In this document: positions 1-64,000 of the stretch, one piece after another
Numbering within the stretch: position 1 is the stretch's first letter
Layout: each line of letters opens with the position of its first letter
Origin: Falsirhodobacter algicola
GTDB lineage: Bacteria; Pseudomonadota; Alphaproteobacteria; Rhodobacterales; Rhodobacteraceae
Assembly (NCBI RefSeq): GCF_018279165.1
Contig: NZ_CP047289.1
Span: 2,053,001 to 2,117,000 of the forward strand
Direction: 5' to 3'
DNA length: 64,000 nucleotides
Translations under genes and position numbers: made by a program
Notes under the pieces: model-generated
The model's input: the letters and a program-made list of their open reading frames with translations, nothing else
Told to the model about the DNA's origin: nothing
Databases searched by the model: none

Positions 1-2
1 CG

Positions 3-587
3 GAATTCCTCGGCCCGGACGATATCGACGAAGGGATGATGGCCGCGGCGGAGTGGATCTACCTCGAAGGCTACCGCTTCGATGGGCCTGCCAGCCACGA
101 GGCCTTCGCCAAGGCGATTCGCGCGTGCAAATCGGCGGGCGGCAAGGTGTCGATCACCCTGTCGGACCCCTTCTGCGTGGAACGCCACCGCGATGCCTTC
201 CGCCGCCTTCTGTCCGAAGAGGCGGACCTGCTGTTCGCAAACCGCGCCGAACTTCTGTCGATGTACCAGACGGACGATTTCCAGGCCGCGCTGACGGCCG
301 CTGCGGCCGATGTCGCCATCGTCGCCTGCACCGAGGGCGAGAATGGCGCGCATGTGCTGTCGGACGGCCAACACTGGCACATCCCGGCGGTGCCGACCCA
401 GATCGCGGATGCGACGGGCGCGGGCGATCTCTTTGCGGCGGGCTTCCTCTGGGGCGTGACGCAGGGGCATGACCTCGAGGCGTGCGGCCGCATGGGCTGC
501 GTGGCCGCCTCGGAGGTCATCTCCCATATCGGGGCGCGCCCCGAGGCCGATCTCAAGGCGCTGTTCGCCCATCACGGCCTCGTCTGA
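3..587 (+). CDS. PfkB-family kinase, adenosine kinase-like (5' partial)
   Basis: The C-terminal 194 codons of a ribokinase/PfkB-family sugar or nucleoside kinase; the reading frame is open back to base 3, so the start lies outside the window. The family phosphorylates an alcohol group with ATP in the cytoplasm. The PfkB signature 2, DATGAGDLFAAGFLWG, supplies the catalytic Asp and anion hole and is intact. It lies where expected, about 50 residues from the C-terminus. The visible half most resembles the adenosine kinase-type members annotated in Rhodobacteraceae, but the substrate lid is missing, so the substrate is inferred. The gene converges on the sulfotransferase gene with 9 bases between stops. 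Confidence 0.8.
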   Translation, partial: EFLGPDDIDEGMMAAAEWIYLEGYRFDGPASHEAFAKAIRACKSAGGKVSITLSDPFCVERHRDAFRRLLSEEADLLFANRAELLSMYQTDDFQAALTAAAADVAIVACTEGENGAHVLSDGQHWHIPAVPTQIADATGAGDLFAAGFLWGVTQGHDLEACGRMGCVAASEVISHIGARPEADLKALFAHHGLV

Positions 588-596
588 GGCGGGGGG

Positions 597-1415
597 TCAG
601 TCCCCCAGACGGCGGTGGACCTCCTTGAGGTCCACCTCCATCCGCGGCAGCTTGTTGCCGGGATTGTCGAAGTCGTATTTGAACAGCTGGAAATCCTTCT
701 TGTAGATTTCCCACATGATGTGCATCGACAGATCGTCGAAGTAATCCTCCACGGGATGGGCGCGCTTCGGCCCATGTCCTTCGGATTCGTTGAAGCGCGG
801 GATCGTCGCCAGATCCACCTTGTGACGGCTGTCCATGCCGTCCAGCACCTTCTGCATCCCCTCGTTGAACCGCTCGGTGAAGAAGATCTGATCGTAGCGG
901 CCGCCGTTCACGATGAAGGTCGCGATATGGCCCGACATCGCGGACCAATGGATGTCCGGCTCCATCGGTTTCTTCCAGCGGATGGTGTCGCGGGCGAACA
1001 AGAGGAAGCGGCGGAAGCTCTTGATCTGGTCGAACTCCTCCGTGCCGTCGGGGCCGCCGACCTCGATGCCGTATTTCTGCGTCAAGAGCGGTACGAGATT
1101 GCCGCGATAGCGTTTGCCGTTGCGCTGGATGCCGCAGATCTTGTCGAAGAAGGAGGACAGGATGCGGGTATAGGGGTTGCGCACGCAGGTGAAGGTCAGG
1201 CTGCGATGGGCAGAGACATTCGCCTCGATCAGCGGCTGGCTGTCGGACTGGGACCACTTGTGCAGCCCGCTGGTCGAATCGTGGATGTCGCCGTCGAAGA
1301 AGCGACCGTGATCCGAATAGAACATGATCTGACCGATGGTCGAACACGCGCATTTAGGAACGACGCGGTAGACGACGCTCTCACTTTCGGTCATCCATGT
1401 TCCCGGAAAACCCAT
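597..1415 (-). CDS. Sulfotransferase family protein
   Basis: A 272-residue PAPS-dependent sulfotransferase of the Sulfotransfer_2 type. Near the N-terminus, VVPKCACSTI is the 5'-phosphosulfate loop. CVRNPYTRILSSFF is the 3'-phosphate-binding motif with its Arg and Ser. Such enzymes usually sulfate glycans or other surface molecules. The start is ATG at 1415 because AGGAG lies 6-7 bases upstream; a TTG six codons further up (1433) has no comparable site. It is divergent from the GT14 glycosyltransferase with about 117 bases between starts, which suggests a shared role in making a sulfated surface glycan. The acceptor is unknown. Confidence 0.75.
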   Translation of the reverse strand: MGFPGTWMTESESVVYRVVPKCACSTIGQIMFYSDHGRFFDGDIHDSTSGLHKWSQSDSQPLIEANVSAHRSLTFTCVRNPYTRILSSFFDKICGIQRNGKRYRGNLVPLLTQKYGIEVGGPDGTEEFDQIKSFRRFLLFARDTIRWKKPMEPDIHWSAMSGHIATFIVNGGRYDQIFFTERFNEGMQKVLDGMDSRHKVDLATIPRFNESEGHGPKRAHPVEDYFDDLSMHIMWEIYKKDFQLFKYDFDNPGNKLPRMEVDLKEVHRRLGD

Positions 1416-1532
1416 CACTCGACTCCTGCGCAAACTCTCCTTTCAGGTGAAGCAGGTCGGGACACACTTTTCAATCGCTCTCGTCGTTTTCCGTGCGATG
1501 ATGGGCGGGTTCGCGAAGATAGAGGGGCATTC

Positions 1533-3110
1533 ATGGCCGAGATCGCCTTCATCCTGCTGTGCCACAAGGATCCGGCGGGGATCGTCGCACAGGCCCTGCG
1601 CCTGACGGCGGCAGGCGACAACATCGCGATTCATTTCGATGCCCGCGCGCCCAAGGCCGATTACGACCGCATCCGCGCCGCGCTGGCGGACAATCCGCGC
1701 GTGGCCTTCGCCGCGCGGCGCATCAAGTGCGGCTGGGGGGAGTGGAGCCTCGTGGAGGCGAGCCTTCTGGCCGTCCGCGCCGCCTACGATGCCTTCCCCG
1801 AGGCCACGCATTTCTACATGCTGTCCGGCGACTGCATGCCGATCAAATCGGCCGAATACGTCAAGGATTTCCTCGATCGCGACGATCTCGATTACGTCGA
1901 GGCGTTCGATTTCTTCAAGTCCGACTGGATCAAGACCGGCATCAAGGAAGAGCGGCTGATCTACCGCCACTGGTTCAACGAACGCACCCATAAATGGTGG
2001 TTCTACACGTCGATGGACCTGCAGCGCCGCTTCGGGCTGGCGCGCAAGATCCCGCAGGGGCTCGACATTCAGATCGGCAGCCAGTGGTGGTGCCTGCGCC
2101 GCAGCACGATCGGGGCCATCCTGTCCTTCTGCGACACCAATCCCGCCGTGATCCGCTTCTTTGCGACGACATGGATCCCGGACGAGACGATGTTCCAGAC
2201 GCTGGTGCGCCATCTGATCCCCGACCGGGAAATCCGCACGCGCACGCTGACCTTCCTGATGTTCACCGATTACGGCATGCCGCTGACCTTCTACAACGAT
2301 CACTACGACATGCTGATCAGTCAGGACTATCTCTTCGCACGCAAGATCTCCCCCCATGCCGCCGATCTGAAGGAGCGGCTGGGCCAGATGTACCAAAGCC
2401 GCGGCGTCCGCTTCCCCATCTCGAACGAGGGGCGCACGCTGCTGACCTTCCTGCGCGACCGGGGCCGCAACGGGCGCCGCTTCGCCCCCCGCTTCTGGGA
2501 GGCGGAGACGAGCCTTGGCCGCGAACGGCGTCTGACGCTGGTCGTGTGCAAGAAATGGCATGTCGCCAAACGCTTCACGGACCGGGCGTCCGAGGTGCTG
2601 GGCGTTCCGCGCCTGCATTATCTCTTTAACGAGGTCGGGACCGAACTGCCGCCCCTCGGCGGGATCGAAACCACGTTGGAAAAGCGCGAGCGCCATCGCC
2701 GCGCACTGCTGCGGATGCTGTTCGATTATTACGACACGCGGCATCTGATGATCTGCATCGACCCGTCCAATCTGGACCTGATCCGCGATGTGGTGGCGGA
2801 CCGGGCGCGGGTGGACATCATCGACCTCGAATGCGTGTTCGACGACGATTATCTGGTGGGCCATGCGCAGCGGGTGGGGCTGGCCGGGCCCAGCACCCCG
2901 GTGGAGACGATGGACCGCCTGATGCCCGTCATCCGCTACGATTTCCGCTATGAGAGCGAGCGGATCCGCGATGCCGATTTCCCCAACTTCCGGCGCCTTC
3001 ACGAAACGAACACCGCCGAGGAGAATGCGGAGATCCTTGCCGAGCTTCTGGACATTCCACGCGACACCGCGTTGGAGATCACCTCGATGCACTATCTCTT
3101 CATGGACTGA
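1533..3110 (+). CDS. Beta-1,6-N-acetylglucosaminyltransferase-like GT14 (core-2/I-branching) with extra C-terminal domain
   Basis: A 525-residue protein. Residues 1 to about 280 are a Branch/GT14 domain (FILLCHKDPAG near the start, then MLSGDCMPIKS and the QWWCL region), the family that adds branching N-acetylglucosamine or xylose to glycans. Residues from about 300 on form a second domain, with RRLTLVVCKKWHVAKRF at its start. It resembles the uncharacterised domain (DUF5927/5928 type) that follows GT14 in Rhodobacteraceae. The start is ATG 1533; the open frame runs further upstream, but that part is antisense to the sulfotransferase gene. No signal peptide is seen, so it is probably cytoplasmic or membrane-associated. 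Confidence 0.75.
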   Translation: MAEIAFILLCHKDPAGIVAQALRLTAAGDNIAIHFDARAPKADYDRIRAALADNPRVAFAARRIKCGWGEWSLVEASLLAVRAAYDAFPEATHFYMLSGDCMPIKSAEYVKDFLDRDDLDYVEAFDFFKSDWIKTGIKEERLIYRHWFNERTHKWWFYTSMDLQRRFGLARKIPQGLDIQIGSQWWCLRRSTIGAILSFCDTNPAVIRFFATTWIPDETMFQTLVRHLIPDREIRTRTLTFLMFTDYGMPLTFYNDHYDMLISQDYLFARKISPHAADLKERLGQMYQSRGVRFPISNEGRTLLTFLRDRGRNGRRFAPRFWEAETSLGRERRLTLVVCKKWHVAKRFTDRASEVLGVPRLHYLFNEVGTELPPLGGIETTLEKRERHRRALLRMLFDYYDTRHLMICIDPSNLDLIRDVVADRARVDIIDLECVFDDDYLVGHAQRVGLAGPSTPVETMDRLMPVIRYDFRYESERIRDADFPNFRRLHETNTAEENAEILAELLDIPRDTALEITSMHYLFMD

Positions 3111-3112
3111 CG

Positions 3113-3466
3113 ATGACCTATGATCCGACGAACATCTTCGCCCGCATCCTGCGCGGCGAGATCCCGAACAAGACCGTCGCCGAGAGCGCGCATACGCTGG
3201 CCTTCGAGGATATTGCCCCGCATGCCCCGCATCATGTGCTGGTGATCCCGAAGGGCGCCTATACCGATTTCGCCGATTTCGCGGCCCGCGCCCCGGCCGA
3301 GGAGATGCTGGATTTCCACCGCACCGCCGCCCGCATCTGCGAAGGTTTCCCCGAGGGATACCGCGTCATCACCAATGCGCGCGGGCATGGGGGGCAGGAA
3401 GTGCCCCATTACCACATCCATATCTTGGCCGGTCGGCCGCTGGGGCCGATGCTGACCCGTCAGTGA
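3113..3466 (+). CDS. HIT family protein (histidine triad nucleotide-binding)
   Basis: A 117-residue HIT-fold protein that hydrolyses or transfers nucleoside phosphates, as in HinT purine-nucleoside phosphoramidases. The histidine triad HYHIHILAG near residue 100 carries the catalytic middle His. The N-terminal IFARILRGEIPN is typical of the HinT branch. It starts two bases after the GT14 stop, so the two are co-transcribed. It overlaps the polA stop by 7 bases on the opposite strand. The physiological substrate cannot be told from the sequence. Confidence 0.9.
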   Translation: MTYDPTNIFARILRGEIPNKTVAESAHTLAFEDIAPHAPHHVLVIPKGAYTDFADFAARAPAEEMLDFHRTAARICEGFPEGYRVITNARGHGGQEVPHYHIHILAGRPLGPMLTRQ

Positions 3467-6264
3467 GCGGCGGCCCAGTTCGGGCCACGCCCCGCATCCA
3501 CGATCAGCGGGACCGACAGCTTCACCGCCGGGTCGGAGGCGTTCTCCATCACGGCGCGGGCGCGGGCGATCAGGGTATCGGCCGCGTCCTCCTCCACCTC
3601 GAACAGCAGTTCGTCATGGACCTGAAGCAGCATCCGCGCCGGTAGGTCCGCGATGGCGGCGGGCATGCGGATCATGGCGCGGCGGATGATGTCGGCGGCC
3701 GTCCCCTGAATAGGCGCGTTGATCGCGGCGCGGCGGGCGAATCCCGCGCCGGGGCCACGCGCGTTGATCTCCGGCGTGTTGATGCGGCGCCCGAACAGGG
3801 TCAGCACATGGCCATTCGCCTTCGCAAAGGCGATGGTCTCGTCCATATAGGTGCGGATGCCGGGGAAACGCTCGAAATAGCGGTCGATGAAGCCCTGCGC
3901 ATCGGCGCGCGGGATGCGCAGGTTCCGCGCCAGCCCGAACCCCGAAATGCCGTAGATCACCCCGAAGTTGATCGCCTTCGCCTGACGGCGGATCATCGGG
4001 TCCATCCCTTCAAGCGGCACGTTGAACATCTCGGCCGCGGTCATGGCGTGGATGTCATGGCCCTGCCGGAATGCCTCCTTCAAGGCCGGAAGGTCCGCGA
4101 TATGGGCCAGAATCCGCAATTCGATCTGGCTGTAATCGAGCGAGACGAGCACCTTGCCCGGCCCCGCCACGAAGGCCTCGCGGATGCGGCGGCCTTCCTC
4201 GGATCGGACGGGGATGTTCTGCAGGTTCGGATCGGTGGAGGCGAGCCGCCCCGTATTCGCCCCGGCGATGGAATAGGAGGTGTGCACCCGCCCGGTATCG
4301 GGATGCACATGGTCCTGCAAGGCATCGGTATAGGTCGATTTCAGCTTGGACACCTGCCGCCAATCCAGCACACGTGCGGGCAGGTCATGCCCCTCGGCGG
4401 CCAGATCCTCGAGGATGTCCGCGCCGGTGCCGTAGGCGCCGTTCTTGCCCTTCGTACCGCCCTGCAGGCCCATCTCGTCGAACAGGATCTCGCCAAGCTG
4501 CTTGGGAGAGCCGACGTTGAACGGACGCCCGGCCAGCGCGTGGATCTCTTCCTCCAGCATGGCCATCTTCTGGGCGAAGGCACCGGACATGCGCGAGAGC
4601 GTTTCGCGATCGACGCGCACGCCCGCCATCTCCATATCCGCCAGAACGGGCACGAGGGGGCGCTCCAGCGTCTCGTAGACGGTGGTCACGCGGGCGCGGT
4701 GCAGTTGGGGCCGGAACAACTCCCACAGGCGCAGGGTGACATCGGCATCCTCGGCGGCATAGGGGGCGGCATCGGCGATGGCCACGCGGTCGAAGGTGAT
4801 CTGGCTCTTGCCGCTGCCGATCAGGCCCTTGATGGCGATGGGCGTGTGGCGCAGGTACTGTTCCGATAGCGCATCCATGCCGTGATTGTGCAGCCCCGCA
4901 TGCAGCGCATAGGACATCAGCATCGTGTCGTCGATCGGCGCGACCGCGATCCCGATCCGGGCCAGCATCTTGCAGTCGTATTTCGCGTTATGGGCGATCT
5001 TCAGGACCGCCGGATCCTCCATCACCGGCTTCAGCAGCGCCAGCGCCTCGGAGATGAGCATCTGCCCCTCCACGCGCTGCGCCCCGCCGAACAGATCGTC
5101 CGTGCCTGTGACATGGGCCAGCGGGATGTAGCAGGCCCGCCCCGCCGTCACGCAAAGCGATATCCCGACGAGTTCAGCCCGCATCTCATCAAGGCCGGTC
5201 GTCTCGGTGTCGAAGGCGACATGGCCGACCTCGTGGATCACGGCGATCCATTCGGCCAGTTGCGCAGGCTCGGTCACGACCTCGTAGGCGGCATGATCGA
5301 ACGGCAGGGGGGCGATCTCCTCGGCCTCCACCGTGGCGGCGGGGGTCGGGGCGGGAAGGGGCGGCTCCACGCCGCGCTTCTCGGCCACGCGCTTCGTCAG
5401 CGTGCGGAATTCCATCGCGTTGAGGAAGTCCATCAGGCTGTCGTCCGGCTCGCGGATCTCGAGGCTTTCCAGCGTCACGTCCAGCGGCGTGTCGCGATCG
5501 AGCTGCACGAGCCGGCGCGAGATGCGGATCTGATCGGCATGCTCCAGCAGAACCTGACGGCGCTTGGGCTGCTTGATCTCGGAGGCGCGCTCCAGCAGCG
5601 TGTCGAGATCGCCGTATTCCTGAATGAGCAACGCCGCCGTCTTGATGCCGATGCCGGGCGCGCCGGGCACGTTATCGACCGAATCGCCCGCCAGCGCCTG
5701 CACATCCACCACCCGCTCCGGGCCGACGCCGAACTTCTCGAACACCTCGTCGCGGCCGATGCGCTTGTTCTTCATCGGGTCCAGCATCTCCACGCCGTCG
5801 CCGACGAGCTGCATCAGATCCTTGTCCGAGGAGATGATGGTCACGCGTCCGCCCGCATCCCGCGCCCGGCAGGCAAGTGCGGCGATGATGTCGTCGGCCT
5901 CGAATCCCTCGGTCTCGATGCAGGCGATGTTGAAGGCGCGCGTCGCCTCCCGCGTCAGGGGGAACTGGGGCTTCAGATCCTCGGGCAGGTCGGGGCGCTG
6001 GGCCTTGTAGGCGGGGTAGATCTCGTTGCGGAACGTCTTGGAGGAATGATCGAAGATCACCGCCACATGGGTCGGCGCGTCCCCCGATTTCGCATCCTCG
6101 ACATAGCGGAACAGCATGTTGCAAAAGCCCGCGACCGCGCCGATCGGCAGGCCGTCGGATTTGCGCGTCAGGGGCGGCAGCGCATGGTAGGCGCGGAAGA
6201 TGAAGGCCGAACCGTCGATCAGGTGCAGGTGGTGGCCCTGGCCGAATGTGGTGTCGAAAGTCAT
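3460..6264 (-). CDS. polA: DNA polymerase I
   Basis: A 934-residue, full-length Pol I for Okazaki-fragment processing and repair synthesis. The 5'-3' exonuclease domain occupies roughly residues 1-280. The proofreading 3'-5' exonuclease (about 330-530) keeps FDTETTGL, HNAKYDCKML and the Tyr-Asp motif YAAEDADVTL, so it should be active. The polymerase domain has motif A (LVSLDYSQIELRI), motif B (RRQAKAINFGVIYGISG) and motif C (LLQVHDELLFEV). The start is ATG 6264, giving MTFDTTFGQ directly before the exonuclease fold; the open frame continues upstream over the zinc-finger gene without homology. Confidence 0.97.
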   Translation of the reverse strand: MTFDTTFGQGHHLHLIDGSAFIFRAYHALPPLTRKSDGLPIGAVAGFCNMLFRYVEDAKSGDAPTHVAVIFDHSSKTFRNEIYPAYKAQRPDLPEDLKPQFPLTREATRAFNIACIETEGFEADDIIAALACRARDAGGRVTIISSDKDLMQLVGDGVEMLDPMKNKRIGRDEVFEKFGVGPERVVDVQALAGDSVDNVPGAPGIGIKTAALLIQEYGDLDTLLERASEIKQPKRRQVLLEHADQIRISRRLVQLDRDTPLDVTLESLEIREPDDSLMDFLNAMEFRTLTKRVAEKRGVEPPLPAPTPAATVEAEEIAPLPFDHAAYEVVTEPAQLAEWIAVIHEVGHVAFDTETTGLDEMRAELVGISLCVTAGRACYIPLAHVTGTDDLFGGAQRVEGQMLISEALALLKPVMEDPAVLKIAHNAKYDCKMLARIGIAVAPIDDTMLMSYALHAGLHNHGMDALSEQYLRHTPIAIKGLIGSGKSQITFDRVAIADAAPYAAEDADVTLRLWELFRPQLHRARVTTVYETLERPLVPVLADMEMAGVRVDRETLSRMSGAFAQKMAMLEEEIHALAGRPFNVGSPKQLGEILFDEMGLQGGTKGKNGAYGTGADILEDLAAEGHDLPARVLDWRQVSKLKSTYTDALQDHVHPDTGRVHTSYSIAGANTGRLASTDPNLQNIPVRSEEGRRIREAFVAGPGKVLVSLDYSQIELRILAHIADLPALKEAFRQGHDIHAMTAAEMFNVPLEGMDPMIRRQAKAINFGVIYGISGFGLARNLRIPRADAQGFIDRYFERFPGIRTYMDETIAFAKANGHVLTLFGRRINTPEINARGPGAGFARRAAINAPIQGTAADIIRRAMIRMPAAIADLPARMLLQVHDELLFEVEEDAADTLIARARAVMENASDPAVKLSVPLIVDAGRGPNWAAAH

Positions 6265-6323
6265 GTGTCCGCTCCGTGCCGATCCGCTCAGGGATATGGC
6301 ACGATGCGCCCCTGTCTTCCAGC

Positions 6324-6509
6324 CTAGTGATCGCCCGAGGCGTGTTCGCGGTCGATGACGTAGCGCTTGTCGCAGTAACCGCATTCGACGAATCCCGTAT
6401 CTTCGGGGATCGTCAGCCACACGCGGGGATGGCCGAGCGCGCCTTCGCCGCCGTCGCAGGCGATCTTCCAACGGGTGACGGTCTGGGTCTCGGGCGGCGC
6501 GATGGGCAT
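6324..6509 (-). CDS. Zinc-finger domain protein, CHCC type
   Basis: A 61-residue protein of the zf-CHCC family (PF10276), related to a small subunit of respiratory complex I (NDUFS6-like). Visible ligands are Cys in IACDGG, His in GHPRVWL, and the pair CGYC before DKRYVI. AAGGAG lies 8 bases before ATG 6509. It sits between the DUF1285 gene and polA on the same strand and is probably co-transcribed with DUF1285. Its exact role in bacteria is not established. Confidence 0.88.
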
Positions 6510-6565
6510 CTGGCTGTCTCCTTGTGGCGGTGCATTCTATCCGAAGGCGGCGGCGCTTCAAGCGG

Positions 6566-7075
6566 TCAGGCGGCGGCGGGGCCGATGGGGATGAAACGGT
6601 CGGTGCGCAGGCCGATGCGGCCATCCTCCTCCACGGCCAGATCGACCAGCCGGTAGAAGGTCTTGCGGTCGATCCGCCCCTCCATGCCGCCGCGGATCGG
6701 GGCATAGGGCACATCGCCCGCCATGCGCAGCCCCGTCAGCGGCACCCGGTCGCCCACCTGCGTGATCAGATCGATCCCCGCGCCGGCGACATGCGCGTCG
6801 ATGACGACGAAGGGCACATCCTCCACGGTGATGCCCACCTTCTCCACGGGGGTGACGAGGACGTAGCCTTCGCCCTCGCGCTTCAGGATGTTGGAAAAGA
6901 GCTGCACCAACGCCGGGCGCGTGATGGGACGGCCTTCGTGATGCCAGACGCCCTCGCGGTCGATGCGCATGTCGATCATGCCGCAGAAGGGCGGATCCCA
7001 CAGATGGACCGGCGCCGGACCGCTCGTGCGTATCAGCCCTCTCACGGCATTTTGTGCATCATCCGTTTTTGGCAT
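6566..7075 (-). CDS. DUF1285 domain-containing protein
   Basis: A 169-residue soluble protein matching DUF1285 throughout. Landmarks are WDPPFCGMIDMRID, the VDAH-like stretch FVVIDAHVAG, and the C-terminal RKTFYRLVDLAV. The family is conserved in alphaproteobacteria and structurally characterised members have a two-domain beta-rich fold, but no activity is established. The start is ATG 7075. It is divergent from the moxR operon with 62 bases between starts, which must hold both promoters. Confidence 0.85.
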   Translation of the reverse strand: MPKTDDAQNAVRGLIRTSGPAPVHLWDPPFCGMIDMRIDREGVWHHEGRPITRPALVQLFSNILKREGEGYVLVTPVEKVGITVEDVPFVVIDAHVAGAGIDLITQVGDRVPLTGLRMAGDVPYAPIRGGMEGRIDRKTFYRLVDLAVEEDGRIGLRTDRFIPIGPAAA

Positions 7076-7095
7076 TTGAGCCTGCGGCCTAAAAT
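7069..7095 (+). promoter_or_regulatory. Possible sigma-70-type promoter of the moxR operon
   Basis: TTGGCA (7069-7074) and TAAAAT (7090-7095) are close to -35 and -10 consensus, but the spacer is only 15 bases. They lie 43 bases upstream of the moxR ATG, in the short divergent gap. The spacing makes this a weak call. Confidence 0.3.
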
Positions 7096-7137
7096 CGATT
7101 GAATGGGCGAAGCGTAAACCGCCTGCGGAGGAATGTC

Positions 7138-8135
<998 letters not shown>

Positions 8136-8139
<4 letters not shown>

Positions 8140-8990
8140 GCGCGCTCGCCCCCCGCGCCGAGGCCCTTGGCGGGGCGCTGCCGCCGCTTCTGGCGGCCGC
8201 CGAGCAATTGGCCCAGACCGTGATGCTGGGCGAACATGGGCGGCGCCGCGCGGGCAATGGCGATGAATTCTGGCAGTACCGCGCCGCCGGGGCGGGGGAT
8301 GGCAGCCGTATGATCGACTGGCGCCGCTCGGCGCGGACGGACGGGCATTTCGTGCGCGAACGCGAATGGCAGGCGGCGCAAAGCGTGCTCTTCTGGGTCG
8401 ATCGTGGCCGCTCGATGGATTTCGCGGGCGGTGCGGATCGCCCGCCCAAGGGGGAACGGGCGCAACTTCTGGCGCTGGCGCTGGGCGTTCTGCTGCTGCG
8501 CGGGGGGGAACGGGTGGGCCTGCCGGGCCTGCCCGCCCGTCCGGGCCGCGCGCAGGTGCTGCGGCTTGCGGCGGCCTTGGCGGCCGAAGGGGCCGAGGAT
8601 CACGCCGCCCCCGATCTGGCGCAGGTGCCGATGCATGGGCGGGTGGTGCTGATCTCGGACTTCCTCGGCTCGCTCGGCCCGATCGAAGGGGCGATGGCGC
8701 GGGCTGCGGCCCGCAACGCGCCGGGCGTTCTTTTGCAGGTGCTGGACCCGGCCGAGGAGAGTTTTCCCTTCGATGGCCGCACGATCTTCGAATCCATGGC
8801 TGGCGGAACGCGGTTCGAAACGCGCGAGGCGCGCGGCCTGCGCGACGCCTACCTGTCCCGTCTGGCCGAGCGGAAGGCGCAACTGGCCGACCTTGCCCGC
8901 GCCTCGGGGTGGATGTTCCGCACGCATCACACGGGCGAGGGGCCGCAGCCCGCGCTCCTCTGGCTCTATCGCGCTTTGGAGAGGCGATGA
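8136..8990 (+). CDS. DUF58 domain-containing protein (BatA/vWA-like)
   Basis: A 284-residue DUF58 protein, the usual partner of MoxR ATPases. The DUF58 hallmark GDEFWQYRAA followed by IDWRRSARTD is present at about residues 45-75. The vWA-like strand FWVDRGRSMDF has a degenerate metal site (D-x-G-x-S instead of D-x-S-x-S). I place the start at TTG 8136, because the family alignment begins just after it and no ATG or GTG lies near; it overlaps the moxR stop as TTGA. The 3' end overlaps the next ATG. It is probably cytoplasmic. Confidence 0.85.
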
Positions 8991-11722
8991 TGTGGACGCT
9001 CGGCCCGATCGGGTTCACCGCGCCGCTGGTCCTGCTGGGGCTGGTGCTGCTGCCGCTCCTGTGGGTGCTGCTGCGGGCCGTGCCGCCCGCGCCGGTGCGC
9101 CGCCGCTTTCCGGGGGTGGCGCTGCTGCTGGGCCTGACCGACCGCGAAACGGCGGCCGATCGCACGCCGTGGTGGCTGATGGCGCTGCGCATGGCGGCGC
9201 TGGGGGCGGTGATCCTCGGCTTTGCGGGGCCGGTGCTCAACCCCGCGCCGGGCGCGCCGGATGATACGCCGCTGTTGGTGGTGGTGGATGGCAGTTGGGC
9301 CGATGCGCCCGATTGGCCCCGCCGTATCGCCCGCGCCGAACAGGCGATGACCGAAGCGGGCCGCGCCGATGCGCCCGTGGCCCTGATCCGCGCGACCGAG
9401 GCCCCGGCGTCCGTCTCCTTCCGCCCGGCCGAGGCGGTGATCCCGCAACTGCGCGGCGCAGAGCCGAACCCTTGGGCCCCGCGCTTTGCCGATTGGGCCG
9501 CCGCGCTGCCCGAGGGGCCGTTCCGCACGCTCTGGCTGTCGGATGGGATCGATCATCCGGGCCGCGCCGATCTCGTGGCCGCGCTGGAAGATCGCGGCGC
9601 GCTGACCGTGATCGAGGTGCCGAACCCCCTCGTCGCCCTGCGCCCCCCCGCGCTGGAGGGGGAGGGCCTGCGCATCACCGCCGCCCGTCTGCCGGTCTTT
9701 ACCCGCACCACGGCCGATGTGCAGGCGATCGGCGCCGATCCGTCGGGGGCCGAGCGGGAGTTGGGGCGCCTGACGCTCGATTTTCCACCGAACGCGGCAG
9801 AGGCGACGGGCGTGCTGACCCTGCCGCCCGAAATGCGCAACCGCGTCACGCGCCTGCAGGTGGCGGGGATGCGCAGCGCGGCCTCGGTCCAGTTGGCCGA
9901 CGATGCGCTGCGCCGGCGCGAGGTGGCGCTGATCGGCGATGCCGCCCCGAACGAGACGGCGCAGCTTCTCTCGCCGCTCTTCTATCTGCATCGGGCGCTG
10001 GAACCGTCGACCGACCTGATCGAAGGGCGGCTTCAGGACATGCTGCCCGCCAATCCCGATGTAATCGTGCTGGCGGGCACCGGGCAGCTTGCCCCCGCCG
10101 AAGCCGCCGATCTTCAGGCATGGGTGGAGGGCGGGGGCCTTCTGCTGCGCTTTGCCGGCCCGCGCATGGCCGCGCGCCCGCCCGCAGCCGACGATCCCCT
10201 GATGACCGTGCGCCTGCGCGCGGGCGGGCGCGCCCTCGGCGGCGCCATGAGCTGGGGGGAGCCGCGTCGCTTGGCCCCGTTCGAGGATGGATCGCCCTTT
10301 GCGGGTCTGTCGGTGCCGTCCGATGTGACCGTGACCGAGCAGGTGCTGGCCGAACCCGCGCCGGACCTTGCCGACCGCACCCTCGCCGCGCTGGAGGATG
10401 GCACCCCGCTCGTCACCCGCAAGGCGCTGGGGCAGGGGCAGGTCGTGCTGTTCCATGTCACCGCGAATGCCGAATGGTCGAACCTGCCGCTGTCGGGGCT
10501 CTTCGTGCAGATGCTGGAGCGGCTGACGGTGGTGGCGGGCCGATCCATGGCGGAGCCTGCGGATCTGGCGGGAACCGTCTGGACGCCGGAGCGGCTGCTC
10601 GATGCCTTCGGCACCGCCGGGCCGCCGGGGGCCGAGGCCGGGATCGAGGGCGCGGCGCTGGCGACCACGCCGCTTTCGGCGGCGCTGCGTCCGGGCCTCT
10701 ATGATGGCGGGGGGCGGCAGGCGGCGCGCAACGTGCTGCTGGACACCACCCCGCTGGAGGCCGCCGTCTGGCCCGACGGGCAGGCCGTGGCCGATATGGA
10801 CGCCGCGCCCGCCCGCGCGCTGAAGGGGCCGCTTCTGGCGCTTGCGCTCGCGGCGCTGCTGATCGACGTTCTGGCCGCGCTTGCGGTCGGCGGGCGGCTT
10901 CGGCGCGGGGCGGCGATGGCGATTGCCGGGCTTGTGATGCTGACCGCCCCGCCCGAGGCGCAGGCGCAGGACGACCGTGCCATCGCTGCGGTGGACGAAT
11001 TGCGCCTTGCCTTCGTGCGCACCGGCGATGCCGAGGTGGACCGCATCTCCGAAGCCGGGCTGCGGGGGCTGTCGCTGCAACTGGCCAGCCGCACCTCGGT
11101 GGAGCCGGGGGAGCCGATGGGCGTCGATCCGGCCACCGATGAACTGGCCTTCTTTCCGTTCCTCTATTGGCCCGTGACCGGGCAGGAGGCGGGGTTGTCC
11201 GCCGCCGCCACCGAACGGGTGAACGCCTATCTGCGCACCGGGGGCATGATCCTCTTCGACACGCGCGATGCCGATATGGCGGGCCTGTCCGGTGGCACCG
11301 AAGCGGGGCGCGCCCTGCAGCGGCTGACCGCCGGCCTCGACATCCCGCCGCTGGAGCCGGTGCCCTCCGATCATGTGCTGACGCGCACCTTCTATCTGTT
11401 GCAGGATTTCCCGGGCCGTCAGGTCGGCCCCGTCTGGGTCGAAGCCGCCGCCCCCGAGGCCGAGGCGGCGGGCGGTCAGCCGTTCCGCACCCTCAATGAC
11501 GGGGTGACGCCGGTGATCATCGGCGGCAACGACTGGGCCGCCGCTTGGGCCAGCGATGCCTATGGCGCCCCGCTCCTGCCCGTGGGGCGCGGCTATGGCG
11601 GGGAGCGTCAGCGCGAGATCGCGGTGCGCTTCGGGATCAACGTCGTGATGTATGTGCTGACCGGCAACTACAAGAACGATCAGGTGCATGTACCCGCATT
11701 GCTGGAAAGGCTGGGGAATTGA
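8987..11722 (+). CDS. DUF4159 domain-containing membrane protein with N-terminal BatA-like region
   Basis: A 911-residue membrane protein. Residues 1-100 hold two hydrophobic helices, then a vWA-like stretch (LLVVVDGSWADAPDW) with a degenerate metal site. The middle carries a glutamine-amidotransferase-like fold region (VIVLAGTGQL, WVEGGGLLLRFAGP). Another membrane helix lies near residue 625. The C-terminal about 220 residues are the DUF4159 domain (FFPFLYWPV, GGMILFDTRDAD, and YVLTGNYKNDQVH at the end). The start is one of the tandem ATGs at 8987/8990, with GGAGAGG upstream and an ATGA overlap with the DUF58 gene. Confidence 0.85.
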   Translation: MMWTLGPIGFTAPLVLLGLVLLPLLWVLLRAVPPAPVRRRFPGVALLLGLTDRETAADRTPWWLMALRMAALGAVILGFAGPVLNPAPGAPDDTPLLVVVDGSWADAPDWPRRIARAEQAMTEAGRADAPVALIRATEAPASVSFRPAEAVIPQLRGAEPNPWAPRFADWAAALPEGPFRTLWLSDGIDHPGRADLVAALEDRGALTVIEVPNPLVALRPPALEGEGLRITAARLPVFTRTTADVQAIGADPSGAERELGRLTLDFPPNAAEATGVLTLPPEMRNRVTRLQVAGMRSAASVQLADDALRRREVALIGDAAPNETAQLLSPLFYLHRALEPSTDLIEGRLQDMLPANPDVIVLAGTGQLAPAEAADLQAWVEGGGLLLRFAGPRMAARPPAADDPLMTVRLRAGGRALGGAMSWGEPRRLAPFEDGSPFAGLSVPSDVTVTEQVLAEPAPDLADRTLAALEDGTPLVTRKALGQGQVVLFHVTANAEWSNLPLSGLFVQMLERLTVVAGRSMAEPADLAGTVWTPERLLDAFGTAGPPGAEAGIEGAALATTPLSAALRPGLYDGGGRQAARNVLLDTTPLEAAVWPDGQAVADMDAAPARALKGPLLALALAALLIDVLAALAVGGRLRRGAAMAIAGLVMLTAPPEAQAQDDRAIAAVDELRLAFVRTGDAEVDRISEAGLRGLSLQLASRTSVEPGEPMGVDPATDELAFFPFLYWPVTGQEAGLSAAATERVNAYLRTGGMILFDTRDADMAGLSGGTEAGRALQRLTAGLDIPPLEPVPSDHVLTRTFYLLQDFPGRQVGPVWVEAAAPEAEAAGGQPFRTLNDGVTPVIIGGNDWAAAWASDAYGAPLLPVGRGYGGERQREIAVRFGINVVMYVLTGNYKNDQVHVPALLERLGN

Positions 11723-13788
11723 GCGGTTTCGTCATCTTCGACCCTCTCGTTCCGTGGTGGGCGATCGGCGCGGCGGCGGCGGTTGCGCTGGCGCTGACGG
11801 GGCTGGCGCTGTGGCGCGGCCTGCCCGGATGGTGGCTGCGGGGGCTGTCGCTGGCGGTGATCCTCGCTGCGCTGTGCGGCCCCTCGCTGCAGCGCGAGGA
11901 ACGCACTCCGCTGCCCGACATCGTGATCGCCGTCGTCGATGACAGCGCGAGCCAGCAGCTGTCGGACCGCGCGGCGCAGACGGCGGCCGCGCTGGCGCGC
12001 CTGCAATCGGAGATCGCGGCCCTTCCGCGCACCCGGCTGCGCGTCGTCCATGTGGGCGATGCGCCGGAGGATGGCGGCACGCGCCTGATGACCGCCCTTG
12101 CCGATGCCGTCGCCGAAGAGCCGCGCGCCCGCGTGGCGGGGGCGTTCCTCATCTCGGACGGGCAGGTGCATGACGTGGACATGGCCCCCGATCTGCCCGC
12201 CCCGCTGCACCTGCTGCAAACGGGCCATGCCGCCGATTGGGACCGGCGGCTGGTCGTGACCCATGCCCCCGCCTTCGCCATCATCGGCGAAGAAGTCCGC
12301 CTGACCCTGCGCATCGACGACGAGGGGGCCGTCCCCGAGGCGGCAGGCCAGACCGCGCGCCTGACGCTGACCTTCGGGACCGAGGCGCCGGTGGTGCTGG
12401 ACGTGCCCGTGAACGAGGATCTGGAACTGCCCGTCACGCTGCCCCATGGCGGGATGAACGTGCTTCAAATGACGGTCGATCCCGCGGCGGGGGAGATCAC
12501 CGACCGCAACAACACCCGCATCGTGCAGATCAACGGCGTGCGGGACCGGCTGCGCGTGCTGCTGGTCTCCGGCGAGCCGCATGCGGGGGAGCGTGTCTGG
12601 CGCAACCTTTTGAAATCCGACCCGTCGGTGGATCTCGTGCATTTCACGATCCTGCGCCCGCCGGAAAAGCAGGACGGCGTTCCGGTGTCCGAACTGTCGC
12701 TGATCGCCTTTCCCACGCGCGAATTGTTCATGGACAAGATCGACGAGTTCGATCTGATCATCTTCGACCGGTACCGCCTGCGCGGCATCCTGCCCTCGCT
12801 CTATCTGGAGAATGTGCGCGATTACGTCCGCCGCGGCGGCACGGTTCTGATCGCGGCGGGGCCGGAATTCGCCGGGGTCGAAAGCCTCGCCCGTTCCCCC
12901 TTGGGGGAGATTCTGCCCGTAACGGCGACGGGCCGCGTGCTGGAGCAGGGATTCCGCCCCACGCTGACCGATCTTGGAAAGCGCCATCCCGTGACGGCGG
13001 CGCTCGGCACGCCGGAGGATGGCTGGGGCCGCTGGTTCCGTCAGGTGGAACTGGCGCAGACCGGCGGCGAGGCGCTGATGCAGGGCATCGACGGGCGCCC
13101 GCTTCTGGTGCTGGACCGGGTGGGCGAGGGGCGGATCGCGGTCCTCGGCTCGGATCAGTTGTGGCTTTGGGGGCGCGGCTTCGAAGGGGGCGGTCCGCAG
13201 CTTGAACTGACGCGCCGCCTTGCCCATTGGATGCTAAAGGAGCCGGAACTGGAGGAAGAGGCGCTGACCGCCGTGACGGGCGGCGGCGATGTCACGGTGC
13301 AGCGCCGGACCGTGCGCACCGATCCGCCGGGGCCCTTGGTCCTGACCCACCCGGACGGCACCGAAGAGCGGCTGGCGATGCAGCCCGGCGGCGAGGGGCG
13401 CTATGCCCTGACGCTGACCGCGCCCGCGACGGGCCTTTACCGCATGGCGCAGGACGATCTGACCGGGGTCTTCGCCGTCGGCCCGCCCTCGCCGAAGGAG
13501 TTCGAGACGACGCTGGCCAGTGACGCGCGGCTGCGCCCGGTGATGGAGCCGGGGGGCGGCGGCACGCTGCGGCTGGAGGAGGCGGGAGATTTCGACATCC
13601 GCACCGTCGGCGCGGGCCGCGTGGCCGCCGGGCGCGGCTGGCTCGGCATCACCCCGCGGGAGGCGTTCGACACGGGCGAGGTGACGGTGACGCCGCTGCT
13701 GCCGGGATGGCTGTGGCTGGTGATCGCGGCCGCGCTGGCCCTTGGGGCATGGATGCGCGAGGGGAGGTTCAGGGGTCGCGGCGCATGA
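11719..13788 (+). CDS. vWA/glutamine-amidotransferase-like membrane protein (last gene of MoxR operon)
   Basis: A 689-residue membrane protein. Two N-terminal helices are followed by IVIAVVDDSASQQ, a canonical MIDAS D-x-S-x-S, unlike the two upstream vWA-like proteins. Further on are a beta-sandwich region and a GATase1-like domain (VLLVSGEPHAGERVW, FDLIIFDRYRLRG, GGTVLIAAGPEFAG). A C-terminal membrane anchor lies near residue 665. I place the start at TTG 11719, overlapping the preceding stop as TTGA. The 3' end overlaps the convergent DUF599 gene by 20 bases. Confidence 0.83.
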   Translation: MSGFVIFDPLVPWWAIGAAAAVALALTGLALWRGLPGWWLRGLSLAVILAALCGPSLQREERTPLPDIVIAVVDDSASQQLSDRAAQTAAALARLQSEIAALPRTRLRVVHVGDAPEDGGTRLMTALADAVAEEPRARVAGAFLISDGQVHDVDMAPDLPAPLHLLQTGHAADWDRRLVVTHAPAFAIIGEEVRLTLRIDDEGAVPEAAGQTARLTLTFGTEAPVVLDVPVNEDLELPVTLPHGGMNVLQMTVDPAAGEITDRNNTRIVQINGVRDRLRVLLVSGEPHAGERVWRNLLKSDPSVDLVHFTILRPPEKQDGVPVSELSLIAFPTRELFMDKIDEFDLIIFDRYRLRGILPSLYLENVRDYVRRGGTVLIAAGPEFAGVESLARSPLGEILPVTATGRVLEQGFRPTLTDLGKRHPVTAALGTPEDGWGRWFRQVELAQTGGEALMQGIDGRPLLVLDRVGEGRIAVLGSDQLWLWGRGFEGGGPQLELTRRLAHWMLKEPELEEEALTAVTGGGDVTVQRRTVRTDPPGPLVLTHPDGTEERLAMQPGGEGRYALTLTAPATGLYRMAQDDLTGVFAVGPPSPKEFETTLASDARLRPVMEPGGGGTLRLEEAGDFDIRTVGAGRVAAGRGWLGITPREAFDTGEVTVTPLLPGWLWLVIAAALALGAWMREGRFRGRGA

Positions 13789-14461
13789 CGACCTCGCGCG
13801 AGCGGGAGGCGAATTCCCGCCGCACGAGCGTTGCCGCCGTGATGACGGAACTGAGCATCAGCGTCCACGGCCCCATCAGCCAGCCGAGCGCCGCCAGCGC
13901 GAAATAGACCGACCGCAGGCCGCGATTGTAGCTGCGGGCGGCGGTCACGTTCAACTCGGCCGCCTGCGCGGCGCGGTGATAGGCCAACGTCTGTTCGTCG
14001 TTGGGCACCGATCCCATCAGCACCGCGCAATAGCCGAACAGGCGGTGCGACCAGATGAACTTCAGGAACGCATTGGCTAGGAACAGAAGGACGAAGATCA
14101 CCTTCACCTCCACCACCACGGCCTGCGCGCGCAGGTTCAGATCGTTGGCCACAAGGATCAGCCGTTCGGGATTGCCCACCAGCGCCAGCCCCGCGCCAAG
14201 CGCCAGCATCGTGCCGGAGATGAAGAAGGATGTCGCCTGCCGCAGGCTGGTGATCACCGTGCCGTCGAGGATCTTTTGCTGGCGCGTGACGAAATGGGTC
14301 ATCCAGTCGCGGCGGTAATTGGCCATCAGGATCGACATGGACGGGCGGCTGCGCGGCGGATGTTCCACCAGATAGCCGATACCCCAGAACAGCGTCACGA
14401 TCAGGGTGACGGCGACGGCATCGGGCCATCCGAGTGCGCTGAGTCGGGGCAGCAGTTCCAT
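13769..14461 (-). CDS. DUF599 domain-containing membrane protein
   Basis: A 230-residue integral membrane protein of the DUF599 family, with about four transmembrane segments. These lie near residues 13-30, 75-95, 115-135 and 190-215. Landmarks are the cytoplasmic stretch NYRRDWMTHFVTRQQKILDG and the late motif SYNRGLRSVYFALAALGW. The function of the family is unknown. The start is ATG 14461, and the gene converges on the MoxR operon, overlapping its last 20 bases. Confidence 0.82.
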   Translation of the reverse strand: MELLPRLSALGWPDAVAVTLIVTLFWGIGYLVEHPPRSRPSMSILMANYRRDWMTHFVTRQQKILDGTVITSLRQATSFFISGTMLALGAGLALVGNPERLILVANDLNLRAQAVVVEVKVIFVLLFLANAFLKFIWSHRLFGYCAVLMGSVPNDEQTLAYHRAAQAAELNVTAARSYNRGLRSVYFALAALGWLMGPWTLMLSSVITAATLVRREFASRSREVVMRRDP

Positions 14462-14500
14462 GCCCCTGTCCTAGCACGTTCCACGGCTGCCGGAAGGGGT

Positions 14501-14531
14501 CTTGAAGGGGGGCGCGGGCCTTCCCACATCT
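14501..14531 (+). promoter_or_regulatory. Sigma-32 (RpoH)-type heat-shock promoter of hsp20
   Basis: CTTGAAG at 14501-14507 matches the RpoH -35 element. After a 15-base spacer, CCCACAT (14523-14529) resembles the -10 element CCCCATnT. Transcription would begin near 14538, leaving a leader of about 80 bases before the hsp20 ATG. It agrees with the heat-shock gene downstream and with an rpoH gene elsewhere in the window. Confidence 0.65.
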
Positions 14532-14619
14532 CCTCTGCGCCGGTGCCATGACGGGTCGGCGCAGTACCCCGCCCCGCCTGCGAAGGGGGGCACCAAGACA
14601 TCGCTTTCGGAGGATGAAC

Positions 14620-15069
14620 ATGCGTGGTTATGACTTCGCACCCCTGTACCGTGCCACCGTCGGGTTCGACCGTATCGCCGACCTGATGGACCGCGTGCTG
14701 AGCACCGACGTGCCCCAGCCGAGCTACCCCCCCTACAACATCGAAAAGACGGCCGAGAATGCGTACCGCATCTCCATCGCCGTGGCGGGCTTCACACCCG
14801 AGGAACTAACCGTGGAGGTCAAGGACAGCGCGCTGCATGTATCGGCCCGCAAGGCCGAGGATGAGGCCGAACGTCAGTTCCTGCATCGCGGCATCGCCAC
14901 CCGCGCCTTCGAGCGGCGCTTCGCGCTGGCCGATCATGTCCGCGTGGACGGCGCCACGCATGAACATGGGATGCTGCATATCGACCTCGTGCGCGAGATG
15001 CCGGAGGCCCTGAAGCCCCGCCGCATCGCGATCACCGCCAGCAAACCCGCCGCCGCCATCGAGGCCTGA
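14620..15069 (+). CDS. Hsp20-family small heat-shock protein (IbpA-like)
   Basis: A 149-residue ATP-independent holdase chaperone that binds unfolding proteins in the cytoplasm. The alpha-crystallin domain runs from about residue 35 to 130. It has the IbpA-type entry PPYNIEKTAENAYRI, the strand AVAGFTPEELTVEV, and AFERRFALADHVRV. Two ATGs lie six bases apart (14614, 14620). GGAGG ends at 14613, so only the second ATG has proper spacing and it is chosen. A sigma-32-type promoter lies upstream. Confidence 0.92.
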   Translation: MRGYDFAPLYRATVGFDRIADLMDRVLSTDVPQPSYPPYNIEKTAENAYRISIAVAGFTPEELTVEVKDSALHVSARKAEDEAERQFLHRGIATRAFERRFALADHVRVDGATHEHGMLHIDLVREMPEALKPRRIAITASKPAAAIEA

Positions 15070-15079
15070 GGCGTGGCGC

Positions 15080-15106
15080 GGGCGCATCCCGGCAGGGGGT
15101 GCGCCC
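15080..15106. terminator. Hairpin between convergent hsp20 and CNNM genes
   Basis: Arms GGGCGCA (15080-15086) and TGCGCCC (15100-15106) enclose 13 bases in the 45-base gap between two converging genes. There is no T-tract, so it may act as a transcript-end stabiliser or a weak bidirectional terminator. Confidence 0.45.
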
Positions 15107-15114
15107 GGTCCCGG

Positions 15115-16389
15115 TCAGCTTTCGACGCGGGACACGAGGATCTTGTCGATCCGCCGATCGTCCAGATCCACCACCTCGAACCGCCACCCGTCGCGGGTGA
15201 AGGTGTCGCCCTGATCGGGCAGGCGGCGCAACTGGTTCAGCACGAGGCCGGCCACGGTTTCGTAATCGCCCGCAAGCTCCTGCGGGATGCGCAGCATCTC
15301 GCAGAACTCGTCCACCGGCATCCAGCCCGCCACGGCATAGGAGCCGTCCTCGCGCTGCTGGATCGCGGGCTCCTCGCTCACATGCTCTTGGAAGGCGCCG
15401 GTGATGGCCTCGAGGATGTCGCCGGTGGTGATGATCCCCTCGAAGCTGCCGTATTCGTCATAGACGAGCGCCATGTGATTGGGCGAGGCGCGCAGGATCT
15501 CGATCACGTTCAGCGCATCGGCGGCGTCCGAGACGACGGGCACGTCGCGCACCAGCGCCGCCACATCCACCTGCCCGCCCTGCGACAGGGCGGCGAAGGC
15601 GTCGGTGACATAGAGCACGCCGACATATTCATCCGTATCGCGTCGGCGCACCGGCAGCCGGGCACGGCCCGATTCGCGGATGATCTGAAGCGCTTCCTCG
15701 TGGTCGGCCTCCAGATCGAGGGCGATGACATCGCGCCGCTGGGTCATCAGCTGGCTGGCCTGACGGTCGGCCAGACGCATGACGCCGGTCAGCATATGGC
15801 TCTCGCCCGTCTCGATCACGCCTTCGACATGGGCCTCGGCCAGAAGGGTGCGGACCTCCTCTTCGGTGACGCGGTTCTTCTCGTCGCTCTGCACGCGCAG
15901 AAGCTTCAGCAGCATGCGGCCCGACAGATCGAGCACGAAGACCACGGGCGCTGCGATCTTCGACAGCACGTTCATCGCGGGCGCGACGCGGGCGGCCACC
16001 GTTTCGGGGTTCTTGAGGGCGATCTGCTTGGGAACCAGCTCGCCCACGATCAGCGACAGATAGGTGATGGCGACGACCACCGCGCCGACGCCGATCGTCT
16101 CGGCGGCGGGCACGTCCATCCGGGCAAGGAAGGCGCTGAACCGACCGCCCAGCGTTGCGCCCGATACGGCGCCCGACAAGACGCCCACGAGGGTGATGCC
16201 GATCTGTACGGTGGAGAGGAACCGGCCGGGATCCGCCGCAAGCCGCTGGGCGGTCTCGGCCCCGGTGCTGCCTTGTTCCGACATGGTCCTGAGCCGGGCG
16301 GGGCGGGCGGACACCACGGCCAATTCGGACATGGCCAAGGCGCCGTTGATCACGATCAGGACGACGACGATCAGAATTTCAAGGTACAC
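15115..16389 (-). CDS. CNNM/CBS/CorC-HlyC domain protein (hemolysin family, possible Mg/Co transport)
   Basis: A 424-residue membrane protein of the CNNM (DUF21) family. The DUF21 membrane domain (about 1-190) begins MYLEILIVVV and includes VGELVPKQIALKNPE. Two CBS domains follow (about 205-330), with LPVRRRDTDEYVGVLYVTD and HMALVYDEYGSFEGIITTGD. The CorC_HlyC domain ends the protein (VAGWMPVDEFCEML, GDTFTRDGWRFEVVD). Bacterial relatives are implicated in magnesium efflux or homeostasis; older databases call them hemolysins. The start codon is GTG at 16389 with AGGGA upstream. Confidence 0.88.
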   Translation of the reverse strand: MYLEILIVVVLIVINGALAMSELAVVSARPARLRTMSEQGSTGAETAQRLAADPGRFLSTVQIGITLVGVLSGAVSGATLGGRFSAFLARMDVPAAETIGVGAVVVAITYLSLIVGELVPKQIALKNPETVAARVAPAMNVLSKIAAPVVFVLDLSGRMLLKLLRVQSDEKNRVTEEEVRTLLAEAHVEGVIETGESHMLTGVMRLADRQASQLMTQRRDVIALDLEADHEEALQIIRESGRARLPVRRRDTDEYVGVLYVTDAFAALSQGGQVDVAALVRDVPVVSDAADALNVIEILRASPNHMALVYDEYGSFEGIITTGDILEAITGAFQEHVSEEPAIQQREDGSYAVAGWMPVDEFCEMLRIPQELAGDYETVAGLVLNQLRRLPDQGDTFTRDGWRFEVVDLDDRRIDKILVSRVES

Positions 16390-16415
16390 TGTGTTCCCTA
16401 TGGGTGGCGATCATC

Positions 16416-16454
16416 GGGACCACCGGTCCCGAAGAACCGTTGCCGCGCAACGGT
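16416..16454 (-). terminator. Tandem hairpins downstream of the ompA-like operon
   Basis: Two perfect inverted repeats lie side by side between minus-strand genes. GGGACC/GGTCCC occupies 16416-16430. ACCGTTG/CAACGGT occupies 16436-16454. They follow the 107-residue protein gene and precede the CNNM gene on the minus strand, so they probably end or stabilise the ompA-like transcript. No clear T-tract is seen. Confidence 0.5.
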
Positions 16455-16498
16455 CCACCAAAGGTAGAGGGGGGAGGGCGGCGCGTCGAGAGGAAATC

Positions 16499-16822
16499 TC
16501 AGCCGCCCAGACGCTCCATCCGGTGCTGGAGATCCTCCACCTCGGCGCGCGATTCGCCCAAGGATTCCATCACGGCCCGCATCTCGGCATCGGCCTGCGC
16601 CAACTGGCCCATCAGCTCGCGCTCGCGCTCCTCGCCCCAGACGATGGCGGCGTCGCGAATTTCCTCGGCCTCGTGCAGGGCTTGGGCCAAGCGGTCCACC
16701 TCGCCGATATCGGTGCCCTCGATCGGGGACAGGCGCGTGACGAGCCAGCGCGCGAACCACCCCATCACGAAGGCCACGAAAAGGACCAGGGTCGTCGTGA
16801 CGATCAGGGTGGTGCGGTCCAA
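16499..16822 (-). CDS. Hypothetical protein, one membrane helix plus coiled coil
   Basis: A 107-residue protein of unrecognised function. Residues 5-30 form one membrane helix (LIVTTTLVLFVAFVMGWFA). Residues 40-105 are highly charged and heptad-like (EVDRLAQALHEAEEIRD, ESRAEVEDLQHRMERL), suggesting a cytoplasmic coiled coil. The start is TTG 16822, which has AGGAG six bases upstream. It begins 10 bases after the OmpA-family stop, so the two are almost certainly one operon and the protein may act at the envelope with it. Confidence 0.7.
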   Translation of the reverse strand: MDRTTLIVTTTLVLFVAFVMGWFARWLVTRLSPIEGTDIGEVDRLAQALHEAEEIRDAAIVWGEERERELMGQLAQADAEMRAVMESLGESRAEVEDLQHRMERLGG

Positions 16823-16832
16823 GGCAGGCTCC

Positions 16833-18863
16833 TCAGTTCAGATCATCCGGGCGCGGCTCGGGGCGCCGGGTCTGTTCTGTTGGCGCGAAAGAGGGCTCCT
16901 CGTCAAGCTCTGCCCCGTCATCGTCGCCCTCGCCCTCGCCCTCGTCGTCGCCCGATCCGTCCACCTGATCGGCGGGATAGGACAGCATCTCCTCGTCGGG
17001 TTGGATCACCTGCTGGATCTGCTCCACGAGGTTCACGGCCTGAAGCGCGGGCGGCGCATTCGGATCGGGGGCGACGGCGGTAAGGCGGAACTCGATCCGG
17101 CGGTTGGCCTCGCGCCCCTCTTCGGTGCCGTTGTCGGCGATGGGGTTTTCCTCGCCATAGCCCACGGCCGTCATCCGATCGACCGGCACGCGGCGGCCCT
17201 GCAGGGCGATCATCACCGCCTCGGCGCGGGCTTGGCTCAGGGCTTGGTTGCCGCCCTCGCTGCCTTGGCTGTCGGTATAGCCGCCGATCTCGAACGAAAG
17301 ATTCGAGCAATCGAGGAGCACCTCGGCGATGCCGTCCACCGTGGCGCGGGCCCCCGGTTCCATATCCGCCGAACCGGGCGCGAAGGAGATCTTCTGGCGC
17401 TGCATCAGCGCGTCGATCCGCGCCACGCATTCCTGCGGCGCGGGCAGGGCGGCGGTGGGGTCCAGATCCTCGTCATAGGTGGCGATCACCTCGAACCCGC
17501 CATCGAGCTTGGCCGACAGCTGCCGGACCAGATCGTCCTGCAGGTATTTCGACCCGGTGACCCCTTCGATATGCAAAAGATCCGGGCGCAGCGTCATCTG
17601 GCCGGAGTTCATCTGGCCAAGGGCATCGAGCCCGGCGAGGATCCGCAGCGTCCAGCCATCGGGCACCGCATCGTCGATCAGCGGCTCTCCGTCCAATTGG
17701 GCCGCCCCGAACTGAGCCTCGGCAAAGGTGGTGACGGCGGATTTCGCCATCTCGTCGCCGACGCGGCCCGCGATATGGGCCTGTCCGTCCGTGCCGCGCG
17801 CGGCGGTGAATTCGACCGGCGTGTCTTGGGGTAGATCCGCCGGTGCGGGCGGGGTCGCCGTCAGCGAAAAGGCATCGGGCAAGGCGGCGCGCAGGCGGTC
17901 TGCGGCGGCGGCGAAGGCGTCGGCATCGGCACCCTTGGCCCCGGTGATCGAGGCATCCGTATCGCTGATCGCGACGCTGCCCGCCTCCAGCCCCGACAGC
18001 GCGGACAGCGCGGCCTCGGCCGCCTCGGTCCAGCGGGGGGATGGGGCGCCCAGCCCAAGGCGGCAATCGGTGCCGTCGATCCCGGCGGCGGTGGCCGCGG
18101 TCAAGATGCGCGCGCGGTCGGCCTCCTCCTCGGCGGAGCAGACCTCCATCCGGGTGCCGTCCGCATCCTTCACCGCCCGCAGCGCAAAGGGCGCAAGCAC
18201 CGGGCGCGGGGCCGAGATCTGCACATCCACGGCCACGTCATCGGGCGCAAGCCCGGCAAGTTTGGCATCCAGCGCGGCCTTCTGCTCGGCGCTGGTGGCG
18301 ATGGCCATGACCTCCACGCGGTCCGCCGCGACCGAGATCTTGGATTGGGGCAGCAGGCGCAGCGCCTCCAGCGCGAATTCCATCGCCGCGTCCCAATGTT
18401 CGGGCACGGGGTAATCGGCGCGTTCCAGCATGTCCGACAGATGGCCGCCCAGATCGGCGGCGGCATCGGTCAACGGTGCCTCGTCGGCCTTGGTCGGCAC
18501 CAGCCCGATCAGCGAGATGTCGGCATCGTTGCGCAGCATCCGCACGCCGAATTCCGGCGCATCCACCGCGCGGGCGGGCAGCACCGTCATGTCGTCGCGC
18601 AGGCGCGAGGCATCGACCGCGCCGCCCGCGACGTTCAGGGCGCGAAAACGCGTGGCCTCGTCGGGGGCGGTGCCGGTCAGATGCACCGATAGGCCGTCCG
18701 CCTCGGCATGGGCGAAGGTGATCCCCTCGGCCGTCAGGCGGGATTCGACGGCAGCTTCGGAGCGTGTCTCGATCGCGCCGGTCGCAAGGGTGGCCGCGCC
18801 CGCGGCCAGCGCCGCAGCACCGACGAAGGTGACGGGAAGGACGATCTTGCGGGACAGACGCAT
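16833..18863 (-). CDS. OmpA-family envelope protein
   Basis: A 676-residue exported protein. It has an N-terminal signal or anchor (residues 6-30, IVLPVTFVGAAALAAGAA) and a long alanine-rich periplasmic region with repeated BON-like strands. The C-terminal peptidoglycan-binding OmpA domain (about 490-605) shows FEIGGYTDSQGSEGG and VGYGEENPIADN followed by REANRRIEF. A strongly acidic tail (GSGDDEGEGEGDDDG) ends the protein. The start is ATG 18863, with AAGGA about eight bases upstream. It is probably a structural link between membrane and cell wall. Confidence 0.85.
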   Translation of the reverse strand: MRLSRKIVLPVTFVGAAALAAGAATLATGAIETRSEAAVESRLTAEGITFAHAEADGLSVHLTGTAPDEATRFRALNVAGGAVDASRLRDDMTVLPARAVDAPEFGVRMLRNDADISLIGLVPTKADEAPLTDAAADLGGHLSDMLERADYPVPEHWDAAMEFALEALRLLPQSKISVAADRVEVMAIATSAEQKAALDAKLAGLAPDDVAVDVQISAPRPVLAPFALRAVKDADGTRMEVCSAEEEADRARILTAATAAGIDGTDCRLGLGAPSPRWTEAAEAALSALSGLEAGSVAISDTDASITGAKGADADAFAAAADRLRAALPDAFSLTATPPAPADLPQDTPVEFTAARGTDGQAHIAGRVGDEMAKSAVTTFAEAQFGAAQLDGEPLIDDAVPDGWTLRILAGLDALGQMNSGQMTLRPDLLHIEGVTGSKYLQDDLVRQLSAKLDGGFEVIATYDEDLDPTAALPAPQECVARIDALMQRQKISFAPGSADMEPGARATVDGIAEVLLDCSNLSFEIGGYTDSQGSEGGNQALSQARAEAVMIALQGRRVPVDRMTAVGYGEENPIADNGTEEGREANRRIEFRLTAVAPDPNAPPALQAVNLVEQIQQVIQPDEEMLSYPADQVDGSGDDEGEGEGDDDGAELDEEPSFAPTEQTRRPEPRPDDLN

Positions 18864-18924
18864 CGGCGGAATCCTTGGAAGCGGCACTTCAGCGGGGCAT
18901 ACGCCGCGCGGCATGCCGCATCAA

Positions 18925-19854
18925 TTACACCAATGCCGCAGCGGCAAGAAACAGCGCAGGCAGCAAACCGCAATCACGATTGCTGCGGAACAGCGTGAGG
19001 CAGACCTCGGGGCGGTCGATTTCCAGCCGGCGCATCTGGCCGATCATATGCGCGGCGAAGGCGGCCGCCCCCAAGAGCGCGAGGATCAGCGCAGCGCCGG
19101 AGAGGCTGGCCACGGCGGCGGCGGCCATCAGCCCGGCGGCAAGGATCACGAAGGCCGTCAGCCACAGCGGCGTCGCCGTCCCGAACAGCCGCGCCGTGGA
19201 TTTCACGCCGATCAGGGCGTCATCCTCCTTGTCCTGATGGGCATAGATCGTGTCGTAGAACAGCGTCCACGCGATCCCGGACAGAAACAGCGCCAGCGTC
19301 GCCCCGCCGATGGCCGCGCCATGCGCCGCCCATGCGATCCAGACCCCCCAGTTGAACGCGATCCCCAGAAAGACCTGCGGCCACCATGTGAACCGCTTGG
19401 CGAAGGGATAGATCGCCACCGGCACCAGCGCCGCGAGCCCAAAGCCGATCGCCGTCCAGCCCAGCGTGAACAGGATCAGCGCCGAGACGGCGATCTGCGC
19501 CGCCATCCACCACAGCGCCTGCCGCACCGTCACCTGCCCCGACGGGATCGGGCGCGAGCGTGTGCGCGCCACGCCGCCGTCGATGTCCCGGTCGGTGATG
19601 TCGTTCCATGTGCAGCCCGCGCCGCGCATCAGCACCGCCCCGATGCTGCAACCGATCACGATCCAGAGATCGAACCACCGCGGCTCGGTCGCGGCGGCGG
19701 CCATGCCCACGCCCCACCAGCAGGGGATCAGCAGCAGCCATGTGCCGATGGGCCGGTCCGCCCGGCTGAGGCGCAGATAGGGCCGCCATGGGGCGGGCGC
19801 GCGGTGATCGACCCAGTTGCCGTTGACGGCATCGGCGACTTGTCCGTGGTTCAT
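18925..19854 (-). CDS. ubiA: 4-hydroxybenzoate polyprenyltransferase
   Basis: A 309-residue integral membrane prenyltransferase that joins the polyprenyl tail to 4-hydroxybenzoate in ubiquinone synthesis. Both Asp-rich motifs are intact: NDITDRDID (about residues 83-91) and YDTIYAHQDKEDD (about 200-212). Around them are eight to nine hydrophobic segments. Length and motif spacing fit UbiA. It is divergent from rsmE with 59 bases between starts. Confidence 0.93.
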   Translation of the reverse strand: MNHGQVADAVNGNWVDHRAPAPWRPYLRLSRADRPIGTWLLLIPCWWGVGMAAAATEPRWFDLWIVIGCSIGAVLMRGAGCTWNDITDRDIDGGVARTRSRPIPSGQVTVRQALWWMAAQIAVSALILFTLGWTAIGFGLAALVPVAIYPFAKRFTWWPQVFLGIAFNWGVWIAWAAHGAAIGGATLALFLSGIAWTLFYDTIYAHQDKEDDALIGVKSTARLFGTATPLWLTAFVILAAGLMAAAAVASLSGAALILALLGAAAFAAHMIGQMRRLEIDRPEVCLTLFRSNRDCGLLPALFLAAAALV

Positions 19855-19913
19855 GGGGCACCTCCTGATCCGGTTCTAGGCTATGGCGCGCCGAGGGCCA
19901 AGGCGCTAGACCC

Positions 19914-20642
19914 ATGGATATGAGCGAGATCAGACTGTTCGTGGAGATGCCGCTGGCGGCAGGGGCGGAAGTGGCGCTGACCGAGGCGCAGGCGCATTAC
20001 CTCTTTGGGGTGATGCGTCAGGCGGTGGGCGCGCCGGTGACGCTGTTCAACGGCCGCGACGGCGCGTGGCAGGCCGAGGTGGTGCGCGCGGCCAAACGCG
20101 GCGGCACGCTGGCCTGCCGGGAGCAGACGGCCCCGCTGCGCCTGCCGCCCGATCTTTGGCTGATCTTTGCGCCCATCAAGAAGGCCCGCACCGATTTCAT
20201 CGTGGAAAAGGCGGCCGAGATGGGCGCCGCCCGCATCCTGCCCGTCGCCACCCGTTTCACCAATTCCGAACGCATCCGGCAGGACCGTCTGCAGGCCCAT
20301 GCCGTCGAGGCCGCCGAGCAATGCGGCGGCACCTTCGTGCCCGAGGTGGCGGACCTCGCCCCGCTGGACCGCCTTCTGGCCGATTGGCCGCAGGACCGGC
20401 GCATCATGTGGTGCGACGAGACGCTGCTGAGCGCGCGGGCCGGCCTCGGTCAGGCGGGGCCCGGCCCATGGGCGATCCTGATCGGCCCCGAGGGCGGTTT
20501 TTCCGAGGCCGAGCAGGCCCGCCTGCGCGCCATGCCGCAGGTCACGCCGGTTAGCCTCGGGCCGCGCATCCTGCGCGCCGACACGGCGGCGGTGGCGGCG
20601 CTGACGCTCTGGCAGTCGGTCCTTGGTGACTGGACCACTTGA
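19914..20642 (+). CDS. rsmE: 16S rRNA (uracil-1498-N3)-methyltransferase
   Basis: A 242-residue SPOUT-class methyltransferase that methylates U1498 of 16S rRNA using S-adenosylmethionine. The N-terminal PUA-like part (QAHYLFGVMRQAVG) precedes the knot region. The latter has EKAAEMGAARILPV, the SAM-binding loop LIGPEGGFSEAEQ and the terminal LGPRILRADTAAVAAL. Two in-frame ATGs (19914, 19920) are both plausible and neither has a strong ribosome site. Confidence 0.93.
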   Translation: MDMSEIRLFVEMPLAAGAEVALTEAQAHYLFGVMRQAVGAPVTLFNGRDGAWQAEVVRAAKRGGTLACREQTAPLRLPPDLWLIFAPIKKARTDFIVEKAAEMGAARILPVATRFTNSERIRQDRLQAHAVEAAEQCGGTFVPEVADLAPLDRLLADWPQDRRIMWCDETLLSARAGLGQAGPGPWAILIGPEGGFSEAEQARLRAMPQVTPVSLGPRILRADTAAVAALTLWQSVLGDWTT

Positions 20643-20697
20643 CTTGACGGGGCCGAAGCGACAGGTCTGCTTTTCCTGAACGCGGATCGAGGCCAGA

Positions 20698-22020
20698 ATG
20701 TCCATTCCCCAGCAGGGCGGCGGCCCGATCGAAGACCACTCCCAGCTCGCCGCCTTGATGGAGGCCGGCTGCAAGCCCGCCGACCAATGGCGCATCGGCA
20801 CCGAGCATGAGAAGTTCGGATATACCGAGGATCTGCGGCCGCTGGGCTATGACGCGATCCGCACGCTCATGGAGGGGCTGACCCGCTTCGGCTGGACCCG
20901 CGTCGAGGAGGCCGGACAGCTGATCGGCCTGTCGCGCGGCGGGGCCAACATCTCGCTGGAACCGGGCGGTCAATTCGAACTCTCGGGTGCCCCCGTCGCC
21001 AGCATCCACGAAACGAAGGCCGAGATCGACGGCCATCTCGACGAGATCGCCGCCCTTGGCGGGCCGCGCTTCATGTCGATCGGAGCGGCGCCCGTCTGGA
21101 CGCATGCCGATATGCCGGTGATGCCGAAGGGCCGTTACCGGCTGATGACCGACTATATGGGCCGCGTCGGCACGCATGGCACGCAGATGATGTACCGCAC
21201 CAGCACGGTGCAGGTGAATCTCGACTTCGCCTCCGAGGCGGACATGACGCGCAAGATGCGCGTCGCGCTGGCGTTGCAGCCGGTGGCGACGGCGCTGTTC
21301 GCGTCCTCTCCCTTCTTCGAAGGGGCGCCGAACGGGCATCGCAGCTGGCGGTCGCGCATCTGGCGGGGCCTCGATGACAGCCGCACCGGAATGCTGCCCT
21401 TCGTCTTCGAGGACGGGATGGGCTTTGAGCGGTATGTGGACTGGGTGCTCGATGTGCCGATGTACTTCGTCTATCGCGACGGGCGCTATATCGACGCGCT
21501 GGGCCAGTCCTTCCGCGATTTCCTGAAGGGGGAGCTTCCGGCCCTGCCGGGGGAACGTCCGACCCTGTCCGACTGGGCGGATCACATGACCACCGTCTTC
21601 CCCGAGGCGCGGGTGAAGAAATACATTGAGATGCGCGGCGCCGATGCCGGGGACCGGGCGCATCTGGCGGCGCTTCCGGCCTTCTGGGTCGGGCTGATGT
21701 ACGATGGCGGCGCGCTGGATGCAGCTTGGGATCTGGTGAAGCATCTCGACATGCCGACGCGCGAGGGGCTGCGGGTCGCGGCTTCGGTCGATGCGCTGCG
21801 CGGCGAGGCGGGGGGCGTGCGCCTGCACGATCTGGCGCGCGAGGCGCTGCGCCTGTCGCGGGCGGGGTTGGCCGCGCGCGGGCAGGGGGAGGAAGCCTTC
21901 CTCGACGTGCTGGAGGACAGCATCGCCACGGGGCGGGTGCCGGCGGACGATCTGCTCGCGGCCTATCACGGCCCTTGGGGGGGCGATCTGTCGCGGATCT
22001 ACGCGGCGACGACGCTCTAG
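20698..22020 (+). CDS. gshA: Glutamate-cysteine ligase (glutathione synthesis step 1)
   Basis: A 440-residue glutamate-cysteine ligase of the plant/alphaproteobacterial class. It makes gamma-glutamylcysteine from glutamate, cysteine and ATP. Landmarks are RIGTEHEKFGY, LSRGGANISLEPGGQFELSG, the catalytic MMYRTSTVQVNLDF and the late YIEMRGADAGD. It follows rsmE by 55 bases on the same strand and ends 7 bases before the convergent plsY stop. Confidence 0.93.
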   Translation: MSIPQQGGGPIEDHSQLAALMEAGCKPADQWRIGTEHEKFGYTEDLRPLGYDAIRTLMEGLTRFGWTRVEEAGQLIGLSRGGANISLEPGGQFELSGAPVASIHETKAEIDGHLDEIAALGGPRFMSIGAAPVWTHADMPVMPKGRYRLMTDYMGRVGTHGTQMMYRTSTVQVNLDFASEADMTRKMRVALALQPVATALFASSPFFEGAPNGHRSWRSRIWRGLDDSRTGMLPFVFEDGMGFERYVDWVLDVPMYFVYRDGRYIDALGQSFRDFLKGELPALPGERPTLSDWADHMTTVFPEARVKKYIEMRGADAGDRAHLAALPAFWVGLMYDGGALDAAWDLVKHLDMPTREGLRVAASVDALRGEAGGVRLHDLAREALRLSRAGLAARGQGEEAFLDVLEDSIATGRVPADDLLAAYHGPWGGDLSRIYAATTL

Positions 22021-22027
22021 GGCGTCG

Positions 22028-22633
22028 TCACTTCCGCCCGATCCGCGGCTCGGTCCCGGACAGAAGGCGGCGGATGTTGGCGTGATGGCGCAGCACGATC
22101 AGCAGGGCCATCACCGCGCAAAGCACGGCCACATGCCCATGCCCGGTCAGCGCCGCGATCAGCGGCGCGGCCAGTGCCGCCACCAGCGCCGCCAGCGACG
22201 AAATGCGGAACACCGCCGCCATCGCCAGCCATACGGCGCAGGCCAGCAGCCCCACCGGCCAAGCGAGGAACAGCAGCGTGCCGAAGAAGGTCGCAACCCC
22301 CTTGCCGCCCCGGAACCCCAGCCAGACCGGGAAGAGGTGCCCGAAGAACGCGCAGAGGCCGGCGATCTGGGCCGCATCCTCGCCGATCGCAAGCCGCGCG
22401 ATCAGCACGGCTATGCCGCCCTTCAGCGCATCGAGCAGCAAGGTCGCGAGCGCGGCAGGCTTGTTGCCGGTGCGCAGCACGTTGGTGGCCCCGATATTGC
22501 CCGAACCGATCTTGCGCAGATCGCCCAGACCCATCGCCCGTGTGATCACCACCCCGAACGGCACCGAGCCGAGGAGATAGCCGAGAAGGCCCGCAAGGAT
22601 CAGCAGCGCCGCCGCAGTGTCAAAGACCGGCAT
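22028..22633 (-). CDS. plsY: Acyl-phosphate:glycerol-3-phosphate acyltransferase
   Basis: A 201-residue integral membrane enzyme that starts phospholipid synthesis by moving an acyl group from acyl phosphate to glycerol-3-phosphate. The three PlsY motifs are visible: [23 protein letters not shown] and [17 protein letters not shown]. About five membrane segments surround them. The start is ATG 22633 with GAGGG upstream. Its first 14 bases overlap the pyrC' 3' end, so it is the last gene of the pyrB operon. Confidence 0.93.
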
Positions 22634-23891
22634 CGAAGACCCTCTGCCCATCGACGAAGGTCGCGAGCACGCGCCCCTCCATCCGCTGCCCGTCGAAGGG
22701 CGTGTTCTTGGATTTCGACCGCAGCGCGAAGCGATCCAGCACGAAGGGCGCATCGGGATCGAACAGAACCAGATCCGCCGGCGCGCCCACCGAGAGCCGC
22801 CCCTGCGGCAGCCCGAGCCGCCGCGCCGGGTTCAGCGCCATCGCGCGGAACAGCTCCGGCAGGCTGAGATGCCCGCCATGATAGAGCCGCATCGCAGCAG
22901 GCAGCAGCGTCTCCAGCCCCACGGCGCCCGAGGCGGCATCCTCGAAGGGCAGGCGTTTGGATTCCTCGTCCTGCGGCGTGTGCATGGAGCAGATGATGTC
23001 GATCGTGCCCGCCGCCACCGCGTCGATCATGGCCATGCGGTCGTCTTCGGAGCGCAGCGGCGGCGTGACCTTGAAGAAGGTCCGGTAATCGCCGACATCC
23101 AACTCGTTCAGCGTCAGGTGGTGGATGGAGATGCCCGCCGTCACGTCCAGCCCGTTGCCCTTGGCCCGTTCCAGCGCCGGCAGCGTACGCGCCGAGGTGA
23201 TCTGATCGGCGTGATAGCGCAGACCCGTCATCTCCACGAGGGCCATGTCCCGGTCGAAGCCCATCCGTTCGGCCATGGGGTGCACATCGGGCAGCCCGCG
23301 CAACGAGGCGAATTTCCCCTTCGTCACGGCGGCCCCGCGCGACAGGCCCGGTTCCTGCGGATGGCCGATCACCAACGCGCCGAGGCTGCGGGCATAGGTG
23401 AAGGCGCGGTTCAGTACCTTGGTGTCGGTGCAGACCCGGTCCCCGTCGGTGAAGGCGACGGCCCCGGCATCCAGAAGAAAGCCGATCTCGGTCATCTCGC
23501 GCCCGGCGCGGCCCTTGGTCAGCGCGGCCATGTGGCGGATGCGCACGGGGCTCGTCTCGCGCGCGCGGCGGGTGACGAATTCCAGCATCTCCGGCGTGTC
23601 GAGGGCGGGGTCCGTATCGGGCCGCGCGATGATGGTGGTGACGCCGCCCGCCGCCGCCGCCAGCCCCGCCGACCGCACGCTTTCCTTGTGGCGCGCGCCC
23701 GGCTCGCCCACCTGCACGCCCAGATCGACGATGCCGGGGGCCAGAACCTTGCCGCCGCAATCGATGACTTCGGCGCCGTCCGGCGTGGGGCCGTCCCGCT
23801 CGGCGATACGGCCGTCGCGGATCAGGAGCGATCCGGCCGTTTCGGTCAGCGTTTCGGGATCGACAAGGCGGGCATTGGTGAAATGGATCAT
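22620..23891 (-). CDS. Dihydroorotase-like protein, probably catalytically inactive (PyrC')
   Basis: A 423-residue amidohydrolase-fold protein of the class I dihydroorotase family. The metal-binding H-x-H is lost: residues 56-62 read DLGVQVG where active enzymes have D-x-H-x-H-x-R. The catalytic Asp of the T-D-H-A-P motif is replaced (CSMHTPQ, residues 301-307). Some other landmarks remain ([30 protein letters not shown]). This matches the inactive pseudo-dihydroorotases that assemble with aspartate carbamoyltransferase in Pseudomonas. It lies one base after rmuC in the pyrB operon. The start is ATG 23891. Confidence 0.85.
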
Positions 23892-23892
23892 G

Positions 23893-25368
23893 TCATTCGG
23901 CCGCATCTGTGCCCAGACGCAGCGCGTCATCCGGGGCGGGAAGGTCGTGATCGAACTCGGTTCGGAAGGTCTTGGAGGTCTTGGCCCCCAGCGTCTTCAG
24001 CGTTTCCAGCTGCGACAGGACGTTGCCGCGCCCGGTGGACAGCTTGCCCATCGCATCGCCATAGGCCGTCTGCGCCGCACCGAGGTTGCGGCCCACCTTC
24101 TCCATGTCGTCGACGAAGCCCGCCACCTTTTCATAGAGGCGGCCAGCGCGGTCGGCGATGGCCTCGGCGTTCTGGTTGCGCCGCTCGATCGTCCAGACGT
24201 TGGAAATGGTGCGCAGGGCCATCATCAGCGTCGTCGGCGTCGCGATCGTCACCGATTTCTCGAAGGCCATGGTCGTCAGATCGCCCATCTCGCGCAGCGC
24301 CTCCGACAGCGCGCCTTCGATCGGGATGAACATGACGACATAATCGACCGAGCCATTCTCCATCCGGTGATAGGCCTTGTCGTGCAGCGTCTGGATATGG
24401 GCCTTCAGCGCGCGGACATGGCGCAGGCGGGCGGCGGCGCATTCGGCCTCCGTCTCGCCGTTCACGCAAGTCTCGTAATCGATGAGCGACACCTTGGAAT
24501 CGATCACCAGCCGTTTGCCGTCGGGCATGTTCACCACGACATCGGGACGGAAGCGGTCGCCGTCCTCGTTCACGCGATGCTCTTGTACGAGATATTCCTC
24601 GCCCTTGCGCAGCCCCGACCGTTCCAGCAGCGATTCGAGGATCATCTCCCCCCATGCGCCCTGCTTCTGCTTGTCGCCCTTCAGCGCGCGGGTCAGGTTC
24701 ACGGCCTCGCGGCTGACCTCCTCGGAGCGGCGGGTCAGGGTCTCGATCTCGGTCTTCAGCGCGGCGCGATCCTTCAGGGCGCCGTCATGGACGTTGCGCA
24801 ACTCCTGCTGGAAATGCTCCACATGCTGCTTCAGCGGGGCGAGGGCGGCTTCGAGCCGCTGCTTGTTCTCCTCGCCGCTCAGCCGCAGGCTGTCGGCGGC
24901 CAGCTGCTTGAAGCGGTTCTCCATATCGGTGCGGACCTGCCCCAGAAGCTCGATCTTCTCGACGGCGGCAAGGCGCTGCTGCTCCAACTCGGTTTCGAGG
25001 CGGGAGATTTCGATCCCGGCATTGGTGCCCCGCTGGCGCGCCTCCTCGAGCGCCTCCAGCGCGGCGCGGTGGCGAAGGTCGATGTCGTTGGCGCGGCGGT
25101 CGGCCGATTTCAGATCGGCCTCCAGCGTGGCGATGCGCATCGCGGCCTCGCCCGCATCCTCGCGCATGGTGCCGACCAGACGGCGCTCGGCCGTCAATTG
25201 GGCGGCCAGTTCTTCGCGGGCGCGCAGGGCATTGTCGTGATCGGCCTGAAGCCGGGCGAGATCGCCCTGCAGCGCCTGCTGCCGCGCGGTGTCGGGGCGG
25301 CGCAGCGCCCAGCCGATCACCAGCCCCAGCACGAGGGCCGCGGCCACCAGAAGATACGTCTCGTTCAT
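23893..25368 (-). CDS. rmuC: RmuC-family protein
   Basis: A 491-residue protein of the RmuC family, linked to limiting recombination at short inverted repeats. One N-terminal membrane helix (residues 5-24) is followed by a coiled coil of about 180 residues, then the RmuC nuclease-like domain (about 195-440). That domain includes [19 protein letters not shown] and the PD-(D/E)XK-like stretch [21 protein letters not shown] split over two strands. The start overlaps the pyrB stop (ATGA). Its position between pyrB and pyrC' is unusual for its proposed role. Confidence 0.88.
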
Positions 25369-26327
25369 GCCATCACCTCGGATGCCGCAGCACCCCGTTC
25401 GGCCCGCAGGTTCCGGGCCAGAAGATCCATGCAGGCCATGCGGACGGCCACGCCCATCTCCACCTGCTCCTGAATGACCGAGCGGTTGATGTCGTCGGCG
25501 ATGGTGCCGTCGATCTCCACCCCGCGATTCATCGGGCCGGGATGCATGACGATCGCATCCTCGGCCGCGAAGGCCAGCTTTTCGGCATCAAGGCCGTAGC
25601 GGTGGAAATACTCCCGCTCGGACGGGATGAAACCGCCATCCATCCGCTCCTTCTGCAGGCGCAGCATCATCACCACATCGGCGCCCTTCAGGCCCGCCTT
25701 CATATCGTCGAAGACCTCGCAGCCGAACTCGGCCACGCCCGAAGGCATCAGCGTCGGCGGGCCGACCAGTCGCACGCGGTTGTCCATCTTACCAAGCAGC
25801 AGCAGGTTCGAACGGGCGACGCGGCTGTGCTGGATGTCGCCGCAGATGGCGATGGTCAGCCGCTGGATGCGCCCCTTGGCGCGGCGGATCGTCAGCGCGT
25901 CCAGAAGCGCCTGCGTGGGATGTTCGTGCCGCCCGTCGCCCGCATTCAGAACGGCGCAGTTCACCTTCTCGGCCAGCAAGTTCACCGCGCCCGAGGCGTT
26001 GTGCCGGACCACCAGCAGATCGGGATGCATCGCGTTCAACGTCAGGGCGGTGTCGATCAGCGTCTCGCCCTTCTTCACCGAGGATTGGGCGACGGCCATG
26101 TTCATCACATCCGCGCCCAGCCGTTTGCCCGCCAGCTCGAAGCTGGCCTGCGTGCGGGTCGAGTTTTCGAAGAACATGTTGATCTGGGTCATCCCGGCCA
26201 ACGCGTCGGACTTCTTCACCGTGCGGCGGCTGAAATCGACATAGCGTTCGGCCAGATCGAGGATCGCGAGGATCTCGTCGGGGGCCAGATGCTCGATCCC
26301 CAGAAGGTGACGGGCGCGAAAACTCAT
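25365..26327 (-). CDS. pyrB: Aspartate carbamoyltransferase catalytic subunit
   Basis: A 320-residue catalytic subunit that condenses carbamoyl phosphate with aspartate in pyrimidine synthesis. The carbamoyl-phosphate loop [15 protein letters not shown] is present near residue 52. So are [34 protein letters not shown] and [11 protein letters not shown]. No regulatory pyrI is seen. It leads the operon pyrB-rmuC-pyrC'-plsY, consistent with a PyrB-PyrC' complex. The start is ATG 26327. Confidence 0.96.
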
Positions 26328-26430
26328 CGGCGGCTCCTTGCGATCGGGGGCATTGGGGGGCTTATAGGAAGCCCGAGGGATTCCGACAAGCCGCCTTGTT
26401 CCCGCACGGGGGGCGGACTAGGTTCCCGGC

Positions 26431-27228
26431 ATGACTCGGGATGCCTGCGATCTGGCCAGCGACTTGGATTGGGAAACCGCTGCGGCGATGCTCGCCTGGC
26501 AGTATGATCTGGGTGCGACCGAGGGCATCGGCGATGTCCCCCTCAACCGCTACGAGCTGGAGGCCGCGGCCCCGAAACCCGCGCCGTCCGCCGCCCATGC
26601 CCCACCCGCGGCCCCGCCCGCACCTGCCGCCGATCCCGCCGCCGAGGCGCGCGCCATCGCCGCCGCCGCCCCCGATCTGGCCGCGCTGCGCGATGCCATG
26701 GCCGGGTTCACGCTGTGTGAATTGAAGCGCGGGGCGCGCAACACCGTCTTTGCCGACGGGCGGGCCGGCGCGCGCGTCATGATCATCGGCGAGGCGCCGG
26801 GCCGGAACGAGGATATCGCGGGCAAGCCCTTCGTCGGGCAGGCGGGCCAATTCCTCGACCGGATGATGGCGGCGATCGGTCTGTCGCGGGATGCCGAGGA
26901 TGCGGCCCACGGTTTCTATGTCACGAATGTGCTGCCGTGGCGCCCGCCCTCCGACCGCGATCCGACGGCCGAGGAGGTGGCGCTGATGCTGCCCTTCCTC
27001 GAACGTCATGTCGCGTTGGCCCAGCCGGACCTGCTGGTCGTTCTTGGAAACACCGCCGCGCGGGCCGTTCTGGGGCAGGGCGGCATCACGCGGCTGCGCG
27101 GCACTTGGGGGCAGGGCTTCGGACGGCCCGTGATGCCGATGTGCCACCCCGCCCATCTGCTGCGCCATCCCCTCGCCAAGCGCGAGGCGTGGTCGGATCT
27201 TCTGCAAATCAAGTCGAGGTTGAGATGA
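26431..27228 (+). CDS. Uracil-DNA glycosylase, family 4-like without Fe-S cysteines
   Basis: A 265-residue uracil-DNA glycosylase that would remove uracil from DNA. Motif A is GEAPGRNED (120-128) with PFVGQAG (133-139), and motif B is HPAHLLR (239-245), as in family 4. Residues 45-75 are an Ala/Pro linker. Family 4 enzymes bind a 4Fe-4S cluster through four cysteines. Here only C96 is kept; the partner positions are F93, the PW at 169-170 and the LM near 185. It overlaps moaB as ATGA. Confidence 0.85.
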   Translation: MTRDACDLASDLDWETAAAMLAWQYDLGATEGIGDVPLNRYELEAAAPKPAPSAAHAPPAAPPAPAADPAAEARAIAAAAPDLAALRDAMAGFTLCELKRGARNTVFADGRAGARVMIIGEAPGRNEDIAGKPFVGQAGQFLDRMMAAIGLSRDAEDAAHGFYVTNVLPWRPPSDRDPTAEEVALMLPFLERHVALAQPDLLVVLGNTAARAVLGQGGITRLRGTWGQGFGRPVMPMCHPAHLLRHPLAKREAWSDLLQIKSRLR

Positions 27229-27737
27229 GCGAATTCAAACCGGTGCGCATTGCCGTGCTGAGCGTGTCGGACACCCGCACGCTGGACACCGACAAGTCCG
27301 GCAAGGTGCTGGCCGAACGCATCGAAGGCGCCGGCCATATTCTGGTGGAGCGGGTGATGGTCCGCGACGACCGCGCCGTCATCGCCGAGCATCTGCGCCG
27401 CTGGGCCGACGATCCGCAGGTGGATGTCGTCATCTCCACCGGCGGGACCGGGCTGACGGGCCGGGATGTGACCGTGGAGGCCCACCGCGATGTCTATGAA
27501 AAGGAGATCGAGGCCTTTGCGTCGATCTTCGCCATGGTGTCGATGCGGACGGTCGGCACCTCGGCGATCCAGAGCCGCGCGACGGGCGGGGTGCGCAACG
27601 GCACCTATATGTTCGCGCTGCCCGGAAGCTCCGGCGCGTGCCGCGACGGCTGGGACGAAATCCTGCGCCACCAACTCGATTCCACCAACGGGCCGTGCAA
27701 CCTCGTGGAGATCATGCCCCGCCTGACCGAACGCTGA
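27225..27737 (+). CDS. moaB: Molybdenum cofactor biosynthesis protein B
   Basis: A 170-residue MogA/MoaB-fold protein that adenylylates molybdopterin before metal insertion. The substrate loop STGGTGLTGRDVT is present near residue 67, with LSVSDTRTLDTDKSG at the N-terminus and FALPGSSGACRDGW near the end. The start ATG overlaps the glycosylase stop (ATGA), so the two are translationally coupled although functionally unrelated. Confidence 0.92.
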   Translation: MSEFKPVRIAVLSVSDTRTLDTDKSGKVLAERIEGAGHILVERVMVRDDRAVIAEHLRRWADDPQVDVVISTGGTGLTGRDVTVEAHRDVYEKEIEAFASIFAMVSMRTVGTSAIQSRATGGVRNGTYMFALPGSSGACRDGWDEILRHQLDSTNGPCNLVEIMPRLTER

Positions 27738-27755
27738 GGCGCGCGCGGCGCCCCG

Positions 27756-28544
27756 TCATCCGGCGGGGCAGCCGACCGTTTCGACCGCGCGGCCCCGACC
27801 CAGCACCGTCACCCGCAGGGCCGAACGGTCCAGCGCGAAGGGCCCGCCCGCCGGTGACACGAAATCGCTGGTCGCGATCAGGGTGCCGTCATCGCGCGTC
27901 ACCTCGGCGGGGGAGACCCAGATCGTCGGGTCCGCCGGTTCCAGCACCACCGTTTCATGCTGCCCCTGCGGCGGCAGCGACAGGCGGGCCGTGACCCGCA
28001 GGCCGTCCTCGATCGGGGAGATGGTGCAGGTGGCGGGCACATGCTGGCGGACGGGCTGATCGGCCAGCGCGGCGCGGATCGCCGGATCGTCCGCCCCCGC
28101 GCCCGACAGATCCGCCGCCAGCTGCACCGAGGCCGGAACGCAGACATCCGAACACACGCCCATATCCACCTCGGCCTGCACATGCAGCGGGCGGGAGGGG
28201 TCGCGCGGCGTCACCTCGATCGGCAGGACGAGCTGATGGTGATAGCCGATCGTCTCCATCCCGTTGGTCTGGAACACGTCGGGGATGGGCCAGTGAAAGC
28301 GGACCGCGCCGATGTTGCTGGAGCCGGACCAGTCGAATTCGGGGGGAATCCCCGCATCGCCGGGGCTGCGCCAATAGGTCTTCCACCCATCGGCGAGCGA
28401 GATCTGCACCGCCAGCATCCGCGTCCCTTCGGCCGTCTTCCAGCCCGGCAGGATCCGGGCCGAAACGAGATGTGACAGATCCTGCGCCACCACCGGAACG
28501 GAGGACGCGGCAAGGACAAGACAGGCAAGGACGGATCGCAACAT
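27756..28544 (-). CDS. Periplasmic DsbD-alpha-like thiol-disulfide protein
   Basis: A 262-residue exported protein. Residues 1-20 form a signal peptide ending VVAQ. The rest resembles the N-terminal DsbD/ScsB domain, with WKTYWRSPGDAG, IGYHHQLVLPIEV and the pair CSDVC in DMGVCSDVCVPA. No membrane or thioredoxin domain follows, so a separate membrane partner would be needed for thiol transfer. It converges on moaB. Confidence 0.78.
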   Translation of the reverse strand: MLRSVLACLVLAASSVPVVAQDLSHLVSARILPGWKTAEGTRMLAVQISLADGWKTYWRSPGDAGIPPEFDWSGSSNIGAVRFHWPIPDVFQTNGMETIGYHHQLVLPIEVTPRDPSRPLHVQAEVDMGVCSDVCVPASVQLAADLSGAGADDPAIRAALADQPVRQHVPATCTISPIEDGLRVTARLSLPPQGQHETVVLEPADPTIWVSPAEVTRDDGTLIATSDFVSPAGGPFALDRSALRVTVLGRGRAVETVGCPAG

Positions 28545-28636
28545 GGGGTGCAGGATATCCGCGCAGCGCCGAATGGAAAATCACTTTCCAGTCACGACCG
28601 GCTTGAGCGGGGTGCGGGGCGTTCCATATCAGAGGG

Positions 28637-29203
28637 ATGACGCAGGATCTCAATCTCTCGGGCGCTGTCCTGATCGCCATGCCGGGCATGGGGGATGATC
28701 GGTTCGACCGCTCGGTCGTGCTGATCTGCGCCCATTCGGATGACGGGGCGATGGGCCTCATCGTCAACAAACCGGCGGAGGAGCTGGCCTTTTCGGACCT
28801 GCTGGAGCAGCTGGACATCGACGGCGCCGACGAGGGGCGCGACATCCGCGTGCATCTGGGCGGCCCGGTCGAACGCGGGCGGGGCTTCGTGCTGCACAGC
28901 GGCGATTACGATTCCCCCGGCTCCATGACGATCGAGGGCGGCTTCGGCGTCACGGCGACGCTCGATGTGCTGCAGGCCTTGGCCGATGGCGGCGGGCCGG
29001 CGCGGGCGATCCTCGCGCTCGGCTATTCGGGCTGGGGGCCGGGGCAGCTCGAAGAGGAACTGGCCCGCAACGACTGGCTGATGCTGCCGCAGGCCGAGGC
29101 CGATCTTATCTTCGCCGAGGATGCGGGCGGCAAGTGGGTCAGCCACCTGCGCGCCCTTGGGGTGGACCCGCTGGTCCTGTCCCCCGCCGGTGGGCGCGCC
29201 TAG
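28637..29203 (+). CDS. YqgE/AlgH family protein
   Basis: A 188-residue soluble protein matching the YqgE/AlgH family (DUF179). Landmarks are [42 protein letters not shown] and [14 protein letters not shown]. The family has a conserved fold, but its molecular role is not settled. The start is ATG 28637; AGAGGG lies immediately before it, closer than usual. Its TAG stop shares the palindrome CTAG with the convergent adenine deaminase stop. Confidence 0.9.
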
Positions 29204-30891
29204 ATCAGCGCAAAGGCGTCCACGTCCACCATGCCGCGATCGGTGATCTTCAGATGCGGGATCACCGGAAGCGCAAGGAAAGCGAGCTGCAGGAACGGCT
29301 CCTCCAACGTCACGCCAAGCGTGCGAGCGGCGGCGCGCAGGGCGATCAGCCGGTCGCGCACCTCCTCGAACGGCTCGAGGCTCATCAGGCCGGCGACCGG
29401 CAGCGCGAGTTCGGCCAGAACCTCCCCCTCCGCGACGACGACGAACCCGCCCTCGATCTCGCCGAGGCGGGCGACGGCCAGCGCCATATCCTCGTAATCG
29501 GCGCCGACCGCGGCGATGTTGTGATGGTCATGGCAGACCGTCGAGGCGATGGCCCCGCGCTTCAGGCCGAAGCCTTTCACGAACCCCGTGGCGATGTTGC
29601 CGTTGCGCCCGTGGCGTTCCACCACCGCGATGCGGATCAGATCGCGCGCGGGGTCGGGGCGTTTGTCGCCTTCGGTGGGCGCGATGGATTCGGTCAGATG
29701 CTCGGTGATGATCTTGCCGGGCAGGATGCCGATGACCGGCGTTTCCACGATGTTGCCGGGATGGCGGAAGGCGGAGGCATCGACCGCCGGGGCACGGACC
29801 GAGTTCCGCGCGACCGGCGCCGTGGTGCCGCGCGCGGCGAAGGCTTCTTCGTCGGCGATCACGCCGCCCGACAGCACCATGCTCGCCTTGCAGGATTCGA
29901 GCGAATCGATCACCGCGATATCGGCGCGCAGACCGGGCGCGATCAGGCCGCGATCCTTCAGCCCGAAGGCTTCGGCGGCCGAAAGGCTGGCGGCACGGTA
30001 CACGGCCAGCGGCGGGCAGCCGCGGGCGATCAGGGTGCGGATCATGTAATCGAGATGGCCATGCTCCTCGATGTCCAGCGGGTTGCGGTCATCGGTGCAC
30101 AGGCACAGATAGGGCGAGGTCCGCTCGGTCAGGATCTCGGCCAGCGCCTCCATGTCTTTGGAGACGGAGCCCTCGCGGATCAGCACGCGCAGCCCCTTGC
30201 GCAGCTTCTCGCGCGCTTCCTCGGCGGTGGTCGCCTCGTGTTCGGTGCGGATGCCGGCGGCGACATAGGCGTTCAGATCGCGCCCGCGCAGCAGCGGGGC
30301 ATGGCCGTCGATATGCCGCCCGGCAAAGGCCTCCAGCTTGGCCATGCAGCCCGGATCCTTCATCAGGACGCCGGGGAAGTTCATGAATTCGGCAAGGCCG
30401 ATGACGCGGGGATGATCGGCCAAGGGGGCCAGATCCTCGGCCCCGAGTTCGGCGCCCGCCGTCTCCATATGCGTGGAGGGCACGCAGGAGGAGAGGTTCA
30501 CGCGGATGTCCATCACCGTCTGCGCCGAGGCGTCGAGGAAGTAGCGGATCCCCTCCAGCCCGCAGACATTCGCGATCTCGTGCGGATCGCAGATGGCGGT
30601 GGTGACGCCGCGCGGGGTGACGCAACGGTCGAATTCGAACGGGGTCACGAGCGAAGATTCGATGTGCAGATGCGTGTCGATGAATCCGGGCACGAGGATG
30701 CGGCCGGTGCAGTCGATCTCGCGCAGGCCCTCGTAGCGTTCGAAGGTGCCGACGATGCGATCGCCGCAGATGGCCACGTCCATCTCCACCAACTCTCCGG
30801 TGATCAGGTCGAACACGCGTCCGCCCTTCAGCACGAGGTCGGCAGGGCTGGCGCCGCGTCCTTGGTCGATGCGGCGGGCAAGGTCGGTCAT
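29200..30891 (-). CDS. ade: Adenine deaminase
   Basis: A 563-residue amidohydrolase-superfamily enzyme that converts adenine to hypoxanthine and ammonia for purine salvage. The metal motif H-x-H is intact ([12 protein letters not shown]), followed by [25 protein letters not shown] and the late [11 protein letters not shown]. Length and motif order fit Ade. It is divergent from a DMT-family transporter with 73 bases between starts, a pairing compatible with control in common. Confidence 0.95.
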
Positions 30892-30964
30892 CGTCGTCTC
30901 CTTTGGCTTGCATGTGCAGGGGAACAGTGATGACGTGGGCCGTCAAGACGATAGGCCGCTTCCC

Positions 30965-31903
30965 ATGAATCCCCCCGCATCCCGTCCGCTGCGCGGCATC
31001 GCGCTGAAGGTCTGCTCGGTGCTGATCTTCATCATCATGGCATCGCTGATCAAGGCGGCCTCGGACCGGGTTCCCCCGGGGGAGGCGGTGTTCTTCCGCT
31101 CGTTCTTCGCGCTGCCCATCATCCTCGGCTGGCTGGCCATGCGGGGCGAATTGCGGACTGGCCTCCGGGTCGAAAGCATGCTCGGCCATGTCTGGCGCGG
31201 GGTGGCGGGAACGATGGCGATGGGCTTTGGCTTCAGCGCGCTGGCCTATCTGCCGTTGCCCGAGGTGACAGCCCTGAACTACGCCGCGCCGATTCTGACC
31301 GTGATCTTCGCCTCCATGTTCCTCGGCGAGGAGGTGCGGGCCTTCCGCCTCGGGGCGGTCGCGCTGGGCATGGCGGGGGTGATGATCGTCCTCTGGCCCC
31401 GGCTGACGATCCTGAACGGCGAAGGCGCGGACGAGGCGGCGGCGCTGGGCGCGATGCTGGCGCTGACGGGGGCGGTCTGCTCGGCGCTGGCGGGGGTGTT
31501 CATCCGCAAGATGGTCGCCACCGAAAAGACCTCGGCGATCGTGTTCTGGTTCACCGTCACCTCCACGGTGCTGTCGCTGACGACGCTGCCCTTCGGCTGG
31601 GTCGTCCCGACCGGGCCGGAGGCGGGGTGCCTCGTGCTGGCCGGGCTTCTGGGCGGCACGGCGCAGATCTTCATGACGCAGGCCTTCCGCGAGGCCCATG
31701 CCTCGCTGATCGCGCCCTTCGACTATGCCTCCATGATCTTTGCGCTGGCCATCGGCTATGTCTTCTTCGGCGAGGTACCGACGCTGGTGATGCTGGTGGG
31801 GGCGGCGGTGATCGTGACGGCGGGCTGCCTCATCATCTGGCGCGAACGTCGGCTGGGGCTGGAGCGCAACCGTCAGCGCAAGGCGATGTCGCCGCAGGTC
31901 TGA
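30965..31903 (+). CDS. DMT-family (EamA) transporter
   Basis: A 312-residue integral membrane protein with ten predicted helices in two EamA repeats. The first repeat covers about residues 10-145 (LPLPEVTALNYAAPILTVIFA in two parts). The second covers about 155-295 (ASLIAPFDYASMIFALAIGY). Members export amino acids or other metabolites. The start is ATG 30965; earlier in-frame starts lie antisense to ade. The substrate is unknown. Confidence 0.88.
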   Translation: MNPPASRPLRGIALKVCSVLIFIIMASLIKAASDRVPPGEAVFFRSFFALPIILGWLAMRGELRTGLRVESMLGHVWRGVAGTMAMGFGFSALAYLPLPEVTALNYAAPILTVIFASMFLGEEVRAFRLGAVALGMAGVMIVLWPRLTILNGEGADEAAALGAMLALTGAVCSALAGVFIRKMVATEKTSAIVFWFTVTSTVLSLTTLPFGWVVPTGPEAGCLVLAGLLGGTAQIFMTQAFREAHASLIAPFDYASMIFALAIGYVFFGEVPTLVMLVGAAVIVTAGCLIIWRERRLGLERNRQRKAMSPQV

Positions 31904-31934
31904 TCCTGCACCGGACGCGTCATTTTTCATCACG

Positions 31935-31972
31935 CCGCCGCCCGGATGCCGCCTCGGCGGGCAGGGCGGCGG
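31935..31972 (+). terminator. GC-rich two-stage hairpin after the DMT transporter
   Basis: Outer arms CCGCCGCCC (31935-31943) and GGGCGGCGG (31964-31972) enclose an inner stem, TGCCGCC against GGCGGGCA. It starts 31 bases after the transporter stop. No T-tract follows, so a terminator role is likely but not proven. Confidence 0.45.
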
Positions 31973-32032
31973 GTTCCCAGGCACGATGCGGGGGTGGGGC
32001 GGTTGCCATGCGCCCATAGGTTGCATTGGCTG

Positions 32033-32062
32033 ATCCTGTATAAAAATGACAAACGACAGGAT
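32033..32062. promoter_or_regulatory. Inverted repeat across the leader of the ABC ATPase gene
   Basis: ATCCTGT (32033-32039) and ACAGGAT (32056-32062) are perfect inverted arms 16 bases apart. A TATAAA (-10-like) overlaps the left arm, and the AGGA ribosome site of the next gene lies in the right arm. It could be a repressor operator or an RNA hairpin that hides the ribosome site. Confidence 0.4.
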
Positions 32063-32067
32063 ACCTG

Positions 32068-33711
32068 ATGAGCATGACCGATCCGGGCCCCGTGCCCGTA
32101 CCCGATCCCGATCCCGTGCTGTCCGTGCGCGGCCTTTCGGTGGCGCTGCCGGGCAAGCACGACCGCGCCTTCGCCGTGCGCGATGTCAGCTTCGATCTGA
32201 TGCCGGGGGAGATCCTCTGCATCATCGGTGAATCGGGGTCGGGCAAATCGGTGACGGCGAACACGGTGCTGGGCCTGCTGCCCGATGTGATGACCGTCGC
32301 GGCCGGCGAGATCGACTTCAAGGGCCGCGCGCTCCTGTCCCTGCCCGAGGCGGAGCTGCGCCGTCTGCGCGGGCGGCATGTCTCCATCATCTTTCAGGAC
32401 CCCCTGTCGGCGCTGAACCCGCTGATGACCATCGGTCAGCAGATCCGCGAGGTGCTGGACGCCCATGATGCGGGGCCGCCCGCCTCCCGCGCGGACCGCG
32501 TGGTGGAGATGCTGACCGAGGTGGGCCTGCCCGATCCCGCGCTGATCCAGCATCAGTATCCGTTCCATCTGTCGGGCGGCCAGCGACAGCGGGTGATGAT
32601 CGCGATGGCGCTGGCGCTCGATCCCGACGTGCTGATCGCGGACGAGCCGACGACCGCGCTCGATGTGACGACCCAAGCCCAGATCCTCGAGCTGATCCGC
32701 CGCATTCAGCGCCGCAAGGGCATGAGCGTGATGTTCATCACCCATGATTTCGGCGTGGTCGCCCAGATCGCGGACCGGGTGATCGTGATGGAGAAGGGCG
32801 ATCTGGTGGAGCAGGGGCCTGCGCGCGCCGTCCTCGATACGCCGCGCCATCCCTATACCCGCAAGCTGATCGCCGCCGTGCCCCGGATGCGCGACGAGGA
32901 TCGGCGGCGCGAGACGACGCGCCCCGTCGCCCTTCAGGTGTGCAACCTGCACAAGACCTACCGCACGCGCAGCGGCTTTCTGGGCCGGGTGCGCGAGGTA
33001 AAGGCGGTCGATGACATCAGCTTCACCCTCCACAAGGGCGAAACGCTGGGCATCGTCGGGGAATCGGGATCGGGTAAATCCTCCATGGGCAAGGTGCTGA
33101 TGAAGCTGATCTCCGCCGATTCCGGCGAGATCCGCTTTCAGGGGGAAAACACGCTCGCGCTGGACGAGGAGAACTTCCGCCCGCTGCGCCCGCGCATGCA
33201 GATGATCTTTCAGGACCCCTATGCCTCCCTGAACCCGCGCTTCACCATCGGGCAGGCGTTGACGGTGGGGCCGGCGGCGCACAACTTGCTGACCCGCCGC
33301 GACGCCCGCCTCAAGGCCGAGGCGCTGCTGGCGCAGGTCGGGCTCGACCCCTCGGCCTTCGACCGCTATCCGCACGAATTCTCCGGTGGGCAGCGCCAGC
33401 GTGTCGGCATCGCCCGCGCGTTGATGTTCGATCCGGAGGTGATCGTGGCCGATGAGGCGGTTTCGGCGCTGGATGTGTCGATTCAGGCGCAGGTCTTGGA
33501 ACTGCTGGACGAGATTCGGCGCGATCGAAAGCTGGCGATGGTCTTCATCACCCACGATCTGCGCGTCGCCAGCCAGATCAGCGACGACATTCTGGTGATG
33601 CATCGCGGCAAGATGGTGGAATACGGCCCGCCCTCGCAGATCTTCCGCGCGCCGCAACACCCCTATACCCGCGCGCTGGTGGGCGCGATTCCGGGCGCCG
33701 ACGCGGCCTGA
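32068..33711 (+). CDS. Peptide-type ABC transporter, fused double ATPase (DppD-DppF/YejF-like)
   Basis: A 547-residue cytoplasmic protein with two complete ABC ATPase domains, as in YejF. Domain 1 has Walker [12 protein letters not shown] (54-64), [12 protein letters not shown], signature LSGGQRQRV and Walker [13 protein letters not shown]. Domain 2 has Walker [12 protein letters not shown] near 333, [12 protein letters not shown], signature FSGGQRQRV and [12 protein letters not shown]. Both have the OppD/F C-terminal feature HPYTR. It should power the permeases at 38282-40133. A strong terminator follows, so it is a separate transcript from the rest of the cluster. Confidence 0.93.
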
Positions 33712-33734
33712 GGCGGCCACGAGGCGAATCCCCG

Positions 33735-33758
33735 AAGGGCGGCTGCGGCCGCCCTTTT
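33735..33758 (+). terminator. Rho-independent terminator after the ABC ATPase gene
   Basis: Perfect 9-base arms AAGGGCGGC (33735-33743) and GCCGCCCTT (33748-33756) with a TGCG loop end in four Ts (33755-33758). It begins 24 bases after the ATPase stop and separates that gene from the MarR-led operon. Confidence 0.8.
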
Positions 33759-33843
33759 GCATGTCGGCCCGCCGTTCGCCCTCTGCTTCGATTTTCCACA
33801 ACCTGCGGATGAGGGCGCCCGCTTCTGCGCGGTTTCTGCGCAA

Positions 33844-33862
33844 TAGTTGTTTTTCACAACTA
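33844..33862. promoter_or_regulatory. Palindromic operator, probably of the downstream MarR regulator
   Basis: TAGTTGTTTTTCACAACTA is a perfect inverted repeat (7-base arms, 5-base centre), AT-rich against a GC-rich background. Its length and its TTG/CAA arms are typical of MarR-family operators. It lies about 60-80 bases before marR. A similar half-site, TTTTCCACAAC, is at 33792-33802. TTCTGCGC is repeated directly at 33823 and 33834. Confidence 0.65.
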
Positions 33863-33924
33863 ATTCCGGGGGGCGTTTTGCCTTTCCCTTGTCCGGGGTG
33901 GGCGCGGCATCCGTCATGGGCGGT

Positions 33925-34443
33925 ATGACAGGACACGCGCATTCCTTTGGCCGTCCCGAACCGGATGGCGACAGCCCCGGCCTCGAGATTGCGGGCCTGC
34001 GGATCGACGTGCTGGAAGGCGCGTTTAGCTGGTTCATCCGCTCTCTCGATGGGGCGGTGTCGCGGGATCTGGACCGGCGCATGGCGCATCTGGAGATCGC
34101 GCGCGGCAAGGGCAAGATCACGGCCCTGCTGCTGGTGGACCGCTATCCAGGCATCCGCCCGTCGCAGATCGCCGACGTGCTGATGCGCGACCGCCCTGCG
34201 GCGGGCCGCATCATCGACACGCTGGTGGGGGCGAAGGTCATCCGCCGCGAATGCGCCCCCGACGATCAGCGCGCCCATGCCCTGTTCGTCACCCCCCGCG
34301 GCCATGCCTTGGCCGACGAGGTGCGCGACATCGTCCGCGAGCAGGAGCGCGACTTCTTCAACTTCATCGACCCCGAGGAGCGGGAGCAGTTCATGGGCCT
34401 GCTCCGCCGGGTCTATATGCAGATGAGGGCAGGATGGGATTGA
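33925..34443 (+). CDS. MarR-family transcriptional regulator
   Basis: A 172-residue winged-helix regulator. The DNA-binding part has RYPGIRPSQIADVLMRDRPAAGR as helix-turn-helix (split here: IRPSQIADVL and RPAAGRIIDTL). The wing AKVIRRECAPDDQRAHALFVT follows. Dimerisation helices flank it. The start could be ATG 33925 or ATG 33916; a TTG at 33847 lies inside the putative operator and is rejected. It overlaps the SDR gene as TGATG and probably controls the cluster through the palindrome upstream. Confidence 0.85.
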   Translation: MTGHAHSFGRPEPDGDSPGLEIAGLRIDVLEGAFSWFIRSLDGAVSRDLDRRMAHLEIARGKGKITALLLVDRYPGIRPSQIADVLMRDRPAAGRIIDTLVGAKVIRRECAPDDQRAHALFVTPRGHALADEVRDIVREQERDFFNFIDPEEREQFMGLLRRVYMQMRAGWD

Positions 34444-35144
34444 TGGAAGGGCGCGTGGCCCTGATCTCGGGCGGGGGGCGCGGCATCGGGGCCGCCATCG
34501 CACAGGCACTGCTGGGGGCGGGGTGGAACGTCTCGCTCGGGATGCGGACGCCGCAGATGCCCGATTGGGCGAGCGACATGCCGGACCGCGTGCAAACCGT
34601 CCCCTATGACGCGGCGGACCCGGACGCCGCCACCCGCTGGCAGGGCGCCGCCATGGCCCGTTTCGGCCGGATCGACGCGGTGATCGCCAATGCCGGCGTG
34701 ATGGTGCCGCAGACGGTGGTGGACATCACCGATGCCGACATGGCGCATCTTCTGGAGATCAACGTGCACGCGCCACGCCGCCTTGCCGCCGCCTGTTGGG
34801 AGGCGCTTGCGGCCTCGGGGCGGGGGCGGGTCGTGCTGATGGGGTCCTTGTCGGGCAAGCGCGTGAAATCGGCGCGTGCCGGATCCTATGCCGTGTCGAA
34901 ATTCGCGGTGGTGGGGCTGGCCCATGCCCTGCGCCATGCGGGCTATGACCAAGGCATCCGCGCGGTCGCCGTCTGCCCCGGCTATGTCGCCACCGACATG
35001 GCCGCCGGCCTGACCGACCGCCCCGCAGCGGCCATGACGCAGCCGGGCGATATCGCCCGCGCCGTCGCCCTGCTGATCGATCTGCCCAACGAGGCCAGCG
35101 TGGCCGAGTTCTGCATCAACTGCCAGCTTGAGGAGTCCTTCTGA
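34443..35144 (+). CDS. Short-chain dehydrogenase/reductase
   Basis: A 233-residue NAD(P)-dependent oxidoreductase with a Rossmann fold. The cofactor motif is SGGGRGIGAA near residue 10, and NAG is in VIANAGVM. Catalytic residues are Ser in LMGSLSG and the pair Y-x-x-x-K in SYAVSKFA. The start is ATG 34443, overlapping marR; ATG 34434 three codons earlier is also possible. It precedes a FAD oxidoreductase by one base, so it probably acts on an alcohol or carbonyl in the same pathway. Confidence 0.87.
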   Translation: MEGRVALISGGGRGIGAAIAQALLGAGWNVSLGMRTPQMPDWASDMPDRVQTVPYDAADPDAATRWQGAAMARFGRIDAVIANAGVMVPQTVVDITDADMAHLLEINVHAPRRLAAACWEALAASGRGRVVLMGSLSGKRVKSARAGSYAVSKFAVVGLAHALRHAGYDQGIRAVAVCPGYVATDMAAGLTDRPAAAMTQPGDIARAVALLIDLPNEASVAEFCINCQLEESF

Positions 35145-35145
35145 C

Positions 35146-36477
35146 ATGCCCGGTCCCTTCGTCGTCCCGTTCCATGGTGATACCGACCTGCCGCAGAAGG
35201 TGGATGTGGTGGTCATCGGCGGGGGCATCATCGGCGCCTCGACCGCGCTGGAACTGGCCGAAAGCGGCCTGAAGGTCGCGCTCTGCGAAAAGGGCGGCAT
35301 CGGGCACGAACAGTCCAGCCGCAACTGGGGCTGGGTGCGCGTCAGCCGCCGCGACCCGCGCGAGATCCCCCTGATGCTGAAGGCGCTGGAGATATGGCCG
35401 ACGCTCGCCGAACGCACCGGGCGCGATCTGGGCTTCACGCGCAGCGGTATCGCCTTTGCCTGCCGGACGGATGCGGATGTCGCCAAGCACGAAAAATGGC
35501 TGGGCATCCTGCGCGATTACGGGGTCGACAGCCACATGGTCATGGGCGCCGCGCTGGACGGTCTGTTCCCCGGCGCGCAGCTTGGGGTGAAGGGCGTGCT
35601 GCACACCCCCGACGACGCGCGGGCCGAACCCCAGCGCGCCGCCCCCGCCATCGCCGAAGCCGCCCGTGCGCGCGGGGCCCATGTGCTGACCGAATGCGCC
35701 GTCCGCGGGATCGAGACGCAGGCCGGGGCCGTCTGCGGCATCGTGACCGAGCGCGGCCCCATCGCCTGCGAGCAGGTGGTGCTGGCGGGCGGGGCGTGGT
35801 CCAGCCTCTTTGCGCGCAACAGCGGGCTGCGGCTGCCGCAACTGAAGGTGAAGAACTCGGTCATCCGCACGAAGCCGCTGGCGGGCGGGCCGGAATGCGC
35901 CCTCTGGGCCGACCGTTTCGCGCTGCGCAAGCGGGCCGATGGCGGTTACACCATCGCCGTCGGATCGCGCAACATCGCCGATATCGTGCCCGATAGCTTC
36001 CGTTTCATGCGCGAGTTCATGCCCGCGCTGAAGGGCGAATGGAAGGCGCTGGTGTTCCGCGCGGGGCTGCGCTCCCTCGACGAGGCGCGGATCCCCAACC
36101 GCTGGGCGCTGGATGAGGCGAGCCCCTTCGAATACGACCGCGTCCTCGATCCCAAGCCCGCGACCGGCTTTCAGGACCGCGCGCTGGAGGAGTTGCGCCG
36201 CGTCTATCCGATCTTCGCCAAAGCCGAGATCGCGCAACGCTGGGCCGGGGCGATCGACGTGACCCCCGATGCGATCCCGGTGATCTCTCCGATCGAGGCG
36301 ATCCCGGGCTTCCACATCGCCACCGGCTTTTCGGGGCATGGCTTCGGCATCGGACCGGCGGCGGGGCGACTGGCGGCGGACCTCGTGATCGGCCGCGCCC
36401 CGCTGGTCGATCCCGCACCCTTCCGGTTCAGCCGGTTCACCGACGGCTCGCGGATCGAGATCCTCAGCGGGTTCTGA
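35146..36477 (+). CDS. FAD-dependent oxidoreductase, DAO family (copy A)
   Basis: A 443-residue flavoprotein of the D-amino-acid-oxidase/glycine-oxidase superfamily, which oxidises amines or N-substituted amino acids. The FAD motif VVVIGGGIIGASTALELA is at about residues 22-39, and EQSSRNWGWVR follows near 57. The C-terminal FAD loop is TGFSGHGFGIGPAAGRLAAD. The start is ATG 35146, with AGGAG ten bases upstream. It is paralogous to the protein at 40172-41524. The substrate is unknown; the transporter next to it suggests an imported peptide-, amine- or opine-like compound. Confidence 0.88.
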   Translation: MPGPFVVPFHGDTDLPQKVDVVVIGGGIIGASTALELAESGLKVALCEKGGIGHEQSSRNWGWVRVSRRDPREIPLMLKALEIWPTLAERTGRDLGFTRSGIAFACRTDADVAKHEKWLGILRDYGVDSHMVMGAALDGLFPGAQLGVKGVLHTPDDARAEPQRAAPAIAEAARARGAHVLTECAVRGIETQAGAVCGIVTERGPIACEQVVLAGGAWSSLFARNSGLRLPQLKVKNSVIRTKPLAGGPECALWADRFALRKRADGGYTIAVGSRNIADIVPDSFRFMREFMPALKGEWKALVFRAGLRSLDEARIPNRWALDEASPFEYDRVLDPKPATGFQDRALEELRRVYPIFAKAEIAQRWAGAIDVTPDAIPVISPIEAIPGFHIATGFSGHGFGIGPAAGRLAADLVIGRAPLVDPAPFRFSRFTDGSRIEILSGF

Positions 36478-36489
36478 TCCGTCCCCTCT

Positions 36490-36514
36490 GGCGCGCGAAT
36501 CGCAAGCGCGCGCC
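36490..36514 (+). repeat. Hairpin between oxidoreductase A and the substrate-binding protein gene
   Basis: Arms GGCGCGCG (36490-36497) and CGCGCGCC (36507-36514) enclose 9 bases. No T-tract follows. It may weaken read-through or mark an RNA-processing site before the abundant binding-protein message. Confidence 0.45.
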
Positions 36515-36556
36515 GTCCTTCCTCGATCTTGCGAGACAACAACAGGGAATGACACC

Positions 36557-38209
36557 ATGACAGACACGACACGCACGGGCCATATGAACCGCCGTCAGGC
36601 GCTGACGCTGATGGGGGCGGCGGGCCTGATGGGGCCGGCGATGATCGGGCGCGACCGCGCCTTTGCCGCCAATGCCGATCCTTCGGGGCAGATCGTGCTC
36701 GCCTTCTCGCAGGAGCCGACGGTCTTCAACCCGCTGATGCCGCATATCGAGGTGGACGAGGGCGTGTACTACGCCGTCTTCGACACGCTGTTCGATTTCG
36801 ATCCCGAAGGCGCGCTGTTCCCGATTCTGGCGACCGAGGTGCCGACCGTCGCCAATGGCGGCATCTCCGAGGATGGCCTGTCGTGGCGGCTGAAGCTGAA
36901 GGACGGCGTGACATGGCATGACGGTACGCCCTTCACCGCCGAGGATGTGAAATTCACGCTGGAACTGACGGTCGATCCCGATTTCCGGTCCTTCCGCTCC
37001 ACCGGCTATTCCTTCATGCGCAACATCACCGTCGTGTCGGATACCGAACTGACATGGGAGATGAGCGAGCCCTTCGCGCCGATGGCGGCGATCCTCGCCT
37101 CCACCTACATCATTCCCAAGCACGCCTTCGACGGGGTGGAGGATGCGAACACCGCCCCCTTCAACAACGCCCCGATCGGCACCGGGCCGTTCCGTTTCAA
37201 GAACCGGATGGCGGGCGATCATATCGAGCTGGAGGCGAATGGCGAGTATCACATGGACGGGCCGTTCCTGAAGACGCTGATCATCAAATACGTCCCCGAC
37301 CTCAACGTCCTCTACACCCAGTTCAAATCCGGCGACATCGACGTGGTCGGCATGCAGTACATCACCCCCGACCATCTGGCCGAGGCCGAGACGCTGCCGA
37401 ACAAGGTCGTGACCGTGGCCGGCACCGCCACGTTCGAATCCCTCGGGCTGAACATGATGCGCCCGCAGTTCCAGGACCCGGCGGTGCGCAAAGCGCTCTA
37501 TGCCGCGCTGGACAAGACCTCGATCATCGACGCGCTCTATTACGGCGTGCCGACCCCGACCGAAACCTACATGCCGCAGCAGTCCTACTACTACAACGAC
37601 CAGCTGCCCCAGCATGAGTTCGATCTGGAGAAGGCGGCGGCCCTGCTGGACGAGGCGGGCTGGATGCCCGGCGCCGACGGCGTGCGCGAGAAGGACGGCG
37701 TGCGGCTGGAATTCACCAACTCCACCACCGCGGGGAACCACCTGCGCGAACAGGCCCAGCAGTTCATCCAGCAGACCTTCGGCGCGATCGGCGTGAAGAT
37801 GGAGATCAAGAACTTCCCCCCCGCCGTCATGTGGGGCGATTACTGGATGAATTCGGAATTCGACACGGTGGTCGTGGGATTGAACACCCTTGCCGGGGCC
37901 GATCCCGACACCTCCAGCTTCTTCATGTCGAGCATGTCGCCCGCGCGGGGCGGGGCGGGGCAGAACACCTTCGCCTATCAGAGCGAGCGGGTGGACGAGC
38001 TTCTGGTCGCGGGCGCATCGAGCTTCGTGCCCGAAGAACGCAAGGCGATCTATGAGGAACTTCAGGAGGTGATCCGCGAGGATCTGCCCTTCCTGCCGAT
38101 GTTCCAATACGCCGTCATCAAGGGCCGCAAGGACGACGTGTCCGGCCCGGCCTCGAACGTGAACAACCGCATCGACACGTGGAACGTCCGCGACTGGACG
38201 CGCGGCTGA
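36557..38209 (+). CDS. ABC transporter substrate-binding protein, family 5 (peptide/opine type)
   Basis: A 550-residue periplasmic binding protein of the DppA/OppA family (SBP_bac_5). The N-terminus MNRRQALTLMGAAGLMG has twin arginines before a hydrophobic stretch, ending near RAFA; this fits a Tat signal. Family landmarks are FSQEPTVFNPL, WRLKLKDGVTWHDGTPFTAEDV and IGTGPFRFK. Members carry peptides, opines, nickel or glycosides, so the ligand is open. AGGGA lies eight bases before ATG 36557. A stem-loop follows the stop. Confidence 0.93.
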   Translation: MTDTTRTGHMNRRQALTLMGAAGLMGPAMIGRDRAFAANADPSGQIVLAFSQEPTVFNPLMPHIEVDEGVYYAVFDTLFDFDPEGALFPILATEVPTVANGGISEDGLSWRLKLKDGVTWHDGTPFTAEDVKFTLELTVDPDFRSFRSTGYSFMRNITVVSDTELTWEMSEPFAPMAAILASTYIIPKHAFDGVEDANTAPFNNAPIGTGPFRFKNRMAGDHIELEANGEYHMDGPFLKTLIIKYVPDLNVLYTQFKSGDIDVVGMQYITPDHLAEAETLPNKVVTVAGTATFESLGLNMMRPQFQDPAVRKALYAALDKTSIIDALYYGVPTPTETYMPQQSYYYNDQLPQHEFDLEKAAALLDEAGWMPGADGVREKDGVRLEFTNSTTAGNHLREQAQQFIQQTFGAIGVKMEIKNFPPAVMWGDYWMNSEFDTVVVGLNTLAGADPDTSSFFMSSMSPARGGAGQNTFAYQSERVDELLVAGASSFVPEERKAIYEELQEVIREDLPFLPMFQYAVIKGRKDDVSGPASNVNNRIDTWNVRDWTRG

Positions 38210-38224
38210 TCCTTCGGCCGAACC

Positions 38225-38251
38225 GCGGGCCCGCCCTTCGGGGCGGCCCGC
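38225..38251 (+). repeat. Strong stem-loop with TTCG tetraloop after the binding-protein gene
   Basis: GCGGGC pairs with GCCCGC and CGCCC with GGGCG around a TTCG loop, with one bulged C. It begins 16 bases after the binding-protein stop and 31 bases before the permease ATG. Such elements commonly protect the binding-protein mRNA, making it more abundant than the permease part. Confidence 0.6.
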
Positions 38252-38281
38252 ATCCCCCCCATCAGCGAAAGGGCCTCCGGC

Positions 38282-39232
38282 ATGTTGCGCTATCTCGGAT
38301 CACGGCTCGGGCAGAGCCTGCTTCTCCTGATCATCGTCTCCTTCATCGGGTTCGCCGTGCTGAACCTCGCGCCCGGGGGGCCGCTGTCGCAATTCGCCCT
38401 CAGCCCCGGCATGACGCAGGAACAGCTGGACAAGATCGCGGCGCAGATGGGCCTCGATCGGCCGCTGCCGGTGCAATACATCGAATGGTTTCGCCACATG
38501 ATCGTCGGCGACTGGGGCGCCTCCTACCGCGATGGTCAGCCGGTGCTGGCGGTGATCGGACGCCACATCTTCGCCACGCTGCTGCTGATGGGCACGGCGA
38601 CCGTGATTTCCGTCACGCTGGGCAGCACGATCGGCATCTTCAGCGCGCTGAAACGCGGCTCGGGCTTCGATTACACGATGACCGTCTTTGCGATGATCGC
38701 CCTGTCGATCCCGACCTTCTGGTTCGGCCTGATCGCGATCTACATCTTCTCGCTCTCGCTCGGATGGTTGCCGGCGGGGAACATGTACACGGTCGGCGAC
38801 GGATCGGCGCTGGATTACCTGCGCCACCTGATCCTGCCGGCGATGGTGCTGGCGCTGGTCGATGTCGCGATCTGGAGCCGCTACATGCGCACCTCCACCC
38901 TGACCGTCATCAATCAGGATTTCGTGCGCACCGCCCGCGCCAAGGGGCTCAGCCGCCGCCGCGTCCTGCTGCGCCATATCGTCGGCAATTCCTTGGTGCC
39001 GATGGTCACGCTGGCGGGCCTGCAACTGCCCACCGTACTGGGCGGTGCCCTCGTGACCGAGACGGTGTTCACATGGCCGGGTATGGGGCGGCTGTTCCTC
39101 GATAGTCTCGGCTATTCCGACTACCCGGTGGTCATGGGACTGCTCATGGCCTCGGCGATACTGGTGCTGGTCGGCAACCTTGCCGCAGACCTGATCGTCG
39201 CCCTCATCGATCCGCGCATCCGCCTTGCCTGA
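38282..39232 (+). CDS. Peptide-type ABC transporter permease (DppB-like)
   Basis: A 316-residue inner-membrane permease with six helices. The DppB N-terminus MLRYLGSRLGQSLLLLIIVS is followed by the domain PGGPLSQFALSPGMT. The ATPase-coupling EAA-like loop is DFVRTARAKGLSRRRVLLRH. The late motif ETVFTWPGMGRL is also typical. AAAGGG lies upstream of ATG 38282. It pairs with the permease 16 bases downstream to form the channel driven by the ATPase at 32068-33711. Confidence 0.93.
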   Translation: MLRYLGSRLGQSLLLLIIVSFIGFAVLNLAPGGPLSQFALSPGMTQEQLDKIAAQMGLDRPLPVQYIEWFRHMIVGDWGASYRDGQPVLAVIGRHIFATLLLMGTATVISVTLGSTIGIFSALKRGSGFDYTMTVFAMIALSIPTFWFGLIAIYIFSLSLGWLPAGNMYTVGDGSALDYLRHLILPAMVLALVDVAIWSRYMRTSTLTVINQDFVRTARAKGLSRRRVLLRHIVGNSLVPMVTLAGLQLPTVLGGALVTETVFTWPGMGRLFLDSLGYSDYPVVMGLLMASAILVLVGNLAADLIVALIDPRIRLA

Positions 39233-39248
39233 AGAAAGGTCCCCGACC

Positions 39249-40133
39249 ATGAGCGCTGTCGCATCCCGCCCCGTCGCCACCGGCCGACCCGTCCTGAAAT
39301 CGCGCGCCCTGCGCCGGTTCCTGAAGCACCGCCTTGCGCTGATCGGCCTCATCATGGTGGCCGGGCTGACGGCCGCCTGCTTCCTCGGCCCCTATCTGCT
39401 GCCCTATGACGAATTGCAGATCGACCTGCGCGCCCGCTTCGCCCCGCCCGGCACCGGGGCGCATATCTTCGGCACGGACCCGCTGGGCCGCGACATCGCG
39501 GCGCGGCTGTTCCAAGCGGGCCAGATCTCCATGGCGGTGGGCTTTGCCGTGATGATCATTGCGACCGGCATCGGCTCGGTCGTGGGGGTCGTGTCGGGCT
39601 ATTACGGCGGGCGGGTCAGCGCGGTGCTGATGCGCCTCGTGGATGCCTTCCTCTCCTTCCCGTCGGTGTTCCTGCTGCTGGCGCTGGCCGCCTTCATTCA
39701 GCCCGGCCCGGTGATGATCGCGGTCATCATCGCCGCGACCAGTTGGATGGAGGTCGCCCGCATCGTCGAGGCCGAGGTGAAATCCCTGCGCAATCAGGAT
39801 TTCGTGCAGGCCGCGCATATGCTCGGCCTGTCGCGCCGCTGGATCATGTTCCGCGAGCTTCTGCCCAACGCCATCGGCCCGATCATCGTGGCCGCGACCC
39901 TGACCGTCGCCCGCGCCATCCTCTTGGAGGCTTATATCAGCTTCCTCGGCTATGGCATCCAGCCACCGCTGCCCAGCTGGGGCAATATGCTGAACGGGGC
40001 GCAGCAATACCTCGCCTCGGCGCCGTGGCTGGCCATCGTGCCGGGCGTCGCGATCACCATTGCCGTCACCGGGTTCAACTTCATCGGCGACGGTCTGCGC
40101 GATGCCTTCGACAGCCGCGCGCAGGAACGCTGA
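39249..40133 (+). CDS. Peptide-type ABC transporter permease (DppC-like)
   Basis: A 294-residue permease with six membrane segments. The OppC/DppC features are HIFGTDPLGRDIAARL after the first helix, the coupling loop DFVQAAHMLGLSRRWIMFRE and the C-terminal FLGYGIQPPLPSWGNML. The start is ATG 39249 with AAAGG upstream; an earlier start at 39225 lies inside the previous gene. It completes the membrane channel with the DppB-like protein. Confidence 0.93.
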   Translation: MSAVASRPVATGRPVLKSRALRRFLKHRLALIGLIMVAGLTAACFLGPYLLPYDELQIDLRARFAPPGTGAHIFGTDPLGRDIAARLFQAGQISMAVGFAVMIIATGIGSVVGVVSGYYGGRVSAVLMRLVDAFLSFPSVFLLLALAAFIQPGPVMIAVIIAATSWMEVARIVEAEVKSLRNQDFVQAAHMLGLSRRWIMFRELLPNAIGPIIVAATLTVARAILLEAYISFLGYGIQPPLPSWGNMLNGAQQYLASAPWLAIVPGVAITIAVTGFNFIGDGLRDAFDSRAQER

Positions 40134-40171
40134 TATGACACAGACCCTTCTTACCGAACGGAGCCGTCCCG

Positions 40172-41524
40172 ATGCCCGGACCTGAACCCGACCGCGTGGG
40201 CAACAGCCCCGAACTGCCCCGCCATGCCGATGTGGTGGTCATCGGCGGCGGCATCGCCGGGGTCTGCACGGCGCTGGAACTGTCGGAGCGGGGCCTGAGC
40301 GTCGCGCTGTGCGAAAAGGGCCATATCGCGGGCGAGCAATCGAGCCGCAACTGGGGCTGGGTCCGCCTGACGCATCGCGATGTCCGCGAACTGCCCCTCA
40401 TGGCCGAATCCCGCCGCCTCTGGGCGGGGATGGATGCGCGCATCGGCGGCGGCACCGGCTATGTCCAATGCGGGGCGACCTATCTCTGCGCGACCGAGGC
40501 CGCGCTGGAGCTTGAGCGCGAGGCCATCCGCGAGCTTGCGCCCCATGGCGTTCCGGCCGAACTGCTGTCGCGCGCCGAGGTGATGGCGCAATGTCCGGGC
40601 CTTGCGCTCGATGTGGTGGGGGCGCTGCACGCGCCCTATGACGGGCGGGCCGAACCGCAGACCGCCGTTCCCGCCATGGCCCGCGCCCTTTTGGCGCGCG
40701 GTGTCGGCATCCATCAGGATTGTGCCGTGCGCGTGGTGGAAACGCAGGCGGGCCGCGTGTCGGGCGTCGTGACGGAACGAGGGCATATCGCCTGTTCGGC
40801 CGTGCTGGTGGCGGGGGGCGTGTGGTCGCGCCTGTTCCTCGGAAATCTGGGGATCGAACTGCCGCAACTGCGCACCAAGGGCAGCGTACTGCGCACCGAG
40901 CCGGTGCCGGACGGGCCGGAGGGGCATCTCAAATACCGCGATTTCGCGATGCGGCGGCGGGCGGATGGCGGCTACACCGTCGCCTCGGCGCTGCCCAGCC
41001 GCTATCAACTGACGCCCGACAGCTTGCGCCTGCTGCGGGCCTTCGCGCCGACGCTGCGGGCCGAATGGCGCAATATCAGCCTTGGGGTGGGGCCGTCCTT
41101 CCTTGAAGGGTTGCGCACCCCACGCCGCTGGGGCCCGGCCGAAGTCAGCCCCTTCGAGAAGGCCCGCGTTCTCGATCCCGCCCCCGACGACGCGCGCATC
41201 GACCGCGCGCTGGAGGTGGTCCGCAGGGCCCATCCCGCCTTCCGACATGCGAAGGTGGCGCAGAAATGGGGCGGCTATATCGACGTGCTGCCCGATGTGG
41301 TGCCGGTCATCTCGGGCACCGAAGGGGTGAAGGGCGGAATTCCGGGGCTGTTCGTGTCCACCGGATTCTCGGGGCACGGATTCGGCTTGGGCACCGGGGC
41401 AGGGCGCCTTGCGGCGGATCTGATCACCGGCGCGGCCCCGGTGGTCGATCTCACGCCCTTCCGCCTGCACCGGTTCAGCGACGGCACACGCATCAGCCCC
41501 AAGGGCAGCGTGATCCAGCGTTGA
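40172..41524 (+). CDS. FAD-dependent oxidoreductase, DAO family (copy B)
   Basis: A 450-residue flavoprotein clearly paralogous to the one at 35146-36477. Shared landmarks are the FAD motif VVVIGGGIAGVCTALELS, then EKGHIAGEQSSRNWGWVR, RADGGYTVAS and the C-terminal TGFSGHGFGLGTGAGRLAAD. The mid-region that contacts substrate in this superfamily (about residues 80-130) differs between the copies, so they may act on different substrates or stereoisomers. GGAG precedes ATG 40172. It is the last gene of the cluster. Confidence 0.88.
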   Translation: MPGPEPDRVGNSPELPRHADVVVIGGGIAGVCTALELSERGLSVALCEKGHIAGEQSSRNWGWVRLTHRDVRELPLMAESRRLWAGMDARIGGGTGYVQCGATYLCATEAALELEREAIRELAPHGVPAELLSRAEVMAQCPGLALDVVGALHAPYDGRAEPQTAVPAMARALLARGVGIHQDCAVRVVETQAGRVSGVVTERGHIACSAVLVAGGVWSRLFLGNLGIELPQLRTKGSVLRTEPVPDGPEGHLKYRDFAMRRRADGGYTVASALPSRYQLTPDSLRLLRAFAPTLRAEWRNISLGVGPSFLEGLRTPRRWGPAEVSPFEKARVLDPAPDDARIDRALEVVRRAHPAFRHAKVAQKWGGYIDVLPDVVPVISGTEGVKGGIPGLFVSTGFSGHGFGLGTGAGRLAADLITGAAPVVDLTPFRLHRFSDGTRISPKGSVIQR

Positions 41525-41542
41525 TCGGCGAAACGCAGTTCA

Positions 41543-41569
41543 GGGGCGACGGCAGATGCCAGTCGTCCC
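41543..41569 (+). terminator. Hairpin at the end of the catabolic operon
   Basis: GGGGCGAC (41543-41550) pairs with GTCGTCCC (41562-41569, one G-U pair), and GGCA/TGCC forms an inner stem. It begins 19 bases after the oxidoreductase B stop. No T-tract follows directly. Confidence 0.45.
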
Positions 41570-41593
41570 GGATGCGATCGGAAGATGTTTTGG

Positions 41594-41618
41594 GAAAATC
41601 GACCTGAAACCGTTCAGG
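41594..41618 (-). terminator. Rho-independent terminator of tRNA-Ala
   Basis: Read on the minus strand, CCTGAA (41618-41613) pairs with TTCAGG (41608-41603) around four bases. It is followed by a short T-run (GATTTTC). It begins 7 bases after the encoded CCA of tRNA-Ala. Confidence 0.65.
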
Positions 41619-41625
41619 AGAATTT

Positions 41626-41701
<76 letters not shown>

Positions 41702-41749
41702 ACCGGGTGTGCCCGCCGTTCCCGGCGTGCTCGGGCCTTCTATGAGAGC

Positions 41750-41792
41750 TTTCGGAGCCGCGCAAGTGGAAAATTCGCGTCCGGCTCCGAAA
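41750..41792. repeat. Long inverted repeat between the FYDLN gene and tRNA-Ala
   Basis: TTTCGGAGCCG (41750-41760) and CGGCTCCGAAA (41782-41792) are perfect 11-base arms around 21 bases. It begins 11 bases beyond the FYDLN-protein stop on the minus strand and may terminate or stabilise that transcript before the tRNA. Confidence 0.55.
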
Positions 41793-41803
41793 AAAGTCGA
41801 GGA

Positions 41804-42130
41804 TCAGCTTTCGTCCTCGTCGCCCGCCACATCGGCCAGTTCGTCCAGCGAGACGTTGTCGTCGCTGTCGTCTTCCAGCAGGTCGTCATCGGTCTCTGCG
41901 GCGGCGTCGTCCTCCAGCAGGTCCTCGCCGTCCAGATCCTCGACCAGATTGGAATCGTCCTTGTCGTTCACCACGCGGCTGATGACGGCCGATGCCGCCT
42001 TGCGGCGCGCGCTTTCGACATCGACCACCTCGCCCGTGTAGGGGCTGACGATGGGCGTGCGGTTCAGGTCGTAGAAGCGTTTGCCGGTGGTGGGGCAAAC
42101 CCGCTTCGTGCCCCAGTCCTCTTTGGGCAT
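41804..42130 (-). CDS. TIGR02300 family (FYDLN) acidic protein
   Basis: A 108-residue protein of the alphaproteobacterial FYDLN acid family. The N-terminal third is conserved: KEDWGTKRVCPTTGKRFYDL, then NRTPIVSPYTGEVV. The C-terminal half is almost all Asp, Glu and small residues. The single Cys does not make a zinc site. Function is unknown; homologs are near-universal in alphaproteobacteria. AAGGAA precedes ATG 42130. Confidence 0.9.
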   Translation of the reverse strand: MPKEDWGTKRVCPTTGKRFYDLNRTPIVSPYTGEVVDVESARRKAASAVISRVVNDKDDSNLVEDLDGEDLLEDDAAAETDDDLLEDDSDDNVSLDELADVAGDEDES

Positions 42131-42279
42131 GTCAGGTTCCTTCAAAGGGGTGGCGGATGAAGTCGCGCCGTCGCTTGCCACAGGCGCGCGCGGCTGTCAA
42201 AGGCTTTCGAAGGCGCACAGATGGGGGTTCCCCCCGCCGAATGCAAGGCTAATCTGCGCCTGTGACGATGGAGGAAGCC

Positions 42280-42954
42280 ATGCCTGTCCTGACCGACCTG
42301 CCGGGGGTGGATCTGGTGCTGCGCCGGTCGGCGCGGGCGCGGCGCTTCTCGCTGCGGGTCAGCCGGATCGATGGGCGGGTCACGCTGTCCATGCCCGCCC
42401 GCGCCCGCGAGGCCGAGGCGCTGGCCTTTGCCGGGCGCCATGCCGATTGGCTGCGCGGCACGCTGGCGGACATGACGCCTGCCCATATGGTGGGCGAAGG
42501 CACCCGCTTGCCCCTAGAGGGGCAAGAGGTGCGGATCGAGGCCGCCACCGGCCCCCTGCGCCTCGAGGGTGCGCGGCTGCTGGTGCCCCAGCCCATCGCC
42601 TCCCGCCTTCAGGCATGGCTGCGCGCCCGCGCCCGCGACCGGCTGGCCGCCGCCTGCGACCGCCACGCCGCCACGATCGGCCGCCCCTTCTGCCGCCTGA
42701 CCCTGCGCGACACGCGCAGCCGCTGGGGCAGCTGCACCTCGGACGGGGCGCTGATGTTCAGCTGGCGGCTGATCATGGCCCCGCCGGAGGTGCTGGATTA
42801 CGTCGCCGCCCACGAGGTCGCGCATCTGCAGGAGATGAACCATTCCCCCGACTTCTGGGCGGTGGTCGAGCGGCTTTGCCCCGATTATCCCGCGCGGCGA
42901 GCATGGCTGCGCGGCCCCGAAGGGCAGGCCCTGCTGTCGTGGCGCTTCGCATGA
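42280..42954 (+). CDS. YgjP-like zinc metallopeptidase (DUF45/SprT-like)
   Basis: A 224-residue protein of the YgjP/DUF45 family. The zinc motif H-E-x-x-H is in AAHEVAHLQEMNHSPDFW, with the third His downstream as usual. RSRWGSCTSDGALMFSWRL is the other family hallmark. The start is ATG 42280, with GGAGGA four bases upstream; GTG 42262 and ATG 42268 are less likely. It overlaps the GntR gene as ATGA. Its substrate is unknown. Confidence 0.85.
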   Translation: MPVLTDLPGVDLVLRRSARARRFSLRVSRIDGRVTLSMPARAREAEALAFAGRHADWLRGTLADMTPAHMVGEGTRLPLEGQEVRIEAATGPLRLEGARLLVPQPIASRLQAWLRARARDRLAAACDRHAATIGRPFCRLTLRDTRSRWGSCTSDGALMFSWRLIMAPPEVLDYVAAHEVAHLQEMNHSPDFWAVVERLCPDYPARRAWLRGPEGQALLSWRFA

Positions 42955-43604
42955 TCCGTCCCCGCGCCGACACCACATCCGCGCATGAACGCGTCTATCG
43001 GGCGCTGCGCACCCGCATCATGCATGGCGAACTCGCGCCCGGTCAGGCGCTGACGCTGCGCGGGATCGGCCGCGATTACGGCGTGTCGATGACGCCGGCG
43101 CGCGAATCGGTGCGGCGGCTGGTGGCCGAAGGGGCGCTCACGCTCTCCTCCTCGGGGCGGGTCGCGACGCCCGAACTGTCGCCCGAACGGATCGAGGAAC
43201 TGGCCGCGATCCGCTCGCTCCTGGAGCCGGAGATGGCCAGCCGCGCCCTGCCGCGCGCCCATTTCGCGCTGATCGACCGGCTGACCGCCATCAACATGGC
43301 CAATGCCGAGGCCGTCGCGAAAAGCGACGCTGTCGGCTATATCCGCACCAACCTCGAATTCCACCGCACGCTCTATCTGCGGGCGCAGGCCCCGGCGATG
43401 CTGGCGCTTCTGGAAACGGTGTGGTTGCAGCTTGGCCCGACCATGCGCGCCCTCTACAGCCGCTTGCGGCGCAACGAACCGCCCGCGCATCATCGCCACA
43501 TCCTCGCCGCGCTTCAGGCGGGGGACGAGCCGGGCCTGCGGCTGGCGGTGCGCACCGACGTCACGCAAGGCCTGCGCCACCTTGCCGGATGGGAGAGGAC
43601 ATGA
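42951..43604 (+). CDS. GntR-family regulator, FCD/FadR type
   Basis: A 217-residue transcription factor. The winged helix (about 10-75) shows [20 protein letters not shown] and [20 protein letters not shown], split over the helix-turn-helix. The FCD ligand domain (about 85-205) has the metal-binding histidines in [10 protein letters not shown] and HHRHILAAL. It overlaps genes on both sides by ATGA, including deoD, so it is likely to regulate purine salvage or a linked compound. This is inferred from context only. Confidence 0.88.
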
Positions 43605-44287
43605 CCCACCACATCAACCCCGAGGCCGAGATCGCCGAGACCGTGCTGCTGCCGGGCGATCCGTTGCGCGCCCGCTGGGTCGCCCAGACCTTCCTGCAGG
43701 ATGCGGTGGAGGTGAACGCCATCCGCGGCATGTACGGCTATACCGGCATATGGCAGGGCCGCAGGGTCACCGTGCAGGGCACGGGAATGGGGATGCCCTC
43801 GCTCTCCATCTATGTGAACGAATTGATCCGCATGGGCGCGCGCAATCTGATCCGCATCGGATCGGCGGGCGGGATGCAGCCGGATGTGAAGGTGCGCGAT
43901 CTGGTGCTGGCGATGTCGGCCTGCCATGCGGGCTACCCCTCGGCCACGATCTTCCGCGAGCTGTGCTTTGCCCCGACCGCCGATTTCGGCCTGCTGAGCC
44001 GCGCCGCCGCCGCCGCCCCCGAGGCGCATGTGGGGCAGATCTATTCCTCCGACACCTTCTATGACGAGCGGGCCGATCTCGGCGAACAGATGCGCCGCCA
44101 TGGCGTTCTGGCCGTGGAGATGGAGGCGGCGGAGCTTTACGCCCTTGCGGCGCGGCACAAGGTGCGGGCGTTGGCGGTCTGCACCATCTCGGACCATCTG
44201 CTGACGGGCGAGAGCCTGCCGCCCGAGGAGCGCGAGCGCAGTTTCGCACGCATGGTGGAGGTGGCGCTGCACGCCGCCCACGCTTGA
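43601..44287 (+). CDS. deoD: Purine-nucleoside phosphorylase, DeoD type
   Basis: A 228-residue hexameric-type phosphorylase that splits purine nucleosides with phosphate. Landmarks are [15 protein letters not shown], the phosphate-site region [22 protein letters not shown], the ribose motif [12 protein letters not shown] and the base-site Asp in [20 protein letters not shown] precedes ATG 43601, which overlaps the gntR stop (ATGA). The nearby adenine deaminase and the PfkB kinase fit purine salvage. Confidence 0.93.
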
Positions 44288-44336
44288 CCAAACCGATTCG
44301 CGGGCGTTGAGTGGCCCATCATCGAAAGGGACGGCC

Positions 44337-45296
44337 ATGAGACAACGGCAACTTGGCGCGCTGCGCGTCGGCGAGATCGGGCTTGGCGCGATGAGCTTCG
44401 GCGGCATGTTCGGGGCCACCGACGAAGAGGCCTCGCTGCGCACGCTCGATGCCGCGCAGGAGGCGGGCATCACGATGATCGACACCGCCAACGTCTATGG
44501 CCTTGGCGTGTCGGAGACGGTGATCGGGCGCTGGGGCCGGGCCGCGACGGTGGCGACGAAATGCGGCATCGTGTCCGGCCCGCCGCGCAGCATCGACAAT
44601 TCCGAGCCCTACATCCGGGCTTGCCTCGAGGAATCGCTGCGCCGGCTGAAGCGCGATCATGTCGAGCTGTACTACATGCACCGGCACGATCCGAAGGTTC
44701 CGATCGAAGAGGTCGCCGGCACGATGGCGCGCCTGATCGAAGAGGGGAAGATCGGCGGCTACGGCCTGTCGGAGATCGCGCCCTATACTTTGCGCCGCGC
44801 CCATGCCGAACATCCGGTGACGGCGGTGCAGAACGAATACTCGCTCTGGACGCGGCAGCCAGAACTGGGGCTGCTTCAAACCTGCCGCGAATTGGGCGTG
44901 GCCTTCGTCGCCTTTTCGCCTTTGGGGCGGGGGATGTTCGGGGAGCACGCGCCGACGCGCGCGGATTTCCGGTCCGGCGTCGATTTCCGCCACACCAATC
45001 CCCGTTTCGTCGAGCCGAACTTCGCGGCCAATATCGCCGCGATCGAGCCGTTCCGCGCCTTTTGCCGCGATCGCGGCTGGACCGTGTCGGGCACGGCCCT
45101 TGCTTGGGTGCTGGCGCAGGGGGATCACATCATCCCCATTCCGGGCACCCGCACGGCCGAGCATCTGCGCGACTGGCTGGACGTGCACCCCTCGGCCGAG
45201 GATCTGGCCGAGATCGGGCGCATCCTGCCCGCGGGGTTCGCATGGGGCGACCGCTACGGCGATCACCAGTCCATGGCGGTGGAGCGTTACTGCTGA
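44337..45296 (+). CDS. Aldo/keto reductase
   Basis: A 319-residue NADPH-dependent oxidoreductase with a TIM-barrel fold. The catalytic tetrad is visible: Asp and Tyr in MIDTANVYGLG, Lys in VATKCGIV and His in YYMHRHDPK. The cofactor loop IPIPGTRTAEHLRD lies near the C-terminus. AAAGGG precedes ATG 44337. Its last 10 bases overlap the convergent small membrane-protein gene. The substrate is unknown. Confidence 0.92.
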   Translation: MRQRQLGALRVGEIGLGAMSFGGMFGATDEEASLRTLDAAQEAGITMIDTANVYGLGVSETVIGRWGRAATVATKCGIVSGPPRSIDNSEPYIRACLEESLRRLKRDHVELYYMHRHDPKVPIEEVAGTMARLIEEGKIGGYGLSEIAPYTLRRAHAEHPVTAVQNEYSLWTRQPELGLLQTCRELGVAFVAFSPLGRGMFGEHAPTRADFRSGVDFRHTNPRFVEPNFAANIAAIEPFRAFCRDRGWTVSGTALAWVLAQGDHIIPIPGTRTAEHLRDWLDVHPSAEDLAEIGRILPAGFAWGDRYGDHQSMAVERYC

Positions 45297-45496
45297 CGCA
45301 GACAGTGGCGCGGCTCTTCGCCGCGCGGCAGGTCCGTTTCGGCGCCGCAGACGACGCAATGGAAAAAGGATCGCCCCTCGGGGGCGCGGGCGCGATCCTC
45401 GCGCCAGCGGCAATCGCGCGTCAGCGTCCGGCTGCGGTGCCACCACCAAGACAGCACGAAGAACGCCGCGATCCCAAGGAGGAACAGGATCGGCAT
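45287..45496 (-). CDS. Small membrane protein with Cys pairs (69 residues)
   Basis: A hypothetical 69-residue protein. Residues 1-21 form one membrane helix (MPILFLLGIAAFFVLSWWWH). The rest is a cytoplasmic or periplasmic tail with Cys in RDCRW, FHCVVCGAE and RHCLRQQ, which could bind a metal as a zinc ribbon. The ATG overlaps the stop of a 42-residue protein (TGATG), so the two are translationally coupled. Codon use matches neighbours. Confidence 0.65.
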   Translation of the reverse strand: MPILFLLGIAAFFVLSWWWHRSRTLTRDCRWREDRARAPEGRSFFHCVVCGAETDLPRGEEPRHCLRQQ

Positions 45497-45624
45497 CAGG
45501 CGGCGTAGTAGCCGAACATCTGATCCAAGTGGCCAAGGTCGGGCGCCTTCGCGGGCGGCGCCGCAGGGCGGGTGTAATAGGCAAGGGCGGCGGTGCCGGC
45601 ATCGGGCTTGGCAGCAGCGGTCAT
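45496..45624 (-). CDS. Small protein of 42 residues upstream of the Cys-rich membrane protein
   Basis: A very short gene. AAGGAG lies seven bases before ATG 45624. The product starts MTAAAKPDAGTAALAYYTRP, has an Ala/Pro middle and ends LGHLDQMFGYYAA. No membrane helix or known domain is seen. The strong ribosome site, the one-base stop/start overlap with the next gene and the non-random aromatic C-terminus support a real gene. Function is unknown. Confidence 0.6.
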   Translation of the reverse strand: MTAAAKPDAGTAALAYYTRPAAPPAKAPDLGHLDQMFGYYAA

Positions 45625-45737
45625 GGCATTCTCCTTCATGCCTCTGATCTAGGGGCATGGGGGATGGCGCACCATGCCTCTTTCGGGAAGGTCGCCATGC
45701 ATTTGCCGCAAGGCGCGCGGTGTGCTAGCTCTGCGGC

Positions 45738-46238
45738 ATGATCGATCGCATGGTTCTGATGGGCGTGTCCGGCTGCGGCAAGACGACGGTGGGCAACGCC
45801 CTCGCGGCGGCCATCGGCCTGCCCTATCTGGACGGCGACATCCTGCATTCGGATGCCGCAGTCGCAAAGATGGCCAAGGGCATCCCCCTGACCGACGAAG
45901 ACCGCTGGCCTTGGCTGCGCCGCGTCGGTGCGGCGCTGGCGGAACAGCCGCGCATCCTCGGCTGCTCGGCGCTCAAACGCGCCTATCGCGATCTGCTGCG
46001 GCAGGAGGCGGGGGAGATCCTCTTCATCCATCTGACGGGTGCGCCCGGCGTCATCGCCGAGCGGATGCGGCGGCGCAGTGGGCATTTCATGCCCGAAGTG
46101 CTGCTGCAAAGCCAGCTTGCCGATCTTCAGCCCCCCGGCCCGGACGAGATGGCGGCCCCCGTGGACATCGATCAGCCCGTAGAGGGCATCGTCCGCGACA
46201 TTCAGCTTGCCATGGCGCGGGCCGAGGCCAGCCGGTAG
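45738..46238 (+). CDS. gntK: Gluconokinase
   Basis: A 166-residue P-loop kinase that phosphorylates gluconate to 6-phosphogluconate. The P-loop is MGVSGCGKTTVG (8-19). Family landmarks are LDGDILHS, PLTDEDRWPWLRR, CSALKRAYRDLLR and HFMPEVLLQSQLADLQ. The 3' end overlaps the convergent comM gene by 37 bases, the longest such overlap in the window. No clear ribosome site precedes ATG 45738. Confidence 0.93.
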   Translation: MIDRMVLMGVSGCGKTTVGNALAAAIGLPYLDGDILHSDAAVAKMAKGIPLTDEDRWPWLRRVGAALAEQPRILGCSALKRAYRDLLRQEAGEILFIHLTGAPGVIAERMRRRSGHFMPEVLLQSQLADLQPPGPDEMAAPVDIDQPVEGIVRDIQLAMARAEASR

Positions 46239-47716
46239 CCGACCGCTTCGGCGATATGGGGCTGGCGCACCTCGGCGCTGGCGTCCAGATCGGCGATGGT
46301 GCGCGCCACCCGCAGCACCCGGTGATAGCCGCGCGCCGACAGACCGAACCGATCGGCCACCCGCGCCAGCAGCGCGCGCCCCTCCGCATCGGGCGTGGCG
46401 ACGGCATCGAGGAGCGCGCCCTCGGCCTCCGAATTGGTGCGGATGCCATGACCGTCGAAGCGCCGCGCCTGCACCGCGCGCGCCGCCGCTACGCGCGCCG
46501 CGACGGTGGCCGTATCCTCGCCCGCCGCCGGCGCGTCGAGATCGCTCCACGCAACGGATGGCACATCGAGGCGCATGTCGAACCTATCCAGCAAAGGGCC
46601 GGAGACACGGCCAAGGTAATCCTCGCCGCAGGCCGGGGCACGGGCGCAGGCGCGCGCCGCATCGGACATGTAGCCGCAGCGGCAGGGATTGGCCGCCGCC
46701 ACCAAGAGGAACCGGCAGGGATAGCGGATATGGGCGGCGGCGCGGGCGACCACGATCTCCCCCGTCTCGATCGGTTGGCGCAGCGTTTCCAGCACCGCGC
46801 GGGGAAACTCCGGCAATTCGTCGAGGAACAGAACGCCGTTATGGGCAAGGCTCATCTCTCCGGGGTGGGCGCCGCGTCCGCCCCCGGTGATCGCCGCCGC
46901 CGAGGCCGTGTGATGCGGCGCGCGGAACGGGCGCTGGCGGCGGATCCCCCCCGATAACAGCCCCGCAACCGAATGGATCGTGGAGGTTTCCAGCGCCTCC
47001 ATGGGCGAGAGCGGCGGCAGCAGGCCGGGCAGGCGGGCCGCCAGCATCGATTTCCCCGATCCCGGCGTTCCGACCATCAAAAGATGGTGCCGCCCGGCGG
47101 CCGCGATCTCCAGCGCGCGCTTGGCCCGTTCCTGACCCTTCACGTCGCGCAGATCGCGCATGGGGGCATCGGGCAGCGCCTCGGCCGGATCGACGGGGGG
47201 CAGATGCGCCTGCCCGGTCAGATGGCGCACCACATCCAGCAGCGATCCCGCCGCCAGCACCTCGGTCGCGCCGATCCACGCGGCCTCGGCCCCGCAGGCG
47301 CGGGGGCAGATCAGCGCCCGGTCGGCCTCCGCCGCCGCCATCGCCGCCGGAAGCGCCCCTAGCACCGGCATCAACCGCCCATCCAACGACAATTCGCCGA
47401 GGCTGACCGTGGCTTCCACCTCGTCGGGGGGCAGGATGTCCATCGCGGCCAGCAGCGCCAGCGCGATCGGCAGATCGAAATGCGAGCCTTCCTTCGGCAG
47501 ATCGGCGGGGGAGAGGTTGATAGCGATGCGCCGGGACGGAAGCGCGATGCTCATGGCGTCGAGGGCGGCGCGGATGCGCTCCTTCGCCTCGCTCACGGCC
47601 TTGTCGGGCAGGCCGACGATGGCAAAGGCCGGCAGGCCCGGCGAGACGGCGCATTGCACCTCCACCAAGCGGGCCTCGACCCCTTCGAAGGCGACGGTAT
47701 AGGCGCGTGTGACCAT
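46202..47716 (-). CDS. comM: YifB/ComM family Mg-chelatase-like ATPase
   Basis: A 504-residue AAA+ protein. The N-terminal Lon-protease-like domain (about 1-170) has GLPAFAIVGLPDKAVSEA. The Mg-chelatase AAA+ domain (about 195-400) has Walker A GTPGSGKSMLA, GEMSLAHNGVLFLDELPEF as Walker B (split), and a Cys-rich insert ANPCRCGYM. The C-terminal lid is SARGYHRVLRVARTIADLD. ComM in Vibrio is a branch-migration helicase used in natural transformation. The start is ATG 47716. Confidence 0.92.
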   Translation of the reverse strand: MVTRAYTVAFEGVEARLVEVQCAVSPGLPAFAIVGLPDKAVSEAKERIRAALDAMSIALPSRRIAINLSPADLPKEGSHFDLPIALALLAAMDILPPDEVEATVSLGELSLDGRLMPVLGALPAAMAAAEADRALICPRACGAEAAWIGATEVLAAGSLLDVVRHLTGQAHLPPVDPAEALPDAPMRDLRDVKGQERAKRALEIAAAGRHHLLMVGTPGSGKSMLAARLPGLLPPLSPMEALETSTIHSVAGLLSGGIRRQRPFRAPHHTASAAAITGGGRGAHPGEMSLAHNGVLFLDELPEFPRAVLETLRQPIETGEIVVARAAAHIRYPCRFLLVAAANPCRCGYMSDAARACARAPACGEDYLGRVSGPLLDRFDMRLDVPSVAWSDLDAPAAGEDTATVAARVAAARAVQARRFDGHGIRTNSEAEGALLDAVATPDAEGRALLARVADRFGLSARGYHRVLRVARTIADLDASAEVRQPHIAEAVGYRLASARAMAS

Positions 47717-47907
47717 GCTTTCCCCCAGATGGCACCGGCCTATCGGGGAAGCGTTTCGTATTGGTTAATGGAACCTTTCCGCACCGCGCCGCAGACCTGT
47801 TTTCCTTGGGGGAATGCCGCCGGTTCCAAAAATAATCGCCTTGAAGCACATTTTTTGGGAACTAGGGCGCCGCGCACGGTGTTGCCTTCCTGAAAACGGG
47901 AAGCTGC

Positions 47908-47919
47908 CCTTCCGGAAGG
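47908..47919. repeat. 12-base palindrome in the rpoH leader
   Basis: CCTTCCGGAAGG is perfectly palindromic and lies 56 bases before the rpoH ATG. GGAAG/CTTCC pairs just upstream could extend it into a hairpin. Operator or RNA-structure roles are both possible. Confidence 0.35.
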
Positions 47920-47975
47920 TGGGGCGGAAAGATCCCGGGTCAAGAGACCGCAGGACAGAAAGAGGGAACCCAGAG

Positions 47976-48851
47976 ATGCCGCTCGACGCCTTCAGCGATC
48001 AGACGATGTCCCGCCGCGCCATGAAGGCAGAGCTGTTGGACGCGGAAACCGAGTTGAAGCTGGCCTATGCATGGCGTGACCAGCGCGACGAGGCCGCGCT
48101 GCACCGCCTTATCACGGCCTATATGCGTCTGGCCATCTCCATGGCGGCGAAATTCCGTCGCTACGGGGCCCCGATGAACGACCTGATCCAAGAGGCCAGC
48201 CTTGGCCTGATGAAGGCGGCCGACAAGTTCGACCCCGATCGCGGGGTGCGCTTCTCCACCTATGCCGTGTGGTGGATCAAGGCCTCGATCCAAGATTACG
48301 TCATGCGCAACTGGTCGATGGTGCGCACCGGCTCCACCTCGTCGCAAAAGGCGCTGTTCTTCAACATGCGCCGCGTGCAGGCCAAGCTGGAGCGCGAGGC
48401 GGAGGCGCGGGGCGAATCGCTCGACAGCCATCAGCTTCGCCACATGATCGCGACCGAAGTGGGCGTGCCGCTGGCGGATGTGGAGATGATGGAGGGCCGT
48501 CTTTCCGGCACCGACTTCTCGCTGAACGCGACTCAATCCTCGGACGAGGAGGGCCGCGAATGGATCGACGCGCTGGAAGACGACGCCGTGCAGGCGGCCG
48601 AGCAGGTGGAGGGCGCGCATGACGCGGCCTGCCTGCGCAGCTGGCTCATCTCGGCCATTCAGGGCCTGAACCCGCGCGAGCGTTTCATCGTGACCGAGCG
48701 CAAGCTGCGCGACGCGCCCCGCACGCTGGAAAGCCTCGGTGAGGAACTGGGCCTGTCCAAGGAACGCGTGCGCCAGCTGGAGGCCGCGGCCTTCAACAAG
48801 ATGCGCCGCGCGCTGGAAGCCCAGAGCCGCGAAGTGCACCACTTCCTCTGA
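47976..48851 (+). CDS. rpoH: RNA polymerase sigma-32 factor (RpoH; RpoH-II-like)
   Basis: A 291-residue heat-shock sigma factor. Region 2 shows YMRLAISMAAKFRRYGAPMN and GLMKAADKFDPDRGVRFSTY. The RpoH box is SSQKALFFNMRR, the form I associate with the second Rhodobacter RpoH (RpoH-II), which serves the singlet-oxygen/oxidative response; this sub-assignment is an inference. Region 4 is TLESLGEELGLSKERVRQLE. AGAGGG lies eight bases before ATG 47976. The upstream 259 bases hold the palindrome CCTTCCGGAAGG (47908-47919). Confidence 0.92.
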   Translation: MPLDAFSDQTMSRRAMKAELLDAETELKLAYAWRDQRDEAALHRLITAYMRLAISMAAKFRRYGAPMNDLIQEASLGLMKAADKFDPDRGVRFSTYAVWWIKASIQDYVMRNWSMVRTGSTSSQKALFFNMRRVQAKLEREAEARGESLDSHQLRHMIATEVGVPLADVEMMEGRLSGTDFSLNATQSSDEEGREWIDALEDDAVQAAEQVEGAHDAACLRSWLISAIQGLNPRERFIVTERKLRDAPRTLESLGEELGLSKERVRQLEAAAFNKMRRALEAQSREVHHFL

Positions 48852-48915
48852 TCCCGGCCATCGCCCATTGAGTCGCCCTTCGTCCCGTCATACCTCTGAC
48901 AGGACGGAGGGCTTC

Positions 48916-50118
48916 ATGCTTCAGGCAAAACGCATCTTGCTGATCATCGGCGGCGGCATCGCCGCCTACAAGGCGCTGGACCTGATCCGCCGCCTGACCG
49001 AACGCGGCGCATCCGTGACGCCGGTCCTGACCCGCGCCGCGACCGAATTCGTCACGCCCCTGTCCGTATCGGCGCTGGCGGGCGCGAAGGTGCACGAACA
49101 TCTCTTCGATCTGACGGACGAGGCGGAGATGGGGCATATCCAACTCTCCCGCTCGGCCGATCTGGTGGTGGTGGCGCCGGCCACGGCCGACCTTCTGGCG
49201 CGCATGGCGCAGGGGCGGGCGGACGATCTGGCCTCCACGCTGCTGCTGGCGACGGACACGCCGGTGCTGGTGGCCCCCGCGATGAACGTGCGCATGTGGG
49301 ATCACCCGGCGACGCAGCGTAATATCGCCACCCTGCGCGGCGACGGCATCGCCTTCGTCGGCCCGGATGACGGCGTGATGGCCTGCGGCGAATACGGGCC
49401 GGGGCGCATGGCCGAGCCGCTGGCCATCGTCGCGGCGGTGGAGGCGGCGCTGGCGGAGGGGCCGCTCGCGGGGCGGCATATCCTCGTCACCTCCGGTCCC
49501 ACGCATGAACCGATCGACCCGGTCCGCTATATCGCCAACCGCTCTTCGGGGGCGCAGGGGACGGCCATCGCGGCGGCGCTGATGGCGCTGGGCGCGCGCG
49601 TCACCTTCGTCACCGGGCCGGCCAGCGTGCCGCCGCCCGCAGGCGCCACCGTCATCCGGGTGGAGACGGCGCGCGAGATGCTGGCCGCCGTAGAGGATGC
49701 ACTGCCCGCCGATGCCGCGATCCTTGCCGCCGCCGTGGCCGATTGGCATGTGGTGAACGCCGCCACCTCCAAGGTGAAGAAGGGGGCGGGGGGCATGCCC
49801 GCGCTGCACTTCGCCGAAAATCCCGACATCCTGCGCACCCTGTCCCATGCGCCGAACCGCCCGCCGCTCGTGGTGGGCTTTGCCGCCGAAACCAACGATG
49901 TCATCGCCCATGCCACCGCCAAACGGGCGCGCAAGGGCTGCGACTGGATCGTGGCGAACGATGTTTCCCCCGCCACGGGCATCATGGGCGGGACGGAGAA
50001 CGAGGTGACGGTGATCCGTGCAGAGGGTGCCGAGGCATGGCCCCGCATGACCAAGGACGCGGTCGCGCGCCGCCTTGCGCAGGCCGTGGCCGCGGCGCTG
50101 GCAGGGAACCCGGACTGA
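48916..50118 (+). CDS. coaBC: Bifunctional phosphopantothenoylcysteine decarboxylase/synthase
   Basis: A 400-residue enzyme for two steps of coenzyme A synthesis. The CoaC flavin domain (about 1-180) has GGGIAAYKALDLIRRL, the active His region GHIQLSRSADLVVVAPATA, PAMNVRMWDHPA and the substrate-clamp ACGEYGPGRM. The CoaB domain (about 185-395) has VTSGPTHEPIDPVRYIANRS, AAAVADWHVV with the nearby Lys, and DWIVANDVS. GGAGGG precedes ATG 48916. Confidence 0.95.
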   Translation: MLQAKRILLIIGGGIAAYKALDLIRRLTERGASVTPVLTRAATEFVTPLSVSALAGAKVHEHLFDLTDEAEMGHIQLSRSADLVVVAPATADLLARMAQGRADDLASTLLLATDTPVLVAPAMNVRMWDHPATQRNIATLRGDGIAFVGPDDGVMACGEYGPGRMAEPLAIVAAVEAALAEGPLAGRHILVTSGPTHEPIDPVRYIANRSSGAQGTAIAAALMALGARVTFVTGPASVPPPAGATVIRVETAREMLAAVEDALPADAAILAAAVADWHVVNAATSKVKKGAGGMPALHFAENPDILRTLSHAPNRPPLVVGFAAETNDVIAHATAKRARKGCDWIVANDVSPATGIMGGTENEVTVIRAEGAEAWPRMTKDAVARRLAQAVAAALAGNPD

Positions 50119-50157
50119 CCTTTCCACGTTTGCCCGGACAGGAAAGGAGGGGCCATC

Positions 50158-50577
50158 ATGTCCCGCATCGTTCTTGCCGCGCTGGCCGCCATGGCCTTCA
50201 CCGGCATCGCCCAAGCCGCCGAACCGCTGGAGCGGATCGCGTTTCCCGAAGGCGCGACCAGCGCCACGCTGTCGGGCCGCGTCTCCGGCGCGGCGGATGA
50301 CCGCTATGTCCTGACCGCCGCCGAGGGGCAGATCCTCGACGTGACGCTCGACGCCGATCAGGCGGGGGCGTGCTTCACCCTCTATACCCCCGCCGCGACC
50401 GAGCCGACCTTCACCGGCGGCTGCAACGGTCAGGCCTTTTCCGCCGTGCTGAGCGAAGAGGGCGATTACACCATCGCCGTCGGCGCCGCACCGGGGGTGG
50501 AGGCGTCGTCCTACACGCTGGTCGTGGCCGTCACGAACGATGTCGTGACCGGCGCGCCCGTCCTGCCGGCCGAATAG
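50158..50577 (+). CDS. Exported hypothetical protein
   Basis: A 139-residue protein of unrecognised function. Residues 1-20 form a clear signal peptide ending GIAQAA. The mature part is beta-rich and acidic, with two Cys (GACFTLY, GGCNGQ) that could form a disulfide. The pattern RVSGAADDRYVLTAAEGQ resembles small periplasmic PPC-like beta-sandwiches, but I would not assign it. AAAGGAGGGG precedes ATG 50158. It lies between coaBC and dut. Confidence 0.75.
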   Translation: MSRIVLAALAAMAFTGIAQAAEPLERIAFPEGATSATLSGRVSGAADDRYVLTAAEGQILDVTLDADQAGACFTLYTPAATEPTFTGGCNGQAFSAVLSEEGDYTIAVGAAPGVEASSYTLVVAVTNDVVTGAPVLPAE

Positions 50578-50634
50578 GTTGCCCTTGGCTTTGCGGCCTT
50601 CTACGGTCGCGCGGCAATGACGAGAGGGCATGAC

Positions 50635-51096
50635 ATGGCACCGACGGTGGAAGTGAAGGTTCTGGATCCCCGCATCCATGAGTGGGGTCTGCCTGCCTAT
50701 CAGACCGAAGGGGCCGCCGCGATCGACCTCTTCGCCTGCCTCGATGCCCCGCTGGTGTTGCCTGCCGGGGAGCCGGCGGTGCTGGTCCCCGCCGGCATCG
50801 CCCTCTTCATGGATACCGATCAGATGGCGGCGCTGGCACTGCCGCGGTCGGGGGCGGGGCACAAGAAGGGCCTCGTGCTCGGCAATCTCGTGGGGCTGAT
50901 CGATTCCGATTATACGGGCGGCATCTTCCTCAGCCTGTGGAACCGCAACCCCACGGGCGCGGCGATCACGGTGCAGCCGGGCGAGCGTGTGGCGCAACTG
51001 ATGTTCGTGCCGGTCCTGCGCCCCGAATTGCGGATCGTGGACGAACATTCCGGCACGACGCAGCGCGGGGCGGGCGGCTTCGGCTCCACCGGATGA
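50635..51096 (+). CDS. dut: Deoxyuridine triphosphatase
   Basis: A 153-residue trimeric dUTPase that makes dUMP and keeps uracil out of DNA. The five motifs are visible: AIDLFACLD, PRSGAGHKKG, GLIDSDYTGG, RVAQLMF and the C-terminal RGAGGFGSTG. The start is ATG 50635 with AGAGGG eight bases upstream; ATG 50617 is less well placed. It overlaps the moeB-like gene as ATGA. Confidence 0.95.
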   Translation: MAPTVEVKVLDPRIHEWGLPAYQTEGAAAIDLFACLDAPLVLPAGEPAVLVPAGIALFMDTDQMAALALPRSGAGHKKGLVLGNLVGLIDSDYTGGIFLSLWNRNPTGAAITVQPGERVAQLMFVPVLRPELRIVDEHSGTTQRGAGGFGSTG

Positions 51097-51839
51097 CGGG
51101 CGAGGAGCTTCAGCGCTATTCCCGCCATATCCTGATGCGCGAGATCGGCGGCACCGGGCAGCGCAGGCTGACCGAGGCGCGGGTTCTGGTGATCGGCGCT
51201 GGCGGGCTGGGGGCGCCCGCGCTGATGTATCTGGCGGCGGCGGGTGCGGGCCATCTGACGGTGATGGACGGCGATGTGGTGGAGCTGTCGAACCTTCAGC
51301 GCCAGATCATCCATCTCGATGCCGTGGGCCAGAACAAGGCCCTGTCGGCGGCCGATACGCTCCGCCGTCTGAACCCGCATGTGGAGGTGACGGCGCTGCC
51401 CCGGCATTTCGAAGATGCCGATGATGTGGCCGGGTACGATCTGGTCCTCGATGGCAGCGACAGCTTCGCCACGCGCCAACGGGTGAACCGCGCTTGCCTT
51501 GCCGCTGGCGTGCCGCTCATTTCCGCGGCGCTGACGCAGTGGGAGGGGCAGCTTGGCCTCTTCGGCGATGGGGCCGCCTGCTATACATGCGTCTTTCCCG
51601 AAGAGCCCGCCGCCGGTTTGATCCCGACCTGCGCCGAGGCCGGTGTGCTCGGCCCATTACCCGGCATTCTGGGGGCCGCGATGGCCGCCGAGGCGGTGAA
51701 GCATCTGACCGGCGCGGGCGAGACGTTGCGCAATCGCCTCTGGCTGCATGACGCGCTCTATGGCGACAGCCGCACCGTCACCACGCGGCGCCGCCCGGAC
51801 TGCGCCGCCTGCGGAACCGGCGCCCTTCCACGCGGTTGA
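51093..51839 (+). CDS. HesA/MoeB/ThiF family adenylyltransferase
   Basis: A 248-residue E1-like enzyme that adenylates the C-terminus of a small sulfur-carrier protein (MoaD or ThiS). ATP-binding GAGGLGAPALMYLAAAG is near residue 35, with DGDVVELSNLQRQ and the adenylation DGSDSFATR. Zinc pairs CYTC and CAAC are both present. The catalytic-Cys region reads GLIPTCAEAGVLGPLPG. The start overlaps dut. Which carrier it serves is open. Confidence 0.88.
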   Translation: MTGEELQRYSRHILMREIGGTGQRRLTEARVLVIGAGGLGAPALMYLAAAGAGHLTVMDGDVVELSNLQRQIIHLDAVGQNKALSAADTLRRLNPHVEVTALPRHFEDADDVAGYDLVLDGSDSFATRQRVNRACLAAGVPLISAALTQWEGQLGLFGDGAACYTCVFPEEPAAGLIPTCAEAGVLGPLPGILGAAMAAEAVKHLTGAGETLRNRLWLHDALYGDSRTVTTRRRPDCAACGTGALPRG

Positions 51840-51860
51840 TCCGCGGCGAAGGAGTGGCCT

Positions 51861-52862
51861 ATGCCGAACGATCCCTCGGTCCCGCGGGGGCTGGTCTATG
51901 TCGATGATACGATGCCCGGCATACGGCGCAGACGGTCGGGGCGGGGGTTCTGCTTCGTCGGGCCGGACGGGCTGACCCTGAGCGGGGCCGAGCGGGCGCG
52001 CTGCCTGAAGCTGGCCGTGCCGCCCGCCTATCGCAATGTCTGGATCTGCGCCCTGCCGAACGGGCATCTGCAGGCCACGGGCCTCGATGCACGGGGGCGC
52101 AAACAATACCGCTATCACCCCCATTGGGCCGATTGGCGGTCCGAGGCGAAATACGGCAACCTTCCGGCCTTCGGCCATGCGCTTGGCCGTCTGCGGCGGC
52201 GGGTGGACCGCGATCTGCGGGGCGAGGCGGGGGATCTGTCCTTCAGCCTTGCCGCGATGGTGATGCTGATCGACCGCGCCTATCTGCGGGCGGGCACCCC
52301 GGCCTATATGCTGGAGAACCGGACCTTCGGCGCCACCACGCTTCTGTCCCGGCATCTGAGCCTTGCGGATGGCACCGTGCGCCTGAAATTCCGCGCCAAG
52401 GGCGGCAAGGCCGTGAACCGCGTCCTGCGCGACCGCCGCCTGCACCGCATCATGCACCAGATCGGCGATCTGCCGGGGCGGCATCTGTTCACATGGCTCG
52501 ACGAGGAGGGGGAGGTGCATCCCGTCTCCTCGCACAACCTCAACGACTACATCGCCGAGGCGTCGGGGATCGAGGGGGCCTCGGCCAAGACGTTCCGCAC
52601 ATGGGGCGGGTCGCTCTCGGCGTTTTCGGCGGCGCTGGCCGAACCGGGGCGGCTGACGGTGCGGCAGATGTCCGAGGCCGCCGCTGAGGCGCTGGCCAAC
52701 ACACCCGGCATCGCGCGCAAATCCTACATCCATCCCCGTGTTCTGGAACTGGCGGAACTGACCCCGGACGCCCGCGCGGCACGGCTTGGTGCCTTGCCGG
52801 AGGCGGGCGACCGGGGTTTGCGGGCGGACGAACGGCGGCTCTTGGGCCTCTTGGACGGCTAG
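51861..52862 (+). CDS. DNA topoisomerase type IB
   Basis: A 333-residue poxvirus-like topoisomerase IB that relaxes supercoils through a 3'-phosphotyrosine. The N-terminal region has QYRYHPHWADWR. Catalytic residues are an Arg in LENRTFGATTLLSRH, Lys in KFRAKGGK, Arg in KTFRTWGGS and the nucleophile Tyr in RKSYIHPRVLE near residue 290. GAAGGAG precedes ATG 51861. Its stop shares the palindrome CTAG with the convergent DUF3008 gene. Confidence 0.93.
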   Translation: MPNDPSVPRGLVYVDDTMPGIRRRRSGRGFCFVGPDGLTLSGAERARCLKLAVPPAYRNVWICALPNGHLQATGLDARGRKQYRYHPHWADWRSEAKYGNLPAFGHALGRLRRRVDRDLRGEAGDLSFSLAAMVMLIDRAYLRAGTPAYMLENRTFGATTLLSRHLSLADGTVRLKFRAKGGKAVNRVLRDRRLHRIMHQIGDLPGRHLFTWLDEEGEVHPVSSHNLNDYIAEASGIEGASAKTFRTWGGSLSAFSAALAEPGRLTVRQMSEAAAEALANTPGIARKSYIHPRVLELAELTPDARAARLGALPEAGDRGLRADERRLLGLLDG

Positions 52863-53044
52863 TCGCCCTTGTGTTCGGGTTTGCCCTTGCGCTTGGTATG
52901 GGCCATCTCCTCCAGCTCGCGCTCGGACATGGAGGCTTCCATGCTGCGCGAGGCCCCCTGAAGATCGCTTTTCTTCGTATCTCCGCGCTTGGCCGACAGG
53001 GCGGCCCCGGCGGCCTTTTGTTGGGCTTTGGACGTGGCGGGCAT
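52859..53044 (-). CDS. DUF3008 family small basic protein
   Basis: A 61-residue protein of the DUF3008 family. It begins MPATSKAQQKAAGAALSAKR, has a Ser/Met-rich middle and ends HTKRKGKPEHKGD. The basic, Lys/Ala-rich composition suggests nucleic-acid contact or a disordered stress protein, but no role is established. TAGGAG precedes ATG 53044. It lies 9 bases after the Pro-rich gene. Confidence 0.82.
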   Translation of the reverse strand: MPATSKAQQKAAGAALSAKRGDTKKSDLQGASRSMEASMSERELEEMAHTKRKGKPEHKGD

Positions 53045-53053
53045 GGCGCGCTC

Positions 53054-53236
53054 CTATCCGTGGATGGGGGGTGTGATCTGGCCGGGATCGGGAAGGTCGG
53101 GATCCTCGGCCGGCGGAATCGGGGCCGGGTCCGGCATCGGGTCGGGATAGGTGTCGGGGTTCGGCATGGGCGGCGGCTCGGTCGGGGGGGTATCGCCCGG
53201 AACGGGAACACCGACGGCGTGAATCATCTCTGTCAT
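53054..53236 (-). CDS. Proline-rich small protein (60 residues)
   Basis: A 60-residue protein with 21 prolines and many Asp, in repeated P-D-P and P-x-P units (NPDTYPDPMPDPAPIPP). No signal peptide is evident; the N-terminus is MTEMIHAVGVPVPGDT. It should be extended and disordered. AGGAGGAC precedes ATG 53236, supporting translation. It heads a small operon with DUF3008. Function is unknown. Confidence 0.62.
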   Translation of the reverse strand: MTEMIHAVGVPVPGDTPPTEPPPMPNPDTYPDPMPDPAPIPPAEDPDLPDPGQITPPIHG

Positions 53237-53263
53237 GATCGTCCTCCTGATCCCTGAAAACCG

Positions 53264-53830
53264 TCAGATCCGCCCAAGGTTCCGGAAGGGACGGCTAAGA
53301 AAGCGCGAACCCGCCATCCCGAACCGCCACGGCAGATCGACCGCGCGGCTGATGCCGATACGGGGGCCGGTGACGATCCGAACCTCGGGGCCGGGAAGGA
53401 TCGTCAGGATGTCCGTGCCGTCATCCTCGATCCGCAGGGCCAGCGCCTGACCGATGCAGCCCGGACCGGCGCAAAGGCGGCGCGGATCCTGCGTTCCGCG
53501 GCGGGCGGTCATCGCCTCCATCCCCGAAAGCGGCTCCAGCGCGCGGATCAGAACGGCGCTGCCGGGCTGGCAGGTGACGTTCAGGCACAGATGGATCCCA
53601 TAGGAGCGGTAGACATAGGCCAGCCCCGGCGGGCCGAACATCGCCCGGTTGCGCGGCGTCGGCCCGCGAAAGCTGTGCGAGGCGGGATCGTCGGGGGCAT
53701 AGGCCTCGGTCTCCGTGATGCGCCCGCCCACGCCGCGCACCAGAAGCTGGGCGCCGATCAGGGCGCGGGCGATCTCGGGGGCGGGGCGGTCGAACCAAGC
53801 GTGGGGCAGGCGTTCCATCGCCGGGGACAT
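53264..53830 (-). CDS. 3-methyladenine DNA glycosylase (AAG/MPG family)
   Basis: A DNA-repair glycosylase of 188 residues that removes alkylated and deaminated purines. The catalytic Glu is in [33 protein letters not shown] and [14 protein letters not shown] are the other hallmarks. The start could be ATG 53830 or 53818; the longer frame starts at 53896 on the same CATG as the divergent BON gene and is less likely. It lies 27 bases downstream of the Pro-rich gene's start, on the same strand. Confidence 0.9.
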
Positions 53831-53894
53831 AGCGCGCCCCGGAACATCGCCACCCGCCGCGCGTTTCCGTTCCTGAACCGAGAAAGGGGAAATC

Positions 53895-54554
53895 ATGTCT
53901 GATGACCGCTATCGCGACCGCGAACCCTATTTGGACGGGCGCGGAACACGGACCGAAGGGGCCCGCCGGATGCACCAATACGGCGAGGATCCGCGCGGCG
54001 GCGACTGGATGTCGGACCGCGATCCGATCCCGTATGCCATGCCCTACCGACAGCCTTATCCCATGAACGATATCGACATGCGCAATGCCGATCCCTACGC
54101 CGCCCCGATGCAGCCGCGCGGGCCGCAGGGATCGAACGGCGACGGCCGGGGGGAGCGTGGCGCCCCGTCGGTCGATCACGGATATGGCACGCATGATCCG
54201 CGCAGCGGCGATCGCGGCATGATCGACCGGGCCAGCGACGAGGTCGCCTCGTGGTTCGGGGATGACAAGGCCGCCGCCCGGCGCGACGAGGATCATCGCG
54301 GCAAGGGGCCGCGCGGCTATGTCCGGTCCGATGCGCGCATCCTCGAGGATGTGAACGACCGCCTGTCCGAAGATCGCTGGGTCGATGCCAGCGACATTGA
54401 CGTGCGTGTCACCGATGCCGAAGTGACGCTGTCGGGGATGGTCCAGTCGCGCGGGCAAAAGCGCCGCGCCGAGGATTGCGCCGAAGGCATCTCCGGCGTG
54501 AAACACGTTCAGAACAACCTGCGTGTCGCGCCGCAGGAAAGGCCGGCCTTCTAG
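53895..54554 (+). CDS. BON-domain protein
   Basis: A 219-residue protein. The first 130 residues are low-complexity and rich in Arg, Asp, Gly, Tyr and Met ([28 protein letters not shown]) and look disordered. The BON domain (about 142-212) includes [40 protein letters not shown] and [11 protein letters not shown]. No signal peptide is seen, unlike the periplasmic OsmY type. BON proteins are linked to envelope or osmotic stress. AAAGGGG precedes ATG 53895. Confidence 0.85.
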
Positions 54555-54567
54555 GGCCGGTCCCGCA

Positions 54568-55233
54568 TCACTCCGCGGCCACCGGCTCCAGCCCGGCGGC
54601 CCGGCGCACCGCCGGAACGGCGAGCCGCGCCACCGCCAGCACGATCAGGTAATAGCAAAGCGCTTCCAGAACCTCTTCGCCCTTTCCGGCAAGGGCGTTC
54701 GTCTCGTGTTGGATGATGATGCCGAAATCGGCCAGCTTGCGGCCAAGGCCGTCCAGCGTCTTGGCCGCAACGCCGCAGACGAAGGCCCCAAGGACGAGCC
54801 ACGCATCCACCTCGGCCATCCGCAGGCGCGCCCACCACAGCGGCAGGTTGCGGCGCAGGATGCGCATGCCCGTCCACAGCGTGAAGGCGATGGCGATGGC
54901 CCCGATGATGCGCGTGGAGGTGGGGGCGGCGTGGGTGTAGGTCGTCAGCTTCAGCAGGCCATGATCGGTGAAGCGTTTGTCGAAATCCATCTCGCGCGCC
55001 AGCATCAGCGCCATCGCCGCCGGGATCTGCCATTCGCGCCAGCGCGCCTCGCCCGCCAGAAGGAACCACGCCCCGATCCCGAACAGCAGCAGGCCGAGCG
55101 AGGCTTGCTCCACCCCCGCGCCCTCGTGGAAGAAGAGTTCGATATCGGGAACCAGCGCAGCCGACACCACGAGATAGGCCAGAAGCACCAGCGTCACGGT
55201 GCGGGCGATGAACGAGAACGAGGGATGCTGCAT
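54568..55233 (-). CDS. Uncharacterised multi-pass membrane protein
   Basis: A 221-residue protein I do not recognise. About five membrane segments lie near residues 10-30, 43-60, 108-128, 142-160 and 188-208. Between the second and third is a soluble loop with ALMLAREMDFDKRFTDHGLL. After the fourth is KTLDGLGRKLADFGIIIQHE, a conserved-looking charged stretch. AAAGGAG precedes ATG 55233. It converges on the BON gene with 13 bases between them. Confidence 0.7.
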   Translation of the reverse strand: MQHPSFSFIARTVTLVLLAYLVVSAALVPDIELFFHEGAGVEQASLGLLLFGIGAWFLLAGEARWREWQIPAAMALMLAREMDFDKRFTDHGLLKLTTYTHAAPTSTRIIGAIAIAFTLWTGMRILRRNLPLWWARLRMAEVDAWLVLGAFVCGVAAKTLDGLGRKLADFGIIIQHETNALAGKGEEVLEALCYYLIVLAVARLAVPAVRRAAGLEPVAAE

Positions 55234-55373
55234 GGCGGGAGGCTCCTTTGGGAAAGGGCGATGTAGGAGGTTTTACGCCGATGCGACATGACGCCGTCGC
55301 GGCATTGTCGTGAAACTGTCTTATTGGCGGGCGCGATGTTGCCAAGAGGCCACAACCGCCCCATCTTCGGCGC

Positions 55374-56033
55374 ATGAAACACGCGCTCATCGTGGCCCAT
55401 GGCCAACCCTCCGATCCCGAACCCGCTGCGGCCGAAATCGCCGCCCTTGCCGCGCGCGTCGATGCGGTGGCCGAAGGGTGGTCCGTGCGCAGCGCCACGC
55501 TGGCCGAGGCCGACGCCCTTGCCCGCGAGGTGCAGGGCAAGGAGGGCGTCATCTATCCGCTGTTCATGGCCGAGGGGTGGTTCACCCGCACGCATCTGCC
55601 CGAACGTCTGGCCAAGGCCGGGGGGGCGGGGTGGCGCATCCTGCCGCCCTTCGGCACCGATCCGGCGATCGCCGATCTGACGCTGGATCTGGCGCGCGCC
55701 GCGGGGCGCCCGATCCTGCTTGCGGCGCACGGGTCGTTCCGCAGCGCGGAGCCGTCGCGCATCGCCCACGACATGGCCGCCCGCATCGCCGCCGAGACGG
55801 GCCGCCCATCCCGCGCGGCCTTCATCGATCAGACCCCCCAGATCGCCGAGGTCGCGGCCGAGATGCCGGAGGCCGCCTGCCTTCCGTTCTTTGCGGCGCG
55901 GGGCGGCCATGTGATCGACGATCTGCCCGAGGCGCTGGATGCGGCGGGCTTCACCGGACCGCGGCTCGATCCGGTGGGGCTCGATCCGCGGGTGCCGGGG
56001 ATCATCGCCGCCGCGCTTCAGGCGTGCAGATAG
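55374..56033 (+). CDS. CbiX/SirB-type chelatase family protein
   Basis: A 219-residue protein of the class II chelatase family, which inserts cobalt, iron or nickel into sirohydrochlorin-type rings. The catalytic N-terminal His is in LIVAHGQPSDPEP, and the second repeat has LLAAHGSFRSAEPS, so both halves of the fold are present. The end overlaps the PuuA-like gene by 16 bases on the other strand. The substrate ring and metal cannot be read from the sequence. Confidence 0.8.
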   Translation: MKHALIVAHGQPSDPEPAAAEIAALAARVDAVAEGWSVRSATLAEADALAREVQGKEGVIYPLFMAEGWFTRTHLPERLAKAGGAGWRILPPFGTDPAIADLTLDLARAAGRPILLAAHGSFRSAEPSRIAHDMAARIAAETGRPSRAAFIDQTPQIAEVAAEMPEAACLPFFAARGGHVIDDLPEALDAAGFTGPRLDPVGLDPRVPGIIAAALQACR

Positions 56034-57376
56034 AGGTCGTAATCCACATCGGCGATGGTGCGCGCCACGCGCGCCCATTCCGCCCGTTTGACGGCGCAGA
56101 AGGTGCGGTGCATTTCCGGCCCCAAGGCATCGCGCAAGAAGGCCGACCCTTCGGCCCGTTCGATCGCGGCGCGCCAATCGGCGGGCAGGTCCGGATCGGG
56201 GGGCAGGTCATAGCCGTTGCCCGACACCTCCGCCCCCGGATCGATGCACGCTGAAAGGCCGTGGCGGATGCCCGCCAGCACCGTCGCCGCCACGAGATAG
56301 GGGTTGGCATCGACCCCGGCGGGGCGATGCTCGATCCGCCGCGCGGAGGGCGGGCTTTCGGGAATGCGCAGCGCGACGGAGCGGTTGTTGACCCCCCAAC
56401 TGGCCGAAACGGGGGCATAGCTCTGCGCGGCGAAGCGGCGCCACGAATTGGCGTGGGGCGCGAAGACCAGCATGGATTCGGCCATCGTCGCCTTCAGCCC
56501 GCCGATCGCATGCAGCAGCCGGTCCGACCATCCGGGCCCGGTTTCGGCAAAGGCGTTGCGCCCCCGATCGTCATAGGCCGAAACATGCAGATGCATCCCC
56601 GAGCCTGCGGAATCGGCCATGGGCTTGGCCATGAAGCAGGCGGTGACGCCCATCGCGCGCGCCTGCGCCCGCACGATCCGCTTCAGCCGGATCAGATCAT
56701 CCGCCGCCTGCAGCACGTCATGGCGATAGCGCAGCGTCAGTTCGTACTGCCCCGGCGCGAATTCGGAGATCATCGTCTCGGCCCGGATGCCCGCCGCCTC
56801 GGCCCCGGCATAGATCGCATCGAAGAGCGGCATCATCCCGTGCAGATGATCGACGGAATAGACCTCGGTCCGGCGGCTGACGCGCCCGTCCAGAACGGCG
56901 CGGGCGGGCTGAACCTGCCCCGCCGCGTCGCGGTCGTTGTCCAGCAGAAAGAACTCCAGCTCGAACGCGCCGGCGGGGTGCAGGCCCTCTTCGGCCATCG
57001 ACGCGATCTGACGGGCCAGCGCGTGGCGCGGATCGGCGCCCATGGGATGTCCGTCCAGCGTGTGGACGGTCATCAGCACCTCGGCCCGGCGCGTGCCATG
57101 CAGCGGCACCAGCGTGCCCGGCACCGGCCATGCCCGCACATCGCCGTCGCCGGTGTCCCAGATCAGCCCGGTTTCGTGCACATCCTCGCCGCAGATATCC
57201 AGCCCGAGGACCGAGGCCGGCAGCAGCCGCCCCTGCGCGAACAGCGCGGGCAGTTCGTGGCGGCGGATGATCTTGCCGCGCCCGACGCCGTTGGCATCGT
57301 GCAGCACGACATCGACCGCCTCCACCTCGGGATGGGCGGCAAGGAAGGCTTCGGCTTCGCTGGGGTCGGTCGTCAT
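56018..57376 (-). CDS. Glutamine synthetase family protein, gamma-glutamylpolyamine synthetase-like
   Basis: A 452-residue ligase of the glutamine synthetase superfamily, PuuA-like branch, which joins glutamate to putrescine or another amine using ATP. The metal-binding Glu is in AGAFELEFFLLD. Also present are EFAPGQYELTLRYRHD, the His loop SGSGMHLHVSAYD, the ATP-Arg region NNRSVALRIPE and the late RIEHRPAGVDANPYL. Its start overlaps the CDF gene as ATGA. It is the last gene of the long mre-led run. Confidence 0.88.
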   Translation of the reverse strand: MTTDPSEAEAFLAAHPEVEAVDVVLHDANGVGRGKIIRRHELPALFAQGRLLPASVLGLDICGEDVHETGLIWDTGDGDVRAWPVPGTLVPLHGTRRAEVLMTVHTLDGHPMGADPRHALARQIASMAEEGLHPAGAFELEFFLLDNDRDAAGQVQPARAVLDGRVSRRTEVYSVDHLHGMMPLFDAIYAGAEAAGIRAETMISEFAPGQYELTLRYRHDVLQAADDLIRLKRIVRAQARAMGVTACFMAKPMADSAGSGMHLHVSAYDDRGRNAFAETGPGWSDRLLHAIGGLKATMAESMLVFAPHANSWRRFAAQSYAPVSASWGVNNRSVALRIPESPPSARRIEHRPAGVDANPYLVAATVLAGIRHGLSACIDPGAEVSGNGYDLPPDPDLPADWRAAIERAEGSAFLRDALGPEMHRTFCAVKRAEWARVARTIADVDYDLYLHA

Positions 57377-58254
57377 CGGCTCTCCTCGGCCACGTCCTTG
57401 TGGATGATCACGTCGGTCTGCGGATAGGCAAGCAGGATCGTCCGCTTCAGCCCGGCGCCGATGTCATGAGCTTCGCGCAGGGACAGATCGCCGTCCAGTT
57501 CCAGATGCAGGTTGATGAAGATGCGGCTGCCGGCGGTGCGCGATTTCAGATCGTGAAAGCCGCGCACGCCCGGCCATGCGGCGGCAAGGGTGGCGATGCC
57601 CTCCAGCACCTCGGGGTCGGCCTGCCGGTCCATCAGCGCATCGAACGCGCCCCGGCCGATGCCAGCCGCCCCGATCAGCATCATCACCGCCGCCGCCAGC
57701 GCCACCACGCTGTCGATCTGCGGCAGGCCCAGCGGCCCCGCCGCCACCAGCGCGACGATCGCCCCGATATTGGGCACCAGATCGCCCAGATAATGCAGCC
57801 GGTCCGCCGCGATCACGCGGTTGCCCGTCCGCCGCGCCACATGGCCCTGCCACCACACCAGCGCCAGCGTCATCAGGATGGAGATCGTCATCACCGCGAT
57901 CCCTTGCCGTTCATCCGCCAGCGGGGGCGGCGCATCGGCCAGAAGGCGCATCACCGCCGCCGCCGCGATCACCAGCGCCGACACGGCGATGAACACCGCC
58001 TGCGCCAGCGCGGCGATATCCTCGGCCGAGGAATGGCCGAAGGCGTGATCCTCGTCGGCGGGCCGCTGAGCATAGATGATCGCCGTCATCGCCCCGAGCG
58101 AGACCATGAGGTCGATCGCACTGTCGGCCAGCGATGCCGCGATGGAGAGCGCCCCCGTCTCGGCCACGGCCCAGAGCTTCAGCCCCACCAGCACCGCCGC
58201 CACGATGCAGGAGGCCGCACCCGTCCGCATCGCAAGGCGGGCCGCGTCGCGCAT
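57373..58254 (-). CDS. Cation diffusion facilitator (FieF-like zinc/iron exporter)
   Basis: A 293-residue membrane exporter with six helices and a C-terminal metallochaperone-like domain. The transport site D-x-x-x-D is in SLADSAIDLMVS and H-x-x-x-D is in LHYLGDLVPNIG, the DD-HD set of Zn/Fe exporters. HAFGHSSAEDIAAL is the family loop. The start is ATG 58254, sharing one base with the SH3-protein stop. It should export Zn(II) or Fe(II). Confidence 0.92.
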   Translation of the reverse strand: MRDAARLAMRTGAASCIVAAVLVGLKLWAVAETGALSIAASLADSAIDLMVSLGAMTAIIYAQRPADEDHAFGHSSAEDIAALAQAVFIAVSALVIAAAAVMRLLADAPPPLADERQGIAVMTISILMTLALVWWQGHVARRTGNRVIAADRLHYLGDLVPNIGAIVALVAAGPLGLPQIDSVVALAAAVMMLIGAAGIGRGAFDALMDRQADPEVLEGIATLAAAWPGVRGFHDLKSRTAGSRIFINLHLELDGDLSLREAHDIGAGLKRTILLAYPQTDVIIHKDVAEESR

Positions 58255-58766
58255 CAGTCCAGCACCTCGTCGGCGCCGACGCCCCAGATGTCGTCCTTGC
58301 TGATCCAGCCTTCCTCGCCTTGAATGCGCAGGCGGCACCAGTCGATGTTGCATTCCTGAAGGGCGCCGATCACGTCCTTCTCGGCCTTCAACACGACGGC
58401 GCTGTCGGCGTTGGGCCGGGAATGAAGTTCGGCGAGATCGGCGGTGACGAGCGCGCTGCGCGTGCCGGACAGCAGCGCGTAATGCATCCAGCCGCCCGCG
58501 CCCTCGGAATCCTCCACCCGGCGCCAATGGCCGTATTCGGCGGTGATCTTCAGCGGCATGCCGTTGCGGGTGAACACCCAGTCGATGCGATGGGTCAGGC
58601 CCGGACCGCGCCGGGCGTTGCCCTCGCTCGTCTTCAGGGTGACGTAGCGGGGCAGGGGCAGGTTCGTGACCGCGCCGACCGACGGGTCCGGGGCGGGATC
58701 CTGCGCGGCGGCCGCGCCGGTCATGAGGCTTGCCGCGACAAGGACGCAGCGCAGGATCCGGGTCAT
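58254..58766 (-). CDS. Exported SH3-domain protein
   Basis: A 170-residue secreted or periplasmic protein. Residues 1-22 form a signal peptide (LRCVLVAASLMTGAAAAQ). Two bacterial SH3 repeats follow: LKTSEGNARRGPGLTHRIDW and ADLAELHSRPNADSAVVLK. Such domains bind cell-wall peptides. AAGGA sits eight bases before ATG 58766, better than for ATG 58775. Its place behind mre-rod genes fits a cell-wall role. Confidence 0.85.
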   Translation of the reverse strand: MTRILRCVLVAASLMTGAAAAQDPAPDPSVGAVTNLPLPRYVTLKTSEGNARRGPGLTHRIDWVFTRNGMPLKITAEYGHWRRVEDSEGAGGWMHYALLSGTRSALVTADLAELHSRPNADSAVVLKAEKDVIGALQECNIDWCRLRIQGEEGWISKDDIWGVGADEVLD

Positions 58767-58782
58767 TCTTTCCATCCTTCGA

Positions 58783-59709
58783 TCAGTAACCGCGCGCCCG
58801 GTCCACCCGGTGCAGCAGCGTCTCGCCCGCTTCGGCCCGCCGGATATTGGCGGCGATGACCGTGGCGGCGGTGGCGGGGCGGGACACCGCCGCGATATGG
58901 GGCGAGACGGTGACATCGGCCCGCGCCCAGAACGGATGTTCGGGCGGCAGCGGTTCGGTGTGGAACACGTCCAGCGTGGCATGGCCGACTTGGCCCGCAT
59001 CCAGCGCCGCCAGCAGGGCCGCATCCTCGATCAGCGGGCCGCGGCCGGGATTGATGACGGCCGCGCCCGGCGCCAGCCAGCCGAGGCTGCGCGCATCGAG
59101 GATGCCGCGCGTGGCGGGCGTGTCGGGCAGCAGCGTCACCACGATCTCCGCCCCCTCCAGCGCCGGTTTCAGCCCGTCCTCGCCGTGGAAGGTCGGAAAG
59201 CCGGCATCCGTTTTCGGACTGCGGCTCCATCCCGTCACGCGGAAATTCAGCGCGCGCAGCATCCGGGCGGCGGCAAGGCCCAACTCGCCAAGGCCCAGCA
59301 TCGTTACGCGGCGATCGCGGGCGAGGGGAGGGGCCTCCTGCACCCATGCGCGGCGCCCGATGTTCCGATCCAGCCAGAGGTGGTGGCGCAGCACCTGCGC
59401 CGTCACCCATTCCACCATCCCCTCGCACAGGGCGGGATCGACCATGCGGCACAGCGGCTGCGTCAGGGTGGGGTTGCCCACGATCCGCTCCACCCCGGCA
59501 AAGAGGCTGAGGACGGCCTTGGCGCGGGTGAAGGGCGCGAAATCGGTCAGATCGTCATTGGGGGCATAGACGATGTAATCGACCTCGGCGGGGTCCGCCA
59601 TGCGCACCAGCCGCGCCGCGATCCCTTCCGCCGACAGGGCCGCAGGCAGGACGGTGCGATAGTCGTCCCACAGGGCGGGCCTGGCGGAAAAGAGGACGGT
59701 CAGGGTCAT
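58783..59709 (-). CDS. ghrA: D-2-hydroxyacid dehydrogenase, GhrA-like glyoxylate/hydroxypyruvate reductase
   Basis: A 308-residue NAD(P)H-dependent reductase. The nucleotide motif GLGELGLAAARMLRAL is near residue 145. Catalytic residues are Arg in INPGRGPLIED, Glu in HTEPLPPEHPFW and His in SPHIAAVSRP. Overall length and the N-terminal LFSARPALWDDYRTVLP match GhrA. AGAGGC precedes ATG 59709, which is 8 bases after the rodA stop. Confidence 0.9.
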   Translation of the reverse strand: MTLTVLFSARPALWDDYRTVLPAALSAEGIAARLVRMADPAEVDYIVYAPNDDLTDFAPFTRAKAVLSLFAGVERIVGNPTLTQPLCRMVDPALCEGMVEWVTAQVLRHHLWLDRNIGRRAWVQEAPPLARDRRVTMLGLGELGLAAARMLRALNFRVTGWSRSPKTDAGFPTFHGEDGLKPALEGAEIVVTLLPDTPATRGILDARSLGWLAPGAAVINPGRGPLIEDAALLAALDAGQVGHATLDVFHTEPLPPEHPFWARADVTVSPHIAAVSRPATAATVIAANIRRAEAGETLLHRVDRARGY

Positions 59710-59717
59710 TCTTGCCT

Positions 59718-60857
59718 CTAGCGTGCGCGGTGGACATGCGCACTTTGCACGATCCCGAAGGCGGTCAGCAACACCATCATCGCCGAACCGCCATAGCTGA
59801 CCAGCGGCAGCGGCACGCCGACAACGGGCGCAAGGCCCATCACCATCAGCATGTTGACGGCAAAGAGGAAGAAGAACGACGCCGCGATCCCGAGCGTGAC
59901 GAGGGAAGCGAAACGGTCCTTCATCTGCACCGCCGAAGAGATGCAGAACGCGATGATGAGGACATAGAGCGCAAGGAGCGAGCAGGCGCCGACGAAGCCG
60001 AATTCCTCGGCGACGACGGTGAAGATGAAGTCGGTATGCTTTTCGGGCAGGAAGTTCAGCCGGCTCTGTGTGCCCTGCATAAAGCCGCGCCCCGTCCACC
60101 CGCCCGAGCCGAGGGCGATCTTGGCCTGCGTGATGTGATAGCCCGCCCCGAGCGGATCGGTGGAGGGATCGAGGAAGGTGTCGATCCGCGCGAACTGATA
60201 ATCGCGCAGAAGCTGCCACGTCGTTCCCCGGCTCATCAGCACCACGGTCACGAGGCCGACCGCCGCGCCGATCACCACCGCGAAATAGATCCAGCTGACC
60301 CCGGCGCAGAACATCACCACCGCCCCGCCCAGCATCAGCAGGATCGCCGTCCCAAGATCGGGCTGCACCATCACGAGGCCCATCGGCAGCAGGATCAGCA
60401 GCACCGGCACCGCCACCCAAAGCGGGCGCGACACGCGCCGCGGGTCCAGCCAGTCGTAATAGGCCGCCAGCATCATCACGAGGGCGATCTTCATCAGCTC
60501 GGACGGTTGAAGCATGATGAACCCGAGGTTCAGCCACCGCTGCGCCCCCATGCCGACATGGCCCATCACGTCCACCGCCACCAGCAGCGCGACCGACAGC
60601 AGATAGGCCACCGCCGAGACGTTGCGCCAGAACCAGATCGGCACCATCGCCACCATCAGCATGATGCCGAGGCCGACGGCGAAACGCTTCATCTGCGGCT
60701 CGGCCCAGAGGGCGATGTTGCCGCCCGCCACGGAATAGAGCATCAGCCAGCCCACCGCGCAGACCGAGGACAGCAGCAGCACCAGCGGCCAGTTCAGATA
60801 GAGCACCTTGCGCAGACCGCTCGGGACGGTCTGGATGCGGTATTCCAGAAAGCTCAT
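59718..60857 (-). CDS. rodA: Rod-shape-determining peptidoglycan polymerase RodA
   Basis: A 379-residue SEDS-family glycosyltransferase with ten membrane segments, which polymerises lipid II for elongation together with PBP2. Landmarks are MGAQRWLNLGFIMLQPSELMK over two segments, VQPDLGTAILLMLGG, FLPEKHTDFIFTVVAEEFGF and the C-terminal GVPLPLVSYGGSAM. The start overlaps the mrdA stop (ATGA). PBP2 and MreCD are encoded immediately upstream. Confidence 0.96.
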   Translation of the reverse strand: MSFLEYRIQTVPSGLRKVLYLNWPLVLLLSSVCAVGWLMLYSVAGGNIALWAEPQMKRFAVGLGIMLMVAMVPIWFWRNVSAVAYLLSVALLVAVDVMGHVGMGAQRWLNLGFIMLQPSELMKIALVMMLAAYYDWLDPRRVSRPLWVAVPVLLILLPMGLVMVQPDLGTAILLMLGGAVVMFCAGVSWIYFAVVIGAAVGLVTVVLMSRGTTWQLLRDYQFARIDTFLDPSTDPLGAGYHITQAKIALGSGGWTGRGFMQGTQSRLNFLPEKHTDFIFTVVAEEFGFVGACSLLALYVLIIAFCISSAVQMKDRFASLVTLGIAASFFFLFAVNMLMVMGLAPVVGVPLPLVSYGGSAMMVLLTAFGIVQSAHVHRAR

Positions 60858-62809
60858 GCCCGGCCCCGCGTGCCGCCGGCGCTGGCCAGCGTGCCGAAAT
60901 CGCGCAGGCGCATTTCCGACAGGGCGGTGCCGATGCGGCCCCGCTGATCGGCCGGATAGGCCGAGAGCGGCGGCATGCCCCCCGTCAGGATGCGCAGCAG
61001 GATGTCCCGCACGATGGGGGCGGCCACGGCCGAACCGCCGCCGCCATGTTCCACCACGCAGGCCACCGCGACCTTCGGCGCATCGTAGGGCGCGAACCCG
61101 ATATAGAGCGCGTGGTCGCGCCGGTTCCATGGAAGCTGATCGTTGCCGATCACGCCGCTGGCCCGTTCGGCGGTGGAGATGTTACGCACCTGAGAGGTGC
61201 CGGATTTGCCCGCCATCGTCAGCGCCGGATCGACGATGCGGCTGCTGTAGCCGGTCATCCCGAAGGTGTTGGACACGGTGTGCATCCCGTGGCGCACCTG
61301 CCGCAGCATGGCGGGATCGAAATCGAGGGGAGGGGCCTCCTCGATCGGGACCTCCTTGTCGCCGATCGCATGGATCAGCCGCGGCTTCACCGCCCGCCCC
61401 GAGGCCAGCCGCGCCGTCATCACCGCCAGTTGCAAAGGCGAGGCGAGCACATAGCCCTGCCCGATGGAGGCGTTGATCGTATCGCCGATGCGCCAATCCT
61501 GACCGTAGCTGGCCTGTTTCCACGCCTTGTTCGGCACCACGCCTTCGATGATGGCGGACATGGGCAGATCGTGGCGCTGGCCAAGGCCCATGCGGCGACC
61601 GACCTCGGCCATCTTGTCGATGCCGACCCGCTGCGACACGTCGTAGAAATACACGTCGCAGCTCTTGCCCATCGCCCCATCGAGGTTCAGGTGCCCATGG
61701 CCCCAGCGGGAATGGCAGTGGAAGCGCCGCCCGCCGTAATCGTAATAGCCCGGACAATAGACGGTGGTGTTCGCGTCGATCACCCCCGCCTCCAGCGCCG
61801 CAAGGCCGGTGATGACCTTGAACGTCGATCCCGGCGGATAGGCCCCCGACACGGCCTTGTTCGACAGCGGGCGGTGATCGTTGCCCGTCAGTTCGGCATA
61901 ATCGCCATAGGAGATGCCGCGCACGAACAGGTTGGGGTTGAACGAGGGCGCCGATGCGACGGCCAGAAGGTTGCCGTTCGTCACATCCATCGCCACGACC
62001 GAGGCGCTTTCCTGCCCCAGCCGCACCTGCGCGAAGTTCTGCACCTCGGCGTCGATGGTCAGATGCAGGTCGGCCCCGGCCTCGCCCTCCATCCGGTCCA
62101 GCTCGCGCATGACGCGGCCGACGGCGTTCACCTCGATGCGGCGGGTGCCGGCATGGCCGCGCAGGCGGTCCTCCTGCCATGTCTCCACGCCGACCTTGCC
62201 GATCTGGAACTGCGGGATCTGCAGCAGCGGGTCCGGCACCTCTTGGGCGGCGAGATCGCGCTCCGACACGGGGCCGACATAGCCGACGACATGCGCGAAA
62301 TCGGTATCGAGCGGATAGATGCGCGACTGCCCCACCTCGGGGGTGACACCGGGCAGCGAGGGCGCGTTGACCGCCACGCGGGACATCTCGTCCCAGCTGA
62401 TGCGATCGGCCACGATCAGCGGCACGAAGGCCGACCGCTTCTTCGCCTCGCCCTCCACCCGGGCGATGTCGTTCTCGCTCAGCGGGATGACGCGCTGCAG
62501 GCGGTGCAGCACCTCGTTCACATCGCCCGCATCCTCGCGCGTGATGATGACGCGGTAGTTCTGCTCGTTCCCGGCGATCAGGCGGCCGTGCCGGTCGAAG
62601 ATCTGGCCGCGGTTCGGCGGGATCAGCCGGATGGAGACGCGGTTCTCCTCGGCCAGCATGCGGTACTGATCGGCCTCGTCCACCTGCATGTACCGCAGGC
62701 GCGCCCCGAGGACGGCCACCACGGCCGACATCGCCCCGCCGAGGCACAGGGCGCGGCGGGTGATCTTGCGGGTGCTCTGGTCGCTGTCGCGATGCGCGAT
62801 ACGTTTCAC
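60854..62809 (-). CDS. mrdA: Penicillin-binding protein 2
   Basis: A 651-residue transpeptidase that crosslinks peptidoglycan during elongation. One N-terminal membrane helix (about 22-42) is followed by the dimerisation domain with RLIPPNRGQIFDRHGRLIA. The transpeptidase domain has the active Ser in YPPGSTFKV, the second motif SCDVYFYD and KSGTSQ. The start is GTG 62809, overlapping the mreD stop (GTGA), with GGGAGACG upstream. Confidence 0.95.
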   Translation of the reverse strand: MKRIAHRDSDQSTRKITRRALCLGGAMSAVVAVLGARLRYMQVDEADQYRMLAEENRVSIRLIPPNRGQIFDRHGRLIAGNEQNYRVIITREDAGDVNEVLHRLQRVIPLSENDIARVEGEAKKRSAFVPLIVADRISWDEMSRVAVNAPSLPGVTPEVGQSRIYPLDTDFAHVVGYVGPVSERDLAAQEVPDPLLQIPQFQIGKVGVETWQEDRLRGHAGTRRIEVNAVGRVMRELDRMEGEAGADLHLTIDAEVQNFAQVRLGQESASVVAMDVTNGNLLAVASAPSFNPNLFVRGISYGDYAELTGNDHRPLSNKAVSGAYPPGSTFKVITGLAALEAGVIDANTTVYCPGYYDYGGRRFHCHSRWGHGHLNLDGAMGKSCDVYFYDVSQRVGIDKMAEVGRRMGLGQRHDLPMSAIIEGVVPNKAWKQASYGQDWRIGDTINASIGQGYVLASPLQLAVMTARLASGRAVKPRLIHAIGDKEVPIEEAPPLDFDPAMLRQVRHGMHTVSNTFGMTGYSSRIVDPALTMAGKSGTSQVRNISTAERASGVIGNDQLPWNRRDHALYIGFAPYDAPKVAVACVVEHGGGGSAVAAPIVRDILLRILTGGMPPLSAYPADQRGRIGTALSEMRLRDFGTLASAGGTRGRA

Positions 62810-63342
62810 ATCCGTCTCCCGTATGCGTCGATTTCGCCGGTGGCCGGTTTGTGCAGCCCCAGCATCCAGGTGGAAACCAGCACGACCACAGGATAGCACA
62901 GGATCGATGCCGTCACCTTCAGCATGGCATAGCCCAAGGCGACCTGCGGAAGAAAGACCATCGCGAACACGAATCGGTAAGCGAGCTCCATCCCGACCAT
63001 CAGCGCCGACACCGCCAGCCATTCGGTCAGGAAGTTCAATTCGCGGGCAAGGGCCACGCGCGAGCGCAGGACTTCGCTCCCCAGAAGGACGATCGCGGTC
63101 CAGAGGCCGGGCGGGCGCATCAGCAGCACATCCTCGGCCAAGAGGACGGCGGCGATCAGCGGGGCCACCATCATGTTGGGCCGCCGCACCGTCCATGCCA
63201 GCGTGATGCACAGCAAAAGGTCCGGACCCGGCCAGTCCCCCGCCTGCGCCCCAAGGGGCAGCATCATCGCCAGCGTCACGATCAGCGCGATCAGCACATA
63301 GGCCAGACGCCAGACCCAGCGACGGGTCCGCACCCGGCGCAT
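62806..63342 (-). CDS. mreD: Rod-shape-determining protein MreD
   Basis: A 178-residue membrane protein with about five segments, part of the MreBCD elongasome. Visible features are WRLAYVLIALIVTLAMMLPL, PGPDLLLCITLAWTVRRPN and VTASILCYPVVVLVSTWM. The start is ATG 63342, one base overlap with the mreC stop; a GTG at 63345 is an alternative. It overlaps mrdA at its 3' end. Confidence 0.9.
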   Translation of the reverse strand: MRRVRTRRWVWRLAYVLIALIVTLAMMLPLGAQAGDWPGPDLLLCITLAWTVRRPNMMVAPLIAAVLLAEDVLLMRPPGLWTAIVLLGSEVLRSRVALARELNFLTEWLAVSALMVGMELAYRFVFAMVFLPQVALGYAMLKVTASILCYPVVVLVSTWMLGLHKPATGEIDAYGRRM

Positions 63343-64000
63343 CACGGCCCCGCCTGCGAGGCGAGGGGCGGGATTTCGGGGGAGGCGGGCAAGGGCGGGG
63401 TGATCAGATCGCCGGGATCGGTCGGCACCGGACGCTCGCGCGAGCGCAGGACGCGCAGGAATTCCAGCCGCCCGTAATCGGCGGCCAGCCGCACGCGCAG
63501 GCGGCGATCGGGGCTTTGCGCGACCTCGCCGACCAGAAGGTCCGACGGGAACACCGCCCCGTCGCCCGAGGTCACGACCCGGTCGCCCGGCCGGACGAGA
63601 TCGGGCTTTTCCAGAAATTCCAGCACCGGCGAGGGCGAATTGTCGCCCGACAGCAGCGCCTTCTGCCCCGAGGGCTGCACGACGACGGGGATGCGGCTGT
63701 TCGAATCGGTCAGCAGGATCACGCGGGCGGTCTGTTCGCCCACCCCGGCGATGCGGCCCACGAGGCCGACCCCGTCCATCGTGGCCCAGCCATCGCGGAT
63801 GCCGTCGCGGTGGCCGACATTCAGCAGCACCGACTGGCGGAAGGGCGATCCCGAATCGGCCAGAACCACGCCCGTCACATGCGTCAGTTGCGGATCGAGC
63901 CGCACCTGATTGAGGTCCAGCAGCTTGGCGTTCTGCTGCTCCAGTTGCAGCGCGGCCTCTTTCCACGCGCGCATCTGCTGCAACTCGCGCCGCAATTCCT
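63342..64000 (-). CDS. mreC: Rod-shape-determining protein MreC (5' partial)
   Basis: The C-terminal 218 codons of the periplasmic scaffold MreC; the frame stays open to the window end, so the start and membrane anchor lie beyond 64000. A short coiled-coil end (ALQLEQQNAKLLDL) precedes the beta-barrel domain with GVVLADSGSPFRQSVLLNVG, GVGLVGRIAGVG and LVRPGDRVVTSGDGAVFP. It is followed by mreD on a TGATG overlap. Confidence 0.93.
   Translation of the reverse strand, partial: ELRRELQQMRAWKEAALQLEQQNAKLLDLNQVRLDPQLTHVTGVVLADSGSPFRQSVLLNVGHRDGIRDGWATMDGVGLVGRIAGVGEQTARVILLTDSNSRIPVVVQPSGQKALLSGDNSPSPVLEFLEKPDLVRPGDRVVTSGDGAVFPSDLLVGEVAQSPDRRLRVRLAADYGRLEFLRVLRSRERPVPTDPGDLITPPLPASPEIPPLASQAGP

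Follow-up and report, generated by a model that had tools for sequence, protein, structure and literature searches.

A predicted cluster-free branch of family-4 uracil-DNA glycosylases in the Alphaproteobacteria, with a conserved N-terminal peptide and a possible link to the replisome

We analyzed a window of 64,000 nucleotides from the genome of Falsirhodobacter algicola, which contains a gene for a protein of the uracil-DNA glycosylase (UDG) superfamily followed directly by a moaB-type gene (Table 1). The UDG scores 164.4 bits against the curated family-4 model TIGR00758 (UDG_fam4), well over its cut-off of 125.3, and 127.9 bits against PF03167 in Pfam. The motif definitions applied here for family 4 and for UdgX are those given in excerpts of PMC10359453; by these definitions, the protein carries the family-4 motif A, GE(A/G)PG, as GEAPG at residues 120 to 124 and the HPA of motif B at residues 239 to 241. 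A script check found E121, F134, N166, H239, and R245 all present. These five residues are invariant across an 86-row alignment, as are R171, P172, and P173, which form the RPP motif after Trp170. By alignment, E121, F134, N166, and H239 are the counterparts of the residues to which the sections consulted of PMC10776899 assign the uracil chemistry of UdgX. The initial annotation, made from the sequence alone, had described motifs A and B as family-4-like, and this description stands, with the catalytic residues intact. The moaB-type gene scores 222.3 bits against TIGR02667, just under the cut-off of 222.4, and the arrangement of the two genes suggests that they are likely cotranscribed.

Table 1. 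Features of the UDG gene and its downstream neighbor, in window coordinates
Feature	Position	Strand	Basis
CDS, cluster-free family-4-type uracil-DNA glycosylase, 265 aa, ATG start	26431..27228	+	UDG_fam4 164.4 bits, PF03167 127.9 bits
Conserved N-terminal peptide, residues 19-42 (AMLAWQYDLGATEGIGDVPLNRYE), proposed docking peptide	26485..26556	+	Peptide profile; helix 14-26 in model
Ala/Pro-rich linker, residues 43-76	26557..26658	+	Sequence; little secondary structure in the model ahead of helix 69-79
UDG catalytic domain, residues 82-265	26674..27225	+	Superposition on 1ui0 (residues 82..265), Z 27.5, rmsd 1.3
Cluster positions 1 and 2: Phe93 (Cys lost), Cys96 (kept)	26707..26718	+	HMMER alignment to 1ui0, profile column
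Motif A GEAPG, residues 120-124	26788..26802	+	Sequence; alignment to 1ui0; G120, E121, P123, G124 invariant
Pro169-Trp170: Trp replaces cluster Cys 3, Pro replaces preceding Lys	26935..26940	+	Alignment, profile column
Met186 replaces cluster Cys 4	26986..26988	+	Profile column; L185 adjoins
Motif B HPAHLLR, residues 239-245	27145..27165	+	Sequence; alignment to 1ui0; H239, R245 invariant
moaB-type gene, overlaps UDG stop by 4 bases (ATGA)	27225..27737	+	TIGR02667 222.3 bits

Of the four cysteines that bind the [4Fe-4S] cluster of family 4, the window protein retains one, C96. In a HMMER alignment to the Thermus UDGa 1ui0, F93 and C96 lie opposite the first two cluster cysteines, and P169 and W170 lie opposite the Lys and Cys of KCRPP; the profile column places M186 at the fourth position, next to L185. 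Cysteines occur in the whole protein only at positions 6, 96, and 238 (script check). C238 directly precedes the His of motif B and the cluster region has no further Cys; other cysteines are thereby ruled out as cluster ligands, since C6 and C238 are the only ones besides C96. The initial annotation had likewise found only C96 kept, with Phe93, the Pro-Trp pair at 169-170, and Leu/Met near 185 at the other positions, and these assignments were reproduced. An alignment placing other cysteines at the cluster positions was looked for and not found. Having one cluster cysteine of four, the protein was filed as a member of a cluster-free variant branch rather than as a canonical family-4 enzyme.

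An AlphaFold model of the window protein, built on the 86-row alignment, reached a mean pLDDT of 92.6, with block means of 95 to 98 over the domain. VIA-align superimposed this predicted model on 1ui0 with a Z score of 27.5 and an rmsd of 1.3 over 178 residues, as expected for a family-4 fold, followed by the Sulfolobus and Thermotoga family-4 enzymes and UdgX at Z scores of about 25 to 27. A comparison of a predicted structure with those of family 4 had been proposed in the initial annotation, which reasoned that the enzyme must fold without a cluster; the model agrees with that reasoning in that a family-4 fold is predicted although the cluster cysteines are gone, the sequence pointing to the absence of iron. 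Compared with the family-4 UDGa enzymes (Thermus 1ui0, Thermotoga 1vk2, and Sulfolobus 4zbx; Z 26.7 to 27.5 for the predicted model), the window protein shares the fold, GEAPG, HPA, the RPP loop, and the uracil-pocket residues. It differs in having F93, W170, and M186 in place of three cluster cysteines, in the replacement of the Lys before Cys 3, and in the addition of an N-terminal peptide and linker.

Two other members of the superfamily were considered as possible identities. UdgX (Mycobacterium smegmatis 6ail) belongs to the same superfamily branch and aligns with the window model at a Z score of about 26, and TIGR03914 also matches the window protein, at 116.8 bits, so that an enzyme of UdgX type, or one acting on another substrate, might be considered in place of a uracil glycosylase. 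However, this score is under the TIGR03914 cut-off of 189.95 bits, which rules out UdgX identity; the KRRIH loop is absent, and motif A reads GEAPG instead of GEQPG. Moreover, the UdgX-type protein of this genome is another gene. The genome (99.9% complete) encodes two PF03167 proteins, the window protein and a UdgX-type fusion, whose UdgX-type domain (L002, G000:C1:2273186-2273662) forms the last part of a long open frame outside the window and is the sole other PF03167 match; it has GEQPG, KRRIH, and CxxC, none of which is found in the window protein. We therefore give a UdgX-type or other-substrate enzyme almost no credence. BdiUng of Bradyrhizobium diazoefficiens (5gn2) is an alphaproteobacterial UDG of the same superfamily, but it aligned with the window protein at a Z score of only 14.8 and 17% identity, which rules it out as the same enzyme. 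As an already described family with which a cluster-free enzyme might have been grouped, it is thus not a match. Bradyrhizobium loci L155 and L165 also carry the UDG type of the window, beside the BdiUng of that genus.

The cluster-free state is class-wide, a point that the initial annotation lacked. A match was present in 81 of 81 genomes from the order of the window (its own genome included; all have one family label). We searched 240 genomes of the class with the alphaproteobacterial profile A1, and 227 matched at an E value of 1e-12 or below, 215 of them stronger than 1e-50 and the other 12 weaker than 1e-43. Residue states were read in 171 alphaproteobacterial orthologs (170 distinct sequences), a count from which the window itself, two four-Cys proteins (L211 of G201 and L214 of G090), and two UdgX-type proteins (L226 and L227) were left out. 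None of the 171 had all four cysteines (CCCC), and one only (L212) had three. Position 1 was F in 131 and Y in 20; position 2 was C in 143; position 3 was W in 162, Y in 4, and F in 3; and position 4 was C in 81, M in 51, and L in 14, mostly Met in the family of the window. A residue pattern found class-wide, together with matches in all 81 genomes of the order, is not due to chance. In the other proteobacterial sets, CCCC was found in 42 of 42 and in 36 of 40 proteins; the 40 also included 3 with CCSC and one, L269, that was incompletely readable. The three proteins with Ser at cluster position 3 are L252, L254, and L257, family-4 UDGs of the class of genome G348 (see below), whose CCSC state seems to have arisen independently of the loss in the Alphaproteobacteria.

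In a tree of 89 rows, a single branch (99/85) split 53 alphaproteobacterial rows from 33 four-Cys rows, and this alphaproteobacterial branch was present in 200 of 200 bootstrap trees examined, with the bootstrap not fully settled. A phylogeny had been suggested in the initial annotation, which considered a separate cluster-free branch; the single clade and the absence of four-Cys proteins among the 171 orthologs bear this out. One cluster loss, after which Cys 2 and in many cases Cys 4 persisted, is the simplest reading of the residue states and the tree. The two four-Cys proteins of the class, L211 and L214, lack the N-terminal extension and come from small genomes. They grouped with the Thermus row, the sole row from outside the phylum, and for this reason were left out of the ortholog count and were probably acquired.

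How might a family-4 enzyme work without its cluster? According to excerpts of PMC5295032, the cluster stabilizes a loop, and disruption of its cysteines costs family-4 enzymes only part of their activity, as it likewise does in a family-5 enzyme. This result is a precedent for a cluster that is nonessential to the chemistry. We consider it quite likely that the window protein belongs to an alphaproteobacterial branch of family-4 UDGs that kept the fold and the catalytic residues and whose [4Fe-4S] cluster was lost in a single event close to the root of the class, with side chains now holding the loop. Trp170 and Phe93 would occupy the space left by the cluster and take over its part in anchoring the RPP loop. 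Uracil would be excised by the usual family-4 chemistry, in which the main chain of E121 and H239 would act at the base, N166 would read the uracil, and F134 would stack on it.

The cysteines that linger are unexplained by a plain hydrophobic plug and count against this explanation: 143 of 171 orthologs retain Cys96 and 81 of 171 have a position-4 Cys, although two cysteines can hardly carry a cluster. Their retention would fit a window enzyme that was not cluster-free in practice and in which Cys96, together with other ligands or within a dimer, bound a metal or a different cluster. Against such binding, the window protein has one Cys in the cluster region, positions 1 and 3 are aromatic in most orthologs (F/Y in 151 of 171 and W/Y/F in 169 of 171, respectively), and even the position-2 Cys is absent in 28 of 171. 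Metal binding by the window enzyme is therefore, in our judgment, very improbable.

The genomic distribution of UDGs bears on the cellular role of the enzyme. A profile search of its own genome (99.9% complete) with TIGR00628 found no family-1 Ung. Across the class, Ung was over the cut-off in 14 of 240 genomes: 6 of the 215 with a strong A1 match versus 8 of the 25 without (Fisher 8.9e-6, with kinship ignored). The split at an E value of 1e-50 behind this count was set at a gap after the gap had been seen, and the 215 genomes are defined by profile match, two of them (G090 and G201) carrying the four-Cys type. A 2007 survey of Caulobacter repair genes, in the portion of PMC1839093 consulted, lists four COG1573 UDGs, none resembling Escherichia coli Ung. 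As Ung is rare and concentrated where a strong A1 match is absent, the window-type protein is probably the housekeeping enzyme, that is, the main uracil-DNA glycosylase of the cell.

In 12 orthologs, motif A or B is altered (L207, L210, L216 to L221, L223 to L225, and L229); for example, L207 has DRPAASDE, and L216 has CNVPDSNE together with LDP. Five of the 12 genomes concerned carry Ung (G041, G168, G062, G068, and G030). Judging from their motifs, these orthologs have presumably lost activity.

The N terminus, which the initial annotation missed, is the more informative part of the protein. Most alphaproteobacterial orthologs have there a peptide of the form ALLxWQxExGADEAIxDxPxDRY, set on an Ala/Pro-rich linker upstream of the domain. 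The window peptide scored 54.5 bits against the alphaproteobacterial peptide profile when the window was left out of training and 58.0 when it was included, and none of 929 control N termini reached its score. Among 76 class-wide loci, 54 had a peptide score of at least 4, where the top control, with a near-identical profile, reached 3.8; the other 22 scored below 4, some perhaps because of a cut frame. A Pfam search with the first 90 residues of the window protein alone returned one chance-level match (E 4.5), and a search of the PDB with the N-terminal stretch of L081 returned none. The peptide is kept in 10 of the 12 altered-motif orthologs, at scores that none of the 929 controls matched. 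Retention of a tether while the active site decays suggests that the alphaproteobacterial protein presumably has a second, noncatalytic job. The N-terminal peptide may tether the enzyme to a partner, most plausibly the replisome. We favor the replisome because family-4 enzymes of another class have a clamp-loader peptide of the psi type at the same place.

We take the N-terminal peptide of these non-alphaproteobacterial family-4 UDGs to resemble the N-terminal peptide of psi that binds the DnaX clamp-loader collar. The class in question, that of genome G348, we infer to be the Gammaproteobacteria in the broad sense, betaproteobacteria included, because G348 has a classical psi and the psi family matches only E. 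coli among 14 control genomes. A psi peptide profile was built only from 12 psi proteins (PF03603 matches) and judged against the 99% line of 929 control N termini. Of 40 family-4 UDGs from this class, 38 were above that line, with a best score of 37.3 against 8.7 for the best control; each of the 40 comes from a genome with a different family label, and they comprise 38 of the 106 over-cut-off genomes plus two below the cut-off, mostly top-scoring ones. In the first non-alphaproteobacterial set, in which many rows come from family label f162, 6 of 41 family-4 UDGs were above the line.

When profiles were compared with column-shuffled versions, 0 of 2,000 shuffles scored as high as the comparison with psi for the second set (the class of G348), and 0 of 2,000 for the first. 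For the alphaproteobacterial peptide, the corresponding numbers were 105 of 2,000 versus psi, 67 of 2,000 versus the first set, and 452 of 2,000 versus the second. This comparison leans toward a match, since rows were chosen for it and positioned in it on a pattern that includes the hydrophobic-Gly core, which retained 121 of 140 rows for the alphaproteobacterial peptide, 25 of 42 for the first set, and 36 of 40 for the second; the profile test that gave 38 of 40 involved no such selection. On the psi position-specific scoring matrix (PSSM), the alphaproteobacterial peptide had a median of -6.9 against a control median of -7.3, and the alphaproteobacterial PSSM detected 0 of 40 peptides from the UDGs of the class of G348. 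PF03603 was not among the Pfam matches of the window protein at an E value of 0.001 or below. On these sequence comparisons, the presence of the psi peptide on family-4 UDGs of the class of G348 is well supported, and the psi likeness of the window's own peptide is only suggested. Some non-alphaproteobacterial family-4 proteins keep the four cysteines and have an altered motif A (L271, L272, L273, L274, and L193 to L198); among them, the psi-type peptide is clear in L271, L273, and L274 and weaker in L272.

The likeness of psi to family-4 UDGs extends to the domain. With the peptide removed, 12 psi rows matched the non-alphaproteobacterial UDG profile (42 rows) in hhalign at a P value of 1.5e-11 (probability 97.4) and the alphaproteobacterial UDG profile (155 rows) at 3.9e-9 (probability 96%), as expected of homologous domains. 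Nine more classical psi rows alone gave 5e-6 against the non-alphaproteobacterial and 0.0014 (probability 17%) against the alphaproteobacterial profile. Among the controls, 0 of 150 column shuffles scored as high, and reversed alignments scored 10 to 18 versus 28 to 74. The family-4 HMM matched the psi proteins L233 at 2.4e-10 and L232 at 5e-9 (in a set of 12) and the classical rows weakly. L232, which is over the PF03603 cut-off, matched PF03167 at 19.0 bits (E 0.0016), below the cut-off of 24.3, and a stretch resembling UDG motif B, HPSHLL...KRHAW, survives in it. By eye, K250 and W254 at the C terminus of the UDG correspond to the AKRxLW of psi. L232, L233, and L234 are psi (PF03603) proteins that still resemble family-4 UDGs.

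Structural comparison offered support for this kinship that is only suggestive, and the weakness of the structural match speaks for convergence, a common short peptide combined with a generic alpha/beta fold. The model of L232 is of low confidence (pLDDT 68). VIA ranked family-4 UDGs first for it (Z 6.6 and 6.4) and also returned psi chains 3sxu_B (6.3) and 1em8_B (6.1), with KaiB and MxiA tied at 6.2. Foldseek found nothing for this model at an E value of 0.001 or below, and thioredoxin-like chains made up most of its top 50. A phmmer search of the PDB with L232 gave four matches, at E values of 0.35 or worse, none of them UDG or psi, and no psi chain was among the best 50 structural matches of the window model. 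The 17% probability of the nine classical rows against the alphaproteobacterial profile also fits convergence. Against convergence stand the match of the 12 peptide-free psi rows to the non-alphaproteobacterial profile, unmatched by any of the 150 shuffles, the PF03167 match of a protein over the PF03603 cut-off, and the recovery of L233 and L232 by the family-4 HMM; we regard convergence as quite improbable. Homology of psi to family-4 UDGs, with a peptide common to psi and the UDGs of the class of G348, is well supported at the sequence level, and psi looks like a decayed family-4 UDG. It is shorter than the UDG and lacks UDG motifs; the window protein, for its part, has no PF03603 match, and its peptide is not significantly psi-like.

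The genomes that carry psi add to this picture. Within the class of G348, family-4 UDG was over the cut-off in 0 of 7 psi (PF03603) genomes versus 106 of 136 others (Fisher 4.9e-5), a contrast that is confounded by relatedness and in which two of the seven absences are inferred from missing matched rows and two others have subthreshold matches. Among the titles and abstract openings listed in a literature search, with earlier superfamily surveys outside its scope, we found neither a link between psi and UDG nor a description of a cluster-free family-4 branch. None of the papers on HolD or the bacterial clamp loader among the matches listed mentioned "uracil-DNA glycosylase" in the parts of text covered.

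A 2012 review, as excerpted (PMC3290774), places chi in alpha-, beta-, and gammaproteobacteria and psi only in gammaproteobacteria, describes domain III of tau as bound by the N terminus of psi, and raises the question of whether psi is too divergent to be recognized or chi serves other purposes. The parts consulted of PMC3197488 describe the psi N terminus as disordered, conserved, and required for clamp-loader binding, and report chi without a recognizable psi in several genomes and a Pseudomonas psi that is twice as large. In our data, chi was found in 210 of 240 genomes of the class of the window, its own included; psi was found in 7 of 120 genomes searched, none of the 7 in this class. 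The two genomes with four-Cys enzymes, G201 and G090, have no chi match (inferred for G201 from absence among matched rows).

A link between peptide and chi was not firmly upheld. Over 76 loci, a rank test of peptide against chi gave a P value of 0.078 (23 without chi, 53 with) and, for genomes at least 95% complete, 0.014 (13 without, 38 with); Fisher tests gave 0.27 and 0.16. Four loci that were truncated, UdgX-type, or interrupted (L222, L226, L227, and L228) had been dropped, and the chi-less list includes 10 genomes inferred from absence among matched rows. Among the 12 altered-motif orthologs, the two that lack the peptide (L223 and L229) come from genomes with no chi match, and chi is present in the genomes of the ten that have it. 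Chi is still present in 8 of the 13 genomes without an A1 match (e.g., G058, G083, and G180; hand count), which speaks against the UDG as the only partner of chi.

The weakness of these tests speaks for a rival account, in which the window protein is a plain, free-standing housekeeping UDG that lost its cluster neutrally and whose peptide has a target unconnected with the clamp loader, such as SSB or the sliding clamp, or serves only in folding. The intact active site and the retained family fold fit this account, as does an alphaproteobacterial peptide that is not significantly psi-like. It leaves unexplained why 10 altered-motif orthologs keep a peptide that a pure repair enzyme would not need and why related family-4 enzymes from another class bear a psi peptide in the corresponding position. 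We treat the plain housekeeping UDG as a serious possibility, if one that falls short of an even chance. The joint reading of our results includes an enzyme that gave up its iron-sulfur cluster in the alphaproteobacterial line and catalytic motifs that, in a subset of lineages (several with a family-1 Ung), decayed while the docking peptide stayed; taken as a whole, we hold this joint reading tentatively, at slightly under even confidence.

Vaccinia virus supplies an earlier example of a UDG drawn into a replicase, since its UDG is a subunit of the processivity factor (excerpts of PMC1936997). On the sequence comparisons presented here, such family-4 UDGs would be candidate counterparts of the psi subunit that alpha- and betaproteobacteria seem to be "missing." A whole class appears to carry out uracil repair with a family-4 enzyme that lacks the cluster regarded as defining the family and has aromatic residues at two of the cluster positions. 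Natural enzymes with and without the cluster make the role of the cluster testable by comparison. A psi slot held by a family-4 UDG is offered as a concrete answer to the question of chi without psi.
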